Positions 1 through 64,000 of a stretch of 64,000 bases of DNA are shown piece after piece; position 1 is the stretch's first letter; each line of letters begins with the position of its first letter. A program made the translations under genes and the position numbers. The notes beneath the pieces were generated by a model. That model was not told where the DNA came from. It searched no databases and was given only the letters and a program-made list of their open reading frames with translations. The stretch is from an uncultured Paracoccaceae bacterium. GTDB lineage: Bacteria; Pseudomonadota; Alphaproteobacteria; Rhodobacterales; Rhodobacteraceae. The stretch is from the NCBI GenBank assembly GCA_947494445.1, contig CANLVD010000003.1, positions 310,001 to 374,000 of the forward strand, written 5' to 3'.

Positions 1-925
1 AAGCCGCAAAAGCAAGATACACCAGACCGAACTCGAACAGCAGCCGCCCGCGATCGCGTTCAAGCTGCTGATAAAGCCCGACGGTTTCTTCCGTTTCATC
101 AAGCAGTTGCAGGATTTTTCCATCCACATCACGGGTCACGTAAAGGTATCTGTCGGCAAATGCGGGCAACACGATCAGCGCACGAAACTCACTGATCGCC
201 TCGTCCTGAATGATCACCGTCTCACCAGTGCGCGCTCTGGCCAGTTCATCTGCTGTGGGCTGCTCGTAATCGAACAGATAAGATCGCTCACCGCGGGCTT
301 TCAAGGCACCTTCCCCATCGATCACGTAAGCCTCACGCAAAGTCCGCTGTATTTGCAACTGGCCCCGGTTCAGCAACTCCCGAAACTGACCCGGAGAGAT
401 CAGGGGAAATCGGGCTTTCTGAGAATTCAGAAAACGAGCCAGCAATTCAGCGTCGGACGCCAGATTTGTGCGGTGCTCAGCCTCATAGGCTTGGGCCGCC
501 TCAAGGGAATTGCCAACCACTTGCCTTACCCGGTCAGAAAACCATCCCTCCAACCCGAAATTCACAGTCAAAGTGGCAAACACAGCCACAAGGATCGTCG
601 GCAAAAGGGCAATCAGGGCAAAGACGCCTGTCAGGCGCAAGTGCAACTGGGAGCCAGCAGATTTGCGCCGCCGGGCAGAGATCATGCTGGCCACGCGCTG
701 ACCCACAAGCCCTGCCACCAGCAGCACGTAGATGAAGTCGCTCAGCAAAACGAGGCGCAACGAGGTGGAGTTGGTGGATTCGATGCCCCCGACCACCGCA
801 TAGGTCGCAAGCGCAAGTACGGGCCCGGCCAGCACAAGCCCGAGCGTCAGACCAGTGCGCAGCTTGCGGGTCCGCAATAGGCGGTCGCCCCTTTCCCAGA
901 TTCGAGATCGAAATACCTGTTGCAC
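1..925 (-). CDS. ntrY: NtrY nitrogen-sensing histidine kinase, N-terminal part (cut by window edge)
   Basis: Partial gene; about 308 codons are visible and the frame is still open at base 1. The N-terminus shows hydrophobic segments (around LRTGLTLGLVLAGPVLAL, then FIYVLLVAGLVG and LTGVFALIALLPTILVAVF), followed by an extracytoplasmic stretch and another membrane segment at the edge. This is the layout of NtrY, the membrane kinase of the NtrY/NtrX system. It lies just downstream of ntrC on the same strand, as in the classic nifR3-ntrB-ntrC-ntrY-ntrX operon of alphaproteobacteria. The start is taken as GTG at 925; no ATG is available in that frame after the ntrC stop. The kinase domain and ntrX are outside the window. 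Confidence 0.85.
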   Translation of the reverse strand, partial: MQQVFRSRIWERGDRLLRTRKLRTGLTLGLVLAGPVLALATYAVVGGIESTNSTSLRLVLLSDFIYVLLVAGLVGQRVASMISARRRKSAGSQLHLRLTGVFALIALLPTILVAVFATLTVNFGLEGWFSDRVRQVVGNSLEAAQAYEAEHRTNLASDAELLARFLNSQKARFPLISPGQFRELLNRGQLQIQRTLREAYVIDGEGALKARGERSYLFDYEQPTADELARARTGETVIIQDEAISEFRALIVLPAFADRYLYVTRDVDGKILQLLDETEETVGLYQQLERDRGRLLFEFGLVYLAFAA

Positions 926-967
926 GTCGGTGACGCGGCCTGTTGCCAGTTTGTAACTGTTGCCAGC

Positions 968-2404
968 TTACATCATCTTTTTGCCGCGTGTCACATGAAT
1001 ATCAAGATCCTGGATCTTCTTACGCAACGTATTGCGATTGATCCCCAAAAGATCGGCAGTTTTCACCTGATTTCCGCGGGTTGCGGCAAGCGACAGCGCG
1101 ATCAGCGGCAGTTCAACTTCCTTGAGGATCCGGTCATACAGACCGGCAGGCGGCAGATTTTCACCATGCAGATCGAAATATCGTTTGAGATGGGATTCGA
1201 TGGCCTGCCCCAGTTTCTGGTTCTGGTCCCCCCCAGGTGACACCACAGAAGTGGGTCGCGCTTTCAGTTCCTGGGTCACGATGTTGGCTGAAATGATGTC
1301 ATCGGGGCAAAGCACCGCCAGACGCCGCATCAGGTTCTCAAGCTCCCGCACATTGCCCGGCCAATCCTGTTTGCGCAGAATGTCCAGCGCGTCCTGCGAA
1401 ATGGATTTGCGGGGCAATCCGTCCATCTCGGCATTGCGCAGGAAAGCGCGCGCCAGATCGGGAATATCGTCCAGCCGTTCACGCAAAGGCGGCAGGCGCA
1501 CGGGTACGATGTTCAGACGATAAAACAGATCTTCACGGAATTTGCCCTCATTGACCAAGGCGCGCAGGTCCTGATGGGTTGCCGCCAGTATGCGGACATC
1601 GGCACTGACCATGCCACGGCCACCAACCCGCGAGAATTCACCATCCTGCAAGACGCGCAGAAGCCGGGTCTGGGCCGCCACAGGCATATCGCCGATCTCG
1701 TCCAGAAACAGCGTGCCCTCATTGGCCTGCTCAAACCGGCCAGGCACGGGCTCACCGCCCATGTTCTCAAGCCCGAAAAGCTCGCTTTCGATCAGGTCCG
1801 ACGGGACAGAAGCCATGTTGATCGCAACAAACGGCCCGGATTTGCGCTGTCCGAAATTGTGCAAGGCGCGCGCCACCAACTCTTTGCCCGTGCCGCTTTC
1901 ACCCGAAATCATCACCCCCAGATCGGTGGTCATCAGACGCGCCATGATCCGGTAGACCTCCTGCATCGCAGGTGAGCGGCCAATAAGCGGCAGGTTGTCC
2001 TCGCGCTTTTCCTCGTCCGGCTTCTGCTTCAGTTGTGGTTGCGCACGCGCCAGTGCCTTGTTGACCTGTGCCAGCACCTCACGCAGATCGAAGGGTTTGG
2101 GCAGATATTCATATGCACCCATTTCGGTCGCACGGATCGCGGTCATGACCGTGTTTTGTGCAGACATGATGATGATGGGCAGATCGGGCCGCTTGCGCTT
2201 GATCGCAGGCAAGAGATCAAGCGCATCCCCATCGGGCATCATCACATCTGAGACAACGCAATCACCCTCGCCTTCCTCAATCCACCGCCAAAGGGTCGAG
2301 ATGGTGCCGGTCGAGCGCACCCGACAGCCGGCGCGAGTCAGAGCCTGGCTCAAAACCGTGCGAATGGTGCGGTCATCATCCGCGACAATCACGGTCCCTT
2401 CCAT
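968..2404 (-). CDS. ntrC: NtrC nitrogen response regulator (lacks the GAFTGA loop)
   Basis: 478 aa. The receiver domain (about 1-115) has the acidic cluster ADDD and phospho-acceptor Asp53 ([10 protein letters not shown]). A central AAA+ domain follows, with Walker A GESGTGKE and Walker B-like [11 protein letters not shown], then a Fis-type helix-turn-helix at the C-terminus ([16 protein letters not shown]). Between ESELFG and PGRFEQ, where sigma54 activators carry GAFTGA, this protein reads LENMGGEPV, so the sigma54-contact loop is missing. The well-studied Rhodobacter capsulatus NtrC also lacks this loop and activates sigma70 polymerase; I infer the same here. The start is ATG 2404, whose A is the last base of the ntrB stop (TGATG); upstream in-frame codons would lie inside ntrB. 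Confidence 0.95.
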
Positions 2405-3495
2405 CACAATTCTCCTTGCAGTGATGTCTGTTTTTGCCGCCACACTGGCAAACGCAGAACAAAGCTTGTCCGGCCCGGCTCGCTGTCGCATTCCACGACG
2501 CCGCCATGATCGGCCATGATTTTAGATACCAGAGCCAGCCCCAGACCGGTGCCATTGGCTTTTGAGCTGACAAACGGATCGAAGATGTCGGAGATCAGGT
2601 TTTCCGGCACCCCGGGCCCATTGTCTCGCACCCGCACCATCAAAGGCAGGCTCTCAAACCGGCCACCGGGAAGCGACAGCTTGACGCCCGGTTTGTAGCC
2701 CGTGGAAATCTTGATCGTTCCCCCGACCTTCGGCACGGCTTCGGCTGCATTCTTGAACAGGTTCTGGAACACCTGCAGCAATTGATCGGGATCACCAGCC
2801 GTGGGTGGCAGCGAAGGATCGTATTCCTCCGTGAATTTCACATGGGCCGCAAAGCCTGCCTGTGCTGCCCGTTTTGCGCGATCCAGCACATCATGAATGT
2901 TTACCTCATTGCGCCGCGCCGGACGCAGGTCGCCGAACTGCTCGACCCGCTCAACCAGCTTGCCGATGCGAGCCGTCTCATCCTGAATGAGGTCCGTCAA
3001 TTCCTGCTCGTCCTCGGACATCCCCATGGACAGAAGCTGTGCCGCACCAGATATGCCCGCCAGCGGATTGCGTATCTCATGGGCCAGCATCGCCGCCATA
3101 CCCGTGACCGAGCGGGCAGCAGAGCGGTGGGTGAGCGAACGGTCCATATGTTCAGCCATCCCTCTGGGGTGCATCAGCAACAGCACTTGCCCGTCGCCTT
3201 CGGGCACCAATGATGCATGAATGGTGAACTGGGCTGCCGATTTGTCGCGCCAGATGACATCGACGGCATATTGCACCACAGAAGAACTGCCCCGATGCAC
3301 CTGATCGACCACATCGATCAAGGTGCTGTCTGAGCCGACAAACTCGTCTATGTTTTTGCCGATCATCTGCTTGAGAGAGGTCGAGCCAAACACTTCCGTG
3401 GCGTTGTTGGCGTGCAGGATCACCCGATCTGGTCCCAACAGGATCGCAGGATACGGGATTGCTCCCCAAAGCGGGTCAAGGATCAGTGGTCTCAT
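2404..3495 (-). CDS. ntrB: NtrB nitrogen regulation histidine kinase
   Basis: 363 aa, soluble. A PAS-like sensor domain occupies about residues 1-110. The dimerisation/phosphotransfer helix carries the H-box at His139 ([11 protein letters not shown]). The HATPase domain follows, with an N-box ([12 protein letters not shown]), a G1 box ([10 protein letters not shown]) and GTGLGLALV. NtrB phosphorylates or dephosphorylates NtrC according to nitrogen status signalled by PII protein (glnB is at 50315). It overlaps dusB by 4 bases (ATGA) and ntrC by 1 base, so translation is probably coupled through the operon. Confidence 0.95.
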
Positions 3496-4466
3496 GCGGC
3501 CAATCCCGCTTCAGCGCCGATGTCCTTCAACCACTCGAAAACCTCTCTTGGATCATTTGCAGTCTGCACAGCACGTTTGGTGGCCGCGGTCGTCCCTGCG
3601 ATGTCACAGTACCAGCCCAGGTGTTTGCGGGCGCATTTCAGCCCCAGGTCAACGCCATAGAAACTCAGCATTTCATCATAATGCGTGGCGATCATGTCAG
3701 CCAGGTCCTTGCCCTTGGGAATGTCAGGTGCATCGCAATAACCCAGTTCACTGGCCACCTGCGCCAGCACCCAGGGCCTGCCCTGCGCACCTCTGCCGAT
3801 CATGACACCATCTGCACCCGATGCCTCCAGCGCCTTGCGCGCGGTTTTTGCGTCAATGATATCTCCATTGGCAATCACCGGAATGTTCACGGCCTCCTTG
3901 ACCTTGGAAATGGCCCGCCAATCCGCCCGGCCCTTGTAGAACTGACACCGGGTCCGCCCGTGGATCGTGATCATCTGAACACCTGCCTCCTCGGCCTGTT
4001 TTGCGATTTGAGGCGCGTTCAGGCTGTCGTCATCCCATCCCAGACGGGTCTTCAACGTAACCGGCACATCAACCGCGCCCACGACAGCTTCGATCAGGGT
4101 CAGGGCATGATCCGGTGTGCGCATCAACGCAGACCCCGAGTATCCGCTTGTCACCTTCTTGGCCGGACACCCCATATTGATGTCGATGACGGATGCGCCC
4201 ATGCCTTCGAGTTGTTTAGCAGCTTCGGCCATCCAGACCGCTTCACGCCCGGCGATCTGTACGGATGTTGCGCCGACACCGATGCCAAGTTCAGCCTTGG
4301 CACGCGTTGAGGGGCGGTTCTGCACGACATCCTGACTTGCCATCATTTCGGAAACAACAAGACCTGCGCCAAACTTTTGGACGAGATTGCGAAACGGGAG
4401 ATCCGTAATTCCCGCAAGAGGTGCCATAAAAACAGGCATTGCCCATATTTTGCCCTCAATTCCCAT
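3492..4466 (-). CDS. dusB: tRNA-dihydrouridine synthase DusB (NifR3)
   Basis: 324 aa FMN-dependent TIM barrel that reduces uridine to dihydrouridine in tRNA D-loops. The N-terminal FMN motif is MAPLAGITDLPFR, the catalytic-cysteine motif is DINMGCPAKKV, and later motifs include ITIHGRTRCQFYKG, ANGDI and GVMIGRGAQGRPW. It is the first gene of the ntr operon, the position that gave the family the name NifR3. The start is ATG 4466; a TTG one codon upstream is less likely. It is transcribed divergently from ispD, leaving about 140 bases for both promoters. Confidence 0.95.
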   Translation of the reverse strand: MGIEGKIWAMPVFMAPLAGITDLPFRNLVQKFGAGLVVSEMMASQDVVQNRPSTRAKAELGIGVGATSVQIAGREAVWMAEAAKQLEGMGASVIDINMGCPAKKVTSGYSGSALMRTPDHALTLIEAVVGAVDVPVTLKTRLGWDDDSLNAPQIAKQAEEAGVQMITIHGRTRCQFYKGRADWRAISKVKEAVNIPVIANGDIIDAKTARKALEASGADGVMIGRGAQGRPWVLAQVASELGYCDAPDIPKGKDLADMIATHYDEMLSFYGVDLGLKCARKHLGWYCDIAGTTAATKRAVQTANDPREVFEWLKDIGAEAGLAA

Positions 4467-4604
4467 CAATCACTGCCTGCTCACTGTGCACTTCTCGCTA
4501 CTTAAGGCAAAACACTGGGTGCGGCAATGAAAATTCAACCCATTGTACTGCCTGCGCAGTTTGGGCAAGATAATGCGCGCGTCCCAACAGAGAAGATTTC
4601 ATCC

Positions 4605-5294
4605 GTGACCCCATCCGCCCTTATTGTTGCAGCCGGTCGGGGCAAACGGGCCGGAAGCGAGCGTCCCAAGCAATTCATGCCTCTTGGCGGAGAGCCGATA
4701 CTTGCAAGGACACTCCGCGCCTGTCTGGCAAGCCCGAAGATCAACTCGGCTCTTGTTGTGATCCATCCTGATGATGCGGACGACTATCATCGATCAATTG
4801 ACGGCATCTCAGATCCAAGACTACTCCCCCCTGTCCACGGAGGTGCGTCACGCGATCTGTCAGTTCGTCTTGGCCTGGAAGCACTGGAACGGCACGCACC
4901 CAGCCACGTCCTGATCCACGACGCCGCCCGCCCCTTTTTGACAACAGAGGTGATTGACCGGGTGCTTGCCGCGCTGCAAGCCTTTCCTGCAGCGTTTCCT
5001 GCACTTCCGATAGTGGATGCTTTGTGGCACGCAACCGGTGATCTGGTCAGCGCTTCTGTCGCGCGCGATGATCTCTGGCGTGCTCAAACCCCACAAGGTT
5101 TCGATTTTCCAAAAATACTCACGGCACACCGCTCGGCAAAAGGACCTGCGGTCGATGATGTGGCGCTGGCCCATGCAGCCGGGCTGCCCGTCAAAATCGT
5201 GCTGGGAGATGGCAACAATTTCAAGATAACGATGCCCGAGGACTTTGCCCGGGCAGAACGGCTTCTGGAGGCAGAGAAATGGACATCCGTCTAG
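4605..5294 (+). CDS. ispD: 2-C-methyl-D-erythritol 4-phosphate cytidylyltransferase
   Basis: MEP pathway enzyme coupling CTP to methylerythritol phosphate for isoprenoid synthesis. Visible motifs are the nucleotide-binding [18 protein letters not shown], the DAARPF segment and the C-terminal [12 protein letters not shown]. Starting at GTG 4605 gives 229 aa, the usual length. An in-frame ATG at 4527 would add 26 residues before the conserved motif, which looks too long, though it cannot be excluded. The 3' end overlaps ispF by 16 bases in another frame. Many alphaproteobacteria carry a fused IspDF; here the two are separate. Confidence 0.93.
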
Positions 5295-5758
5295 GCAATG
5301 GCTTTGACGTTCATGCGCTGGATGACGGCGACCATGTGATCCTGTGCGGCGTGAAAATCCCGTTCTGCAAGGGCTTGCGCGGGCATTCCGATGCTGATGT
5401 TGGCATGCATGCAATCACGGACGCGCTTTTCGGCGCGCTCAGCGAAGGCGACATCGGACAGTGGTTTCCCCCATCTGATCCGCAATGGAAGGGTGCTGCA
5501 TCCGAGATTTTCCTGCGCAAGGCCATTGAGCGGGTTGCGGCCCGTGGGTTTCAGATTGGCAATCTTGACTGCACGCTGATTTGTGAAATGCCCAAAATCG
5601 GCCCGCACGCAAAGGCTATGCAGGACATGCTGGCAGACATCACCGGCGTGGATGTGGGCAGGATCAGCGTGAAGGCCACCACGTCCGAGCATTTGGGCTT
5701 TACCGGACGGGGTGAGGGCATCGCCGCCATCGCCACAGCTGCGATTTTCGCGCCATGA
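5279..5758 (+). CDS. ispF: 2-C-methyl-D-erythritol 2,4-cyclodiphosphate synthase
   Basis: 159 aa, the normal IspF length. It cyclises CDP-methylerythritol 2-phosphate in the MEP pathway. The metal-binding N-terminus is GNGFDVHAL, followed by [18 protein letters not shown] and the C-terminal [19 protein letters not shown], all typical of the trimeric enzyme. Its ATG sits inside the end of ispD, and its own stop overlaps pgpA by 4 bases (ATGA), so ispD-ispF-pgpA-pncC looks like one translationally coupled operon. Confidence 0.96.
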
Positions 5759-6249
5759 GCCGAATGATCACAACCTTTTTTGGCGCAGGGCTGGCACCGG
5801 TTGCACCGGGCACTTTCGGCTCACTTGCGGCCCTGCCAACTGGTTATGGCTTGCATGTGCTGGGCGGTCCGGTGCTGCTTTCTCTGGGCGTGGTTCTGGC
5901 CTTCTTTGTCGGGCTTTGGGCCACGAAAGTGGAAACCGCGGGCAAAGACGACCATGACCCGTCTGAGATTGTGATCGACGAGGTCGCAGGTCAGTGGATT
6001 GCCTTGATGCCTCTCTCGATCGGGTTGAGCATGGCCGGTGCAGCCCCGCATGTCTTTCCGTGGCCCGGCTGGGTTGGGGCTTTTGTCATGTTCCGGCTCT
6101 TTGACATCTGGAAACCGTGGCCTGTCAGCTGGGCGGACCGAAAGGAAACCCCTGTGGGGGTGATGCTTGACGACGTGTTGGCAGGAGTGATGGCTGCGAT
6201 CGTGGTCACGGCTGCTGCCGGGATTTCCCACGGGGTGCTGGGCCAATGA
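5755..6249 (+). CDS. pgpA: phosphatidylglycerophosphatase A
   Basis: 164 aa inner-membrane phosphatase that makes phosphatidylglycerol from its phosphate. Family features are [12 protein letters not shown] near the N-terminus, [24 protein letters not shown] and [11 protein letters not shown], in the usual order between hydrophobic segments. It overlaps ispF and pncC by 4 bases each (ATGA at both junctions). Confidence 0.93.
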
Positions 6250-6722
6250 CACTGGCAGAGCAGCTGCTTGAGGCCTTCAAGGCCAAAGGGTGGATGCTGG
6301 CAACGGCCGAAAGCTGCACGGGTGGCATGATCGCTGTTGCGCTCACGGACATCGCCGGAAGCTCTGCCGTGGTTGAGCGCGGGTTCGTGACCTACACCAA
6401 TGAAGCCAAGATCGAGATGCTGGGCGTACGCAAGACAACACTCGATGCCCATGGGGCGGTGTCCGAGGAAACCGCAGCAGAAATGGCCACAGGCGCCCTG
6501 ACACGTAGTCACGCACACGTGGCCGTGTCGGTCACAGGTATTGCAGGTCCCGGCGGCTCGGAATTCAAGCCCGAGGGTCGTGTCTGTTTTGGCTTGGCCG
6601 GAAATGATGGATCCGTTTCAACCCAGACCATCGAGTTTGGGGCCATCGGCCGCGCCAAAGTGCGCGAAGCCACAACAGCCCATGCGCTACACCTGTTGAT
6701 TGACGCTGTGCACACTCCATAG
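6246..6722 (+). CDS. pncC: CinA C-terminal-domain protein, probable nicotinamide-nucleotide amidase
   Basis: 158 aa, corresponding to the stand-alone CinA C-terminal domain, known in other bacteria to deamidate NMN to nicotinic acid mononucleotide in the pyridine nucleotide cycle. Motifs seen are LATAESCTGGMIA, ERGFVTYTNEAKIEMLGV, AVSEETAAEMA and SVTGIAGPGG. The N-terminal MoCF-like domain of full-length CinA is absent, which is normal for this subfamily. It is the last gene of the ispD operon. Enzyme activity is inferred from the family. Confidence 0.9.
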   Translation: MTLAEQLLEAFKAKGWMLATAESCTGGMIAVALTDIAGSSAVVERGFVTYTNEAKIEMLGVRKTTLDAHGAVSEETAAEMATGALTRSHAHVAVSVTGIAGPGGSEFKPEGRVCFGLAGNDGSVSTQTIEFGAIGRAKVREATTAHALHLLIDAVHTP

Positions 6723-6724
6723 TT

Positions 6725-6741
6725 AGCACATTTTTTGTGCA
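6725..6741 (+). promoter_or_regulatory. NtrC-like operator upstream of amtB
   Basis: The sequence has the form A-GCAC-N7-GTGC-A, with the seven-base spacer ATTTTTT. The enteric NtrC consensus is TGCAC-N7-GTGCA, so 9 of the 10 arm positions match. It begins three bases after the pncC stop and is about 150 bases upstream of the amtB start. No convincing -24/-12 sigma54 element is seen between it and the gene. Confidence 0.55.
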
Positions 6742-6892
6742 GTAATGGATTATTACGCCCTCTAATTGCGCAAATCACTCGCATTCGAACCAATTTCAGA
6801 CCACCTGACTTGCGCCTCTGGTCAGTCAGACCCCAGACCTCCAGCCATCGCAAAGGCGCGCAAAGCGCTGCTGAACAAAGGGGATGGCGACG

Positions 6893-8065
6893 ATGGACGG
6901 TGCGGATACCGGTTGGATTATAGTGGCGACAGCTTTGGTGCTGTTCATGACTTTGCCAGGACTGGCCTTGTTTTACGGCGGGCTCGTGCGCGCGCGCAAT
7001 GTGTTGTCGGTGTTCATGCAATGCATGGCAGTGGCCTGTCTGATGTCGATCCTGTGGCTGGTCGCAGGCTATTCCATTGCCTTTGGCGATGGCGGCGCGC
7101 TTAACGCCTGGTGGGGCGGTCTGGACAAGATGTTCCTGCGTGGCGTGGATGCGGACACCCTCTCCGGCTCTATCCCCGAGATCGTCTTCTTCGGTTTCCA
7201 GATGACATTTGCCATCATTACCCCTGCCCTGATCGTGGGTGCATATGTCGAACGGATCAGTTTTGGCTTTGTGCTTCTGTTCTCATCGCTCTGGATGCTC
7301 TTTTGCTATGCACCGGTCACCCACTGGGTCTGGGGCGCAGGTGGATGGGCCTTCGAGATGGGCACGGTTGATCTGGCCGGTGGCATCGTGGTGCATGAAA
7401 CTGCGGGTCTTGCTGCGTTGGTCATCGCGTTTTTCCTGGGCGCACGCAGTGACAAATCCAAACCACCGCACAATCCGGGCTATGTGATGCTGGGCGCGTC
7501 CATGTTGTGGGTCGGCTGGTTCGGCTTCAATGCAGGCTCTCATCTGGGAGTCTCGGGTGCGGCAGGCATGACGCTTGTGGTCACGCATCTGTCAGCAGCT
7601 GCTGCATCGCTCAGCTGGGCTTTGTGGGAGCGGATCAAGTATGGCAAGTCATCCCTTGTCGGTCTGGTGACCGGCACGATTGCGGGCCTTGCCTCCATCA
7701 CACCTGCATCGGGGTCTGTCGGCCCGGTCGAGGCGCTGATCATCGGTGGCGTGGCCGGCGTCCTGTGTCAGGAAATGTGCGCGGTCGTGAAGAACCTGAT
7801 GAAGCTGGATGACACTTTGGACGTCTTCGCAGTGCACGGGGTTGGCGGGATTTTCGGCACGCTGATGATTGCCGTTTTCGGCCATGCAGCCTTTGGCCCC
7901 CAGATCACGGCACTGGCTGTGGTGGGCGTTTATACACTCGTGATCACGGTCGTTTGCGTGTTGATTTCAAAGGTTATTTTCCCGATCCGGGTCAATCCCG
8001 ATGACGAAACCATGGGCCTTGATCTGGCAACCCATGGCGAGCGGGCCTACGACGTCGCGTCCTGA
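6893..8065 (+). CDS. amtB: ammonium transporter AmtB
   Basis: 390 aa inner-membrane channel for ammonium with the expected run of about 11 hydrophobic segments. Family motifs are LALFYGGLVRARNVLSV, DLAGGIVVHETAG, a mid-protein MLGASMLWVGWFGFNAGS and a late DVFAVHGVGGIFGTL. The start is chosen at ATG 6893 because AAAGGGG (6877-6883) stands 9 bases upstream; an in-frame ATG at 6884 directly abuts that ribosome site. No glnK lies beside it, unlike in many bacteria; the PII gene of this window is glnB at 50315. The 3' end overlaps the convergent ratA-like gene by 19 bases. Confidence 0.95.
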   Translation: MDGADTGWIIVATALVLFMTLPGLALFYGGLVRARNVLSVFMQCMAVACLMSILWLVAGYSIAFGDGGALNAWWGGLDKMFLRGVDADTLSGSIPEIVFFGFQMTFAIITPALIVGAYVERISFGFVLLFSSLWMLFCYAPVTHWVWGAGGWAFEMGTVDLAGGIVVHETAGLAALVIAFFLGARSDKSKPPHNPGYVMLGASMLWVGWFGFNAGSHLGVSGAAGMTLVVTHLSAAAASLSWALWERIKYGKSSLVGLVTGTIAGLASITPASGSVGPVEALIIGGVAGVLCQEMCAVVKNLMKLDDTLDVFAVHGVGGIFGTLMIAVFGHAAFGPQITALAVVGVYTLVITVVCVLISKVIFPIRVNPDDETMGLDLATHGERAYDVAS

Positions 8066-8514
8066 GGGCCGGGACCGTATAACTCTCGTGCGCGCGTCTC
8101 GAATGCGCGCACGATCCTCTGCATGGCCTCGGTGAAGACGACACCGATTATGGCCTGCAGGGTCCGGGAGCGGAACTCGAAATCCACGAAGAAATCAACC
8201 TCGCACCCGCCATCGACCGGCGTGAACGACCAGTGGTTGTTGAGGTATTTGAACGGTCCATCAAGGTATTCCACATGGATCTTGCGGGCCTCTGGCGACA
8301 GCGTCACGCGGGAGCCGAACTTTTCCCGAAATACTTTGAAGGAAACGACAAGATCAGCGTCAACAACCTCTCCGGTTTCAACGGGACGGCGGGAGCGGAT
8401 GCGCGCGCCCGCGCACCAGGGCAAAAACTCGGGATAGGCCGAAATGTCTGCGATGAGGGCAAACATCTGCTCAGCCGAATAAGGCAGGGTTCTTTTTTCC
8501 GCATGCGTTGGCAT
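8047..8514 (-). CDS. RatA/Coq10-like START-domain protein
   Basis: 155 aa single polyketide-cyclase/START domain. Typical segments are YSAEQMFALIADISAYPEFLPWC near the N-terminus, then LDGPFKYLNNHWSF and FEFRSRTLQAIIGVVF. In mitochondria and alphaproteobacteria the family (Coq10) is linked to ubiquinone function; the E. coli homologue was named RatA. The start is ATG 8514, placing the conserved domain at the N-terminus. It converges on and overlaps amtB. Confidence 0.88.
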   Translation of the reverse strand: MPTHAEKRTLPYSAEQMFALIADISAYPEFLPWCAGARIRSRRPVETGEVVDADLVVSFKVFREKFGSRVTLSPEARKIHVEYLDGPFKYLNNHWSFTPVDGGCEVDFFVDFEFRSRTLQAIIGVVFTEAMQRIVRAFETRARELYGPGPQDATS

Positions 8515-8582
8515 GTGCGCCTTATGTACGCTAGAAACCCTGAGGAAAAGTGAAGAAATGTCACGGGGGGCATGCACGCAGG

Positions 8583-9122
8583 ATGGACCATTCGAATTAC
8601 CAGATCGAGACGCTGATCTCGGCCAAGACCATTGCCGCCCGGGTGGAAGATCTGGCCAGCGAGATTTCTGCCCATTTCGCTGACACCGACAAGCTGATCG
8701 TGGTTGGCCTTTTGCGCGGTTCTTTCGTGTTCATCGCAGATCTGGTGCGTGAACTTGATCTGCCGGTGGAGGTCGATTTCATCGAGGCATCGTCTTATGG
8801 CAACAGCACCGAGAGCAGTCGAGAAGTCCGCATTCTCAAGGACTTGCGCGGCGAAATTGAAGGGCGCGACGTGCTGGTGGTCGAGGATATCGTCGACACC
8901 GGCTTTACCCTGTCCCATGTGCTGGCGATACTGAAGACGCGCAATCCCAAGCGACTGGCAGTCTGTGCGCTTCTCGACAAACCGTCGCGTCGGGAGGTTG
9001 ATGTGCGCGCGACATGGACCGGGTTTGAGATCCCTGATGAATTCGTTGTTGGCTACGGCATTGATTATGCGCAGAGAAACCGGAACCTGTCTTACATCGG
9101 GGCTGTGCGTTTTACCGCGTAA
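8583..9122 (+). CDS. hpt: hypoxanthine-type phosphoribosyltransferase
   Basis: 179 aa purine-salvage enzyme that attaches ribose phosphate from PRPP to hypoxanthine or guanine. The PRPP loop is [39 protein letters not shown] is the pyrophosphate-contact region, and [16 protein letters not shown] is the typical C-terminus. ATG 8583 is preferred over an upstream in-frame start at 8550 because it begins at the conserved domain. Substrate preference between hypoxanthine and guanine cannot be read from sequence here. Confidence 0.9.
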
Positions 9123-9178
9123 ATCGCTGGCCAATTGCAGGACCGCGCGGTTAAGCTGATCTCAGGGAGATCGGGATC

Positions 9179-10309
9179 ATGGGCACATTAAATCCAACCT
9201 TCACCCTTGGGATCGAGGAAGAATACCTGATTGTGCATCAGGACAGTCTGGAGCTTGTCCAGCAGCCGGAAGAGAAATTTGTCGAGGCTTGTCAGGACCT
9301 TCTGGGTGATCGGGTGACGGGCGAATACCTGCAGTGCCAGATAGAGGTGGGCACGCAGCCGCATATTTCCGTGGGCGATGCCGTGGCCGAGTTGCGGCAG
9401 TTGCGGCAGGGCGTGGCGGAAACGGCGGGCCGGTTTGGCTATGCCCCAATCGCGGCCTCGACCCATCCCTTCAGCAAATGGCGCGCGCAGACCCACACGC
9501 GCAAGGAACGCTATGACGCGTTGCGGGCAGATCTTGGGCAGGCCGTTCGCCGGATGGTCATATGTGGGATGCACATTCACATTGGCATCGAAGATGAGGA
9601 CCTGCGGATCGACCTGATGAATCAGGCGAGTTACTTTTTGCCGCATATTCTGGCGCTCAGTTGCTCCTCGCCCTTCTGGGAGGGCGAAGACACCGGACTG
9701 GCCAGTTACCGCCTGACGGTTTTTGATGCTCTGCCACGCACGGGCCTGCCCGATCAGTTGGGAAGTTATGCGGAATATCAAAGACTTGTGGAACATCTTG
9801 TCCGGTCGAAATGTCTGGAGGATGGCACAAAGATCTGGTGGGACATCCGCCCGTCGGACAAATTTCCAACCGTTGAAGCGCGGATCGCGGATGTTTGCAC
9901 CAGTCTGGCAGATGTAGGCGCAATTGTTGCGCTTTATCAGTCGGTTATGGCCTATCTTTACCAACTCAGACGGAGCAACCAGCGGTGGCGGCTTTATCCC
10001 CGTACGCTGATCATGGAGAACCGCTGGCGGGCGCAGCGCTATGGGGTGTCCGATTGTCTGGTGGATCATGGCCGCTCGGAACTTGTGCCGATGTCCGCTT
10101 TGGCGGGTGAACTGATTGAAATACTTGGAGAAAACGCCGAGCAACTGGGCTGCCGCGAGGCATTGGGCCGGATCTATAACATCGCGCTCAACGGCAATTC
10201 GGCAGACCGACAGCGCAAGGTTCACACTGACGCCATGGCCGCCGGGAAGTCACAGGAAGAGGCCTGCCTTGCTGTCACCCAGCATCTGGTGGATGGCTTT
10301 CTGGACTGA
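9179..10309 (+). CDS. ybdK: carboxylate-amine ligase, YbdK/GCS2 family
   Basis: 376 aa member of glutamate-cysteine ligase family 2, a glutamine-synthetase-like fold that condenses a carboxylate with an amine using ATP. It shows the N-terminal TLGIEEEYLIV, ASTHPFSKW, CGMHIHIGIED and the DIRPSDKFPTVEARIADVC segment. E. coli YbdK has only weak gamma-glutamylcysteine synthetase activity, so the true substrate is open. A hairpin (10318-10349) follows the stop. Confidence 0.9.
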   Translation: MGTLNPTFTLGIEEEYLIVHQDSLELVQQPEEKFVEACQDLLGDRVTGEYLQCQIEVGTQPHISVGDAVAELRQLRQGVAETAGRFGYAPIAASTHPFSKWRAQTHTRKERYDALRADLGQAVRRMVICGMHIHIGIEDEDLRIDLMNQASYFLPHILALSCSSPFWEGEDTGLASYRLTVFDALPRTGLPDQLGSYAEYQRLVEHLVRSKCLEDGTKIWWDIRPSDKFPTVEARIADVCTSLADVGAIVALYQSVMAYLYQLRRSNQRWRLYPRTLIMENRWRAQRYGVSDCLVDHGRSELVPMSALAGELIEILGENAEQLGCREALGRIYNIALNGNSADRQRKVHTDAMAAGKSQEEACLAVTQHLVDGFLD

Positions 10310-10317
10310 GCCTTAAC

Positions 10318-10349
10318 GGCAAATGTCACACCTCTGATGTGGATTTGCC
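10318..10349 (+). terminator. hairpin after ybdK, possible terminator
   Basis: GGCAAAT (10318-10324) pairs with ATTTGCC (10343-10349), and CACA/TGTG pairs further in. There is no T-run after it, so it may be a Rho-assisted end or mRNA-stabilising structure rather than a simple intrinsic terminator. It lies in the convergent space between ybdK and lipA. Confidence 0.4.
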
Positions 10350-10356
10350 ACAGAAC

Positions 10357-10391
10357 TCTTTCATAACTCAAACGTAGTTCTTTCGTAACTC
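10357..10391. repeat. pair of 13-mers at 22-bp spacing (copy A)
   Basis: TCTTTCATAACTC (10357-10369) and TCTTTCGTAACTC (10379-10391) are direct repeats with start-to-start distance 22 bases. The same pair recurs in inverted orientation at 60824-60858 upstream of dctP. The copy lies between two convergent genes (ybdK and lipA), where no promoter is expected. Function unknown. Confidence 0.65.
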
Positions 10392-10451
10392 ATAGGCGCA
10401 GAACGCGGGCATCCGTTAACGCTTTATGAAATCCGACACAGCCTAGCTATC

Positions 10452-11408
10452 TCAGCCCTTGCCCAGCTTTTTCAGCCGGGCCTCGCGCAGGCGGGTGAAG
10501 TCGTCGCCTGCGTGGTAGGAGGAACGGGTGAGAGGGGTGGCGGAGACCATGAGGAAACCCTTGCCGAAGGCGGCTTTCTCGTAGGAGGCGAATTCCTCTG
10601 GTGTGACGAAGCGGTTGACCACGTGGTGTTTCGGGGTCGGCTGCAAATATTGCCCGATGGTCAGGAAATCGACATCGGCGGCGCGCATGTCGTCCATGAC
10701 CTGATGCACCGCCTGCTTGTCTTCGCCAAGACCGACCATGATGCCCGATTTGGTGAACATCGCGGGATCGAGTTCCTTTACCCGCTGCAACAGGCGCAGG
10801 GAGTGGAAGTAGCGCGCGCCGGGGCGGACTTCGGGGTAGAGGCCCGGCACGGTTTCAAGGTTGTGGTTGAAGACGTCCGGTTTGGCCTCGACCACGACCT
10901 CAAGCGCGCTGTCATCGCATTTCAGAAAGTCGGGCGTCAGCACTTCGATGGTGGTGGAGGGCGTCTTGCGTCGCACGGCGCGGATGGTCTGGGCGATGTG
11001 CTCGGCCCCGCCATCGGCCAGATCATCGCGGTCAACGGAGGTGATGACGACATGGTTGAGGCCCAGCTTCTCAACCGCGACGGCCACCCTGCCCGGCTCA
11101 AACACATCGAGCGCATCGGGGCGCCCGGTGGCCACGTTGCAGAAGGTGCAGCCGCGGGTGCAGATCTCGCCCATGATCATCATGGTGGCGTGACCTTGCG
11201 ACCAGCATTCGCCGACATTGGGGCACCCGGCCTCTTCGCAGACGGTGACGAGTTTGTTTTCGCGCATGATCCGCGCGGTGTCCTTGTAACCCTGCGACGT
11301 GGGTGCTTTGACGCGGATCCAGTCAGGTTTGCGCAACACGGGCGTGTCGGCCCGTTTGGCTTTTTCAGGATGGCGTTCGGCCCGGTTTGAAAGATCGCGA
11401 GAGGACAT
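10452..11408 (-). CDS. lipA: lipoyl synthase
   Basis: 318 aa radical-SAM enzyme inserting two sulfurs into octanoyl groups on lipoyl domains. The auxiliary 4Fe-4S cluster ligands are in [13 protein letters not shown], and the radical-SAM motif is CTRGCTFC (CX3CX2C). The C-terminal [10 protein letters not shown] holds the conserved serine that completes the auxiliary cluster. It supplies lipoate for complexes such as the pyruvate dehydrogenase whose E3 (lpd) lies at 14165. Downstream of it is the convergent ybdK. Confidence 0.97.
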
Positions 11409-11600
11409 GGTTGCTCCGAAAGGCTTTCCCCTTATATAGCCCGCAATTTGGCATCTGTCTCGTCCTGAGACGCAAGGCCGCTATGCGCAGACCTGAGACC
11501 TTTGCCCGGATTTTCCCCGGGGGCAGCTGCCGTGGTTTTCCCCTGCCCCGTTTACCGGGCCCTTGGTAGCGTTCACCCATCAAAATTGAACGAGGGCAAC

Positions 11601-12290
11601 ATGACAAAATACATTGCAGAGGTGATCGGCACCTTCACGCTGGTCTTTTTCGGGGTCGGATCGGCCGTCCTGATGGGGGGTGAGATCGGGATGCTGGGCA
11701 TCTCGCTGGCGTTTGGTCTGGCGGTTATGGCCATGGCCTATAGCATCGGGCATATTTCAGGCGCGCATCTAAACCCGGCGGTGAGCCTTGGCGCGCTGAT
11801 GGCCGGAGCCATGCCGAAAGAGGAGTTTTTCGGCTATGTGATCGCACAATGCGCGGGCGCCATTCTGGGGGCCTTCGTGGTTCTGTTGATCGCAGTCGGT
11901 AAGGCCGATTATTCGCTGGCTGAAAACGGTCTGGGTCAGAACGGCTGGGGTGCTGGCTATCTGGGCGAATACGGGTTCTTTGCGGCAGTGATCTTCGAAC
12001 TTGTCGCGACGTTCCTGTTTGTCACGGTGATACTGGGTGCAACACAGGAAGGTGCACCGTCGATGATGGCAGGACTTGTGATCGGTCTGACGCTGGCCGC
12101 GATCCATATGGTCGGCATCACGGTCACCGGGGTGTCGGTAAACCCTGCACGGTCGCTTGGGCCGGCGCTGTTTGCCGGGCCAACCGCATGGCTGCAACTG
12201 CCGGTCTTTCTGATCGTGCCGCTTCTGGGCGGGGCTTTGGCGGGCTTTGTCTTCAAGGCTGGCATCACGCGAAAGCCTGCTGCGGCCTGA
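11601..12290 (+). CDS. aqpZ: aquaporin Z-like water channel
   Basis: 229 aa MIP-family channel with six predicted membrane segments. Both NPA boxes are present (SGAHLNPAVSLGAL and SVNPARSLGPALF), and the arginine following the second NPA marks the selectivity filter of water-specific members. The start is ATG 11601 with GAGGG just upstream; extension further upstream lacks the family N-terminus. A hairpin with a T-rich tail follows. Confidence 0.93.
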   Translation: MTKYIAEVIGTFTLVFFGVGSAVLMGGEIGMLGISLAFGLAVMAMAYSIGHISGAHLNPAVSLGALMAGAMPKEEFFGYVIAQCAGAILGAFVVLLIAVGKADYSLAENGLGQNGWGAGYLGEYGFFAAVIFELVATFLFVTVILGATQEGAPSMMAGLVIGLTLAAIHMVGITVTGVSVNPARSLGPALFAGPTAWLQLPVFLIVPLLGGALAGFVFKAGITRKPAAA

Positions 12291-12317
12291 CGCAGGCGCA
12301 ACCTGTTGAAATGAGTG

Positions 12318-12346
12318 AAGGCACCGGGAAACTGGTGCCTTTTCTT
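12318..12346 (+). terminator. intrinsic terminator after aqpZ
   Basis: AAGGCACC (12318-12325) pairs with GGTGCCTT (12334-12341) around an 8-base loop, followed by TTCTTT. It sits between aqpZ and the VIT-family gene on the same strand. Confidence 0.75.
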
Positions 12347-12374
12347 TGTCTGCCCAAGGTCTATGCTGGGGGTC

Positions 12375-13106
12375 ATGAATACCGAGACCCTTGCCAGCCA
12401 CAAAGCCTCCGAACACAAGATCGGGCGTATTCAGGAATTCCTGAAGCAGATCGTCTATGGCGGCAATGACGGGATCGTCACGACATTTGCGGTGGTTGCA
12501 GGCTTTGCCGGTGCACAGGCCGAAGGCGTGGCGCAGATCGGCGGCATTGCGGTGCTGCTGTTCGGAATAGCCAACCTGCTGGCAGATGCGACCGCGATGG
12601 GCCTGGGCGAATTTCTGTCGTCGCGCTCAGAGCAGGATGTCTACCGCGCGACACGGGCCAAGGAGCTGATCGAGATCAAGGTCAATCCCGAGTTCGAACG
12701 GGCCGAGATGCTGGAAATTCTGGAGGAGAAAGGTCTGACCGAGCGGGACCGGGAGGAGATGACCGAGATCCTCGCGCGCAACCCCGAATTCATGGCCGAT
12801 CTGATGATGCAATATGAGCTGGGCATGTCGGACCCCAGCGATGACAGCCCGGCGATGAACGGGCTGGCGACATTCACGGCCTTCATCATCTTCGGCTCCG
12901 TGCCGTTGATGCCCTATTTCCTGATGGAAGCGTCCGACCTGACCTTCCGCCTGTCGGTTTTTGCGACCTTTGCAGCGCTTGTTGCACTGGGCCTGCTGCG
13001 CTGGAAGGTCACGACCGAGACCATGGTGCGCTGCGTTGGCGAGACGGTGCTGGTGGGCGGGATCTGTGCCGTGGTGGCCTTTGCCGTCGGGCTGGCGTTC
13101 AGGTAG
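12375..13106 (+). CDS. VIT1/CCC1-family iron or manganese transporter
   Basis: 243 aa. The N-terminus IVYGGNDGIVTTFAVVAGF is the family signature of TM1. A charged, glutamate-rich cytoplasmic insert (about residues 85-145, with EMLEILEEKGLTERDREEM) corresponds to the metal-binding helices of plant VIT1. Further membrane segments follow (FTAFIIFGSVPLMPYF and the C-terminal pair). Members move Fe2+ or Mn2+ out of the cytoplasm; the metal is not decided by sequence. The start is ATG 12375 after a GGGGG ribosome site. Confidence 0.9.
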   Translation: MNTETLASHKASEHKIGRIQEFLKQIVYGGNDGIVTTFAVVAGFAGAQAEGVAQIGGIAVLLFGIANLLADATAMGLGEFLSSRSEQDVYRATRAKELIEIKVNPEFERAEMLEILEEKGLTERDREEMTEILARNPEFMADLMMQYELGMSDPSDDSPAMNGLATFTAFIIFGSVPLMPYFLMEASDLTFRLSVFATFAALVALGLLRWKVTTETMVRCVGETVLVGGICAVVAFAVGLAFR

Positions 13107-13114
13107 GGCAAATG

Positions 13115-13141
13115 AAAAAGGGCCGCGCTGAGGCGGCCCCT
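13115..13141 (-). terminator. bidirectional terminator between the VIT and VPLPA-CTERM genes
   Basis: GGGCCGC (13120-13126) pairs with GCGGCCC (13133-13139) around a 6-base loop. On the minus strand it is followed by a run of five T (complement of 13115-13119), so it best serves the VPLPA-CTERM gene; the plus-strand tail is only TT. Confidence 0.75.
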
Positions 13142-13163
13142 TCCCGAAATCTGATCAGAAGGT

Positions 13164-13871
13164 TCAGGCGGACTTGCGGCGGCTTGCAGCAAAGAGACCG
13201 GCCAGACCGAAGCCCAGCATCAGAACCGGTGCAGGCAGCGGCACTGCTGCGATGCTGACCGTGTCGATGAACCCGCCAAGCGTGTCGTTGCGGCCGATTG
13301 CGCTGAAGGTCAGGTCGAAATTGCCGGCCTGTGCGACGGAGAAGAGCGCCACGACTTCAGTCCACTGACCAAAGGGTGCATCGGCGTTCGGGCCGGTGAT
13401 GCTGTCGAGCACGTCACCGATGGAATATTCGACGCCATTTGTCAGCTCGCCATTGTTGCGCACGCGGGGTGCATAGAAGAAGGACAGTTCGTACTTGCCC
13501 TTTTCCAGAAAGATCGACTGGGTGATGGTCGAGTTGCCGCCACCGGGGATCGGGGCTGCGCCGACCATGTCGGGATCGCCATCCAGTTCGATGTAGAACG
13601 GACCGGAATGCGGGTCGATGGCACCAACGGTGTTCTTGGTCTGAACCTCAAGCCCGGGGCCTGTGGTTGTGGTCCAGCCGTTGAGGCTGGAGTAGATGTC
13701 CCAGGATCGGGACCCGGTTGCACCGACCATATTGGCGAGCGTGTTGCCGTTGGACAGACCTGTGCCCGGGTTCGACCCGGTCAGATCGTCGAAGCCTGCA
13801 TTGACGACGGCAGCAGAAGCGCCGGTGGCAAGAGCCAAGCTGAGAACAGCAGCGCTGAAGAACGTTTTCAT
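13164..13871 (-). CDS. secreted VPLPA-CTERM sorting-domain protein
   Basis: 235 aa. A signal peptide (MKTFFSAAVLSLALATGASA) is followed by an extracellular, Asn/Gly/Thr-rich beta-type region. The last 26 residues form a sorting tail: VPLPAPV, a hydrophobic helix, and a basic end (ASRRKSA). VPLPA-CTERM is the alphaproteobacterial variant of PEP-CTERM, recognised by an exosortase. No exosortase gene is in the window, so processing must rely on one elsewhere. The start is ATG 13871, at the signal peptide; an upstream in-frame start would bury it. The function of the mature part is unknown. Confidence 0.88.
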   Translation of the reverse strand: MKTFFSAAVLSLALATGASAAVVNAGFDDLTGSNPGTGLSNGNTLANMVGATGSRSWDIYSSLNGWTTTTGPGLEVQTKNTVGAIDPHSGPFYIELDGDPDMVGAAPIPGGGNSTITQSIFLEKGKYELSFFYAPRVRNNGELTNGVEYSIGDVLDSITGPNADAPFGQWTEVVALFSVAQAGNFDLTFSAIGRNDTLGGFIDTVSIAAVPLPAPVLMLGFGLAGLFAASRRKSA

Positions 13872-14117
13872 AAGTTTACCTTTCACTACACTACGCGTGT
13901 TGCCAGACAGATAGGCTGTGCTGCACTGCGAATACAGGGGAAAAGCGCTCAAACTTCGTCAAATTCGAAGGGCTGGTTAATGCTGCCTGACCAATAGGTT
14001 AGGGCATTTTGCTTGATTGTGTTTGAACTGTGGCAGGCCTTGCAAAATCACGCCGGAATGATGGCTTTCGGGCGGATTTGCGACCGGCTTTCGCCATGAT
14101 TGCGAACGGCCGTTTCG

Positions 14118-14147
14118 GCCAGCCCCAAAGGCATCTCCGGGGCTGGC
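14118..14147 (-). terminator. hairpin after lpd
   Basis: GCCAGCCCC (14118-14126) pairs with GGGGCTGGC (14139-14147), a perfect 9-bp stem with a 12-base loop, 17 bases past the lpd stop. No T-run follows on the minus strand. The rest of 13872-14164 (between the lpd end and the VPLPA gene start) shows no gene. Confidence 0.5.
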
Positions 14148-14164
14148 AGATTGTGATTCGTAAA

Positions 14165-15565
14165 TCAAAAGTGGATGGCGCGGCCATAGGCGTCGAGGAC
14201 GCTTTCGTGCATCATCTCCGACAGGGTCGGATGCGGGAAGACGGTTTCCATCAGGTCTTCTTCGGTGGTCTCCAACTGGCGCCCGACGACATAGCCCTGA
14301 ATGAGTTCGGTCACTTCCGCGCCGACCATATGAGCGCCCAGAAGCTCGCCTGTCTTGGCATCAAAGACGGTTTTGACCATGCCCTCGGACTCGCCCAGTG
14401 CAATCGCCTTGCCGTTGCCGATGAAGGGGAAGCGGCCGACCTTGATGTCATAGCCCAGTTCCTTGGCCTTGGCCTCGGAATAGCCGACGGAGGCGACCTG
14501 CGGATGGCAATAGGTGCAGCCTGCGATGCTTTCGGGTTTGATCGGGTGGACGTTGTTCTTGCCCGAGATCAGTTCGGCCACCATGACGCCTTCGTGGGAG
14601 GCTTTATGGGCCAGCCACGGTGCACCTGCGATGTCACCGATGGCATAGATGCCCTCGACGCCTGTGCGGCAGAATTGGTCGGTGACGACATGGGTGCGGT
14701 CGATCTTGACGCCGAGCGCCTCAAGCCCCAGCCCTTCGACATTGCCCACGATGCCCACGGCGGAGATGACGGTGTCAAACTCCATCTTCTCGGTCTTGCC
14801 GCCGGTCTCGATATGGGCGGTGACCTTGCCCTTGGCGCGGTCGAGTTGCTTGACCATGGATTTCTCCATGATCTTCATGCCCTGCTTGACGAAGGCCTTC
14901 TTGGCAAACGCGGAAATCTCGGCGTCCTCGACGGGCAGGACGCGGTCCATCACCTCGACCACTGTGGTGTCGGTGCCAAGGGTGTTGAAGAAACTGGCGA
15001 ATTCGATGCCGATGGCACCCGAACCGATGACCAGCAGCTTCTTGGGCATGCGGGGCGGCTTGAGCGCGTGTTTGTAGGTCCAGACCAGATCGCCGTCGGC
15101 CTCAAGCCCGGGCAATTCGCGGGCGCGCGCCCCTGTGGCAAGGATGATGCCCTTGGTGGCGGTCAGGTCTTCGGTCCCCTTGTCGGTCTTGACGGAGACC
15201 TTGCCCTTGGCGGGGATCGTCGCCTCGCCCATGATCACGGTGACCTTGTTTTTCTTCAGCAGATGCCCGACGCCGCCTGAAAGCTGCTTGGCAACGCCAC
15301 GGGAGCGGTCGACCACCTTGTCGAGGTCATAATCGAGGTTCTCGGCTTTCAGTCCGAATTCCGCCGCGCGTTCCATCAGGTGAAACACTTCAGCCGAGCG
15401 CAGCATCGCCTTGGTCGGGATGCAGCCCCAGTTGAGACAGATGCCGCCCAGATGCTCGCGTTCGATGATCGCGGTCTTGAGGCCAAGCTGGGCCGCCCTG
15501 ATGGCTGCAACATAGCCCCCAGGTCCCGCACCGATCACCACAACATCAAAGCTCTTGTCAGCCAT
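14165..15565 (-). CDS. lpdA: dihydrolipoyl dehydrogenase (E3)
   Basis: 466 aa flavoprotein that reoxidises dihydrolipoamide with NAD+. The N-terminal FAD motif is VVIGAGPGGYVAAIRAAQLG, the redox-active disulfide lies in CLNWGCIPTKA, the NAD motif is LVIGSGAIGIEFASF, and the C-terminal catalytic His-Glu is in HPTLSEMMHE. The CLNWGCIPTKA form is the one I associate with the pyruvate dehydrogenase E3 in alphaproteobacteria; other E1/E2 genes are not in the window. The gap upstream (15566-15663) holds a palindromic TTAACGTTAA at 15590-15599. Confidence 0.96.
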   Translation of the reverse strand: MADKSFDVVVIGAGPGGYVAAIRAAQLGLKTAIIEREHLGGICLNWGCIPTKAMLRSAEVFHLMERAAEFGLKAENLDYDLDKVVDRSRGVAKQLSGGVGHLLKKNKVTVIMGEATIPAKGKVSVKTDKGTEDLTATKGIILATGARARELPGLEADGDLVWTYKHALKPPRMPKKLLVIGSGAIGIEFASFFNTLGTDTTVVEVMDRVLPVEDAEISAFAKKAFVKQGMKIMEKSMVKQLDRAKGKVTAHIETGGKTEKMEFDTVISAVGIVGNVEGLGLEALGVKIDRTHVVTDQFCRTGVEGIYAIGDIAGAPWLAHKASHEGVMVAELISGKNNVHPIKPESIAGCTYCHPQVASVGYSEAKAKELGYDIKVGRFPFIGNGKAIALGESEGMVKTVFDAKTGELLGAHMVGAEVTELIQGYVVGRQLETTEEDLMETVFPHPTLSEMMHESVLDAYGRAIHF

Positions 15566-15663
15566 CTGGCCCTCCCGATTTATGATAGCTTAACGTTAAA
15601 CTATCTCAATGAGACTGGCCACAGGGCTGGCTGCAACCCCGTTATGCAGGATTTGCAGATGCC

Positions 15664-16251
15664 CTAGGCGGACAGTTCCTTGACTATTGTGCCATAGCCG
15701 CCTGCATCAAGGAAGACCTGCTCGGGGGCAGTGGTCTTGCGCCCCAGCGCTTCATTGCGGAACGGGAAGCGTCCGAAACGGCGGATGATTTCGCGGTGAG
15801 CCTTGGCGTGCAGCAGGTTGGACCCGCCGGGCAAGTTCATCTTGAACAGGCGTACCGCGTGGTCCTGATCGGCAAGGCTTTCGGAATGCATCAGCGGCAT
15901 GTAGAAAAACTGCCGGCTGTCGCCTTCCCAGCGCAGGTCAAACTTGGCGTCAATCGCCTGTTTGCACCGGGCTCGCGCCATGGCGTCGGTGGAAAACGCC
16001 ATGTCGGAGCCGCGGAACATGTTGCGCGGAAACTGGTCGAGCAGGATGATAAGCGCGAGTGAGGCACGCGGTTCGCAGACCCAGTGGGTGAACTTGCCCT
16101 CGGCTGCCTCATCCCACAGATCGCGGTAGTCGTTTGTGATGCGGCTGTCCACCGCGTCGGAGACGACATACCAGTCCTTTGGGGTCAACTCCTCAAGCCA
16201 GAAACGCAGAATACTCTCTGCGGCTTCCGTTTCTGCCAGATCCTTTGCCAT
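15664..16251 (-). CDS. DUF924 family protein
   Basis: 195 aa, all-alpha. Family segments are ILRFWLEELTPKDWYV near the N-terminus, LALIILLDQFPRNMFRGS in the middle, FFYMPLMHSESLADQD, and the C-terminal GRFPFRNEALGR. The function is not established; the family resembles TPR-like folds. It lies upstream of lpd on the same strand with about 100 bases between them, so co-transcription is possible but not shown. Confidence 0.85.
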   Translation of the reverse strand: MAKDLAETEAAESILRFWLEELTPKDWYVVSDAVDSRITNDYRDLWDEAAEGKFTHWVCEPRASLALIILLDQFPRNMFRGSDMAFSTDAMARARCKQAIDAKFDLRWEGDSRQFFYMPLMHSESLADQDHAVRLFKMNLPGGSNLLHAKAHREIIRRFGRFPFRNEALGRKTTAPEQVFLDAGGYGTIVKELSA

Positions 16252-16319
16252 GGCATGGCCCTCCTGCCCGTTTTCCCACCAGTTTTTGGGATTAACGTTT
16301 GTTTGTCACCAGCCAGATG

Positions 16320-17597
16320 TCAGCGATTTTCCTCTGCGTCTGGCTTTATCTCGTCGTCTTCGTTGGCCTGATCAATCGCATATTCCTGCGCCCATTCGAG
16401 AATCACAGGCGAAGACGTCGGCGAGAGCGTGCTGTAGGCAATCGCATCCTCGACCGAAGTCGCAGACCGTTGGGTCATCCGGTAGAGCCCGTAAAGCGTG
16501 ATGATGCCCATCAGTGCACAGATGAACAGGAAATAGCTGTCGGGCCCGAGGTTGGACATCATGAAGCCCACGACAAACGGCCCGGAAATCGCGCCCAGGC
16601 CATTGATGAAGATCAGACCGCCTGAGGCGGCTGCCATATCCTCATGCTCCAGAAAGTCATTGGTGTAGGCGATCAGCAGCGAATAGAGCGGGTTGGCCAG
16701 CCCGCCGATCATGAAGGACGTGAAGAGAAGGATGTAGGGATACTCCGTCAGGAAGGATCCGACGGCTGTGATGACCGTGCCGAGGGCTGTACAGATCACA
16801 ATCAGACGGCGACGGTCCATGCGGTCCGACAGCCAGCCGATGGGGTATTGCAGGACAAGACCGCCGACATACATCGCCGAGATGAAAAGCGAGATCTGCG
16901 CAAGGCTCAGCCCTTTTTCGGTGCCATAAACCGAGGCCATGCCGAACATCGCGGCGAATATGCCACCGAGAAAGAAGACCGAGACCACGCCAAGTGGCGA
17001 AACGCCATAAAGCGCCCTGAGCGACATCGGTTTGGTGGTGTCAAAGATCGGTGCAGGCGAGACATCGAGCAGGATCGGCAGGAACGACAAGGAAACCGCA
17101 ACGGAGATCACGACAAAGAGGATCCAGCCTGCAGGGTCCTGCAACAGCAGGATGCCTTGAGCCGTAATGATGCCCATCATCTGGATGATCAGATAAAGCG
17201 ACAGGGCTTGCCCGCGGTTGGAATTGTCTGACGCGTTGTTCAGCCAGCTTTCGACCACCACATAGACCGCCGAATAGCAGAACCCCACAAAGAGACGCAG
17301 AACGAACCATGCAACCGGGTCGGGGAAGGCTGGGAACAGGATGAAAGCCGCTGAGATGATCGATCCGAGAGCCGCAAATACACGCACATGGCCCACTCTG
17401 CGGATCATATGAGGTGCCAGCCGGGAGCCGCCCAGAAAGCCAATGAAATAAGCGCTCATCACGAAGGACATGGTGCCGGGACCAAAGCCTTCGATGTCGC
17501 CGCGCACACCCAGAAGCGTGCCCTGCAGCCCGTTTCCCAGCATCAGGAGGAACAGACCGAGCATCAAAGCCCATGTGTTGCCTAGAACGCGCAGCAT
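16320..17597 (-). CDS. MFS transporter (YcaD-like)
   Basis: 425 aa with about 12 hydrophobic segments in two halves. Features include LLMLGNGLQGTLLGVRG in TM1, RLFVGFCYSAVYVVVESWLN in the first half, and a GWLSDRMDRRRLI loop between TM8 and TM9 that matches the MFS loop motif. The C-terminal 40 residues are acidic and soluble. The closest group I recognise is the YcaD-like uncharacterised MFS set. The substrate is unknown. The 88-base gap to the queA end is unremarkable. Confidence 0.85.
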   Translation of the reverse strand: MLRVLGNTWALMLGLFLLMLGNGLQGTLLGVRGDIEGFGPGTMSFVMSAYFIGFLGGSRLAPHMIRRVGHVRVFAALGSIISAAFILFPAFPDPVAWFVLRLFVGFCYSAVYVVVESWLNNASDNSNRGQALSLYLIIQMMGIITAQGILLLQDPAGWILFVVISVAVSLSFLPILLDVSPAPIFDTTKPMSLRALYGVSPLGVVSVFFLGGIFAAMFGMASVYGTEKGLSLAQISLFISAMYVGGLVLQYPIGWLSDRMDRRRLIVICTALGTVITAVGSFLTEYPYILLFTSFMIGGLANPLYSLLIAYTNDFLEHEDMAAASGGLIFINGLGAISGPFVVGFMMSNLGPDSYFLFICALMGIITLYGLYRMTQRSATSVEDAIAYSTLSPTSSPVILEWAQEYAIDQANEDDEIKPDAEENR

Positions 17598-17685
17598 AAC
17601 AGACCTCCATTGCTTGCTCCGCTACGTGGCCTAAACCGAAACGTGGAAACAGAGGATTTACGACATGTGGTTGTCGTAATTGTCT

Positions 17686-18732
17686 TTAAGGGATCAAAAG
17701 TGAACTGTCGCCATAAGAAAAGAAGCGATACCCTTTCGCGATGGCATGAGCATAGACATCATGGACCTGACGGGTGCCGATCAGGGCCGCGACCAGCATC
17801 AGCAGCGTCGATTTGGGCAGGTGGAAATTGGTGATCAGGGCATCGGTCAGCAGAAACTCGTGACCGGGTTTGATGAAAATATCGGTCTCACCCGCCCATG
17901 GGGCGATCTGACCCGGGCCTGTGGCGGCGCTTTCAAGCAATCTGAGTGCGGTCGTGCCCACCGGGATGATCCGCCCGCCTCGCTGGCGGGTGCGCAGGAT
18001 GGCGTCGACCGAGGGCTGAGTGATCTGCCCCCATTCCGCGTGCATCTTATGCGCGCTGACATCATCGGTCTTGACCGGCAGGAACGTGCCTGCCCCCACA
18101 TGAAGCGTGAGAAACGTGTGATCAACCCCTTTGGCCTTGAGGGCGGCAAAGCTGCTGTCATCGAAATGCAGTGACGCCGTGGGTGCCGCAACCGCACCGG
18201 GGGTTTTGGCAAAGACGGTCTGGTAGTCTTGCGTGTCCTGTCCATCGACCGCCCGTTTCGAGGCAATGTAAGGGGGCAGCGGCATAGAGCCGACATCGGC
18301 CAGAGCTGCCTCGAACTCACCTGCCTGAAGCGAAAAGCGCAGGCGCACCTCCCCGCCGTCACGGGACAGGACTTCGGCGGTCAATTGGTCCGAGAAGGTG
18401 ATGACGTCCCCCACGATCAGACGTTTGGCTGGTTTGACCAGCGCTGACCAAGTGTCCTCGAACGCGCCAAGAAGCGTGACTTCGATCACTGCGAGGCCCG
18501 GTCCGTGGGGTGTGTCGCGGTGCCGCTCCCCGCGCAGACGGGCCGGGATGACGCGGGTGTCATTGAAAACCAAGAGATCGCCTTCACGCAGGTGATCGGC
18601 GAGATTGGTGAATTGGTCGTCGGTGATCTGGCCGCTTTCGCAGACCAGAAGGCGCGAGGCGCTCCGCGGCACGGCGGGGCGCAGGGCAATCAGGTCTTCG
18701 GGCAGGGAAAAGTCGAAATCACTCAGCAGCAT
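17686..18732 (-). CDS. queA: S-adenosylmethionine:tRNA ribosyltransferase-isomerase
   Basis: 348 aa. It adds the cyclopentene ring of queuosine by transferring the ribosyl moiety of SAM to preQ1-tRNA. Motifs are the N-terminal FDFSLPEDLIALRP, LLVFNDTRVIPARL, a central FAKTPGAVAAPTASLHF and the C-terminal THFNLPKS-type segment (NFHLPKSTLLMLV). The start is ATG 18732, which begins the conserved N-terminus. No tgt gene follows; an MFS gene is next instead. Confidence 0.95.
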   Translation of the reverse strand: MLLSDFDFSLPEDLIALRPAVPRSASRLLVCESGQITDDQFTNLADHLREGDLLVFNDTRVIPARLRGERHRDTPHGPGLAVIEVTLLGAFEDTWSALVKPAKRLIVGDVITFSDQLTAEVLSRDGGEVRLRFSLQAGEFEAALADVGSMPLPPYIASKRAVDGQDTQDYQTVFAKTPGAVAAPTASLHFDDSSFAALKAKGVDHTFLTLHVGAGTFLPVKTDDVSAHKMHAEWGQITQPSVDAILRTRQRGGRIIPVGTTALRLLESAATGPGQIAPWAGETDIFIKPGHEFLLTDALITNFHLPKSTLLMLVAALIGTRQVHDVYAHAIAKGYRFFSYGDSSLLIP

Positions 18733-18742
18733 CGGATCAGTC

Positions 18743-21700
18743 TCAGTTGGCGCGGGATGCGTCCCCGGCATAGCCCGGATCGCGCTGGAAAATCTGCCGA
18801 AACGCGCCCGGGGTAAAGACCGAAAGCGGATTTACCGTGACCCGCGGCGATTTGGCCGGGCCCTGCATGGCGTAGGTCATGCCGACCAGCCCTTCTCCGC
18901 TGCGTCCGCCGAGCAAACGCCCAAGACCGGGGATCTGGCTGAAGAACCCGTTCACGAAGTAAACCGGTGAGAACACACCTTCCATATCCAGTTGGCGCGA
19001 GGCGGTCGCATAAGTGCCATTGAGCGTGATGCCCATGGAGGGACTGACCGCGCGACCGTTCCAGATGTCGATGCGCTCGGGCGTCAGTTCGAATTCCAGA
19101 TCGACTTCATCAAATCCGACGCCGGGGCCTGAAAGAAGATCAGCGATGCCCACGATCGAGGCCGCACTCATCAATTCTGCCAAAGCCGGTGCGTTGCCGA
19201 CGCGTGCACCGGTAAGGCGCAAGGCGCCGCGGTACTGCCCTGCCCGTCCCTGTGGCTGAAGGACAGCCGTAAGCTCGCCTCCGGCTGCCTGCCGGAAAAC
19301 ACCGGCATCGGCCAAAGCTTCACCGCCAGCATCGCTTTGCAGATAGATCCTGCCATCCTTTTGCAGGATCGCGTTAATCTCCGCCCCGGAATTGACCCGG
19401 GCGCTCATGCGCCCCTGAAGGCCATCGCCGGTGCTGAGTTCGGCTGTCGCGCCGGTGAGCCGGATGCTGTCGGTAATCTCGAGTGCGACCTGATCCAGTC
19501 CGATGCGCATATCGCCGCCACCTCCGGACTTCGGGCGGCGCGACAGGGCCAGAGTGCCGCCTTCAAGCCGCATGATTGCGGGCGCACCGCTGCGCGCAGG
19601 CCGAAACCGCACGGGGCCGTCAAGCCAGCCACCCGTTGTCAGGCGATCAAAGCGGGCTTCCTTCAGTCCGCCATTGTCGAGGATCAGAGTGCCATCTGCG
19701 CGCAGACCCGGTGCGGTCATCGCAAGACGGTCGATGGTGACCGGTGCTCCAAACGCTCCTGAGAGTGTCAACTGCCCCTCGGTTCCCGCAGGTTTTGACC
19801 AGCCAAGTGCCGGGATACTGACGGTTGCCGGGGTCAGGTCGGCGGTCAGATCGAATTTAGGCCGCTGTTCGGGACGTATTGCCAGATCCAGCCGGGCCTT
19901 GGCCGCTCCTGTCAGGCTGCCCCTAGGCAGGGTGATGCCAAAGGCACGCAGAGCCGCATCATCGGCCTGCAACCGCGCGGTCAGGTTCGAGCCGGGTGCC
20001 GAGCCAGGGCCGAGTTCCCGGGTCCAGGTGAAGGTCAGGGGCACGCCTGACAATTGCGCTGGGCCTGCGATTTCCAAACTGGTGTTACTGGCGCTGAGCG
20101 CCAGACGTTCAGCCCTCACGGGGCGGTTTGGCACAAGCGTGCTGCTGGTGACATTGCGCAGGGTGGCAGTGACATCAGCCTGAACGAGCTTCGGGCGCAA
20201 CTCCTTGATCATCGGGAAGCGCAGGGTGACATCAACGTCTGCCTGACCATCGGCGATGTCCGGAGAGCGCTTGATTTTTTGCATAAATTCCAACGGCTTG
20301 CGGTCCACAAGCGCCAGCAGGTCAGGGATCTGCCCCTGCCCCGTGATGCGGGCCACGGCTGTAGCTGGCTTGAGCGTGATGTCGGCAATCTCAAAAGTGC
20401 TGCCAGCCAGATCGATGGGGTTGCCCGAGGCTTCCGTCCCGAAACCGCTGGTCAGATTGATGCGCAGGGCCTTGTTGGCGATCTCGCCGTGGCCCACGGC
20501 CTGCGTGACATCGGGCATGGTGCGCAGGATGTTGGCATGGGCGTCGTGGAACCGGAAATTGACGGCAAATTCGGTCGACGTGTCGTCGCGCTGAAACCGA
20601 ACCTGAGCAGCGTCGAACTGGCCTGCCAGAATATGCCCGTCGATCCATTTGCGTGTGTTTGGCTTGTAGGGCACAGGCCAGAAATTGACCGCCATGTCGC
20701 GGTCAATGTCGCTGAGCGCGAGGGTCAGGTCAGTGGTCCAGCGGGCAGCCCCCGGGGCGATGCGCCCTGTCGTGGAAATACGCGCGTCACCACGTCTGAG
20801 GTCAAGCTGGCCGATGTCGATGCGCTGGCTGTCCAGATGCAGACGCGCGCCCAGATGGCCGCTGTCAAAATCGAGCGGGGCCGCGAAAGTGGCAGGGTCG
20901 GTGTAGTTGAGCGCATTGATCGACAGATCGGCAAGGACAGTGTCAGGTACACCCTGCGCGTCACGTTTGAGCAGAAACGCACCATCTGCGGCGATGGTAA
21001 GCTGCGGGCTGGTCAGGCTGAGGCGGTCAAGTGCGAGGCGGTCGCGGGCCGCATCCCAGTTGAAATAGGCCTTGGCCTGATCGAAGGGCACAGACGGAGC
21101 AGACTGGCGCAGAATCTGCCCCGAGCCGACGTCCAGAACGCCTGCAAATTCCGTGACTTGCGAGGCATCATCAAGAGCAAGGCTGAGGTTGCCGCCCACC
21201 GGTGCCTCGATCCATTTCATCCAGCTGAGCGGCGGCGCAAGGCCTGCAATCTGGCGCGGGCTGGCTTTGGTGAAATCGGCAATCAGCCTCAGCGGCTCGC
21301 CCGGGTCATCGGGGATCGACAGGCGGCCGGTGATGCGCGCTGGCTGACCGGCATTGTGCGAGAACGCACCGCGCAGCGAAATCACCGTGGCCGCCTCCGC
21401 TCGGTTGAGCGACAGATCCGCGTCATTGCTTTCCCAGAGCCTGCCGCTCTGGCGATCCTCATAAGTCAGGTTGATGCCAGAGAGGCGCACGGTCTCAAGC
21501 CCGTCGATCACCGGCAGGGCGCGCAGCCGGGCAAGTGAAATGCCCTGCCCGCCACCGTTGCCGCGGTTGATGTCAAGCGCGAGCGTGCCGTCCTCGGTGC
21601 GCAGAATGCGCGCGGTTGCGCCTTTCAGATCAACAGTGTTCGGGGTCCATTTTCCGCGCAGCGCGTTCATGACCGAGAAACCGCCGCTCACCTCGGGGCT

Positions 21701-22045
21701 GGTGGCGACGGTCTGGCCGGCCTCATCGAGAATTTCGATGTCGCTGAGCACCAGCCTGCTGGCGGAGGTGCCGCGCCCCAGATCCAGCGCGGCATGACCG
21801 ATGCGCAGATCAACGCCCGGCCAACGCTCCTCGACCAGAGCCTCAACCCGGTCACCGACAAGTGCATGGGGCAGCGGTATACTGCCTTGCAGGGCAACGA
21901 TGGCGAACAGCCCGATCAGAATGAACATCTTGAGCTTGACCACAACAGAGCCCAGTTCGCGCAGGGTCAGACCGGTCGCGCGCTGCATGCGCGAGTGTTG
22001 CCGGGCCTGAACCGGTGCGGTTTGTATCTGCTGTGATCTGCGCAT
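18743..22045 (-). CDS. large AsmA/YhdP-like envelope protein (DUF3971/AsmA_2)
   Basis: 1100 aa. One N-terminal membrane anchor (about residues 37-60, VVKLKMFILIGLFAIVALQG) is followed by a very long beta-rich periplasmic region. The C-terminal 150 residues (LMSAASIVGIADLLSGPGVG, then GITLNGTYATASRQLDMEG) match the AsmA-like C-terminal domain. YhdP and relatives act as bridge-like carriers of phospholipid between inner and outer membrane; that role is inferred from the family. It lies directly upstream of queA (10 bases). The start could be a little downstream of ATG 22045. Confidence 0.85.
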   Translation of the reverse strand: MRRSQQIQTAPVQARQHSRMQRATGLTLRELGSVVVKLKMFILIGLFAIVALQGSIPLPHALVGDRVEALVEERWPGVDLRIGHAALDLGRGTSASRLVLSDIEILDEAGQTVATSPEVSGGFSVMNALRGKWTPNTVDLKGATARILRTEDGTLALDINRGNGGGQGISLARLRALPVIDGLETVRLSGINLTYEDRQSGRLWESNDADLSLNRAEAATVISLRGAFSHNAGQPARITGRLSIPDDPGEPLRLIADFTKASPRQIAGLAPPLSWMKWIEAPVGGNLSLALDDASQVTEFAGVLDVGSGQILRQSAPSVPFDQAKAYFNWDAARDRLALDRLSLTSPQLTIAADGAFLLKRDAQGVPDTVLADLSINALNYTDPATFAAPLDFDSGHLGARLHLDSQRIDIGQLDLRRGDARISTTGRIAPGAARWTTDLTLALSDIDRDMAVNFWPVPYKPNTRKWIDGHILAGQFDAAQVRFQRDDTSTEFAVNFRFHDAHANILRTMPDVTQAVGHGEIANKALRINLTSGFGTEASGNPIDLAGSTFEIADITLKPATAVARITGQGQIPDLLALVDRKPLEFMQKIKRSPDIADGQADVDVTLRFPMIKELRPKLVQADVTATLRNVTSSTLVPNRPVRAERLALSASNTSLEIAGPAQLSGVPLTFTWTRELGPGSAPGSNLTARLQADDAALRAFGITLPRGSLTGAAKARLDLAIRPEQRPKFDLTADLTPATVSIPALGWSKPAGTEGQLTLSGAFGAPVTIDRLAMTAPGLRADGTLILDNGGLKEARFDRLTTGGWLDGPVRFRPARSGAPAIMRLEGGTLALSRRPKSGGGGDMRIGLDQVALEITDSIRLTGATAELSTGDGLQGRMSARVNSGAEINAILQKDGRIYLQSDAGGEALADAGVFRQAAGGELTAVLQPQGRAGQYRGALRLTGARVGNAPALAELMSAASIVGIADLLSGPGVGFDEVDLEFELTPERIDIWNGRAVSPSMGITLNGTYATASRQLDMEGVFSPVYFVNGFFSQIPGLGRLLGGRSGEGLVGMTYAMQGPAKSPRVTVNPLSVFTPGAFRQIFQRDPGYAGDASRAN

Positions 22046-22174
22046 GACCCGATCAGCTTTGCACAGCTTGGCGGCTTGCGGTCAAGAATGGCCTTGAAGC
22101 CGGCACCTGCGGGCGCATATCAGAAACTCAAAGCGCGGGCGGTGACCGGCGCGTGCCAACAGATGGAGAAAATG

Positions 22175-22657
22175 ATGACAGATGCCGTAACCGTGACCCT
22201 TGAGCCCGGTGATGCTGCGCCCGGATTTGACCTGCCACGTGACGGTGGCGAAAGTGTATCGCTGAGCGATTATTCGGGCAAGACGGTGGTGCTGTACTTC
22301 TACCCCAAGGATGACACCTCCGGCTGCACCAAGGAAGCGATCGGCTTCACCGAGCACGCAGCCCAGTTTGAAGCGGCGGGTGCGGTTGTGCTGGGCGTGT
22401 CCAAGGACAGCGTGGCCAAGCATGACAAGTTCATCGCCAAGCATGATCTGGGTGTGATCCTGTTGTCCGATGAGGGTGGCGATATGTGCGAGAGCTACGG
22501 CGTCTGGGTCGAGAAATCGATGTACGGGCGCAAATACATGGGCATCGAGCGGGCAACCTTCATCATCGATGGTGCGGGCAAGGTCGCGCAGGTCTGGCGC
22601 AAGGTCAAAGTGCCGGGCCATGTGGAGGCGGTGCTGAAGGCGGTCGAGGCTCTGTGA
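22175..22657 (+). CDS. bcp: thioredoxin-dependent peroxiredoxin, Bcp/PrxQ type
   Basis: 160 aa. The peroxidatic cysteine is Cys51 in YPKDDTSGCTKEAIGF. E. coli Bcp has a resolving cysteine five residues later; here that position is Ile. The next cysteine is in GGDMCESYGVW, matching the third Cys of E. coli Bcp. The C-terminal GRKYMGIERATFIID matches the family. The start is ATG 22175 with GGAG (22165-22168) 6 bases upstream. The stop overlaps the next gene (GTGA), so the two are probably translationally coupled. Confidence 0.92.
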   Translation: MTDAVTVTLEPGDAAPGFDLPRDGGESVSLSDYSGKTVVLYFYPKDDTSGCTKEAIGFTEHAAQFEAAGAVVLGVSKDSVAKHDKFIAKHDLGVILLSDEGGDMCESYGVWVEKSMYGRKYMGIERATFIIDGAGKVAQVWRKVKVPGHVEAVLKAVEAL

Positions 22658-23466
22658 GCGGGGCGCTTTCCTCGCTTCGCGCAGCGGCAGTTACGGTTCT
22701 GAACACCTCTGATGCGCGCGAGAAAACAGCAGTTTCGCGTGAGATGGCAGCAGCCTGGCTGGCCGGGCGGGAGGCGGGAACCCCTGCCCCGCTGGGCCGG
22801 GAGACGCCGCCGGACATGCCCGCGCGCCCTGGGCTGCCCGAATTGCTGGACCCGCGCGACGTGCCCAAGCGCAAGCCCGGCACAGAGGCAGGCCGGATCG
22901 CACTTCTGCATGCGATTGCCCATATCGAGCTGAACGCGGTCGATCTGCATTGGGATGTCATTGCCCGGTTTCCGGACGTCGAATTTCCGATTGGGTTCTA
23001 CGATGACTGGGTGCGGGCCGCCGATGATGAGAGCAAGCATTTCAACCTGCTGGCCGACCGGCTGGAGGCTTACGGCAGCCATTATGGTGCCCTGCCTGCC
23101 CATGCCGGGATGTGGCGCGCGGCCAGCGACACGGTTGATGACATCGAGGCGCGGCTGGCCGTGGTGCCGATGGTGCTTGAGGCCCGGGGACTGGATGTGA
23201 CACCCGGCATGATCCGGATTTTCAAACAGGCCAAGGACGATGCATCCGTGGCAGCGCTTGAAACGATCTATGCAGAAGAAGTCGCCCATGTGGCCTATGG
23301 ATCGAAATGGTTTCACTTTCTTTGCGGGCGGCACAACCACGACCCCAAGGAGCATTTCCACGCGCTTGTCAGGCGTTATTTCCACGGGGCGCTGAAGCCT
23401 CCATTCAATGAGGAAAAACGCGCCGAAGCGGGCATTCCGCCGGACTTTTACTGGCCTCTGACCTGA
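22654..23466 (+). CDS. DUF455 ferritin-like protein
   Basis: 270 aa. The family signature is a di-iron-like pattern: AHIELNAVDLHWD, a helix with DDESKHFNLLADRLEAYG, then EEVAHVAYGSKWFHF. These E/H repeats resemble ferritin-like helices. No reaction is known. The GTG start at 22654 overlaps the bcp stop by 4 bases (GTGA). The pairing with a peroxiredoxin suggests a redox or repair context, as inference only. Confidence 0.88.
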   Translation: MSGALSSLRAAAVTVLNTSDAREKTAVSREMAAAWLAGREAGTPAPLGRETPPDMPARPGLPELLDPRDVPKRKPGTEAGRIALLHAIAHIELNAVDLHWDVIARFPDVEFPIGFYDDWVRAADDESKHFNLLADRLEAYGSHYGALPAHAGMWRAASDTVDDIEARLAVVPMVLEARGLDVTPGMIRIFKQAKDDASVAALETIYAEEVAHVAYGSKWFHFLCGRHNHDPKEHFHALVRRYFHGALKPPFNEEKRAEAGIPPDFYWPLT

Positions 23467-23592
23467 CAGATTTACATCGGCGGGATTTCGCTCAGGCAAA
23501 TGTCGGAAAAGTTGCGGGCCTTGGGCCGTTCCATTAAGGTTTCGCGAGTTTCAAAGCTGTCATGTCGGGCCAACCGGTGGGCAGAATAAAAA

Positions 23593-24939
23593 ATGGACCT
23601 GGCGGGACGAATGACGAAACAGAGTAGTACAGACCGTGGCGGGATCATTCCTGCGCGCAAGATCTCGATCTCAAGTGACAGTCACACAAGAGAACTCACC
23701 CTTTCCCCTCTCACCCAGCTGCTGATCGGTGGCGGTGTTGCGCTGTCCATTGGCTGGATGGCTCTGACCACTGCGACAACCGTTGTAAGCTTTGTCAGCG
23801 CCGGTGACGGTGAGGGTCAGGCGGAGATCGTTCAGGAAGCTGTCGACCAGCGGATTGCCATGATGCGAGCGGAGCGGGACCAGTTTGCAGCGGATGCCAA
23901 ATCCGCGCGCGCCCGGTTCTCGCAGGCGCTGGAGCAGATTTCCCAGCAGCAGTCCAGCCTTCTGGAACTGATGCAGGAGCGCAACGAGATGGAGATCGCG
24001 GTCGGTCTGCTGCGTGAAGATCTGGGCTCGGCCCTGTCGAGCCGTGACGAGTTGCGCGCTGATGTCGCCTCGCTTTCTGAGCGTCTCGACATGGTCAGCG
24101 GCAAGCTGAACACGCGCCAGTCGGGTGAAGATGATCTTGAAGGCACGCTGGTCGCGATCACGGACGAATTGCAAAGCGCTGTCGAAGCCCGTGACATGGC
24201 GCTGTCAGCCTATGCCGAGAAAGACCTCAAGGTTGCCGGGCTTGAGTTGAAGATGCAGGTCAATTCCGAGCGGCAGGAGCGGATGCTCAGCCAGCTGGAA
24301 CAGGCTGTCGAGATGTCTTTCTCGCCACTTGAAGACATGTTCGCGAAATCCGGTCTGAGCGTTGACAGTCTTGTTGGTCAGGTGCGGCGCAGCTATTCGG
24401 GCGTCGGCGGGCCACTTCTGCCGGTTGGTGCCTCCAGCGGCAGCTATGATGATCCTGAGATGAATGCGCGTTACGCGGCGTTGATCGAGGGCATGGACAA
24501 GATGAACCTGATGCGCATCGCGGCTGAAAAAGTGCCTTACACGATGCCGGTTCTGGCCTCGCACCGCTTCACCTCCGGATTTGGTACGCGGCGTGACCCG
24601 AAGACAGGTGGTCGCCGGGCGCATAACGGGATCGATCTGGCAGGTCCACGCGGCACGCCGATCAACTCTACCGCTGATGGTGTCGTGATCTTTGCGGGCC
24701 GTCAGAGCGGCTTTGGCAACCTGATCAAAGTGCGCCATGCCTTCGGCTTCGAGACGCTTTATGCGCATCTGAACAAAATTCATGTAAAAGTTGGAGATCG
24801 CGTCTCGCGCAACGAGCATATTGGTGATATGGGAACCACGGGTAGAAGCACAGGTGTGCACTTGCACTATGAGATCCGCATCGGCGGCAAGCCTGTGAAC
24901 CCCATGACATACATAAAGGCAGCCAAAGATGTTCTCTAA
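23593..24939 (+). CDS. M23 (LytM) murein endopeptidase with coiled coil and membrane anchor
   Basis: 448 aa. A membrane segment at about 40-70 (LLIGGGVALSIGWMAL) is followed by a long coiled coil (about 80-240, rich in Glu/Gln/Arg/Leu) and a C-terminal LytM domain (about 330-440). Zinc-site residues are present: HNGIDLAGPRGTPI (His and Asp) and VHLHYEIRIGG (HxH). ATG 23593 is given; ATG 23611 is an alternative. The gene overlaps the bactofilin gene by 11 bases. Membrane-anchored M23 enzymes next to bactofilins are known in other alphaproteobacteria (LmdC/BacA), where they shape the cell. Confidence 0.92.
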   Translation: MDLAGRMTKQSSTDRGGIIPARKISISSDSHTRELTLSPLTQLLIGGGVALSIGWMALTTATTVVSFVSAGDGEGQAEIVQEAVDQRIAMMRAERDQFAADAKSARARFSQALEQISQQQSSLLELMQERNEMEIAVGLLREDLGSALSSRDELRADVASLSERLDMVSGKLNTRQSGEDDLEGTLVAITDELQSAVEARDMALSAYAEKDLKVAGLELKMQVNSERQERMLSQLEQAVEMSFSPLEDMFAKSGLSVDSLVGQVRRSYSGVGGPLLPVGASSGSYDDPEMNARYAALIEGMDKMNLMRIAAEKVPYTMPVLASHRFTSGFGTRRDPKTGGRRAHNGIDLAGPRGTPINSTADGVVIFAGRQSGFGNLIKVRHAFGFETLYAHLNKIHVKVGDRVSRNEHIGDMGTTGRSTGVHLHYEIRIGGKPVNPMTYIKAAKDVL

Positions 24940-25405
24940 ACCCAAACCCAATGAAGGCTCGTCCGCACCTGCTGCACCGAGCGCCCCCACCCCATCCAAG
25001 CCTGTGTCTGACGCACCATCGGCCGCTCCTGCCGCCCCCAAGGCAAAGCCGGCCCCTTCGATCCTGTCGTCTGATCTGGTTGTGACCGGTCACATGAAAA
25101 CGACCGGTGACATTCAGGTCGAAGGCACGGTTGAGGGCGACATTCACGCACATCTGCTGACCATCGGCGAAAACGCGACCGTAAAGGGCGAAGTCGTCGC
25201 CGATGATGTGGTCGTGACCGGCCATGTGAAGGGCCGTGTGCGCGGACTGAAAGTGCGCCTGACATCAACCGCACGTGTTGAGGGTGACATCATCCACAAG
25301 ACCATCGCCATCGAGAGCGGCGCGCATTTCGAAGGTTCTGTTCAGCGTCAGGATGATCCTTTGAAAGAAGCTGGCAAACCCGCCAAGGCCGCAGCCGCGT
25401 CCTGA
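24929..25405 (+). CDS. bacA: bactofilin
   Basis: 158 aa polymer-forming cytoskeletal protein. The N-terminus (about 1-45) is Pro/Ala/Ser-rich and disordered. The core (about 48-140) is the bactofilin beta-helix with regular repeats such as LVVTGHMKTTGDIQVEGTVEGD, here VTGHMKT-GDIQVEG and VVVTGHVKGRVRG. Bactofilins form scaffolds and often recruit an M23 hydrolase; the immediate overlap with such a gene strongly supports this. The stop is followed by a strong terminator. The symbol is by analogy to Caulobacter BacA. Confidence 0.93.
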   Translation: MFSKPKPNEGSSAPAAPSAPTPSKPVSDAPSAAPAAPKAKPAPSILSSDLVVTGHMKTTGDIQVEGTVEGDIHAHLLTIGENATVKGEVVADDVVVTGHVKGRVRGLKVRLTSTARVEGDIIHKTIAIESGAHFEGSVQRQDDPLKEAGKPAKAAAAS

Positions 25406-25426
25406 GCTTTTGAAAACTCCATGAAG

Positions 25427-25451
25427 AAGCGCCCTGCGGGGCGCTTTTTTT
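25427..25451 (+). terminator. intrinsic terminator of the M23-bactofilin operon
   Basis: AAGCGCCC (25427-25434) pairs with GGGCGCTT (25439-25446) around a 4-base loop (TGCG), and seven T follow (25445-25451). Confidence 0.9.
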
Positions 25452-25581
25452 ATGGGTGATCGCATGTCTTTGGGATTCGATCTGAGACGGAAATGCGTGA
25501 TCCCGGCTCAGGTTGTTCTTTTCCGGCTGCATCCGGGCGCTAGGTACCACTGCGAACCGCAGATCGACCGAGGCCAATGCC

Positions 25582-25779
25582 GTGAAAACTACAAAACCTG
25601 TTCCCACGTCATGGCCCGTGTATCTGCTTGGCGCAGGCGTGTTTCTGACCCTGATCTTCGCCCTTTTGATGCCTGATCTTTCAGACGACCTTGGCACGGG
25701 TGCGCGGTTTGCCTTCTGGGCAGCACATATCTTTTCAGCATACTGGAACGGGTGCAGGCGACCGGTCGGGCGTGGCTGA
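25582..25779 (+). pseudogene. short membrane ORF, probable gene remnant
   Basis: GTG at 25582 opens 65 codons with one clear membrane helix (WPVYLLGAGVFLTLIFALLMP) and the start of a second (ARFAFWAAHIFSA). The reading then changes to a basic tail and stops. Moving to another frame at about 25738 gives ILERVQATGRAWLTDKA and a stop, which reads more naturally as a continuation of a membrane protein. This suggests a frameshifted or truncated gene. I do not recognise the parent family with confidence. The remainder to 25857 shows no gene. Confidence 0.35.
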
Positions 25780-25857
25780 CGGACAAGGCGTAACAGATGT
25801 GACTGTTCAGGGCTTCAGATGCCGTGGCCTTGAAGTTTCTGCACGCCCTGAGCGATC

Positions 25858-26205
25858 TTAACCGTCATGCACGTCCTTGCTGTCGTCAGGGGCCTGTTCG
25901 CGGTCATACATGCCGTAATCACGCAGAACGCCCGCGATTTTCAGACGGTAGTCCTGAAAAACACCACCCCGCCCGTGTTTCTGGGCGGTTCGGTGGGCTG
26001 ACAGTGTGCGCCAGCGGTCAATGGCGGCTTCATCCTCAAAAAACGAGAGTGACAGAAGTTTTTCGGGGTTGGTCAGGCTCTGGAAGCGTTCCACGGAGAT
26101 GAAGCCTTCAACCTCCTCGACCATCGGGCGCATCTTGGCGGCAATGTCGAGATATTCTTCCTTGCGCCCGTCCGCCGGGATCACTTCGAAAATCACTGCG
26201 ATCAT
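25858..26205 (-). CDS. antibiotic-biosynthesis-monooxygenase-domain protein
   Basis: 115 aa dimeric alpha+beta-barrel (ABM) domain. The N-terminus IAVIFEVIPADGRKEEYLDI and the later VEGFISVERFQSLTNPEKLLSLSFFEDE, here in pieces FISVERFQS and LLSLSFFEDEAAI, fit the family, whose members range from cofactor-free monooxygenases to heme-degrading enzymes. No catalytic residues specific to one type can be seen. It is followed upstream by prfB on the same strand with about 40 bases between. Confidence 0.85.
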   Translation of the reverse strand: MIAVIFEVIPADGRKEEYLDIAAKMRPMVEEVEGFISVERFQSLTNPEKLLSLSFFEDEAAIDRWRTLSAHRTAQKHGRGGVFQDYRLKIAGVLRDYGMYDREQAPDDSKDVHDG

Positions 26206-26246
26206 ATCCGTTCTTCTCCTGCCCCGGACCTACGCGTCGGTGGGTC

Positions 26247-27374
26247 CTAGTCTTCGGCCTGCGCCTCACCGCGTGATTTGCCTGAGACATCAAGCGCCAG
26301 GGCTGAGGCCATGAAAGCATCCAGATCCCCGTCAAGCACGCCTGAGGTGTCAGACGTTTCCGTGTTTGTGCGCAGATCCTTGACCATCTGGTAAGGCTGC
26401 AACACATACGAGCGGATCTGGTTGCCCCAGCCGATGTCGCCCTTGGCGTCATGGGCGTCCTGAATGGCCTGGGTCTTTTTGCGCATCTCAAGCTCGTAGA
26501 GCCGGGATTTCAGAGCTGCCATGGCGTTGGCACGGTTCTGATGCTGAGATTTCTCGGACGATGTCACGACGATGTTGGTCGGGATATGGGTGATGCGCAC
26601 GGCCGAATCCGTGGTGTTCACGTGCTGGCCACCAGCTCCGGACGAGCGGTAGGTGTCCACGCGGATGTCAGAAGGATTGATCTCGATCTCGATGGTGTCG
26701 TCGATCACCGGATAGACCCAGACGCTTGAGAACGACGTGTGGCGCCGGGCATTGCTGTCAAAGGGCGAGATGCGCACAAGACGGTGCACGCCGCTTTCGG
26801 ATTTCAGCCAGCCATAGGCGTTATCTCCCTTGATCTGGTAGGTGACGGATTTGATGCCTGCTTCTTCGCCCGCGTTTTCCGAGATCATTTCGACCTTGTA
26901 GCCGCGCTTTTCGGCCCAGCGGACATACATGCGCGCCAGAATGGACGCCCAGTCACAGCTTTCAGTGCCACCCGCACCTGCGTTAATCTCAAGAAAGCTG
27001 TCATTGGCATCAACTTCGCCGTTCAGGAGCGCTTCGATCTCGCGCTTGGCAGCGACATCCTTGAGGCTGGCCAGAGCGGCTTCGGCTTCTGTCACGATCT
27101 CGGCATCATCTTCCATCTCACCCAGTTCGATCAGGTCGATGTTGTCCTGCAGTCCAGATGCAATTTCGCGGTAGCTGTCGATGGCATCCGACAGCATCTG
27201 ACGCTCGCGCATCAGCTTTTGCGCCCGTGTCGGGTCATCCCAAAGCGTGGGATCCTCGGACATGGCGTTGAATTCTTCCAGCCGGTGTTCTGCCGTTTCC
27301 CAGCCCAGACGCTGGCGCAGCAATTCGAGAGACTTTTCAATGTCCCGAATATGGCTTTCGGTTTCTGCTCGCAT
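26247..27374 (-). CDS. prfB: peptide chain release factor 2
   Basis: 375 aa. It recognises UGA and UAA stop codons. The anticodon-like tripeptide SPF is in [12 protein letters not shown], and the catalytic GGQ is in [14 protein letters not shown]. The whole gene reads in one frame, so the programmed +1 frameshift that controls prfB in E. coli is absent. The N-terminus [19 protein letters not shown] begins the normal domain 1. It lies downstream of mrcA on the minus strand. Confidence 0.96.
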
Positions 27375-27465
27375 GAAAGGTTCCGCGTTTTATTGTTCTG
27401 ATTTGGCGGGGGCTGCCTTAACCCGTTAACTAGCGGGCGAACCTGCCCTCGGCAAGCCCTTGGAT

Positions 27466-30027
27466 CTAATAAAGACCACCAGAGGAGAGCGTGCCGAAGC
27501 CTTTTCGCGTGGGCAGCACTTTCTTCTGACCGGAGGAGGTGGTGACTTCCTTGACCTGTCCGGCCCCGCCGCCCCTGCTGAACAGCTGGATGTTCTGAGC
27601 CATGGCAAAGCCGCCATCCACATAGACGCCAAAGCCACCGATTGCTGGCTCGTCACCACGATGGAACAACTCGGTTACGACATTTTCGCCGCTGGCATTG
27701 TTGGGCAGGCGCTGGCCGGTGAAGCGGTCGATCTTGATGAAGGTTGTGTTGGGTGGCTGCGGGTGCTGGTAGGAACCGTGATCCTTGAGTGCCACCTTCA
27801 TGAAATCGGCAAAGACCGGGCCACACATGGTGCCGCCAAAGGCTCCCTTGCCCATCGGGCGGGGCGTGTCGAAGCCCATGTAGCAACCTGCAACGATGCG
27901 CGGGGTGAAGCCGATGAACCAGACGTCCTTGCTGTCGTTGGTGGTTCCCGTCTTGCCCGAGATCGGCACGCCAAGCACCTTGCCGATCGTATTCTTGGCG
28001 GTGCCGCGGGACACCACGCCGCGCATCATGGAGGCGACCTGATAGGCTGTGACGGGGCTCATGATCTGTTCGGACGTGTCCCAGACCAATGGCAGATCGC
28101 CTTTGAAATCTGCCGTTTCACAGCCTTTGCAGCCGCGCTGATCATGACGATAGATCGTGCGCCCATAGCGGTCCTGCACGCGGTCGACCAGTGTCGGTTC
28201 GACCTCGCGCCCGCCGTTTGCGAACATCGCATAGGCCGAAACCATCTTGAACAGCGTCGTCTCGCCCGCACCCAGCGAGTAGCTGAGCAGAAGTGGCATA
28301 TTCTGGTAGACACCGAAGCGGTTGGCATAATCTGCAACCCTGTCCATGCCGACATCCTGTGCGATGCGAACGGTCATCAGGTTGCGCGACTGTTCAATTC
28401 CGGTGCGCAGGGGTGCCGGTCCGTAGAAGCGGTCCGATGCGTTGGTCGGGCGCCAGATCTCGCCGCCGCTTTCGACCTCGACCGGGGCATCGACCACGAT
28501 GGAGGCAGGTGTGTAGCCACTGTCGAGTGCGGCTGCATAGACAAACGGCTTGAAGGACGATCCCGGCTGGCGGGTGGCCTGCGTTGCCCGGTTGAACACG
28601 GAATGTTCATAGGAAAAGCCACCCTGCATGGCCAGCACGCGACCGGTTTTCACATCCATCGCCATGAAGCCACCCTGAATTTCGGGGATCTGGCGCATTG
28701 ACCAGCGGTCGAACACACCATCCTTCATCAACGCCTTAACCATGATCACATCACCGATGCGGAACATATCAGATGGATTGCGCGGGCGGCGGTTCTCGAA
28801 CCCTTCAGCGCGGATCGAGCGGACCCAGTCGACATCCGACATTGTGATGAAATGGCCGTCTTCGTCTTCCTCGACACCTTCAATCCCGACACGGACAGAG
28901 TTTTCACCAACCAGAAGCACCACAGCGGGTTGCCACAACTCGATGTCACGGGGCACGCGTGCCTCGGCCAACGCTTCGCGCCAGCCGTCTTCGGTGGCCA
29001 TGCGCTGGAAATCCAGCTCTGCCAGCGGGCCCAGATAGACACCGCGCGAGCGGTCGTATTTTTCAAGCCCTGTGCGCAGGGCCGATGCGGCCTCTTGCTG
29101 AAGGCTTGGGTCCATGGTCGCACGGATGGTCAGGCCGCCGGTGAAAAGTTCCTCCTCACCCTCGTCCAGTTTGGTGGACAGCTGGCGGCGGATCTCGTCA
29201 GTAAAGTAATCGCGCTTGGGCAATTCTGCCCGCAAGCTGTCGATGTCGCCGCTTTGCACGGTGATCAGATCAGCCTCGCGCGCAGCAGCGTATCGGTCCT
29301 GATCCAGATACCCGTTTTCGTACATCTCTTTCAGCACGAAGTTCCGACGGGAAATCGCGCGTTCCTTGGCCCTGACCGGATGATAGGTCGAGGGTGCCTT
29401 TGGAAGGGCTGCAAGATAGGCAACCTCAGCCGGGGTCAGTTGTTCAAGGGGCTTGGAGAAATAGGTGTTGGCGGCCGCGGTCACTCCATAGGAGTTCTGG
29501 CCAAGAAATATCTCGTTGAGATAGAGACCCAGAATATCACCCTTGCTGAGCGTCCCTTCCAGCCGGGTGGCGAGGATGATTTCCTTGATCTTGCGCTCGT
29601 AGCTGCGTGAGCCATCCAGCAGAAAGTTCTTCATCACCTGCTGGGTGATCGTGGAAGCACCACGCACATTCTCGCCCCGGCTGACAATGGCATCGCGAAT
29701 GGCCGATGCGATGCCGCGCGCGTCAAAACCCGTATGCGTGTAGAAATTCTTGTCTTCTGCCGAGATGAAAGCCTGCTTGACCAGATCCGGAATTTCATCG
29801 ACCGGAGTATAAATCCGCCGCTCGCGGGCAAACTCATCCATCACCTGACCGCGCCCTGAATAGACCCGGCTGAGCGTGGCTGGTTCATATTGCGCCAATT
29901 GCTCGTGGTCCGGCAGATCCTGACCATAGATCCAGAAGATGCCGATCAGAAACAGGCTGGCCATCAACAGGCCAAGCGTGGCCCATGTGAAGATGAAACC
30001 AAAGAAATTGAAGATGGCGCGGATCAT
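27466..30027 (-). CDS. mrcA: penicillin-binding protein 1A
   Basis: 853 aa bifunctional peptidoglycan synthase. An N-terminal anchor (about 5-30) is followed by the GT51 domain with the catalytic glutamate region EDKNFYTHTGFD (about residue 92) and RKIKEIILATRLE. An OB-type insert comes next, then the transpeptidase domain with SxxK in PGSSFKPFVY (about 488) and KTGTT in SGKTGTTNDSKDVW (about 692). It fits class A PBP1a with a C-terminal glycine-rich tail. It is downstream of amiC, a pairing common in Rhodobacterales. Confidence 0.96.
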   Translation of the reverse strand: MIRAIFNFFGFIFTWATLGLLMASLFLIGIFWIYGQDLPDHEQLAQYEPATLSRVYSGRGQVMDEFARERRIYTPVDEIPDLVKQAFISAEDKNFYTHTGFDARGIASAIRDAIVSRGENVRGASTITQQVMKNFLLDGSRSYERKIKEIILATRLEGTLSKGDILGLYLNEIFLGQNSYGVTAAANTYFSKPLEQLTPAEVAYLAALPKAPSTYHPVRAKERAISRRNFVLKEMYENGYLDQDRYAAAREADLITVQSGDIDSLRAELPKRDYFTDEIRRQLSTKLDEGEEELFTGGLTIRATMDPSLQQEAASALRTGLEKYDRSRGVYLGPLAELDFQRMATEDGWREALAEARVPRDIELWQPAVVLLVGENSVRVGIEGVEEDEDGHFITMSDVDWVRSIRAEGFENRRPRNPSDMFRIGDVIMVKALMKDGVFDRWSMRQIPEIQGGFMAMDVKTGRVLAMQGGFSYEHSVFNRATQATRQPGSSFKPFVYAAALDSGYTPASIVVDAPVEVESGGEIWRPTNASDRFYGPAPLRTGIEQSRNLMTVRIAQDVGMDRVADYANRFGVYQNMPLLLSYSLGAGETTLFKMVSAYAMFANGGREVEPTLVDRVQDRYGRTIYRHDQRGCKGCETADFKGDLPLVWDTSEQIMSPVTAYQVASMMRGVVSRGTAKNTIGKVLGVPISGKTGTTNDSKDVWFIGFTPRIVAGCYMGFDTPRPMGKGAFGGTMCGPVFADFMKVALKDHGSYQHPQPPNTTFIKIDRFTGQRLPNNASGENVVTELFHRGDEPAIGGFGVYVDGGFAMAQNIQLFSRGGGAGQVKEVTTSSGQKKVLPTRKGFGTLSSGGLY

Positions 30028-30124
30028 CAGCGGCCTGTCCTTTGTCGCGTGTCAGACCTTGTTTTAGAAAGAAGCGGCGCGGAGGTCAAAACACAACTTC
30101 GCACATTCTGACAGAATGCCGCGA

Positions 30125-31258
30125 TCACTCGGCTGCGATGGCATCAGTGCGCTGTCCCGTAGCCCATTGATCGAGCGCATCAAGGATGCTGAGAGCAGCC
30201 CTGTCCTGCCAGTCCGGATCGGTCATGTTGGCGCGATCCTCGGGGTCCGAGAGAAAGCCAAGCTCGAGCAGGACAGACGGGATTTCCGGCGATCTGAGCA
30301 CGCGGAAATCTGCCGAGCGGATGGGGCGGCTGCGCAAAACCTCAACCCTAGGGCGCAGGGTTTCGATCAGGCTTTGGGCAAATTCTCGCGACGCCGTATT
30401 GGTCTGGCGCTGGGTGAGCGAGATGACGGTCGCCGCCACCAGATCGGTGGTGCCGGCCAACGTGCCAGGGCCAAGGATGTCAGTGCGGTTTTCACGCCGC
30501 GCCAGAGCTTCGGTTTCGGCATCCGAGGCTATGTCGGACAAAAGATAGGCAGCCGCTCCCCGAGCCCGCCCTGTCAGAACCGTATTTGCATGGATCGACA
30601 GGAACAGTCCGGCTTGCTGATCGCGCGCGATTGCCACCCGCTCGCGCAGCCCCAGATAGCGGTCTGACTTCCGCGTAAGAGACAATTCAAGCGCTGGCCG
30701 GTCGCCTGCAAGCGCCATGATCCGCCGGGCCACCTGAAGCGCGATGACCTTTTCCGATACACCACCCCGCACTGCGCCCGCATCTATGCCGCCATGCCCC
30801 GGATCAATGGTGACGCGAAAGGTTTCGCCCTCAACGCGCTCGGAGGCTTCGCGCCGCGTCACTGGTGTGATCGGAAAAGTCTTCGCCGCAAACGCAATAC
30901 CGCTTGTGTTTGTCCGTTTGAAACGCAGTTCCAATCCGGTGTCTGTCGTTCGGGCTTCATAAAGAACCTGTGGCCTTTTGAGGTGTAACTCCACCCGGGT
31001 CCAGCCTGCGGACAGCGGAATGACATCGGATTGCTCCACCTGTTTATCGTCACCAGTGGTGATTGCAATTTCGGGCACCTGCACATCAAGCACCAGACGC
31101 GCTGGTGCGCCGGAATAGCCAATTCTGTATGCAGGTGGCGTCTCCGCCTCCAACAGCATGGTCAAATCACCCAGAAAAGATGAACGCAGTTCAAGACCTG
31201 CCGCCAAGGCAGGCATGGCCGTCAAAAGGAAGAAAAAAACAGCAAAGGCGCGGGTCAT
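30125..31258 (-). CDS. amiC: N-acetylmuramoyl-L-alanine amidase, AmiC-like
   Basis: 377 aa. A signal peptide (MTRAFAVFFFLLTAMPALAA) leads to an AMIN-type domain (about 25-130) and a C-terminal Amidase_3 domain (about 165-370). Zinc-ligand motifs are TIDPGHGGIDAG, GGVSEKVIAL and FLSIHANT. It cuts the amide bond between MurNAc and the peptide, usually in cell division. It is divergent from rne. Confidence 0.94.
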   Translation of the reverse strand: MTRAFAVFFFLLTAMPALAAGLELRSSFLGDLTMLLEAETPPAYRIGYSGAPARLVLDVQVPEIAITTGDDKQVEQSDVIPLSAGWTRVELHLKRPQVLYEARTTDTGLELRFKRTNTSGIAFAAKTFPITPVTRREASERVEGETFRVTIDPGHGGIDAGAVRGGVSEKVIALQVARRIMALAGDRPALELSLTRKSDRYLGLRERVAIARDQQAGLFLSIHANTVLTGRARGAAAYLLSDIASDAETEALARRENRTDILGPGTLAGTTDLVAATVISLTQRQTNTASREFAQSLIETLRPRVEVLRSRPIRSADFRVLRSPEIPSVLLELGFLSDPEDRANMTDPDWQDRAALSILDALDQWATGQRTDAIAAE

Positions 31259-31708
31259 GTGGCTTTAACAGGTCGATATGGCGGTGCAGGTCAGGGGTGT
31301 GTGTACCCGCAGCGTCTGACAAGTCCCAGAAAAGAATTTGTATTCTGTGCAACTGCATGCGTATTGTGCAAATACGACGGAGTGCATATGTGCTTCGTCA
31401 GGAAGATTCGTCACTTCAGCGAGGACGAGCCGTATGGAAAAACCGGCCCCCGCTGATCCCTCGTGACAGGCGCTTCGCGCCGCCTCATTACCCCGGGAAA
31501 CCGGGCCATAATTGGCGTTTTGGCGATATTTCGCGAGACGCTGGAGTATAACCGCGATGAAACGCGACGACAGGACCAAGACAGCGATCCGGCGCATATT
31601 TGCGCCCGCCTTTGGTCATGCTTTGCGGTTCGCATCCTCAAATCTACCCTCGGTATTGACCGGAAGTGCCCCTCCCGGCCCTGTTGCTGACGGGTTTCGA
31701 AAGAAAAC
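31259..31708 (+). promoter_or_regulatory. 450-base leader/intergenic region upstream of rne
   Basis: No convincing gene lies here. It separates amiC (minus) from rne (plus), so it holds both promoters and probably a long rne 5' UTR. Two compact hairpins are adjacent: GGCGC-TTC-GCGCC at 31469-31481, and CCCGG-GAAA-CCGGG at 31492-31505 with a GNRA tetraloop. In E. coli a structured rne leader mediates RNase E autoregulation; the same role here is a hypothesis. No good -35/-10 pair with normal spacing was found. Confidence 0.4.
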
Positions 31709-34423
31709 ATGTCCAAGAAAATGCTTATCGATGCCACCCACGCGGAGGAAACCCGCGTTGTTGTGGTTGATGGAAACAAGGTCGATGAATTCGACTTTGA
31801 AAGTCTGAACAAACGGCAGCTTGCCGGAAACATTTATCTCGCCAAGGTCACACGGGTTGAACCGTCGTTGCAGGCTGCTTTTGTCGACTATGGCGGCAAT
31901 CGGCATGGCTTTCTGGCCTTCTCGGAAATCCATCCCGATTACTACCAGATCCCCACAGCCGACCGTGAAGCGCTGTTGCGTGAAGAGGCGGAATATGACC
32001 GTGCAGCCGCAGAAGAGGCCGAGCAGGAAGCCGAGAAACCAAAGCGCCGTCGCCGGTCCCGCTCCAAGGCCAGTTCCGAGGGCACACCTGCAGCCAAGGA
32101 TGCATTGGAGACAATGGATCTGCCGGAGGTCGAGGGCGATGACAGCGGTCTGGTCGAAGACCTGCCTGAGGGCTCGGCCAAGGCCGACAAGGCAGAACCT
32201 GTAGCCGATGCCACCCAGGCAGAAGTTGGAGCAGAGGCAGAGGCAGAGGCAGACGCAACTCAGCCCGAGGCAACAGACGCTGAAAGCACAGATGCTCCGG
32301 TTGCGCCCGAGGCTGAAGAAACCACATCGGCAAGCGACGCTGACGACAACACTGCTGAGGACACAGCCGAGGATGCGGTCGAGACCATCGAGGATGCCGA
32401 GGAAGAGGAAAAGGCTGAAATCCGCCGCCGCAAGCCTCGCCCCCGGCGTTACAAGATCCAGGAGGTCATCAAGGTGCGCCAGATCCTTCTGGTGCAGGTC
32501 GTCAAGGAAGAGCGCGGCAACAAGGGCGCTGCCCTGACCACCTATCTGTCGCTGGCCGGTCGCTATTGCGTGCTGATGCCCAACACCGCACGCGGTGGCG
32601 GGATTTCGCGCAAGATCACCAATGTTTCGGACCGCAAGAAGCTGAAAGACATCGCGGGCGGCATTTCTGTGCCGCAAGGCGCTGGTCTGATCATCCGCAC
32701 GGCGGGCGCACAGCGCACCAAGACCGAGATCAAGCGTGATTACGAATACCTTCTGCGTCAGTGGGAGCAGATCCGCGAACTGACGCTGAATTCCATCGCC
32801 CCTGCCCCGATCTATGAAGAAGGCAGCTTGATCAAACGGTCGATCCGTGACCTTTACAGTCGCGACATTGACGAGGTGTTCGTCGATGGTGCGCGCGGCT
32901 ACCGCGAGGCCAAGGATTACATGAAGATGCTGATGCCATCTCATGCAAAGAACGTGAAGCATTACAACGAGGCGCTGCCGCTTTTCTCGCGCTATCAGGT
33001 CGAGACGACGCTGGCCGCCATGTTCAACCCGGTGGTGCAATTGCGCTCGGGCGGCTACATCGTGATAGATGTGACCGAAGCGCTGGTTGCGGTTGATGTG
33101 AACTCCGGCAAGGCCACCAAGGAAGGCTCCATCGAAGAGACTGCGCTGAAGACCAACCTTGAGGCCGCAGAGGAACTGGCCCGTCAGGCCAAGCTGCGCG
33201 ATCTGGCTGGTCTGATCGTGATCGACTTCATCGACATGGATGAGCGGCGCAACAACACAGCCGTTGAAAAACGTCTGAAGGACCGTCTGAAGGATGACCG
33301 CGCCCGCATTCAAGTGGGCCGCATTTCGGGCTTTGGTCTGCTGGAAATGAGCCGTCAGCGGCTACGTCCGGGTATGATCGAGGCGACGACCGCGCCGTGT
33401 TCCCATTGTCACGGCACCGGTCGCGTCCGCTCACCCGACAGTCTGGCGCTGGCGATCCTGCGCGAGCTGGAAGAGGAAGGCGTGCGCAAACGGTCGCGCG
33501 AAGTGCTGGTGACAGCGCCGGTGGACATTGCCAACTACATGCTGAACCAGAAGCGTGAGCACATCGGCATGGTCGAGGCGCGTTTCGGCCTGTCCGTGCG
33601 GATCGAAGGCGACACTGGCCTGATCAGCCCCGATTACAAGCTGGAGCGGTTCAAGACCGCGACCCGCATCCTGCCCGAGCGGGAATTGCTCAACGACATC
33701 GCACTCACGTCGATGCCTGATGAGGAAGACGACGAGGTCGAGGTCGCACAGGAGGTCGAAGAGGCGCAAACAGATGCCCAGCAGGCCGAGGGTGGCGAAG
33801 ATGATCAGCCACGGCGCAAGCGGCGTCGGCGGCGGCGTCGGGGCGGCAAGGGTCGCGGTGATGCACCCGGAGCAGAAGCTGCTGAAGGCAACGAGGGTAA
33901 TGCCCCGGACGCACAGGAGGCGTCTACGGATGCACCGCAGGACGCAGCGGCAGAGAATGCCGAGCCTGCACCTGAAGTCGAGGCGGAAGACGCGCCCAAA
34001 CCCAAGCGACGGCGCAGCCGGAAATCCGCAGCGGTTGAAGTAGAAGCTGATACCACTGAGGCAGAGGCGTCACCCGAGGCTGAGCCTCAAGTTGAGGCAG
34101 AAGCGCCCGTTGAAGAAGCGCCAAAGCCCAAGCGCCGGACGCGCAAGCCAAAGGCTGCGGCCTCTGATGCCCCAGCCGAGGTTGAAGTCGCGGCAGCTCC
34201 GGAACCCGCTCCTCAGGCGGAACCAGAACCAGCTCCGGTTGCGGCGGAAGTTGTTTCGGAAGCGCCTGCAAAGCCAGGTCCGAAACCGCGGGCACGCGCA
34301 TCGGCCAGATCTGTGATTGACGAGGTGAAATCCGCCCAGGTGGAGACCGCGGATGCCGGTGACGGACCCGATGATGACAAGCCTCGCAAGCGTGGCTGGT
34401 GGGCACGCGCCATCGGCAGCTGA
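31709..34423 (+). CDS. rne: ribonuclease E
   Basis: 904 aa endoribonuclease, core of the RNA degradosome. The split S1 domain starts at about 36 (GNIYLAKVTRVEPSLQAAF) and resumes at about 247 (KIQEVIKVRQILLVQVV). Between them is an insert of about 150 residues rich in Glu, Asp and Ala. Catalytic aspartates lie in YIVIDVTEALVAVDVNSGK (about 453) and VIDFIDMDERRNN (about 509). The zinc-link cysteines are in PCSHCHGTG (about 564). The C-terminal 220 residues are low-complexity with an arginine run (about 701-715) and acidic repeats, the usual disordered scaffold and RNA-binding part. Confidence 0.96.
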   Translation: MSKKMLIDATHAEETRVVVVDGNKVDEFDFESLNKRQLAGNIYLAKVTRVEPSLQAAFVDYGGNRHGFLAFSEIHPDYYQIPTADREALLREEAEYDRAAAEEAEQEAEKPKRRRRSRSKASSEGTPAAKDALETMDLPEVEGDDSGLVEDLPEGSAKADKAEPVADATQAEVGAEAEAEADATQPEATDAESTDAPVAPEAEETTSASDADDNTAEDTAEDAVETIEDAEEEEKAEIRRRKPRPRRYKIQEVIKVRQILLVQVVKEERGNKGAALTTYLSLAGRYCVLMPNTARGGGISRKITNVSDRKKLKDIAGGISVPQGAGLIIRTAGAQRTKTEIKRDYEYLLRQWEQIRELTLNSIAPAPIYEEGSLIKRSIRDLYSRDIDEVFVDGARGYREAKDYMKMLMPSHAKNVKHYNEALPLFSRYQVETTLAAMFNPVVQLRSGGYIVIDVTEALVAVDVNSGKATKEGSIEETALKTNLEAAEELARQAKLRDLAGLIVIDFIDMDERRNNTAVEKRLKDRLKDDRARIQVGRISGFGLLEMSRQRLRPGMIEATTAPCSHCHGTGRVRSPDSLALAILRELEEEGVRKRSREVLVTAPVDIANYMLNQKREHIGMVEARFGLSVRIEGDTGLISPDYKLERFKTATRILPERELLNDIALTSMPDEEDDEVEVAQEVEEAQTDAQQAEGGEDDQPRRKRRRRRRRGGKGRGDAPGAEAAEGNEGNAPDAQEASTDAPQDAAAENAEPAPEVEAEDAPKPKRRRSRKSAAVEVEADTTEAEASPEAEPQVEAEAPVEEAPKPKRRTRKPKAAASDAPAEVEVAAAPEPAPQAEPEPAPVAAEVVSEAPAKPGPKPRARASARSVIDEVKSAQVETADAGDGPDDDKPRKRGWWARAIGS

Positions 34424-34429
34424 CCATTC

Positions 34430-34460
34430 CTGAGGCATTCGGCATGGCCGGATGCCTCAG
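34430..34460. terminator. long hairpin between rne and the convergent membrane protein gene
   Basis: CTGAGGCAT (34430-34438) pairs with ATGCCTCAG (34452-34460), and an inner CGG/CCG pairing extends the stem. It lies 7 bases past the rne stop and 12 bases before the end of the convergent gene. There is no T-run on either side, so termination is likely but not certain. Confidence 0.55.
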
Positions 34461-34471
34461 CCCGGCATGAT

Positions 34472-35068
34472 TCAGACAGACGCGGTTGCCGATCTTGGTA
34501 AGAGCGCTGCCTTGCCCAGCAGAATGGCACTGACAATCGCTGTGTTGAGCACCAGCAGGTAGAGCGGATAGGCCAGCACAATCCAATCCCAGTCCCCGAC
34601 TGCCAGCACACCAAGGCTTGAGGCACCCATTGACACAGTCCATGTCAGCAGCGTCTCGCTTTGCGGGTCGCGGTAGGCTTTGGTGATGGTCACCCAGCCA
34701 CCCAGCAGGTTGATCGAGATGATGATGGCCAGAGCATAGACTGCCGTAGAGGCAAAATACCACAGGATCAGGCCGACACAGGCAACCGCCAGCACCTTCT
34801 GATCACTCTTGTTGAGAAATCCGCCCATCCCGCGCTTGATCGACAGAAGGAAAACGACAATCGTGCCAAGCACCTGAATGCCCCCAAGCCAGAGCGAATG
34901 GGTGGCACCTTCATACATCTGGGAAAAGAACGCGATCGAGCCCAGCAAGGACCAGATCAACCAGGATGCACGCTCGGGCCGGGTGTCGCCCCGCAGCGTG
35001 TCGCGGATATAGGGTAAATACGCAAATGCACTCAGAACGCCGGCCAAAACTCCGAACAAATCAACCAT
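34472..35068 (-). CDS. multi-pass membrane protein with SWEET/PQ-loop-like repeats
   Basis: 198 aa, about 6-7 hydrophobic segments. Two halves resemble each other: LSAFAYLPYIRDTLRGD followed by RASWLIWSLLGS, and LLGGWVTITKAYRDP followed by LLTWTVSMGAS. This pattern of a membrane helix, P/Y-x-I, a short basic loop, and a W-rich helix is like semiSWEET/PQ-loop proteins. I do not recognise a named family, and the substrate is unknown. The start is ATG 35068, with an upstream in-frame start at 35089 less likely. Confidence 0.75.
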   Translation of the reverse strand: MVDLFGVLAGVLSAFAYLPYIRDTLRGDTRPERASWLIWSLLGSIAFFSQMYEGATHSLWLGGIQVLGTIVVFLLSIKRGMGGFLNKSDQKVLAVACVGLILWYFASTAVYALAIIISINLLGGWVTITKAYRDPQSETLLTWTVSMGASSLGVLAVGDWDWIVLAYPLYLLVLNTAIVSAILLGKAALLPRSATASV

Positions 35069-35220
35069 ACAAACACCCACGCAAATCAACTTGTGACCGT
35101 GGATAATCGGGTTTTTTGTGGCTGTCTTGCCCTTGAAGCTACCTTAGGTGAGGAAACGCACAGAAAGCTGAAAGCGATGGCTGACGAAGAGGTTTTCTCC
35201 GGTTTTTACCTGCATTTTCA

Positions 35221-36366
35221 TCACTTTGCGCGGGCTGCATGCCAGTTCTTGAGACGCTTTAATCCTTCAGCAATATCCTCGGTCGAGCGGGCATAGGAAA
35301 AGCGCAGGGTCTGATGGCCGCGAACCGGGTCGAAGTCCAGTCCCGGTGTGACCGAGACGCCTGCATCGCGCAGGATCTCGTCTGCCAGCGCACGGCTGTC
35401 ATCAGTCATGTCCGAAACATCTGCATAGATGTAGAATGCCCCGTCAGGCGGTGCGATCCTGTCAAATCCTGCGTCTGGCAACCCATCGAGCAGCAATTGC
35501 CGGTTGGCCGCATAGACCTGACAATTGGCGTCCAGTTCATCCGTGCAATCCATCGCGGCCAGGGCTGCAACTTGCGAGGCATGCGGGGCGCAGATGAACA
35601 GATTCTGCGCCAGCCGCTCGACTTGGCGGATGTGGCTTTCGGGCACGACCATCCAGCCGACCCGCCAGCCCGTCATTGAGAAGTATTTGGAAAACGAGTT
35701 GATGACGATCACGTCGTCGCTGATCTCGAGGGCCGAGACTGCGCGCGCGCCATATTGGATGCCGTGATAGATCTCGTCGGAAATAAAGGCGATGTCGCGT
35801 GCCGTGCAGGCCTCGATCAGTTCCGCCAGGGCTGCACGATCCAGCATTGTGCCGGTCGGGTTTGCCGGGCTGGCGACCAGAAGCCCCGCAAGATCATCGC
35901 TCAGATCCCCCGTTGTGGGCTGGAACCGTGCAGCCTCCGGTGTTTGCAGACCAACAGGCGTCAGACCAAGCGCCTTGAGGATGTTGCGATAGGAAGGATA
36001 ACCGGGATCACCGATGGCCACCTTTTCGCCCGTCTCGAACAGTGCCAGAAACGCCAGTTGGAAGGCGGCTGACGATCCTGCCGTCACCACCACCCGCTCG
36101 GGCGACAGGGTTACGCCGTACCAGTCGTGATACAGCTGCGCGATCCGGGCGCGCAGTTCAGGCAGGCCAAGGGCGACCGTATAGCCAAGGGCATCACGTT
36201 CCATCGTCTCGGCCAGCGCCTTGCGGGCGCCATCTGGTGCAGACGTACCGGGCTGGCCCACCTCCATATGGATGATGTGGCGACCTGCATCCTCGGCCTT
36301 GCGTGCGGCCTCCATCACATCCATCACAATGAACGGCTCGACCGCGCCGCGACTTGAAATCCTCAT
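35221..36366 (-). CDS. PLP-dependent class I/II aminotransferase
   Basis: 381 aa. The PLP-lysine is in INSFSKYFSMTGWRVGW. Other family segments are HIIHMEVGQPGTSAPD near the N-terminus, VVTAGSSAAFQLAFLALF, SPANPTGTMLD and the C-terminal FDPVRGHQTLRFSYA. The substrate cannot be assigned; aspartate- or aromatic-type fold I enzymes are the nearest. The start is ATG 36366, since the alternative upstream start would overlap the opposite-strand M48 gene. Confidence 0.9.
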   Translation of the reverse strand: MRISSRGAVEPFIVMDVMEAARKAEDAGRHIIHMEVGQPGTSAPDGARKALAETMERDALGYTVALGLPELRARIAQLYHDWYGVTLSPERVVVTAGSSAAFQLAFLALFETGEKVAIGDPGYPSYRNILKALGLTPVGLQTPEAARFQPTTGDLSDDLAGLLVASPANPTGTMLDRAALAELIEACTARDIAFISDEIYHGIQYGARAVSALEISDDVIVINSFSKYFSMTGWRVGWMVVPESHIRQVERLAQNLFICAPHASQVAALAAMDCTDELDANCQVYAANRQLLLDGLPDAGFDRIAPPDGAFYIYADVSDMTDDSRALADEILRDAGVSVTPGLDFDPVRGHQTLRFSYARSTEDIAEGLKRLKNWHAARAK

Positions 36367-36415
36367 GGCATAGCCCCTAGTACTGTGGACGTGGATTGCC
36401 CGGGGAGGACCAAAC

Positions 36416-37732
36416 ATGTTCGCGCGGATTTGGCAAGCCGGGCTGCTGGCCACACTGCTTGCAACCGGCACGGTGGCCCAAGCACAATCCCTGATCCGGG
36501 ATGCCGAGATTGAACAGACCCTGCGCCTGATCGCTGATCCGGTGCTGCGCGCGGCCGGTCTTGGCACCTCTCGCGTCGATCTTTACATCGTCAACAATCG
36601 CGAGCTGAACGCCTTTGTGGCAGGAGGCGATAATATTTTTCTGCACAGCGGGCTGTTGGCCAAGCTGGACGGTGTGGCGGAAATTCAGGCCGTTATTGCC
36701 CATGAGGCCGCCCATATCACGGGCGGACATCTGGCGCGCCGCAATCTCAAGCTACGTTCGACCAACACTGCCGCGGGCATCGGTGCACTGCTCGCGGTTC
36801 TGGCCGCGGTTGGTGGCAGTGGTGAGGCAGCGGTGGCGATTGGCTCTGGTTCGCAAGAAGCACTGCGGCGCAACCTGCTGGCCCATTCCCGCGCCGAAGA
36901 GGCTTCAGCCGATCAGGCAGGGCTGAATTACATGGTTGGTGCAGGCGCGGACGCTCAGGCCATGCTGCGCGTGCTCAAGCTGTTTCGCGGGCAGGAGCTT
37001 TTGTCGAACAACCGGATGGACCCTTACGTGCGCACCCATCCGCTCTGGTCGGACAGGTTTCGCCTGCTGGAGGATCGGATCGCATCGGCCCCAAAGGGCA
37101 AACCGCCGTCTGATACGCTGAAATACTGGCATGCGCGCATGGTCGCCAAATTCGATGCCTTCCAACTGCCGCCTGCGCGCATCCTGAGAAACACCAAGGG
37201 AAACGGCGAGATTGCGACCCTGTCGCGCGCCATAGCCTATCACCGGTTGCCGAACACCAAGAAATCCGAGGCAGCCGTCAATGCACTGGTCAAGGCGCGT
37301 CCCAAGGATCCGTTCTACTGGGACCTCAAGGGGCAATTTGCGATCGAGAATGGCAAGGCGGCTGACGCGATCCGGGCTTACCGGCAGGCGGTCAGCCTTG
37401 CACCCAAATCCCCGCTGCTGCTGGCAGGGCTGGGCCGCGCGTTGGTCGCGGAAGGGTCCAATGCAGCCGTGCGCGAAGCCTTGAGCGTGCTTGAAACCTC
37501 AAACCGGCTCGATCGCGCGAATGCACAAGTGCTGCGCGATCTTGGCCGGGCCTATGCGATGACCGGGCAGAAGGGACGCGCCTCATTGGCCACGGCGGAA
37601 CGTTTCGCCTTGCAAACGCGCTTCAAGGATGCTGAGATTCACGCCAAACGTGCAGCGGGCGCTTTGCCGGAGGGCACTCCGGCCTGGCGTCGGGCTCAGG
37701 ACATCCTGAAGATGGCCGCCCGCATGAAATGA
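36416..37732 (+). CDS. M48 metalloprotease with TPR-like C-terminus (BepA-like)
   Basis: 438 aa. A signal peptide (MFARIWQAGLLATLLATGTVAQA) precedes the M48 catalytic domain with the zinc motif HEAAH (about residue 100) and EASADQAG as the third-ligand region. The C-terminal half (about 275-420) reads as tetratricopeptide-like helices (PFYWDLKGQFAIENGKAADAI). The organisation matches BepA/YfgC, a periplasmic protease that controls outer-membrane protein assembly. Its stop overlaps an upstream in-frame ATG of the next gene. Confidence 0.9.
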   Translation: MFARIWQAGLLATLLATGTVAQAQSLIRDAEIEQTLRLIADPVLRAAGLGTSRVDLYIVNNRELNAFVAGGDNIFLHSGLLAKLDGVAEIQAVIAHEAAHITGGHLARRNLKLRSTNTAAGIGALLAVLAAVGGSGEAAVAIGSGSQEALRRNLLAHSRAEEASADQAGLNYMVGAGADAQAMLRVLKLFRGQELLSNNRMDPYVRTHPLWSDRFRLLEDRIASAPKGKPPSDTLKYWHARMVAKFDAFQLPPARILRNTKGNGEIATLSRAIAYHRLPNTKKSEAAVNALVKARPKDPFYWDLKGQFAIENGKAADAIRAYRQAVSLAPKSPLLLAGLGRALVAEGSNAAVREALSVLETSNRLDRANAQVLRDLGRAYAMTGQKGRASLATAERFALQTRFKDAEIHAKRAAGALPEGTPAWRRAQDILKMAARMK

Positions 37733-37746
37733 ATTGGGAGCAGGTA

Positions 37747-38487
37747 ATGGGTTTGAAAACAAGTCTTTGGGCAGCCACTCTGCTGGTGGCCACAGGTGCA
37801 CAGGCTCAGGATCTGGGCGATATAGATCGCGAGGCGTTTCGAGCAGAAGTACGCGCCTACCTTCTGGAAAATCCTGAAGTGCTGCTGGAGGCCATGGACG
37901 TCCTGCGCGCCCGTAATGCCGCAGAAGAGGCACGTGCAGACGAGGATCTGATCGCCGACAATCTGGAAGCCCTAACCAACAGCCCGCTGGCCTGGGTCGG
38001 CGGCAATCCCGATGGCGATGTGACGATGATCGAATTTCTGGATTACCAGTGCGGCTACTGCAAGCAAGCCCATGAAGACGTCAAGGAGCTTGTCCAAACC
38101 GACGGAAACATTCGCTACATCGTGATGGAACTTCCCATTCTGGGGCCAGAGTCCGTGGTAGCAGCCCGCGCTGCAACGGCTGTGCTGGAACATCAGGGAC
38201 CGGAAGTCTATGCGGCTTTCCATGACGCCCTGATGTCGTTCCGGGGCCGCCTGAATGATGATGTCATCGGCAAGATCGCAGCCTCAACAGGCGTGAATGT
38301 CAGCCAGATGATCGCGGATATGGAAAGCGACAGCGTTGGCGCGCATCTTGATATGGTCAAGGGGCTGGCTGCGAAGCTGAACGTGAACGGCACGCCTGCG
38401 TTCGTGATCGGCAACCGCATGGTCCGCGGCTATCGCCCGCTTGACGGGATGCGTCAGGAGGTCAGCGCGGCACGTGAGGCCAGTTGA
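37747..38487 (+). CDS. DsbA-family thiol:disulfide oxidoreductase
   Basis: 246 aa, exported (signal peptide around LWAATLLVATGAQAQ). A short N-terminal DsbA_N-like helix region (FRAEVRAYLLENPEVLLEAM) is followed by the thioredoxin fold with active site CGYC (FLDYQCGYCKQAH) and cis-proline NGTPAFVIG. This form resembles Com1/ScsC-type oxidases or isomerases. The start is ATG 37747, set by GGGAGCAGG upstream; an in-frame ATG at 37729 overlaps the M48 stop. It probably shares the operon with the protease. Confidence 0.9.
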   Translation: MGLKTSLWAATLLVATGAQAQDLGDIDREAFRAEVRAYLLENPEVLLEAMDVLRARNAAEEARADEDLIADNLEALTNSPLAWVGGNPDGDVTMIEFLDYQCGYCKQAHEDVKELVQTDGNIRYIVMELPILGPESVVAARAATAVLEHQGPEVYAAFHDALMSFRGRLNDDVIGKIAASTGVNVSQMIADMESDSVGAHLDMVKGLAAKLNVNGTPAFVIGNRMVRGYRPLDGMRQEVSAAREAS

Positions 38488-38576
38488 TGGTTTTATTGAC
38501 CTTTTCCTAGGGTAAAGGCTTGTGTAGAAGGCGGCGAAAGAGCGGCAGAGACATTCCGAGGACAACGAGGATAACA

Positions 38577-39083
38577 ATGACAAAAGACACTCACACATCG
38601 GACGTGGCATTCATCGAGGCATTGGCAGATCTCTTGCGAAAGAACGATCTGTCCGAGATTGAAGTGCGCCGGGACTACGCCGAGGATGATGCCCTGACTG
38701 TTCGGGTGGCCCGGCAGGCAGCCGTTGTGGCAGCCCCTGCCGTTGCGGCCCCCGCCCCGGCGGCACCAGCCCCTGCGCCCGCAGCAGCTGCGCCTGCGGC
38801 GGCTCCTGCCGCAGCAGCACCTGCGGCCTCAGATGATCCCGCCCAGCATCCCGGTGCCGTGACCTCACCCATTGTGGGAACAATCTATCTGCAACCGGAA
38901 CCCGGCTCTCCCGCGTTTGTCAGTGTTGGTGCGACCGTGACCGAAGGGCAGACCATCGCGATTGTTGAGGCGATGAAAACGATGAACCAGATCCCGGCCC
39001 CCCGCTCGGGCGTCGTATCGCGCATTCTGGTCGAGGATGGTGCGCCGGTCGAGTTTGGCGCTCCAATTCTGATCCTCGAATAA
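38577..39083 (+). CDS. accB: acetyl-CoA carboxylase biotin carboxyl carrier protein
   Basis: 168 aa. An N-terminal helix region (about 1-45) is followed by a flexible Ala/Pro linker (about 48-88) and the biotinyl domain with the modified lysine Lys134 in VEAMKTMNQI. It carries CO2 between AccC and the carboxyltransferase at the first step of fatty acid synthesis. The start is ATG 38577. It lies 10 bases upstream of accC, the usual pairing. Confidence 0.95.
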   Translation: MTKDTHTSDVAFIEALADLLRKNDLSEIEVRRDYAEDDALTVRVARQAAVVAAPAVAAPAPAAPAPAPAAAAPAAAPAAAAPAASDDPAQHPGAVTSPIVGTIYLQPEPGSPAFVSVGATVTEGQTIAIVEAMKTMNQIPAPRSGVVSRILVEDGAPVEFGAPILILE

Positions 39084-39093
39084 GGCGCAGCTG

Positions 39094-40437
39094 ATGTTCA
39101 AAAAGATCCTCATCGCCAACCGTGGCGAGATCGCGCTTCGCATCGTCAGGGCCTGCAAGGAAATGGGCATCGGCTCGGTGGCGGTGCATTCCACTGCAGA
39201 TGCCGATGCAATGCATGTGCGCATGGCCGACGAAAGTGTCTGCATCGGGCCACCATCTGGCGCAAAAAGCTATCTGTCTATCCCATCCATCATCTCGGCC
39301 TGTGAGATCACCGGCGCTGAGGCTGTTCATCCGGGCTATGGTTTCTTGTCCGAAAACGCCCAGTTCGTGCAGGTGCTTGAGGACCATTCGATCGCGTTCA
39401 TCGGCCCGACCTCGGATCACATCCGCACCATGGGCGACAAGATCACGGCCAAGGACACGATGAAGAACCTTGGCGTGCCATGCGTGCCCGGATCAGATGG
39501 TGCTGTGCCGACCGTGGAAGAGGCCCATGAGGTCGCGGCCGAAATGGGCTTTCCGGTGATTGTGAAGGCCACCGCAGGCGGTGGTGGCCGCGGCATGAAG
39601 CTTGCCCGCACAGCAAATGATCTGTCTGAGGCGTTTTCAACCGCACGGTCTGAGGCCAAAGGCGCCTTTGGCAATGACGAGGTCTATATCGAGAAATACC
39701 TCACCCTGCCGCGGCACATCGAAGTACAGGTGTTTGGCGATGGCAAGGGTCAGGCGGTGCATCTGGGCGAGCGGGATTGCTCGCTTCAACGTCGTCACCA
39801 GAAAGTCTTTGAAGAAGCGCCCTCGCCCGCGATTGATGCCGAGACACGCGCGCGCATCGGCAAAACCTGTGCCGAGGCTGTGGCCGCGATCAATTACACC
39901 GGTGCCGGCACAATCGAATTTCTTTTTGAGAACGGTGAGTTCTACTTCATCGAGATGAACACCCGTCTGCAGGTTGAACACCCGGTGACAGAGGCGGTTT
40001 ACGGCGTTGATCTGGTGCAAGAGCAGATCCGCGTTGCCGCTGGCCTGCCGATGTCGCTGGAGCAGGACAAGCTGATCCCCAAGGGCCATGCCATTGAATG
40101 CCGGATCAACGCGGAGAAGCTGCCGGAATTTGCGCCCTCGCCCGGAACAATCGAGGCCTATCATGCGCCCGGTGGACTGGGCGTGCGGATGGACAGCGCG
40201 ATTTATCAGGGCTACCGCATCCCGCCCTATTACGACAGCCTGATCGGCAAGCTGATCGTCGAGGCACCGGATCGCGATCAGGCGTTGGCACGTCTGCGCC
40301 GGGCATTGGATGAGTTTGTCGTCGATGGAATTCACACGACCATACCGTTGTTCCACGAACTGCTCGACGCACCCGCTGTTCAGTCCGGGGACTACAACAT
40401 CCACTGGCTGGAGAAGTTCCTCGCGGGCGAGGCCTGA
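39094..40437 (+). CDS. accC: acetyl-CoA carboxylase biotin carboxylase
   Basis: 447 aa ATP-grasp enzyme that carboxylates biotin on AccB. Motifs include ILIANRGEIALRIVRACKEMG at the N-terminus (in pieces IANRGEIALRIVRA), the glycine-rich loop TAGGGGRGMK, RDCSLQRRHQKV and EMNTRLQVEHPVTE. The length is standard. accB is just upstream, aat follows 23 bases downstream. Confidence 0.97.
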   Translation: MFKKILIANRGEIALRIVRACKEMGIGSVAVHSTADADAMHVRMADESVCIGPPSGAKSYLSIPSIISACEITGAEAVHPGYGFLSENAQFVQVLEDHSIAFIGPTSDHIRTMGDKITAKDTMKNLGVPCVPGSDGAVPTVEEAHEVAAEMGFPVIVKATAGGGGRGMKLARTANDLSEAFSTARSEAKGAFGNDEVYIEKYLTLPRHIEVQVFGDGKGQAVHLGERDCSLQRRHQKVFEEAPSPAIDAETRARIGKTCAEAVAAINYTGAGTIEFLFENGEFYFIEMNTRLQVEHPVTEAVYGVDLVQEQIRVAAGLPMSLEQDKLIPKGHAIECRINAEKLPEFAPSPGTIEAYHAPGGLGVRMDSAIYQGYRIPPYYDSLIGKLIVEAPDRDQALARLRRALDEFVVDGIHTTIPLFHELLDAPAVQSGDYNIHWLEKFLAGEA

Positions 40438-40460
40438 AACAAAACATTGAGACACATGAG

Positions 40461-41114
40461 ATGAAGGACGAGCAGACACCGCCGATCACCGCCCGGTTGC
40501 TGCTTCAGGCCTATGCATCAGGTGTCTTTCCAATGGCTGAAAGCGCCGGGGATCGCGAGATTTTCTGGGTCGATCCCAAACGCCGCGGGATCATTCCCCT
40601 CGACGGGCTGAATGTTTCGCGCTCCTTGCGCAAGGCGGTTCTGCGCCAGGATCACCGGGTGGCGGTCAACACGGCGTTTCGGGCGACAGTGGCGGCCTGC
40701 GCGGATCGGTCCGAGACCTGGATCAATGACGAGATTCTCGATCTCTATTGCGAGCTTAATCAGCTGGGGTTTGCCCATTCGGTCGAAATCTGGGCGGATG
40801 ATGAATTGGTTGGCGGGCTTTACGGGGTCTGTATCGGTGGGGCTTTCTTTGGTGAAAGCATGTTCTCAGCCAAACGCGACGCCTCGAAAATCGCGCTGGT
40901 GCATCTGGTGGCAAGACTGCGCGAGGGCGGGTTCGGTCTGCTGGACACCCAGTTTGTCACCGACCATCTGAAATCACTGGGCGCGGTTGAGATCAGCCGA
41001 TCCAAGTACCACAAGCTGCTGAATACTGCGTTGAATTTGAATGCAAATTTCTGGGCGCTTCCACGCGGGGCAGAGCCCTACTCGGTGCTGCAGCGGACTA
41101 CCCAGACGTCATAG
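40461..41114 (+). CDS. aat: leucyl/phenylalanyl-tRNA--protein transferase
   Basis: 217 aa. It adds Leu or Phe to proteins with N-terminal Arg or Lys, making them N-end-rule substrates for the ClpAP/ClpS route. Motifs are LLLQAYASGVFPMAES, EIFWVDPKRRGIIPLD, GGLYGVCIGGAFFGESMFS and the C-terminal DTQFVTDHLKSLGA. Its last 37 bases overlap the end of the convergent DUF2155 gene. Confidence 0.95.
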   Translation: MKDEQTPPITARLLLQAYASGVFPMAESAGDREIFWVDPKRRGIIPLDGLNVSRSLRKAVLRQDHRVAVNTAFRATVAACADRSETWINDEILDLYCELNQLGFAHSVEIWADDELVGGLYGVCIGGAFFGESMFSAKRDASKIALVHLVARLREGGFGLLDTQFVTDHLKSLGAVEISRSKYHKLLNTALNLNANFWALPRGAEPYSVLQRTTQTS

Positions 41115-41548
41115 CGCGGGTGATCCAACGCCGACAGTGCCGGGCTTGACGCGAACATCCAGCCGGAAAACCGGATGTCATCCTCGCGCTGGTCGCGGAT
41201 GCGCAGGAAGGCAAATGCTTCCGATCCGATCTCCCCTTCGGGATAGCGACAGCTGAGGGCAGCGATCTGCAGGCGCTCGAAATCGACAATCGTGCCGGAG
41301 GCCACCTTGAAATCAGTCACCGACCCGGTAACCGTATCAAGCCCGCGCAACACCACAAACGGGGCTTCCAGTGTCGGGAGATCCGTGGGCGCGCCAGCAT
41401 CTTCGGGCACGAACCCTTCCTCGGGCAGCAACCCGGTTTCAGCATCGATCGGCGTGCCGTCCTGATTGAAACCCTGATTCAGAGTGGTTTGCGCAACAAC
41501 AGCCTGCCCGATCCCCAGACAGGCCAGACAGGCGATAGCAAACCGCAT
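41078..41548 (-). CDS. DUF2155 secreted protein
   Basis: 156 aa with a signal peptide (MRFAIACLACLGIGQAVVA). The conserved domain is C-terminal: VVLRGLDTVTGSVTDFKV, then SSPALSALDHPRYDVWVVRC, the hallmark of DUF2155. The function is unknown; in alphaproteobacteria it sits in this same cluster with mlaD and NDUFA12. The start codon shares a base with the mlaD stop, and the 3' end overlaps aat by 37 bases. Confidence 0.9.
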   Translation of the reverse strand: MRFAIACLACLGIGQAVVAQTTLNQGFNQDGTPIDAETGLLPEEGFVPEDAGAPTDLPTLEAPFVVLRGLDTVTGSVTDFKVASGTIVDFERLQIAALSCRYPEGEIGSEAFAFLRIRDQREDDIRFSGWMFASSPALSALDHPRYDVWVVRCSTE

Positions 41549-41997
41549 CAGCCCGATCCGTCGCCGGTCGCGAATTTCAAAAGCAGGTTGAGTAGCGAGA
41601 CGGAGCTTTGGGTGAGCAGCACTTCCTCGCCGTCTTCGAGCATGAAGTCCGACCCACCGGGTGCCACTTCGATGAAGGATCCACCCAAGAGGCCTTCGCT
41701 GGCCACTGAAATCTCGGAATCATCGGGGATCAGCACATCCTTGGCCACGGCAAAGGACAGTCTTGCCTGATAGGTCTCACGGTCCAGTTCCAGACCAGTG
41801 ACCGTGCCCACCTTGACGCCAGCAAGGCGCACATCCGTCCCGACCGAGATGCCTTCCGCACTGTTGAAACTGGCGTTCAGTTCATAGCTGTCAGATGTCG
41901 TACCCATGGAGGTTGACTGGCTGGCAAAGGCCAGAAACCCGACCGCCACCGCAACCACGGCCGCGCCCACCAATGTCTCCGCCGCTGAATTGGCCAT
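41548..41997 (-). CDS. mlaD: MlaD-family outer-membrane lipid asymmetry protein
   Basis: 149 aa. One N-terminal membrane helix (LVGAAVVAVAVGFLAFA) is followed by a single MCE domain (about 40-120, YELNASFNSAEGISVGTDVRLAGV and the GGSFIEVAPGG loop, given in part). MlaD hexamers help move phospholipid between membranes. The start is ATG 41997, and the gene overlaps DUF2155 by one base (TGATG). No mlaE/mlaF partners are in the window. Confidence 0.92.
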   Translation of the reverse strand: MANSAAETLVGAAVVAVAVGFLAFASQSTSMGTTSDSYELNASFNSAEGISVGTDVRLAGVKVGTVTGLELDRETYQARLSFAVAKDVLIPDDSEISVASEGLLGGSFIEVAPGGSDFMLEDGEEVLLTQSSVSLLNLLLKFATGDGSG

Positions 41998-42001
41998 CAG
42001 A

Positions 42002-42376
42002 TTATTCCGGCTGCCATGCCTCATAGTCCTTGCGGACCACAGGCTTGGAGGACAGAAGGCTGCCCGGTGGATGATAGGCTGCAGGTGTGCCAGTCAAATT
42101 GGGCTTATGCGCCTTTTCCCACGACTTGCGCGCAAGTGGCGCTTTTGTCGGTGGATCCTGATAGGTCTGGTGCAGCCAGCCGTGCCATTCGGGTGACACG
42201 CGGGAGGCTTCAATCTCGCCATTGTAGATCACCCAGCGTCGTTTGCCATCGGCGGTCTGGTAAAAGACGTTGCCCTGCTCGTCCTCACCCACACGTTGAC
42301 CCTTGCGGGAGGTGAAGATGCGGGTGCCCAGAGTCTGGCCATCCCACCAACACAGAACCTGGCTCAAAATACCCAT
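42002..42376 (-). CDS. NDUFA12-like complex I accessory subunit
   Basis: 124 aa. Matches the B17.2/NDUFA12 family: [17 protein letters not shown] near the N-terminus, [25 protein letters not shown] in the middle (in pieces [14 protein letters not shown] and EWHGWLH) and [12 protein letters not shown]-like [15 protein letters not shown]. It is an alphaproteobacterial counterpart of the mitochondrial complex I accessory subunit. It is 4 bases upstream of mlaD, in the same operon. Confidence 0.92.
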
Positions 42377-42442
42377 GACGGATCCTCGTTCAGCGGCGCG
42401 TTGCCGCTTTATCCCCGATCTGATCGCAGACGTCCAGCGGGA

Positions 42443-43708
42443 TCAACCCGCTGACGCCGGCTCTTCCTTGGTTTCGGAATAAATGATGAGCGGTTCGCCC
42501 TCACGACGGATCGCTTCGTCATTCACGACCACTTCCGAGACATTCACCATCGCGGGAATTTCGAACATGGTGTCGAGCAGAACTTCCTCGAGGATCGAAC
42601 GAAGACCTCGCGCGCCGGTTTTGCGCTCGATCGCCTTGGTGGCAATGGCCTTCAAAGCATCTTCGGTGAAGTTCAGTTGCACATCTTCCATCTCGAACAG
42701 CCGCTGGTACTGCTTGACCAAAGCGTTCTTGGGTTCGGACAGGATCGTGACCAGAGCCTCCTCATCCAGATCGGTGAGCGTGGCAATCACCGGCAGACGG
42801 CCGACAAATTCCGGGATCAGACCAAATTTCAGCAGATCCTCAGGCTCCAGCTCCTGGAACAACTCTCCAACGCGCCGGTCATCCTCGACCTTCACATCCG
42901 CGCCAAAGCCCATGGCCGAGCCCTTGCCGCGCTGCGCGATAATCTTGTCCAGACCCGCGAATGCACCGCCACAGATGAACAGGATGTTCGTCGTGTCGAC
43001 CTGCAGAAACTCCTGCTGAGGGTGTTTCCTGCCGCCTTGTGGGGGCACGGAGGCGACCGTGCCTTCCATGATCTTCAACAAGGCCTGCTGCACACCCTCG
43101 CCGGAGACATCCCGGGTGATCGAAGGGTTGTCGGATTTGCGGCTGATCTTGTCGACTTCGTCGATGTAGACGATGCCGCGCTGCGCACGTTCGACGTTGT
43201 ATTCGGCTGATTGCAGAAGCTTCAGGATGATGTTCTCGACATCCTCGCCCACATAGCCCGCCTCTGTCAGCGTGGTCGCGTCGGCCATCGTGAACGGCAC
43301 ATCCAGAATGCGTGCAAGCGTCTGGGCCAGAAGCGTCTTGCCGCAACCGGTCGGGCCGATCAGCATGATATTCGATTTCGCCAGTTCGACATCCCCGTTC
43401 TTCTGGGAATGGTTCAGGCGCTTGTAATGGTTGTGAACAGCGACCGAGAGCACCCGCTTGGCGCGCTCCTGTCCGATCACGTAATCGTCCAGCACACCGC
43501 AAATTTCCTGCGGGCTGGGCACGCCTTCGGAGGATTTCACCAAAGAGCTCTTCGTCTCTTCCCGGATGATGTCCATGCACAGTTCGACACATTCATCACA
43601 GATGAACACGGTCGGGCCTGCAATCAGCTTGCGCACCTCGTGCTGGCTCTTTCCGCAGAAAGAGCAATAGAGCGTGTTTTTGGACTCACTCCCGCCGGAT
43701 TTTGTCAT
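42443..43708 (-). CDS. clpX: ATP-dependent protease ATP-binding subunit ClpX
   Basis: 421 aa unfoldase. The N-terminal zinc finger ([11 protein letters not shown] and [10 protein letters not shown]) is followed by a AAA+ domain with Walker A GPTGCGKT, Walker [10 protein letters not shown] and the pore-loop GYVGEDVEN, then the C-terminal sensor domain. It feeds substrates to ClpP. clpP lies 323 bases upstream on the same strand, so clpX may be read from its own promoter as well as from the clpP promoter. Confidence 0.97.
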
Positions 43709-44030
43709 CGTGTCCCTCCTGCTCTACCGATCCTGTTCCCGCGCGTGACACATGTCGCGCGAGTCGGTCCCTATCTTGTCAGTTAGGCACGCCTGTCACA
43801 CAAAAGACAAGAGAGCCCCGTTGCGAAAATACGCGCCCAACAAGCTGCCTGATGGCCTTTGGCCAAAATCCCGACATCCGATGTGCCAACATAGTAACCG
43901 CAAATCGCACCATTACAAGGCGATCTGCCCCCTAACCATGGCACAGTGGCGGAGGCACATCGGTGAGCTATGCCACAATTTCGTTGCCTAAGTCTTTCCG
44001 GACCGGAAGTTTAGCACCAAACGGTGCCAA
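43709..44030. other. clpP-clpX intergenic region without a gene
   Basis: 322 bases between two minus-strand genes. No ORF of convincing composition is seen. GCACC-AAAC-GGTGC at 44014-44027, right after the clpP stop, could be its terminator, but no T-run follows. A candidate promoter for clpX would lie near 43710-43800; I could not fix one. Confidence 0.4.
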
Positions 44031-44657
44031 TTATTCGTCTTCGCCGATGCTGCGGTTGGTCACAATATTGTCAATCAGACCCCAGTCCTTGGCCTGCTCT
44101 GCTGTCATGAAATTGTCCCGCTCAAGCGCTGCCTCAACCGCGGACAGTTCCTGCCCGGTGTGTTCGACATAGATCTTGTTGAGCCGGTTCTTGAGGTTCT
44201 GGGTCTCACGCGCATGGATCAGAATGTCAGATGCCTGACCCTGATAACCGCCCGAAGGCTGATGCACCATGATCCGGCTGTTGGGCAGAGACATGCGTAT
44301 GTCCTTCTGGCCCGCAGCCAGAAGAAGCGACCCCATGGACGCCGCCTGCCCCACGCAAAGTGTTGAAATCGCGGGGCGAATATATTGCATCGTGTCATAG
44401 ATCGACAGGCCGGATGTCACCACGCCACCGGGCGAGTTGATGTACATCGCGATTTCCTTCTTGGGGTTTTCGGCCTCAAGAAACAAAAGCTGTGCCACGA
44501 TCAGCGTGGACATGCCATCATGAACGGGGCCTGAAACGAAGATGATCCGCTCCTTCAGGAGGCGCGAGAAAATGTCATACGCCCGCTCTCCCCGTGCGGT
44601 CTGCTCAACCACCATCGGGACCAGAGTGTTCATATATGTGTCAAAAGGATCTTGCAT
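44031..44657 (-). CDS. clpP: ATP-dependent Clp protease proteolytic subunit
   Basis: 208 aa serine protease that forms the 14-mer chamber. The catalytic serine is Ser107 in [16 protein letters not shown] and the histidine is His132 in [14 protein letters not shown]. The N-terminus begins with a short propeptide-like [16 protein letters not shown] before the mature enzyme. It is upstream of clpX and divergent from the secreted hydrolase at 44834. Confidence 0.97.
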
Positions 44658-44833
44658 CGGGGCTGCCTCTGGATTGGCGCGCGGTCAGGAATGTGCCACG
44701 CTTGTTGGTGTAAGGAATAAGGGCGGTGCGAGAGGTCTGCAAGGGCACCTCGCAAATCATTGTCGAAAACCTGATCCGTGATCTTCATCAATTGGATAGG
44801 AATTCACTTTAGGACGCATGGAAAGGATCCTGG

Positions 44834-45697
44834 ATGTTCAAACATTTTTTGCAGGCCTGTCTTGCGTTCTGGCTGCTCCCGAGTTGCGTCGCAGCCCAGT
44901 CCCCATGTGCCCTAGGCGCAGCACCTTGTGAAATCGACAGCGGCACCTATCACCTTGAACTGCCCGGAGATGCGACAGGACCGGTGCCGGTCATGGTCTT
45001 TCTGCACGGCGCTGGTGGGTCCGCAGAAGGCATCATGAAAAACCGTCTGATGGTCGAGACGTTTCTGGAATTTGGCTATGGGTTCCTCGCTCCTGACGGC
45101 ATGCGCTATTCCGCCACAAGACCGGGACGGGGCTGGTCGTTTCATCCAGACCGCGAACAAAGACGCGATGAGGTTGCCTTTCTGAATGCGGTCCTGGCTG
45201 ACGCCGCTGATCGTGGTGACATCGACCGCGACGCGGTGGTTCTGTCAGGTTTTTCCATCGGCGGATCCCTGACCTGGTATGTGGCCTGCGCTGATCCGGA
45301 CCTGGCCTTTGCCTACACCCCCATCGGCGGGGCCTACTGGCGCGCGCACCCCGTGCCGGAAGACTGCAACGGACCGGTTCGACTGTTCCATATGCATGGC
45401 TGGTCCGACCGCGTCGTACCGCTTGAGGGACGGCCCCTTGGGGGCGGGCGGATCGTGCAGGGCGACGTTTTTGCAAGTTTCGACATTCTGCGGCAGGTCA
45501 ATGGCTGTGACATGCTGCGCGCCGACAAAACTGCTACGGATGATCGGTTCTGGTTTCGGCGCTGGGACAGTTGCACCTCGGGGATGGAGTTGCGTTTGGG
45601 CCTGCATCCCGGTGGCCATTCGGTGCCGAAAGGCTGGTCGCGGCTGGCCATTGAATGGGTGGATCAGCAGCGAAATACGCCAGTGACCATTCAGTGA
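44834..45697 (+). CDS. secreted alpha/beta hydrolase, PHB-depolymerase-like (LpqC/esterase type)
   Basis: 287 aa with signal peptide (MFKHFLQACLAFWLLPSCVA). The nucleophile is Ser141 in VLSGFSIGGSL. The acid is likely the Asp in HGWSDRVVP, and the histidine in HPGGHSVPKGW. PVMVFLHGAGGSAEG carries the oxyanion-hole loop. These fit the polyhydroxybutyrate depolymerase/feruloyl esterase-like group; the substrate is not determined. A bidirectional terminator follows. Confidence 0.88.
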   Translation: MFKHFLQACLAFWLLPSCVAAQSPCALGAAPCEIDSGTYHLELPGDATGPVPVMVFLHGAGGSAEGIMKNRLMVETFLEFGYGFLAPDGMRYSATRPGRGWSFHPDREQRRDEVAFLNAVLADAADRGDIDRDAVVLSGFSIGGSLTWYVACADPDLAFAYTPIGGAYWRAHPVPEDCNGPVRLFHMHGWSDRVVPLEGRPLGGGRIVQGDVFASFDILRQVNGCDMLRADKTATDDRFWFRRWDSCTSGMELRLGLHPGGHSVPKGWSRLAIEWVDQQRNTPVTIQ

Positions 45698-45704
45698 GCA
45701 GACA

Positions 45705-45740
45705 TAAAAAAGGCCGCAACTCCAACAGAGTGCGGCCCTT
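45705..45740. terminator. bidirectional terminator between the hydrolase and tig
   Basis: GGCCGC (45712-45717) pairs with GCGGCC (45732-45737), and ACTC/GAGT pairs inside. On the minus strand it is followed by a T-run (complement of 45706-45711), so it serves tig; on the plus side a shorter CTTTG tail could serve the hydrolase gene. Confidence 0.8.
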
Positions 45741-45759
45741 TGTTCAGATTGCCTGAAGA

Positions 45760-47091
45760 TCAGTCGACTTCAAGCGCTTCAACCGCTTTCTGCAGATCTT
45801 CCTTGGAAACGGACTTTTCGGACACCTTGGCCAGTTCAATCACGTAGTCCACGACCTTATCCTCGAAGATCGGGGCGCTCACCTGCTGGCGGGCCTGTGG
45901 GTTCTGCTGCATGAACTCAAGGAATTGACGCTCCTGACCCGGATACTGACGGGCCTGCGCCATCATCGCCTGCTGCATTTCGGCTTCGGTGACTTCAATG
46001 TCGTTCTTGTTGCCGATCTCGGCCAGAAGCAATCCAAGACGCACCCGGCGCTCCGCCAAAGTGTTGTGCTCGTCTGTTGCCTCGATCTCGGGGTGATCAT
46101 GCCCCTCTACATCTGGGTTGTCGTTGTGCCAAAGCTGATGCGCGATCTGCTTGGCCTCGGTCTCGACCAGCGAGGGCGGCAAGTCAAACTTGATCAACTC
46201 GTCCAGTTCATCCATCAGCTTGCGCTTCATCACCAGACGGGCCGCGCCCTTGTACTCATCTGCCAGCCGCTCACGGATCTGACCTTTCAGCGTGTCGAGA
46301 TCATCAACACCGAATTTCTTGGCCAACTCGTCATCAATCGGTGCCGGCTTCGGCTCACGCACTTCCTTGACCTTGCACTCGAAGACAGCGTCCTTGCCAG
46401 CCAGATGCGCGGCCTGATACTCAGCCGGGAAGCTGACATTGACTTCAACCTCTTCACCGGCCTTCTTGCCGACCAGCTGCTCTTCAAAGCCCGGGATGAA
46501 GCTGTTGGATCCCAGAACCAGCGGATAATCCTCAGCAGCACCGCCATCAAAGGCCTCTCCATCAACCTTGCCAAGGAAGTCGATCACAACTTGATCGCCA
46601 TCACGCGACTTGGCGGTCTTGCCGCGTGCCTCAAAGTGATTGGCACTGCCTGCGAGGTTTTCCAGCGCCTCGTCAACGGCTGCATCCTCGACGTCGACCA
46701 CCAGACGCTCAAGCTTGACGCCCGAGAAGTCGGCCTCGGGCACTTCAGGCAGGGCCTCATAGCTCAGTGCGACTTCGACATCGTCACCCTCAGACCAGTT
46801 CTCATTGGTCATCTTGACGTCAGGCTGCATTGCAGGGCGATCACCGCTCTCGTCGAAATGCTTGCGCATCGCATCGTCGATGCTTTCCTGCATCGCTTCA
46901 CCCAGCACGGATTTGCCGAACATCTTTTTCATCAGGGCCGCTGGCGCCTTGCCCTTGCGAAAGCCCTTCATCTGGAAGTCCTTGCGGGCCTCTTCCAGCT
47001 TTTCGGTGACCTTTGCCTCCAGTTCCCCTGCGGGCAGGACAATGGTGTAGCTGCGTTTCAGTCCTTCGTTCAGCGTCTGCGTGACCTGCAT
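45760..47091 (-). CDS. tig: trigger factor
   Basis: 443 aa ribosome-associated chaperone with peptidyl-prolyl isomerase activity. The ribosome-binding signature is [17 protein letters not shown] (about residues 45-60). The FKBP-like domain follows ([20 protein letters not shown]) and a long helical C-terminal domain. The start is ATG 47091, with GAGG upstream; a longer in-frame reading would run into the tRNA gene. It lies 24 bases downstream of tRNA-Leu on the same strand. Confidence 0.96.
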
Positions 47092-47115
47092 TATGTTCCT
47101 CGTCTCTTCATCCAA

Positions 47116-47200
<85 letters not shown>

Positions 47201-47362
47201 GACATGTCCTGCAGGGCCAGACACCGCCCGACCCAAATCGGCGCCTCTCTAACAGAGGTCCAAGTCAGGGGCGAGCGAAAAGTGAACCCTTGCTAGATGG
47301 TTAACGACCCATTAGGGAACTTAGGACAGAAACGCACCCAGAATGCGACGACAGGCCGACAT

Positions 47363-48388
47363 ATGCCCAGCTTCTACATCGTTGATCAAAGCCAGATCAC
47401 CAGCGCGCCTCTTGGAAACAGCAATCAAGGGAACGGCTCGCAACACAATGGCGGCTCTATCACCATTGATGCAAACGCGACGCCCGGGCTTTTGACAATC
47501 ACCGACAACAACAACGTGCTTCAGGACAATGCAAGCGCTCAGAATGTTGATGGTGACCAGACCATCGGCAGCACCTTCTACGGCGATGGCGAAAACATTC
47601 AGGCCGAGTACACGGTTGTGGTCACCGACGGCACCCAGAACTACACGCTTTACGGCATCGCGCTGGGTCCGGGTTACAGCAATGTGGTCGGTCTTGCCTT
47701 TCTGGATGAGTTTCCCCCCTTCGGGCAGGAGCTGACTGTTGTTTCAACTTCAGAAGGTCCAAATGCCGCCCGCGGCCCGACCTATGATGAACTTGCAATC
47801 TGTTTCACAACCGGCGCTCTGGTTCTCACACCAGCCGGGCCGGTCCCGATTGAAACGTTAAGCGCGGGTGATCAGGTCGTAACCCGTGATCGCGGCACGC
47901 AGGTGATCCAATGGGCCAGCGCGTCTGATTTCACTTCACAGCAGCTTGGTCTTCGACCTCATCTCGCGCCGGTCCTGATCAAACGCGGTGCCATTGCACC
48001 CGGCTCCCCTGCCCGCGACATGATCGTCTCTCCCAACCACCGGATGCTGATCAATTCCTGGCGGGCCGAGATGTTGTTCGGTGTCAAGGAAGTTCTCGTC
48101 ACCGCAAGCGCGCTCTTGAATGACACCACCGTCACGCGGCTTGGACCTGAGACCCCGGTCACCTACCGTCACATCCTGTTTGATCGCCATGAAATCATCA
48201 CGGTTGACGGCGCATCAACCGAAAGCTTCCAGCCGAGCGTGCCTGTGATAGACAGCCTGCAAGCCCAGGTCCGGGACGAGTTATTCGAGATTTTCCCGGA
48301 TCTTCGCGCCGCGCCCGACCAGATGGGCCAGACAGCGCGCCCGGTCCTGCGTGCGTCCGAAGCCCGGCTTTTGCAAGAAGCCGGTTAG
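47363..48388 (+). CDS. Hint-domain (hedgehog/intein-like) protein
   Basis: 341 aa. The N-terminal half (about 1-145) is Asn/Gly/Thr-rich, with SITIDANATPGLLTITDNNN, resembling the beta-rich part of secreted roseobacter proteins. The C-terminal half is a Hint_2-type domain starting at the nucleophile-like Cys in AICFTTGALVLTPAGPVPI and containing ETLSAGDQVVTRD, SPNHRMLINSW and RHILFDRHEIITVDGASTES (in pieces). Roseobacters carry many such proteins; a self-processing role is inferred. ATG 47363 is favoured over a start at 47297. The stop TAG lies at the edge of the inverted-repeat element. Confidence 0.88.
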   Translation: MPSFYIVDQSQITSAPLGNSNQGNGSQHNGGSITIDANATPGLLTITDNNNVLQDNASAQNVDGDQTIGSTFYGDGENIQAEYTVVVTDGTQNYTLYGIALGPGYSNVVGLAFLDEFPPFGQELTVVSTSEGPNAARGPTYDELAICFTTGALVLTPAGPVPIETLSAGDQVVTRDRGTQVIQWASASDFTSQQLGLRPHLAPVLIKRGAIAPGSPARDMIVSPNHRMLINSWRAEMLFGVKEVLVTASALLNDTTVTRLGPETPVTYRHILFDRHEIITVDGASTESFQPSVPVIDSLQAQVRDELFEIFPDLRAAPDQMGQTARPVLRASEARLLQEAG

Positions 48389-48652
48389 GCGGCGTCTGCA
48401 TTTAGCTTTCGCACTGGTTTCAGTCCAAAATTGCTCCTCGCCAGGAAACAGAGCGCAGGAATAGTGATCTATTTCAAGCTCTGATGACGCTGCGAGGGGC
48501 AATTTTGGCGAAATCCCGAAGGGACGCGACCCATTTTGTCTCTGACGGGTCGAACAGACCTTGCGATCAACCAGATCGCGGCGGTCTGTTCTCCTTGTCA
48601 GCGGCAAAATGGGACACGCGCCAGTGCGAAAGCTAAATGCAGACGCCGCCTA
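48386..48652. mobile_element. MITE-like inverted-repeat element flanked by TA
   Basis: Terminal inverted repeats at 48388-48417 and 48621-48650 are 30 bases and perfect; TA stands outside each (48386-48387, 48651-48652), giving 32 bases of symmetry. Inside are two hairpins: 48425-48441 pairs with 48492-48508 over 17 bases (one G-T), and 48529-48620 forms another. The halves are diverged inverted copies. No ORF is inside. TA duplication suggests IS630/Tc1-mariner-type mobilisation, as inference. Confidence 0.75.
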
Positions 48653-50140
48653 GGCCCATTCCCTAAAGATGCCGGGCAGTTCACCGGCCAGATCATCCGC
48701 AATCAGACCGGGTCCAAAACGTCTGGCACAGTCCACGTGCAACCAGGCGGCCGCATGTGCCGCGCCCGCGCCGAGATAACCCCGCGCCATCAACCCCGCA
48801 ATCATGCCCGCCAGCACATCGCCCGCCCCGGCCGTGGCAAGCCATGGCACGTGGCGCTCGTATCGCGCATCATTAATCACGACATGACCGGTCGCTGAGG
48901 CAATCAAGGTCACCTTTCCCTTCAACAGAACCGTACACCCTGCGCGCCGTGCCGCTGCACGGACAGCGCCAAGCCGGTCCGCACCGGCATCAAAATCAGG
49001 AAACAACCGGGCAAACTCGCCCGCATGAGGGGTCAGCACCGCCTGCCCGGGCAACATGTCAAACAGATCACTGGCGTGATTTTCGAAACAGGTCAGGCCG
49101 TCGGCATCCAGCACCAGCGCCTTGCCGCTGGTACAGGCGGCCCTGACCATGTCACGGGTCAGATCTCCACCACCATGGCCCGGACCAATGCACAGACTGC
49201 GCAGTCGGGTATCCACAAGCGCATCGTCCAGATCTGCAACTGTGGCCACTTGTCGGCTCATCAAGGCCAATGGTGTGATCGGCTGCGCAGCATCTGGCAC
49301 GCCGAGCGTGACCACACCGGCACCGATCCGCAAAGCAGCCTCCGCCGCCAAACGGGCCGCACCGGGTTTCTCGCCGCCGATGACAAGGCAGGCCCCGGCT
49401 TGATACTTATGCGTGGCGTCTTTGCGCGCAACGTGCCGGGGTGGTGTATTCAGAACCAGATTTGCGATCGGCGTGCCCGCCCGCAATCCGATGTCCACCA
49501 CGACCAACTCTCCACAAATCGGTGTAACCTCATCAATTGAAGAATTCGCGCAGAGGTAATGTCCGGGATTTGCACTGTGGAACGTGACCGTCAGATCAGC
49601 CGGCATAACATAATCCAACACCTGACCGCTGTCCGCCTGCAAGCCAGATGGAATGTCGACGGCGGCGCGAAACATTTCTCCCGCAGGCTCAGCCATAAGG
49701 CGCGCGATGTCGCGAAACTCTTCTCCCAAGGTCCGGGTCAGACCGATCCCGAAAAGAGCATCTATCACCAGATCAGCAGTACCATCAGCGAGAGCTGCAA
49801 AAGCCTGATCCAACGATCCGACATTGCCACCCCAACGCTCCCGGTTGGTCCGGGCATCGGGGGGCAATACCGCGCCCGGCGCACTGGAAAACACGGCAAC
49901 CCGCCACCCCCGATCCGCCAGCATTCGCGCGATCACATAACCGTCTCCGCCGTTGTTGCCCGGCCCGCAAAGAACCACTGCCCGCCGGGCACCGGCACCC
50001 AGGTCCGGCCGCGCCTTGAAGATCGCACCAACGACCTCAAGCCCTGCCCGCTCCATCAACTCAAGCCCACTCCAACCGCCGCCTTCCATGGCAGCCTGCT
50101 CAAGCGATTTCATCTCCTGCGCCGTCAGAACCGCGGTCAT
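48650..50140 (-). CDS. nnr: bifunctional NAD(P)HX epimerase/dehydratase
   Basis: 496 aa repairing hydrated NADH and NADPH. The N-terminal YjeF_N epimerase domain (about 1-215) has VVLCGPGNNGGDGYVIARML and DLVIDALFGIGL and AVDIPSGLQADSG. The C-terminal dehydratase/kinase-like domain has GGEKPGAARLAAEAAL, VLDADGLTCFEN, LTPHAGEFARLFPD and WLATAGAGDVLAGMIAGL. The start is ATG 50140. The stop codon TAG is formed at the edge of the MITE-like element, and the gene converges with the Hint gene. Confidence 0.95.
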   Translation of the reverse strand: MTAVLTAQEMKSLEQAAMEGGGWSGLELMERAGLEVVGAIFKARPDLGAGARRAVVLCGPGNNGGDGYVIARMLADRGWRVAVFSSAPGAVLPPDARTNRERWGGNVGSLDQAFAALADGTADLVIDALFGIGLTRTLGEEFRDIARLMAEPAGEMFRAAVDIPSGLQADSGQVLDYVMPADLTVTFHSANPGHYLCANSSIDEVTPICGELVVVDIGLRAGTPIANLVLNTPPRHVARKDATHKYQAGACLVIGGEKPGAARLAAEAALRIGAGVVTLGVPDAAQPITPLALMSRQVATVADLDDALVDTRLRSLCIGPGHGGGDLTRDMVRAACTSGKALVLDADGLTCFENHASDLFDMLPGQAVLTPHAGEFARLFPDFDAGADRLGAVRAAARRAGCTVLLKGKVTLIASATGHVVINDARYERHVPWLATAGAGDVLAGMIAGLMARGYLGAGAAHAAAWLHVDCARRFGPGLIADDLAGELPGIFREWA

Positions 50141-50173
50141 TTGCTTCTCTTTCTGCCCATTTATTGTGCTGTT

Positions 50174-50190
50174 TGTCTATTTTTTATGCA
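50174..50190 (+). promoter_or_regulatory. degenerate NtrC-like half box upstream of glnB
   Basis: The 17 bases read TGTCT-ATTTTTT-ATGCA. The spacer is identical to that of the amtB box and the right arm ATGCA is close to GTGCA, but the left arm matches poorly. It is about 125 bases upstream of glnB in the divergent region with nnr. Confidence 0.25.
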
Positions 50191-50266
50191 GTTATTGCGA
50201 ATTTCAGAGGTTCCTAACAATCACCCCCTGCCAGCCCTTTGAATCCCTGTGCCCGAGATGCTTTGA

Positions 50267-50653
<387 letters not shown>

Positions 50654-50704
50654 TCTGTCCCATCCTGCTACACTTCTAAACCTCCAAACTTCAGGGAAAG
50701 CGCA

Positions 50705-52111
50705 ATGAGCAAGAGTGATGTTCTCAAGACACTCAAGGAAGACGATGTAGATTACGTCGACATCCGGTTTACCGACCCACGTGGCAAGCTTCAGCACGTG
50801 ACGGTCATGGCCGATCAGGTCGACGAAGACTTCCTCGACGAAGGTTTCATGTTCGACGGCTCTTCCATCGCCGGATGGAAGTCGATCAATGAAAGCGACA
50901 TGAAGCTGATGCCAGACACCAACAGTGCTTATGTCGATCCGTTCTATGCTGAGAAAACTCTCTGCCTGCACTGCTCCATCGTCGAGCCTGACACAGGCGA
51001 GGCATACGACCGCGACCCGCGCGGCACTGCCGAAAAAGCCGAGGCTTATCTGAAATCCTCCGGCATCGGTGACGTGTCCTACTTCGGCCCAGAGGCAGAA
51101 TTCTTCCTCTTTGACGATGTGCGCTTCTCGAACTCCATCAACAAGGTCTCCTACGAGGTTGATGCAGCAGACGCGTCCTGGAACACCGACACCGAATACG
51201 AGATGGGCAACATGGGCCATCGTCCGGGCGTCAAGGGTGGCTATTTCCCCGTGAACCCAACGGATGCAGCGCAGGACCTGCGCTCCGAGATGCTGTCGAC
51301 CATGAAGCGCATCGGCATGAAAGTCGACAAGCACCACCACGAGGTTGCCTCCTGTCAGCACGAGCTTGGCCTGATCTTCGGCTCGCTCACCCATCAGGCT
51401 GATGAGCTGCAGAAGTACAAGTATGTCATCCACAACGTGGCCAACGCATACGGCAAGTCGGCAACCTTCATGCCAAAGCCAATCGCTGGCGACAACGGCA
51501 CCGGCATGCACGTCAACATGTCGATCTGGAAAGATGGCAAGCCCTTGTTTGCAGGCGACAAATACGCCGATCTCAGCCAGGAAGCGCTGTGGTACATCGG
51601 TGGTATCCTGAAGCATGCGAAAGCGCTGAATGCCTTCACCAACCCGTCGACCAACTCCTACAAGCGCCTGATCCCGGGCTTTGAAGCTCCGGTTCTGCGC
51701 GCCTACTCCGCACGCAACCGCTCCGGCTGTGTCCGGATCCCATGGTCCGAGAGCCCCAAGGCAAAGCGCGTCGAGGCCCGTTTCCCCGATCCCGCAGCCA
51801 ACCCGTATCTGTGCTTCGCAGCCCTGCTCATGGCTGGCCTTGACGGCATCAAGAACAAGATCGATCCGGGCGAAGCGAACGACAAGGATCTCTACGATCT
51901 GCCACCAGAGGAGCTCGCAGACATCCCGACCGTCTGTGCATCGCTGCGTGAAGCGCTCGACGCTCTGGAAGCCGATCACGAGTTCCTGCTGGCCGGTGAC
52001 GTCTTCACCAAGGATCAACTGGACGGCTATGCCGAACTGAAATGGGAAGAGGTCTTTGCCTTTGAGCACACACCTCATCCGGTTGAGTTCCAGATGTACT
52101 ACTCCTGCTGA
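50705..52111 (+). CDS. glnA: glutamine synthetase, type I
   Basis: 468 aa dodecameric enzyme making glutamine from glutamate and ammonium. Motifs include [44 protein letters not shown] in the ATP region and [10 protein letters not shown]. The adenylylation tyrosine is in [11 protein letters not shown], so it is the GSI-beta type regulated by GlnE. It is followed by a strong intrinsic terminator. Confidence 0.98.
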
Positions 52112-52135
52112 TCAGCAGGCTCTCCCTGAGACTTC

Positions 52136-52163
52136 AAGAGGCCCTTTTAGGGCCTCTTTTTTT
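52136..52163 (+). terminator. intrinsic terminator of glnBA
   Basis: AAGAGGCCC (52136-52144) pairs with GGGCCTCTT (52150-52158) around TTTTA, followed by seven T (52157-52163). Confidence 0.92.
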
Positions 52164-52197
52164 ATGCGCTGCGGTGAATAGTACGACCACGGCTTGG

Positions 52198-52989
52198 TCA
52201 GGCGTTCCGGACTGACCGGAACCGCGCGGCAATCCTTGACGCAGCCGCATCAAACTGCGCCTGAAATGCCGCACGTTCCTCTGCCGAGCCAAACCCCACC
52301 GGACCATCCACCAAGGCTGAAACTTCATCTGGAGAGTTTGATCGATTGGCATGCGCCCGCCCGTAAGGCAGCCATCGCAGACGCGTATCCAGATCGGCGG
52401 CTTGCAGAAACCCGCTCAGCAAAGCCTGCTTGGGCGGATACTGCAAAACCCGCAAATTGTCCGCCCCGAAGGCCTCTGCCCAACGGTCAAGAAGCGCCTC
52501 GTAATCCAGATGCGCCCGCGTGTCAGGATCATCCAGAAACGCCGGGAAGACCCGCCGTTCGGCCACATCACGGCTCAACACCATCTGACGATAGAAGGAT
52601 TGCACCCAGTCTGCCTGAGGCCGCAAAGACACTACCACTCTCACAGAGCTTGCCTGTAAGGCTTTGCATTTTATCGCAAAATCCGGAAACTCTCCTGACA
52701 GACCCTCTGCGCTGATCACCGTTACATCTGTATCAGCAATCCGCGTATTCAGTCGCGCAACCACACCAGCAGAGCCTCCAAAGAAAGGATGCGGCGATCC
52801 GAAATCCTTCTCATGGCTGATCGCTTCGAACAGATCCGTCTGCTTGGACAGCCAGCGTCCATTCGGTCCGCGCACCACCGGATAGGAGATGCCCAATAGC
52901 CCCAAAAGACGTCTGTTGCGTGAGAAAAACCGTTGGATCGAACTGGTGCCGGTCTTGTGCATCCCGATGTGCAGAACCAGCCGTCCCAT
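52198..52989 (-). CDS. sulfotransferase-like P-loop protein
   Basis: 263 aa. The N-terminal LVLHIGMHKTGTSSIQRFF matches the PAPS-binding 5' loop of sulfotransferase-like proteins found in roseobacters. VVVSLRPQADWVQSFYRQMV corresponds to the 3'-phosphate-binding region. The acceptor substrate is unknown. The gene follows the GntR-type regulator at a distance of 4 bases on the same strand, so the two are probably one unit. Confidence 0.8.
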   Translation of the reverse strand: MGRLVLHIGMHKTGTSSIQRFFSRNRRLLGLLGISYPVVRGPNGRWLSKQTDLFEAISHEKDFGSPHPFFGGSAGVVARLNTRIADTDVTVISAEGLSGEFPDFAIKCKALQASSVRVVVSLRPQADWVQSFYRQMVLSRDVAERRVFPAFLDDPDTRAHLDYEALLDRWAEAFGADNLRVLQYPPKQALLSGFLQAADLDTRLRWLPYGRAHANRSNSPDEVSALVDGPVGFGSAEERAAFQAQFDAAASRIAARFRSVRNA

Positions 52990-52993
52990 GGGC

Positions 52994-53635
52994 TCAGACC
53001 CGGCCGGCCCCCTGTTTCAGACGCACTTCATAAGCGACCGAGATGTGATCACGCATGGCCTTCTCGGCCACCTCGCCTTTGCGCTCGTGGATGGCCGTAA
53101 CAATCGCCTCATGCTCATCCATCGCCAGTGCGCCACGCCCTTCCATCTCGAAGGAGGTCGAGGTCAGAAGCGCCATCGACCGGTGCACCATTTCCAGTTG
53201 CTGCACCAGATAGCGGTTGTGGCTTGCCAGATGGATTTGCCGGTGAAACCGCTTGTTCGCACGCGACAATTCCTGTGGATCACCGGACAGCGCCCTGTCC
53301 GCTTTGACCATATCGAAAAGCACCCTGATCTCTTCAGGGGCCGCATGTTGGGCCGCCAGTCTTGCAGCCAGAGCCTCAAGCTCGGTGCGCACCACGTAAA
53401 GCTCACCCATCTGGTCATGATCCAGCGCCGAGACGATCAGCGAACGCCCGTCACGCGCCAGAACACCTTGGGTTTCAAGCTTTTGAAACGCCTCGCGGAT
53501 CGGCGTGCGCGACACACCGAAACGGTCTGCCAGCTCGCTTTCGACCAGCCGGTCACCGGGCTTGTATTCGCCCCGGTCAATCGCTTCCAGCAGCAGATCA
53601 TAGGCGTCTCGTTGTTGGACCTGAACCACGGTCAT
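52994..53635 (-). CDS. GntR-family transcriptional regulator (FCD domain)
   Basis: 213 aa. An N-terminal winged helix (about 10-75, with LVESELADRFGVSRTPIREAFQKLE) is followed by an all-helical FCD effector domain (ARLAAQHAAPEEIRVLF, ANKRFHRQIHLASHNRYL and DEHEAIVTAIHERKG). FCD regulators usually sense organic acids or sugars. The start is ATG 53635; TTG 53641 is an alternative. It lies upstream of the sulfotransferase-like gene. Confidence 0.92.
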   Translation of the reverse strand: MTVVQVQQRDAYDLLLEAIDRGEYKPGDRLVESELADRFGVSRTPIREAFQKLETQGVLARDGRSLIVSALDHDQMGELYVVRTELEALAARLAAQHAAPEEIRVLFDMVKADRALSGDPQELSRANKRFHRQIHLASHNRYLVQQLEMVHRSMALLTSTSFEMEGRGALAMDEHEAIVTAIHERKGEVAEKAMRDHISVAYEVRLKQGAGRV

Positions 53636-53694
53636 CGGCAAATTCCCATCGCAATTTTTGTCAGCCTAGCCAAAGCATTGCCCCGCGTCGAGCC

Positions 53695-54519
53695 TCACGC
53701 GTTTGCAGTGATCACCCATGCACGTCCACCAACCTTGACCGCCCCATCCTCAAGACATGGTTGGAAAGCCTCTCGCAAGGCCTCGGCCACACGCGCCTTG
53801 CGCGCCTCATCAGCCCCGCGCAGCCGCCGCGCCAGAGGCCCGATGCGCATTGCAAACAGAACCGCGCGTTCAATCGGATCAGGATCTTCGCCTGCCTCCA
53901 TCACCGATGAGCAGCTAACCACGCTCCATTCAATGGTCTGCCAACCCGCACCGCTCAGGATCGGCTCGAAAACCTCAGGGATGGCCCAGGCAAAGGGGCC
54001 GGGCTGGCCAGGTCGTGGCGCCTCGGCAGGGCCTTCGGTCAGATGCTCTGCTGCACGCAGCGGCACCATAGCCCACGGGTTCAGGTCCATCGCCCGCCAG
54101 CACACAAAAACAGCCAGCCCCCCGGGCCGAAGCTGCCCCCGGATATGTCCCAATGCCACCTCAGGCGCATCAAAGAACATCGCACCACATCGCGAATACA
54201 GCGCATCCACCGGCGCATCCAGAACAACAGCACCCGCGTCCCCTTCAACCCAAGTGACCCGCCCATCCGTATCCCGCGCCCGCGCCAAGCCGATCAGATC
54301 GGGCGACAGATCCACGCCGGTCACCTGCGCTCCCCGGTCAGCCAGCGCCAAACTGGTCGCCCCTGCCCCACAACCCAGATCCAGCACCGACCGGCCACGC
54401 AAATCACCCAGGGCATTCAGCCCCGCCTCCCCCACCGGCCCCAGCAACCTGTCCATCGCGTCGGCCTGACGCGCCCATTCACGCCCGACCTTGCCCGCCC
54501 AATCCATGCCCGTTGTCAC
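53695..54519 (-). CDS. class I SAM-dependent methyltransferase
   Basis: 274 aa. The SAM-binding motif is SVLDLGCGAGATSLALADRG, followed by VTGVDLSPDLIGLARAR and a Pro/Gly-rich LRPGGLAVFV. The acceptor is unknown. The start is taken as GTG 54519 because AGGAGG (54525-54530) stands 5 bases upstream; longer in-frame readings pass across that ribosome site into the divergent region. It faces away from the HAD gene. Confidence 0.88.
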   Translation of the reverse strand: MTTGMDWAGKVGREWARQADAMDRLLGPVGEAGLNALGDLRGRSVLDLGCGAGATSLALADRGAQVTGVDLSPDLIGLARARDTDGRVTWVEGDAGAVVLDAPVDALYSRCGAMFFDAPEVALGHIRGQLRPGGLAVFVCWRAMDLNPWAMVPLRAAEHLTEGPAEAPRPGQPGPFAWAIPEVFEPILSGAGWQTIEWSVVSCSSVMEAGEDPDPIERAVLFAMRIGPLARRLRGADEARKARVAEALREAFQPCLEDGAVKVGGRAWVITANA

Positions 54520-54578
54520 GACCGCCTCCTGCATTTCCCGCTTGAGCGCTAGCACGTCTGCCGCTACCCATTCCACCC

Positions 54579-55217
54579 ATGCGCGATGCCTTTTCACATG
54601 TGACCACCTGGGTCTTCGATCTCGACAACACACTCTATCCGCCGTCCGCGCGGCTCTTTGACCAGATCGAGGTCAAGATGACCGAGTTTGTGGCACGACA
54701 TCTCGATGTCAGCCATGATCACGCCAATCATTTGCGCGATGCGTACTGGAAGGCCCATGGCACCACGCTTTCGGGCCTGATGATCAACCACCAGATCGAC
54801 CCTGATCCGTTTCTCGATGCGGTCCATGACATCACGCTCGACCACATGGCACCCGCACCTGACCTGCGCGATGCGATCCTTGCCCTGCCCGGGCGCAAAC
54901 TGGTCTACACCAACGGCTCGCTCAGCCATGGTCAGCGGGTCACCCGCGCGCTTGGTCTGAGCGATTGTTTCGAGACGATCTACGGGATCGAGGCTGCGGG
55001 CTATATCCCCAAACCCCGGGCGGAGGCCTACCAGACAATCCTGACAAAGGCGGGCATCGAGCCTGCACGCGCCGCCATGTTCGAGGATGATCCGCGAAAC
55101 CTTGAGGATCCGCACCGGCGCGGCATGAAAACCGTGCTCGTGGGCGAGGCCCCACAGGCCGCCCATATCCACGCCCAAACCACTGACCTTCCAGACTTTC
55201 TGTCGCAGCTTGTCTGA
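54579..55217 (+). CDS. HAD-superfamily pyrimidine 5'-nucleotidase
   Basis: 212 aa. HAD motifs are WVFDLDNTLYPPS (nucleophile Asp), VYTNGS (motif II), YIPKPRAEA (motif III Lys) and MFEDDPRNLEDPH (motif IV). This combination, with the NTLYP start, matches the SDT1/PHM8-like pyrimidine nucleotidase group. It removes phosphate from UMP/CMP in yeast; here the substrate is inferred. It is upstream of the UbiH-like gene on the same strand. Confidence 0.92.
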   Translation: MRDAFSHVTTWVFDLDNTLYPPSARLFDQIEVKMTEFVARHLDVSHDHANHLRDAYWKAHGTTLSGLMINHQIDPDPFLDAVHDITLDHMAPAPDLRDAILALPGRKLVYTNGSLSHGQRVTRALGLSDCFETIYGIEAAGYIPKPRAEAYQTILTKAGIEPARAAMFEDDPRNLEDPHRRGMKTVLVGEAPQAAHIHAQTTDLPDFLSQLV

Positions 55218-55259
55218 GACCTCTTCCATGTCCCGCCTGTGCGGCTACATCTGAGAAGT

Positions 55260-56453
55260 ATGGAGCGGATTGAAACCGATATTCTGATCGCAGGGGGCGG
55301 TGTCGCGGGCTTGGCCGCGCTGAACGCATTTGCCCATGCAGGATTTCGCACGCTTTGCGTGGATCCCGCAGCGCAGATCACCGATGGTGCAGACATGCGC
55401 GCCGATCTGCGCTCTACTGCCTTTCTGCAACCTGCCATTGCCCTGTTTGACGAGATTGGCCTGTGGTCCCGGCTCGTCCCTCATGCCACGGATCTGGTGA
55501 CCATGCGCCTGATCGATGCAGGCGGACCTGAGAACGAGATCCGGGAAATAGCCGATTTCAAAGCCTCGGACATCGACCAGCCGATCTTTGGCGCAAACCT
55601 GCCGAACTGGCTGATCCGGCGCGAATTTCTGGCTCATGCGGAGGCACAGCACACCGCAACTCTGATGACCGGCACACGGGTCGTGCGGGTGACACAACGA
55701 CTTGATAAGGCGCTGGTGCAGCTTTCAAATGGCCAGCAGGTCGCAACAAAACTGCTGATCGGCGCTGATGGGCGCAACAGCTTCATCCGCAAGACCTCCG
55801 GCATTGATGTGCGCCGCACGGATTTTGGCCAGAAGGCTCTGGTCTTTACGGTCAGCCATCCGCTGCCGCATGATAATGTCTCGACCGAAGTCCACCGCAC
55901 AGGCGGGCCGTTCACGCTGGTGCCGCTGCCTGATCAGGACGACGCACATCATTCTGCCGTGGTCTGGATGGAAGAAAACCGCATTGCCGATGATCTGGCA
56001 GCACTCGATGATGTGGCTTTTGCACAAGCGGCAACAGCCCGTTCATGTGCGGTTCAGGGCCCGCTCACACTCACCAGTCGCCGCGCCCTCTGGCCGATCA
56101 TTGCCCAGCAGGCCCGCGACCTGACCGCACCACGCACCGCTTTGGTCGCCGAAGCGGCCCATGTCATGCCCCCCATCGGAGCACAAGGGCTGAACACCAG
56201 CCTTGCCGATATCATCGCCCTGCGCGATCTGGTCAGGGACAGGGAAGACCCCGGTGCAACCGAGGTGCTGAATGCCTATGCCAAAGCCCGGCACGCAGAC
56301 ATAAAACTGCGGATGCTGGGGGTTGAAGCATTGAACAGGGCCGCCATGAGCGGTTTTCAGCCCTTGCGCGACCTTCGCCGTCAGGGACTGCGTCTGTTGG
56401 CTGGAACGCCGCCATTGAAATCTGCCCTGATGCACAAGGGGCTCGGTCTCTGA
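55260..56453 (+). CDS. ubiH: UbiH/COQ6-type FAD monooxygenase
   Basis: 397 aa. The N-terminal FAD motif is DILIAGGGVAGLAALNAF, the middle motif is LLIGADGRNSFIRK, and the C-terminal motif LVAEAAHVMPPIGAQGLN replaces the usual GDAAH with AEAAH. The family hydroxylates ubiquinone precursors; which ring position is not clear. The start is ATG 55260, giving the FAD motif near the N-terminus. It follows the HAD gene by 42 bases. Confidence 0.88.
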   Translation: MERIETDILIAGGGVAGLAALNAFAHAGFRTLCVDPAAQITDGADMRADLRSTAFLQPAIALFDEIGLWSRLVPHATDLVTMRLIDAGGPENEIREIADFKASDIDQPIFGANLPNWLIRREFLAHAEAQHTATLMTGTRVVRVTQRLDKALVQLSNGQQVATKLLIGADGRNSFIRKTSGIDVRRTDFGQKALVFTVSHPLPHDNVSTEVHRTGGPFTLVPLPDQDDAHHSAVVWMEENRIADDLAALDDVAFAQAATARSCAVQGPLTLTSRRALWPIIAQQARDLTAPRTALVAEAAHVMPPIGAQGLNTSLADIIALRDLVRDREDPGATEVLNAYAKARHADIKLRMLGVEALNRAAMSGFQPLRDLRRQGLRLLAGTPPLKSALMHKGLGL

Positions 56454-56477
56454 AGGACTACCGCTCTCAGCCGGCCT

Positions 56478-56622
56478 GCGCCTCCGGCGGGAGTATTTGT
56501 CGGAAAATCGAAGATGATCTGGTGCACGCAAGACCGACACCACCGCGGTCGGAGACGCCACTGACACGTCTTGGCGAATAAATCCCGGGGGAGGCGCGAC
56601 ACGCGCCGGGGGCAGCGCCCCC
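56478..56622. repeat. GC-rich repeat region after the UbiH-like gene
   Basis: A motif with GCGCCTCC, then GGGAGTATTTGTCGG (56478-56506) is followed by its degenerate inverted copy at 56571-56597 (TTGGCGAATAAATCCCGG then GAGGCGC). A GGGGGC-AGC-GCCCCC hairpin follows at 56608-56622, which could end transcription. The 234-base gap to the dehydrogenase gene holds nothing else obvious. Confidence 0.5.
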
Positions 56623-56686
56623 TTGCTCCTGCAGGGCACCTGTGAGACATGTCTGCGCAAGCAATCACGTCATCGGGGAGATCACA

Positions 56687-57679
56687 ATGGACGCGCTCGT
56701 ATACACAGGGGTCAAGTCGCTCACTTTTCAGTCCTGGGACGACCCGCAGGCAGGCGCGGATGACAACCTGATCGAGATTTCCTCCGTCGGTATCTGTGGC
56801 TCGGACATGCACGCCTATCTGGGTCATGACGCACGCAGACCCGCCCCTCTGATCCTCGGCCATGAAGGCGCCGGGACTGTTTTGTCCGGTCCGATGGCGG
56901 GCAAGCGTGTAACCATCAATCCACTGGTTTCCTGCACCACATGTCGCCATTGTCTGGAGGGGCGCAGCAACCTGTGCGAGACCCGCCAGATCATCTCCAT
57001 GCCGCCGCGTCAGGGTGCTTTTGCCCAAAAAGTCGCCATGCCCACATCCAATCTGGTTGAGGTTCCTGATAACGTCTCCTTTGACCACGCGGCCCTTGCC
57101 GAGCCGCTCGCCGTTTGCTGGCACGCTGTGCGCCTGTCACGCGATCTTCTGGTCAAGCCGATGGAAGAGGCGCGCGCGCTTGTGATCGGCGGTGGTGCCA
57201 TCGGTCTGGGTTCTGCGCTGTGCCTTGATGTATTTGGTGTGCGCGATGTGACCCTGGTCGAAACCAACCCGGCCCGCCTGTCCTATCTGTCCGAGCACAC
57301 GAAGGCCCATGTCACGACCCCTGACGCCCTCAAGCCATCTGACTTTGATCTGGTGATCGACGCGGTCGGCTTTGGCCCGACACGGGCAACCGCATCCGAA
57401 GTGGTCCGTCCCGGCGGTGCGATCTGTCACATCGGACTGGGCGACAGCAAGGAAGGCTTCGATGTCCGCCGCGCCACTTTGCAGGAGATCACCTTCTTCG
57501 GCACCTACACCTACACGCCGGACGAATTCCGCGACACGGCACAGGCCATTTTTGACGGACGGCTCGGCCCGCTTGACTGGATCGAGACGCGCCCGCTGTC
57601 GCAAGGGGCCTCCGCGTTTTCAGAGATCCTTGACGGCAAGATCGCGGCACCCAAGATCGTGCTCAACCCTCAGGAATAG
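56687..57679 (+). CDS. zinc-dependent alcohol/polyol dehydrogenase (MDR)
   Basis: 330 aa. The catalytic zinc region is VGICGSDMHAYLGHD and ILGHEGAGTV. The structural zinc cysteines follow the CX2CX2CX7C pattern in CTTCRHCLEGRSNLC. The Rossmann motif is VIGGGAIGLGSALCLDVFG. It belongs to the threonine/sorbitol-dehydrogenase-like MDR group; the substrate is not determined. ATG 56687 is favoured over 56642. Its end overlaps the convergent IclR gene by 10 bases. Confidence 0.92.
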   Translation: MDALVYTGVKSLTFQSWDDPQAGADDNLIEISSVGICGSDMHAYLGHDARRPAPLILGHEGAGTVLSGPMAGKRVTINPLVSCTTCRHCLEGRSNLCETRQIISMPPRQGAFAQKVAMPTSNLVEVPDNVSFDHAALAEPLAVCWHAVRLSRDLLVKPMEEARALVIGGGAIGLGSALCLDVFGVRDVTLVETNPARLSYLSEHTKAHVTTPDALKPSDFDLVIDAVGFGPTRATASEVVRPGGAICHIGLGDSKEGFDVRRATLQEITFFGTYTYTPDEFRDTAQAIFDGRLGPLDWIETRPLSQGASAFSEILDGKIAAPKIVLNPQE

Positions 57680-58434
57680 ACCGCCTCGGTCAGCTTTTTC
57701 GCGCCCTCCAGCAGCACGTTGCGCCGCTCGAATGCCTGCTCGATGGTCATCCGCTGAGATGGGCCGTGAAAGGCGAGTGCTGCGGCAAACCGGCCCTGAT
57801 CGTCGAGGACAGGTACGGCAATCGCGACCATGCCTTCCATGAACTCCTCATCATCCAGCGCATAGCCCTGCTCGGCCACGGTTGCCAGCTCTGCCAGAAG
57901 CGCGTTCGCATCCACATGGGTCTGGCTGGTCCAGGCCTTCAGGGTCAATGCCCTGACGAAGGATTTCCGCGCACCTGGGTCCAGAGACGCCATGAAAGTC
58001 TTGCCGCTGGCGGTACAGTGAAACGGCACGGAAGAGCCGACCGGCAGCTGGATGCGAAAGGCCCAGTCGGTCTCAACGCGGTCGACATAATTCATCCCGG
58101 TCTCGCCCGGAACCACGAAATTCACCGTCTCGCGCACCTGGGCCGCGACCTCCATCAGCACCTGATGGCGTGGTATGTGCGACCGGCTTGTGTGCAGCAA
58201 TCCCGCACCCATGGCGCGCAGGCGTCTGGCCGGTCGGAACCGCTTGCTGTCGGTCTCGCGCGTCAGAAAACCCTCTTCCGCCAACATGTTACACAGGCGG
58301 TGCACGGTCTGCTTGGGCAAGCCGATGTGAGTGTTGATCTCGGTCGCACTCATCGCGCGGTCACTGGTTCCGAATGCCTCGAGGATCAGCAAAGTGCGAA
58401 GGTTGGTTGGTATCCGCGTCGGTGTTTTTGTCAT
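57670..58434 (-). CDS. IclR-family transcriptional regulator
   Basis: 254 aa. The N-terminal winged helix (about 10-70) has MSATEINTHIGLPKQTVHRLCNML, here in pieces MSATEINTHIGL and PKQTVHRLC. The C-terminal ligand domain has SSVPFHCTASGKTFMA and EGMVAIAVPVLDDQGRFAAAL (in pieces). It is divergent from the GMC gene, so it probably controls that operon and perhaps the dehydrogenase. The start is ATG 58434. Confidence 0.92.
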   Translation of the reverse strand: MTKTPTRIPTNLRTLLILEAFGTSDRAMSATEINTHIGLPKQTVHRLCNMLAEEGFLTRETDSKRFRPARRLRAMGAGLLHTSRSHIPRHQVLMEVAAQVRETVNFVVPGETGMNYVDRVETDWAFRIQLPVGSSVPFHCTASGKTFMASLDPGARKSFVRALTLKAWTSQTHVDANALLAELATVAEQGYALDDEEFMEGMVAIAVPVLDDQGRFAAALAFHGPSQRMTIEQAFERRNVLLEGAKKLTEAVYS

Positions 58435-58546
58435 CGTGATCCTGTCCTCCAAGCGAATCCTTGCAAACCGGGCGAATCCCTGCAAGCTTCACCCGCATAA
58501 CAAAAACGAGATGAAAAGTCTCAATTTTTAAGTGTTGGGAGGAAAT

Positions 58547-60148
58547 GTGGAGTTCGACTTCGTTGTCGTAGGCGCCGGAAGCGCAGGATGCGCCTTGGCC
58601 AATCGCCTGTCGGAGGACGGTCGCTTCACTGTTGCCGTGCTTGAGGCCGGTCCGAAAGACAACAATCCCTGGATCCACATTCCCGTCGGTTATTTCAAGA
58701 CCATGGGCAATCCGCGCAGCGACTGGCGCTATGTGACCGAGGCCGACAAGGGCCTGAACGGACGTCGCCTGCCCTGGCCGCGCGGTCGCGTGCTTGGCGG
58801 TTCATCCTCCATCAACGGGCTGCTCTATGTCCGGGGCCAGCCACAGGATTTCGATCACTGGTCCCAGCTTGGCAATCAGGGCTGGTCATGGGAGCATGTC
58901 CTGCCCTACTTCCGCCGGGCCGAGACCTGGACAGGCTCACCCAAATCCGATGTGCGCGGCACACGCGGGCCTTTGTCGGTCTCTCCCTCCCGCCTGACCC
59001 GCGAGGTTGTCGACCGCTGGCTCGATGCAGCCGAGGCCGCCGGATACAAGCGCACCCCCGATTACAACACCGAAGATCAGGAAGGCGTCAGCTACTTCCA
59101 GATGACTATGAGTGGCGGGCGGCGCTGTTCTTCAGCGGTGGCCTATCTCAAACCCGCCCGCCACCGGGACAATCTGACGATCATCACCGATGCCCAGACC
59201 GAAAAAATACTGATCTCGGACGGGCGCGCCACGGGCATACTGGCCGACATCGCAGGCCAGAAGACCAAGATCAAGGCCCGCCGTGAGGTCGTGCTCAGCG
59301 CAGGTGCCATCGGGTCTCCCCAGATCCTGATGCTTTCGGGCGTGGGCAGTGCGGATGAACTGATGCCACTTGGCATCGAGATGAAGGCCGATCTCAAAGG
59401 CGTGGGCAAGAACCTGCAAGACCACTTGCAGGCCCGCCCGGTGTTCAAAACAGACCTCTCGACCATCAACACCGAGACGTCGAACCTTTTCAAACAGGCC
59501 ATGATCGCGCTGCAATATGCAGTGACCCAGAAAGGTCCGATGACCATGGCGGCCTCACTGGGCACCGGGTTTCTCAAGACCGATCCGAACATGGAAACGC
59601 CCGACATCCAGTTCCACATCCAGCCCTTTTCAGCCGACAGTCCGGCCGAAGGCGCGCATAAGTTTTCGGCTTTCACGGCATCTGTTCTGCAATTGCGCCC
59701 TGAAAGTGCAGGCCATCTGGAACTGACCTCGGCCAACATCAACGATCACCCCAGGATCCACCCCAATTACCTCGCGACCGAGACGGACTGCAAAACCATC
59801 GTCAAGGGCATCCAGATCGCCCGGCGGATCGCGCAATTCGATCCGCTGAAATCCCACGTGACAGAAGAATACGCTCCCGGCAAAGAGATCGCCTTTGATG
59901 ACGAGGCGGGCACGCTGGACTGGGCGCGCAACACCTCTGTCACGATCTACCACCCAACCGGCACCTGCAAGATGGGGTCGGATCCAATGAGCGTCGTGGA
60001 CAACCGCCTGCGGGTTCACGGATTGCGCGGCCTTCGGGTTGCGGATTGCTCAATCATGCCGGTGATCACCTCCGGCAATACCAATGCGCCTGCCATCATG
60101 ATTGGCGAAAAGGCCTCAGACATGATCCTGGAGGACGCTCACCCATGA
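58547..60148 (+). CDS. GMC-family FAD alcohol/choline dehydrogenase
   Basis: 533 aa. The FAD motif is FVVVGAGSAGCALANRLSED, the GMC signature region is RVLGGSSSINGLLYVRG, and the C-terminal active-site motifs are YHPTGTCKMGSD (His) and VITSGNTNAPAIMIGEKASD (Asn). It is an oxidase or dehydrogenase of alcohols in the choline-dehydrogenase-like group. The start is GTG 58547, with GGGAGGAA (58537-58544) just before it; a GTG at 58532 is in frame but too early. Its stop overlaps terC-like by 4 bases (ATGA). Confidence 0.92.
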   Translation: MEFDFVVVGAGSAGCALANRLSEDGRFTVAVLEAGPKDNNPWIHIPVGYFKTMGNPRSDWRYVTEADKGLNGRRLPWPRGRVLGGSSSINGLLYVRGQPQDFDHWSQLGNQGWSWEHVLPYFRRAETWTGSPKSDVRGTRGPLSVSPSRLTREVVDRWLDAAEAAGYKRTPDYNTEDQEGVSYFQMTMSGGRRCSSAVAYLKPARHRDNLTIITDAQTEKILISDGRATGILADIAGQKTKIKARREVVLSAGAIGSPQILMLSGVGSADELMPLGIEMKADLKGVGKNLQDHLQARPVFKTDLSTINTETSNLFKQAMIALQYAVTQKGPMTMAASLGTGFLKTDPNMETPDIQFHIQPFSADSPAEGAHKFSAFTASVLQLRPESAGHLELTSANINDHPRIHPNYLATETDCKTIVKGIQIARRIAQFDPLKSHVTEEYAPGKEIAFDDEAGTLDWARNTSVTIYHPTGTCKMGSDPMSVVDNRLRVHGLRGLRVADCSIMPVITSGNTNAPAIMIGEKASDMILEDAHP

Positions 60149-60813
60149 TGGACACTGCCCTGGATTTCACAAAGATCGTCATCGCCGACCTGATCCTGTC
60201 CGGCGACAACGCGCTTGTGATCGGTATGGCTGCGGCTGGTCTGGCACCGGAATTGCGCAGGAAGGCCATCATTTATGGCATGGTCATTGCCGCAGGTCTG
60301 CGCATTGTTTTTGCCGTGATTGCGACCACGCTGCTGGGCATTCCGGGCATTCTCTTTGTCGGTGCGCTGCTCTTGTTCTGGGTCTGCTGGAAGCTTTATC
60401 AGGAAATCCGGCATGGCACCGATGCCGATGCCGAACACGCCATGGAAATGGCTGAGGATCCCGAGGAAGGCTATACCGGACCGCCCCGGCGAACGCTTGC
60501 CTCAGCGCTTATTGCGATCACCGTGGCAGATGTATCCATGTCGCTCGACAATGTGCTGGCTGTTGCCGCGATTGCGGATGGCAACACCCAGATGCTGGTC
60601 TTCGGACTGGGCCTTGCGATCCTGATGATGGCCTTTGCCGCAACCATCATCATGAGGCTTCTGACCAAATATCCATGGATCTCCTGGCTTGGCCTGATCG
60701 TCCTGATCTATGTGGCTGGTGAGATGATGGCCCGCGGTCTTTTCGATGTGGGAACAGGGGTTTTGCCGATGTTCGGCCTCGTTGAGGGCTGGGAAATGGG
60801 TAAGGGCCACTGA
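60145..60813 (+). CDS. TerC-family membrane protein (YjbE-like)
   Basis: 222 aa with about 7 hydrophobic segments. The two characteristic acidic pockets are IADLILSGDNALVIGMA and VADVSMSLDNVLAVAAIADG. TerC/Alx-type proteins are linked to manganese export and envelope metal supply. The start overlaps the GMC stop (ATGA), so it is translated from the GMC operon. Its place between a dehydrogenase and a transporter is unusual. Confidence 0.9.
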   Translation: MMDTALDFTKIVIADLILSGDNALVIGMAAAGLAPELRRKAIIYGMVIAAGLRIVFAVIATTLLGIPGILFVGALLLFWVCWKLYQEIRHGTDADAEHAMEMAEDPEEGYTGPPRRTLASALIAITVADVSMSLDNVLAVAAIADGNTQMLVFGLGLAILMMAFAATIIMRLLTKYPWISWLGLIVLIYVAGEMMARGLFDVGTGVLPMFGLVEGWEMGKGH

Positions 60814-60814
60814 C

Positions 60815-60985
60815 ATGAATTTAGAGTTATGGAAGAGCTACGAAAGAGTTATGAAAGAACTCTTTTCAAAATCACCGGAATTTCGGGCAAGAACGCCAGT
60901 GCTGAGGCCTTCGGGCACAGGCGGGACAATAACGTTAAACAAAGGCAAAAACCGTCAAATGGGAGGAACATATGTTCAATTTTGA
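60815..60985 (+). CDS. possible 56-aa leader peptide upstream of dctP
   Basis: ATG 60815 follows a TAAGGG ribosome-like site and reads an amphipathic, lysine-rich start (MNLELWKSYERVMKELF) for 56 residues. The frame runs over the dctP ribosome site and 14 bases into dctP. The first part covers the 13-mer repeats, so its reading may be accidental. Low support. Confidence 0.2.
   Translation: MNLELWKSYERVMKELFSKSPEFRARTPVLRPSGTGGTITLNKGKNRQMGGTYVQF
60824..60858. repeat. pair of 13-mers at 22-bp spacing (copy B)
   Basis: GAGTTATGGAAGA (60824-60836) and GAGTTATGAAAGA (60846-60858), the reverse complements of the copy A units, again 22 bases apart. The pair is 114 bases before the dctP start and just after terC. 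Confidence 0.65.
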
Positions 60986-62078
60986 CACCCTGACCAAAGG
61001 CACCGTGGCAGCAGCCGTGGGTCTCTCGGTCTTCGCTTCTGCGGCCTTCGCTGAAGTGACCATTCGCGTCCAGTCGGTGATCCCGGCCAAAGCGGACGAA
61101 GTGTTCATGCTTGAAGAATTCGCCAAGGATGTCAGCGACTTGACCGGCGGCGAAGTCAAGATCGAAGTTCTGCCAGCAGGCGCTGTTGTTGGTGTCCGTG
61201 AGACACTTGACGCGGTTGACGCCGGTCTGATCGAAGGCGGCTTTGCATGGACCCACTACTGGTCCGGCAAGCACCCTGCAGCCATGCTGTTCGGCTCCCC
61301 TGTTGCGGGCGCTGGCGTTGGCATCGACAACATCGCATTCGTCAGCTGGTTCCAGTACGGCGGCGGCAAAGAGCTCTATGACGAGCTGTGGGAGCAGATG
61401 GGCGTAAACGTAAAAGGCTTTATGCTTCAACCAGTTGGCCCCGAAGCACTGGGTTGGTTCAAAGAGCCGATCGAGTCCATGGCCGATTTCCGCAAGTACC
61501 GTTTCCGGACACCTCCGGGCATCCCCGGCCAGACCTACAAGGACATCGGTGTTGCATCCGTGGCCATGGGCGGCGGCGACATCCTGCCCGCGCTTGAAAA
61601 AGGCACAATCGACGCGGCCGAGTGGTGCTGCCCGAAGCCTGACTCGGTCTTTGGTTTCCAGAAAGTCCTGAAGCACTACTACCTTCAGGGTCTGCACCAG
61701 GTTGTTGTTAACGCTGACCTTTACCTCAATGGCGACGTCTACAACTCTCTGACACCAGGTCAGCAGAAAGCCATCGAAGTTGCTGCCAACGCATCGCTGT
61801 CCAAAGCCATGTCCTACCGCATCTACGAGAACGGCAAGGCGCTGAAGGACCTGACCGAGAACCACGGCGTCATCCTGCATGACACGCCAGCAGACTACTT
61901 CACCGAGTACATGGCAGCCGCCAAAGCCTCGCTGGAGAAGAACGCTGCCGAGAACGAGTTCTTTGCAAAGGTCTGGCAGTCCCAGAAAGACTTCGCCGAG
62001 ATCGCTGTTCCGTTCTGGGCAGGTGCACAAACATCGAACGCGAACCTCGGTCGCGCGTTTGCTGACACACTGAAATAA
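60972..62078 (+). CDS. dctP: TRAP transporter substrate-binding protein DctP
   Basis: 368 aa periplasmic protein. The signal peptide ends at FASAAFAE. It has the TRAP SBP features: EFAKDVSDLTGGEVKIEVLP, the arginine-containing MADFRKYRFRTPPGIPG, and ALEKGTIDAAEWCCPKPD. The RFRTPP/EWCCPKPD form resembles the keto-acid/mannitol-type group, a guess from memory. ATG 60972 follows the strong ribosome site GGGAGGAA. It is followed by a hairpin before the membrane subunit. Confidence 0.94.
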   Translation: MFNFDTLTKGTVAAAVGLSVFASAAFAEVTIRVQSVIPAKADEVFMLEEFAKDVSDLTGGEVKIEVLPAGAVVGVRETLDAVDAGLIEGGFAWTHYWSGKHPAAMLFGSPVAGAGVGIDNIAFVSWFQYGGGKELYDELWEQMGVNVKGFMLQPVGPEALGWFKEPIESMADFRKYRFRTPPGIPGQTYKDIGVASVAMGGGDILPALEKGTIDAAEWCCPKPDSVFGFQKVLKHYYLQGLHQVVVNADLYLNGDVYNSLTPGQQKAIEVAANASLSKAMSYRIYENGKALKDLTENHGVILHDTPADYFTEYMAAAKASLEKNAAENEFFAKVWQSQKDFAEIAVPFWAGAQTSNANLGRAFADTLK

Positions 62079-62099
62079 TAACAAACGTAATACCTTACT

Positions 62100-62130
62100 G
62101 GCCACGGCGCATCCGCGTCGTGGCCCCTTT
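62100..62130 (+). terminator. intercistronic hairpin between dctP and dctQM
   Basis: GGCCACG (62100-62106) pairs with CGTGGCC (62119-62125), with CGC/GCG pairing inside, followed by CCCTTTA. It lies 22 bases after the dctP stop. Such structures usually attenuate reading into the membrane genes or protect the abundant SBP message. Confidence 0.65.
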
Positions 62131-62201
62131 ATCCGCCAGAACCGGGGTCCGGTCTTGCCGCGTAAAGGGACATCAGATCCCATGGGAGGGACGGACGCGT
62201 C

Positions 62202-64000
62202 ATGGCTGAAGAGATCAAAATTGAAGACCTGGAGATCACTGATGAGCTGATCGCCGAGCGCAATTCGTTCAAACCCGGCGAAACACCCGATGACATGACG
62301 CCCTGGATGCGTCCCATCGTGTCGATCATCGACATCATCAACCTCTGGGTCGGGCGGATTACCTGCCTGCTCGTGATCCCGATCATCGCTGTAATGGTCA
62401 ATGAGGTCGTCAGCCGGAAGCTTTTTGCCGCCCCCACGGATTATTCCTATGAATATTCCCGCATGCTCGCAGGGGCGATGTTCATGCTGGGCGCGGGGTA
62501 CGCGCTGATGCGCGGTGTCCACATTCGAGCCGATTTCATCTACAGGTCCTGGTCCAAGGAACGCCAGATGACCGTGGATAGCCTGCTTTACATGCTGTTC
62601 TACTTCCCCGCGATGCTGTTCTTCCTCTGGGTCTCCTACGAATTCACGATCAAGGCATGGCTCACATGGGAACGTTCAATGGACACCGCCATGATGGCCC
62701 CTCTGGCACCGGCCAGAACCGCCATGCCGATTGCAGCCTTCTTGTTGCTCATTCAGGGCGTCTCGGAGCTTCTGAAATCACTCTACGAAATGTCAGAAGG
62801 CCGTCGAAAGCTCTTCCTGCGCATCCTGCCCTTCTACATCGTCGGTTTGGCGCTGGTCTTTGTCAGCGTCGCCTACCCCGGTGCCTTGCCGATCTCCGGC
62901 TGGTGGGGATCGCTGGTCGGGTCCGCCGGTCTGGGCGGCATCGAGCCCGAGATCATCGGCCTGATCATGCTGGGCGTCATGCTCTTCTCGATCTTCGTCG
63001 GCTTCCCGATCTCGTTCACGCTGATCTTCCTGTCCTTTGTCTTTGGCGCATGGGGCTTTCAGGCAAAGATGGCCTTCTACCTTCAGACCTTCCAGTTCAA
63101 CGCGACCATGCTGGATGACCAGTTGGTGGCTGTGCCGCTCTTTGTGTTCATGGGCATCCTGATGGAAAAAGCGGGGCTGATGGAACGCCTGTTCATGGCC
63201 ATTCAGCTGATGTTCTCACGCACACGCGGCGCGTTGTTCGTGGCTGTGCTGTTCGTCTCGATGATCTTTGCGGCTGCCACCGGTATTGTCGGCGCATCCG
63301 TCACCATTCTGGGCATCATGGCCGCGCGCACAATGAACCGCTCTGGCTATGACGTGCGTCTTGCTGCGGGTACAATCACCGCAGGCGGTACACTTGGCAT
63401 TCTGATCCCGCCCTCCATCATGCTGGTGGTCATGGGGCCGGTTCTTGAAATCCCGGTAACGGAGCTTTTTCAGGCCGCCATCATTCCGGGCATTATGCTG
63501 GCCACGCTTTACATGATCTATGCGCTGGTGCGTTGCTGGATCAATCCTGACCTTGGCCCGATCCTGCCCGAAGAGGAGCAGCCAGACACCTCGCCCTATT
63601 ACGCGACTGAAATGGCGCTGGTCGGCGTCGCACTCGGCCTGCTCATCTATCTGGTGATCCGGGGTGCTGGCGGTGGTCTTGGGTTCATCCCGCTGGGTGG
63701 TCTGATCATTCCGCTTGCCTGGGTCGGTGTCATGGCCGGTGTCTATTTCTGGAGCCGCAAGGCCAAACCCGGCGGGTTCTTCTTCTCCGACCTGTGGTAT
63801 GAGTTCTTCCTTGGCCTCGTCCCACCCACCACGCTGATTGCCTTTGCGCTTGGTTCAATCCTGATGGGCTGGGCAACGCCGTCCGAGGCTGCGGCCTGTG
63901 GCGCCTTCGGATCGCTCTTCCTGTCACTGGCCTACCGCAAGCTGACCATGACCAGCTTCTATGATGCGATGATCAAGACGCTTGAGATCACCGTTCTGAT
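62202..64000 (+). CDS. dctQM: fused TRAP transporter membrane protein DctQM (cut by window edge)
   Basis: 599 codons are visible and the frame is still open at 64000. A hydrophilic N-terminus of about 45 residues is followed by four hydrophobic segments of the DctQ type (to about residue 190), then a linker and the DctM domain, with VAVPLFVFMGILMEKAGL, FAAATGIVGASVTILGIMA and GTLGILIPPSIMLVVMGP. Both TRAP membrane subunits are thus one polypeptide. GGGAGGGA upstream fits ATG 62202. It works with dctP to drive sodium-coupled uptake of an organic acid or similar solute. Confidence 0.93.
   Translation, partial: MAEEIKIEDLEITDELIAERNSFKPGETPDDMTPWMRPIVSIIDIINLWVGRITCLLVIPIIAVMVNEVVSRKLFAAPTDYSYEYSRMLAGAMFMLGAGYALMRGVHIRADFIYRSWSKERQMTVDSLLYMLFYFPAMLFFLWVSYEFTIKAWLTWERSMDTAMMAPLAPARTAMPIAAFLLLIQGVSELLKSLYEMSEGRRKLFLRILPFYIVGLALVFVSVAYPGALPISGWWGSLVGSAGLGGIEPEIIGLIMLGVMLFSIFVGFPISFTLIFLSFVFGAWGFQAKMAFYLQTFQFNATMLDDQLVAVPLFVFMGILMEKAGLMERLFMAIQLMFSRTRGALFVAVLFVSMIFAAATGIVGASVTILGIMAARTMNRSGYDVRLAAGTITAGGTLGILIPPSIMLVVMGPVLEIPVTELFQAAIIPGIMLATLYMIYALVRCWINPDLGPILPEEEQPDTSPYYATEMALVGVALGLLIYLVIRGAGGGLGFIPLGGLIIPLAWVGVMAGVYFWSRKAKPGGFFFSDLWYEFFLGLVPPTTLIAFALGSILMGWATPSEAAACGAFGSLFLSLAYRKLTMTSFYDAMIKTLEITVL

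Follow-up and report, generated by a model that had tools for sequence, protein, structure and literature searches.

MITEs are usually regarded as the decaying leftovers of one insertion sequence (IS). The 113-bp MITEAba12, which goes with ISAba12, illustrates how the usual MITE follows one IS, as far as the available portion of its description extends (PMC6382973). The TIMEs of Pseudomonas, which are the closest in style to the element reported here among the systems compared, are mostly 262 bp long; the part of their description that was available (PMC4133298) reports a size that is almost fixed although the core drifts, predicted RNA folds that are similar, Tn3-type termini, duplications of 5 to 6 bp, and movement that was caught in trap plasmids. 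Other intergenic repeats include the CIR elements of Caulobacter and Brucella, which are approximately 110 bp long, contain a linker and GANTC, are without terminal repeats, and have RNAs that are drawn as two-armed (PMC2229807, excerpted text), and the GTAG- and CGTC-tagged REPs, which are 20- to 40-bp palindromes that often occur as inverted pairs and bear a short unpaired tag. The authors of the REP study suggest that a wide variety of transposases may mobilise the CGTC REPs (PMC3733652, excerpted text). Among insertion sequences, members of the IS427 group in Paracoccus, such as IS1248, are 832 to 865 bp long and have overlapping frames and mostly a 2-bp duplication, according to the accessible section of PMC3281130.

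Within the window, by which we mean the whole 64-kb stretch of DNA that was analysed, positions 48386 to 48652 hold an element of the MITE kind. Like the IS5-family MITEs, it is short and transposase-free, has IS-like terminal repeats and a target duplication, and is presumed to be mobilised in trans; together with the matching empty site and the existence of several copies, these properties cover the testable defining features of a MITE, except for descent of the interior from the partner IS. Unlike the usual MITE, the element has a structured core that is found under many termini across the phylum. We consider it very probable that it is a MITE-like element that is moved in trans by an IS5-family transposase and that has a lasting folded core that is not tied to one IS.

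The element is 267 nt long when both flanking TAs are included and 263 nt long without these four target bases; no strand is assigned to the element as a whole, to its TAs, to its terminal stem, or to its small central hairpin. The left TA (48386-48387) is the target duplication, and the right TA occupies 48651-48652. Each end is an IS5-family terminal inverted repeat made up of TA and GGCGGCGTCTGCATTTA, on the plus strand at 48386-48404 and, with the same sequence, on the minus strand at 48634-48652. The inverted terminus has no mismatch in its 32 nt, TA included (30 nt without it, as in the preliminary description of a 263-bp element with TA on either side), and it forms a 32-bp terminal stem, the 5' side of which (48386-48417) is paired with 48621-48652. 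Both of the internal hairpins in that description are present: the left arm (48418-48513, plus strand; arm-model matches at 48418-48514) is a 96-nt hairpin with two conserved internal loops, and the right arm (48525-48620, minus strand) is a diverged inverted copy of it. A third, small hairpin of the CCCGAAGGG type, located at the junction between the arms (48514-48524), had been overlooked. The apical hairpin of the left arm (48455-48478, plus strand) carries the conserved motif GCAG-stem-loop-stem-CAAG.

The two halves had been recognised at the outset as diverged inverted copies, and the comparison of 61-nt arms, which are 79% complementary, bears this out; in addition, 160 of the 267 positions match the element's own reverse complement without gaps, and the arm covariance model R2, which is introduced below, scores the right arm at 62 bits on the minus strand (48524-48620). 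Nine perfect inverted pairs of 24-mers lying no more than 400 nt apart were found in the whole 64-kb window, all of them within the element. The folding energy of the element is -178.9 kcal/mol, compared with -86.8 ± 4.9 kcal/mol for shuffled sequences (n = 200; z = -19), and the opposite strand also folds strongly (z = -17). No gene is evident in the element, and a transposase gene is absent, the inner 263 nt being too short and holding mechanical ORFs only; the initial statement that there is no ORF therefore holds for genes but not for mechanical ORFs, which run across the element.

The element lies between a Hint-domain gene (PF13403; 47297-48388, plus strand) and nnr, which encodes an NAD(P)H-hydrate epimerase/dehydratase (YjeF_N and Carb_kinase; 48650-50140, minus strand), and it completes the stop codons of both. 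As had been noticed from the beginning, the Hint stop (TAG, 48386-48388) and the nnr stop (TAG, 48652-48650 read on the minus strand) are each composed of the flanking TA and the outermost G of the element. When the flanks were joined over a single TA, we reproduced the predicted arrangement, in which the Hint gene ends with TAG and nnr ends with TAA, the two overlapping on that TA. A TA-duplicating, MITE-like insertion into overlapping stop codons, as originally proposed, is now supported by the existence of other copies, by empty sites in two relatives, and by an IS with an identical terminus. The nnr gene was present in 37 of 41 genomes searched, with the window's own counted, and 30 nnr loci were fetched; a Hint match adjoins nnr in nine loci besides that of the window. 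In G001, which belongs to the same genus, as in G003, a single TA within TTAG is common to both stops, and this empty site is of the kind predicted by deleting the element and one TA. The seven other Hint/nnr loci have other spacings, and one of them, L168, is without a usable stop call; in all relatives other than G001, the Hint ends come from partial alignments that were extended to the next in-frame stop.

Very probably, an IS5-family transposase, presumably of the IS427 group, recognised the 17-nt termini in trans and inserted the element into the TA of TTAG at the overlapping Hint and nnr stops, with duplication of the TA. Because the element starts with G at either end, TAG would have been restored to both genes. 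The exact placement at two stop codons is real, but it is less special than the preliminary description implied. Of the 50 borders of 25 elements, 21 supply the end of an open frame that is 60 codons or longer, and in five elements both borders do; this set of 50 retains mis-set or mutated borders that scored nothing, namely, those of L174 and L178 (both sides) and of L029 (right). The background is similar in kind, since such a frame is also closed at 44 of 150 YTAR sites of the window. Stop-codon targeting was thus rejected as a special property: landing on a stop codon and restoring it requires no special targeting, and the placement is mostly a result of the YTAR target and the leading G of the element.

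The location between convergent genes, where both transcripts could be stopped or protected, also invites the explanation that the element is a local bidirectional terminator or an mRNA-stabilising structure that was selected at the Hint/nnr junction. However, the element gave 1 terminator-like match, compared with a mean of 0.5 in shuffled sequences, and the bidirectional terminator that had been suggested is not borne out by this result. Furthermore, R2 found no element at the Hint/nnr junction in 29 other nnr loci, its sole further hit being in G003, where it lies across the Hint gene from the junction and has another terminus, and copies are found at many unrelated places. A structure that is conserved at this locus and has no copies anywhere else is the opposite of what we observed, which is a junction that is empty in relatives and copies that lie elsewhere, and local selection at this junction is highly improbable. 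The G003 element (L145:3771-4038) is a separate element of the family with an GGGTCAAGGCCCATTAAT terminus; it is situated beside a tRNA at the far end of the Hint gene, approximately 725 bp from the site that is occupied in the window. A tRNA-Leu gene is located upstream of the Hint gene in the window (47116-47200), and the tRNA in G003 is similarly placed.

The first 19 nt of the element (TA and 17 of 17 nt) are identical to the ends of an IS5-family IS of approximately 847 bp. An exact search for TAGGCGGCGTCTGCATTTA in the contigs of 84,980 species returned 67 stretches with 70 matches, which motif rules sorted into 60 IS ends (34 left and 26 right), 6 core ends from five loci, and 4 unclear cases; the named Rhodobacteraceae that carry the window's terminus include Roseovarius, Shimia, and Sedimentitalea. 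A pyrimidine (C or T) precedes the TA in 64 of the 66 borders. Two complete IS copies with the window's terminus are 847 bp each, and the matching IS that was tested, L081, has its transposase, which is assigned to the IS5 family (NF033580; PF13340 and PF01609), in two frames that overlap. The duplicated TA is also what an IS630/Tc1-type MITE would leave, and such an origin had been suggested initially; as judged by the terminus match, this assignment is scarcely credible and was replaced, the transposase of the IS that has the identical terminus being of the IS5 family. The search that had been recommended for further copies, a single-TA empty site, and a full-length element found all three, the full-length element being of the IS5 family.

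By its size and frames, the IS with the window's terminus probably belongs to the IS427 group, which it resembles in size, in overlapping frames, in TA duplication, and in the pyrimidine before the TA, as far as these are given in the accessible section of the source cited above. The element itself differs from that group in that it has no transposase gene and in that no 11-mer of its interior recurs in the interior of either 847-bp IS copy. PF13340 was not found in the window's own genome, and no further terminus was detected there at up to 2 mismatches, a scope beyond which lie 13 places with 3 mismatches; given these two results, the window copy may be stranded. A PF13340 match is present in 7 of 12 element-bearing genomes. 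In G053 and G122, an IS end near in sequence to the local element terminus (3 of 18 mismatches) lies beside transposase genes, and G261 and G038 have more distant IS ends (5 and 5 to 6 mismatches, respectively); the PF13340-positive genomes G373, G1001, and G942 yielded no IS end that resembles the local element terminus. In G122, TAGGGTCAGGATGCATTGAT occurs at 13 places, mostly contig ends, and its continuations match plasmid sequences annotated as IS5-family transposase. Three loci, L217, L180, and L190, start with TACC rather than TAGG (TACCCAAGTAACCCC, TACCAAAGGAACCCG, and TACCAAGGTGCGG, respectively).

Two-armed elements that could be bounded are 254 to 288 nt long, a range that may include a few flanking bases; copies of 303 to 370 nt carry extra sequence, and forms of 165 to 216 nt look single-armed. 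The typical fold consists of a terminal stem of approximately 32 bp, two arms of 94 to 100 nt, and, usually, a tiny hairpin between the arms. When the fold of the window copy alone was imposed on eight full elements, 92.5% of cells were paired, compared with 34 to 41% in slid controls; 52 of 113 pairs had changed on both sides, compared with 30.1 in shuffles, and the covariation score was 0.419, compared with 0.152. In helix 1, the terminal stem, 20 of 32 pairs had changed on both sides and 93.8% of cells were paired; even in the part of this stem that lies within the IS-like terminus, the sequence varies among copies and the pairing is mostly kept. In helix 5, the small junction hairpin, 100% of cells were paired and 2 of 4 pairs had changed on both sides. 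Analysis of 14 arms, to which again only the window copy's fold was applied, gave 90.6% paired cells (31 to 52% when slid) and 22 of 38 pairs that had changed on both sides, a number that was reached by 3 of 500 shuffles, the shuffle value being 16.6. For 83 arms in an alignment that was fitted to the model, 92.8% of cells were paired (39 to 45% when slid), and 31 of 31 pairs had changed on both sides, compared with 27.8 in shuffles.

Each arm contains two internal loops, the 5' sides of which read, in shorthand, CAAGG ... GCAG and the 3' sides CAAG ... ACGC. The same letter is found in at least 80% of 62 in-class arms and of 21 outside arms at 12 columns, six of which are unpaired in the model; the out-of-class arms were chosen by a class-trained model, so the sharing of loop letters is partly selected for.

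The core is a phylum-wide structured non-coding family that is present under many different termini. DNA similarity searches detected the element in 3 of 101 relatives and in two plasmid records, from Novosphingobium and Sphingopyxis, and the apical motif was found in 4 of 394 family genomes, with 13 motif matches in G053 alone. The window's own genome contains, in addition to the window copy, a second complete copy on contig 19 that is 73% identical and one half copy. Two arm covariance models extended this range: R1, which was built from 14 arms, had matches at an E value of ≤0.001 in 9 of the 385 class genomes, and R2, for which the 44 source arm matches came exclusively from loci of the window's class, matched 32 of 394 family genomes and, at an E value of ≤1e-4, 95 of 398 sampled phylum genomes, 74 of which are outside the window's class; the model calibration was short, and these E values are therefore rough. 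Of 28 loci taken from the phylum search, 25 have an inverted terminus pair around the arm, as do 14 of the 16 among them that come from outside the window's class; at control positions within these loci, the number was 4 of 112. Because the surroundings of the arm are not used by the model, these terminus pairs provide support that is independent of R2. A later family set gave an inverted terminus pair in 18 of 19 loci with full flanks (21 loci were listed), one of the 18 being weak, and a second, inverted arm match was found at an E value of ≤0.001 in 20 of 63 loci. A plasmid of Variovorax paradoxus, one of the Betaproteobacteria by record taxonomy, is a named example from outside the class. 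The plasmid search with L215 yielded one relative (Variovorax), the remaining 20 records matching the flanking gene only; there was no match in a plasmid search with the L220 element or in an Escherichia coli search with the L207 element. The distribution of the element family is patchy.

Several copies depart from the typical form. The half copy in the window's own genome (L003:1501-1632, contig 4) is almost identical to the left half of the contig 19 copy and ends near the small hairpin. Seven R1 arm matches were found in G610, a genome of 1.5 Mb, and its versions (L176, L183, L191, L192, and L193) are 183 to 216 nt long, keep the arm and the loops, and are apparently missing the second arm. 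The copies in G053 (L009:1241-1592, L033, L036, L039, L041, and L043) are 36 to 85 nt longer and contain nested hairpin-like inserts, which interrupt the arms or the small hairpin of the junction. To the eye, some of these inserts resemble inverted pairs of CGTC-tagged REPs as depicted in the available part of PMC3733652.

Closely related cores were found under different termini. The window copy and L031 have cores that are 76% identical and termini that agree at 9 of 20 positions, and L124 and L205 have cores that are 80% identical, the terminus of L124 agreeing at 9 of 20 positions with the right end of L205 and at 8 of 20 with its left end. L199 and L141, which are carried on one Novosphingobium plasmid, have 83% identical cores and agree at 10 of 20 terminal positions. 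In the converse case, L142 and L007 share 19 of 20 terminal positions and have cores that are just 60% alike. The Novosphingobium plasmid W02 (NZ_CP141945.1) has five arm matches (L141 and L198 to L201); the termini of three of these copies, L141, L198, and L199, were read and are of two types. In a tree of 26 cores, two other terminus classes are nested inside class I, and the test against class I as a single clade was borderline (p-AU, 0.046). One origin suffices for every terminus class in this tree, in which 11 of 23 inner branches are drawn open and long branches meet. From these comparisons we infer an exchange of ends among relatives: the core would be passed on as a whole while approximately 20 nt at its outer ends change, and its relatives would consequently ride on different IS-type termini.

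These data bear on the possibility that the element is an ordinary MITE, that is, an internal-deletion derivative of one IS5-family element, the leftover interior of which folds by chance and has no function. Such a derivative would account for the terminus that is identical to that of a full-length IS, for the lack of a transposase gene, and for the TA duplication, and MITE transcripts generally form stable stem-loops, according to the excerpted texts of PMC10969869 and PMC2229807. However, the absence of any common 11-mer between its interior and those of the two 847-bp IS copies argues against this derivation, as do the narrow size range of the bounded two-armed elements (254 to 288 nt, apart from copies with extra sequence) and the conserved loop letters. 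Related cores under unrelated termini already strain an origin from one IS, and we regard the ordinary MITE as improbable; a MITE-like element whose folded core outlasts any single IS partner accounts better for these observations.

Comparison with the other known systems did not reveal an identity. On a fetched 40-kb stretch of pDC3000A, which holds an inverted-repeat pair that was taken as its 256-bp TIME, R2 gave 0 matches at an E value of ≤10, and identity with the TIMEs was rejected on the basis of this one presumed element. Identity with CIR was rejected by description, since the element is 267 nt long, has a 32-bp terminal repeat, and is free of GANTC. Both CIR and the RIME/ABC elements of rhizobia are, like the element, alphaproteobacterial intergenic repeats, a likeness that was drawn by description and not by sequence; R1 gave 0 matches on Sinorhizobium meliloti pSymB, where the presence of RIME/ABC was assumed. 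Unlike the element, REPs have neither IS5-type termini nor a four-way junction. Rfam 15 contained no match to window positions 48200 to 48850 at an E value of ≤1, and in the loci of 12 relatives it matched nothing but the neighbouring tRNA at an E value of ≤0.01. Searches of one open-access library listed no description of this core.

Why the fold has been retained is a separate question. In the proposed structure, the inner 200 nt or so would form a junction in which two inverted arms of approximately 96 nt and the small hairpin are closed by the terminal stem. The fold must matter, given that the stems are maintained by compensatory changes and that the mismatched loops stay unchanged; hairpin-templated repair can keep stems paired, but it would erase, not preserve, mismatched loops. 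Its most likely function, which we put forward tentatively, is to promote the spread of the element in cis: hairpins that extrude from either strand of the DNA would bring the two ends together, and the conserved internal loops would be where these hairpins are bound.

The fold might instead function in the transcribed RNA, although this is doubtful. In the form that we considered, which appears unlikely, read-through from either neighbouring gene would produce an RNA with a four-way junction that is processed or bound and that aids the element or protects the 3' ends of host genes. The very strong folding of both strands is consistent with this proposal, as are one pair beside the inner loop that is G-T in 54 of 83 arms and a consensus-pair count in which G-T exceeds A-C by 183 to 36, since such pairs are tolerable in RNA. 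For that count, however, the pairs were chosen on sense-strand alignments, and a symmetric wobble count that treats both strands alike gave 190 to 171 (39 arms versus 30); across both arms of 23 full elements, many of which are G053 near-copies, the count was 162 to 118. The symmetric test thus showed no clear strand preference beyond the one G-T pair, and the count of 183 to 36 was dropped as evidence for RNA. Furthermore, the arms are oppositely oriented, so that one of them is always antisense, and the element contained no promoter-like site and had no Rfam match. Since its inverted arms make the element look alike when read from either strand and the wobble count is balanced, a role in cis as DNA is slightly favoured, with an RNA role second.

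Taken together, our tentative proposal is that the unit of inheritance is the folded, two-armed core, which codes for no protein, may swap its outer 20 nt according to the resident IS5-family transposase, and may be kept because its fold drives its spread. The covariance model could annotate many unexplained intergenic repeats at once. A core that is recognisable throughout the phylum under changing termini would make some non-coding elements long-lived lineages with a functional fold, and such elements would pass between transposase families. If the core is indeed the unit that is inherited, these elements would parallel SINEs in bacteria, as parasites of other parasites.
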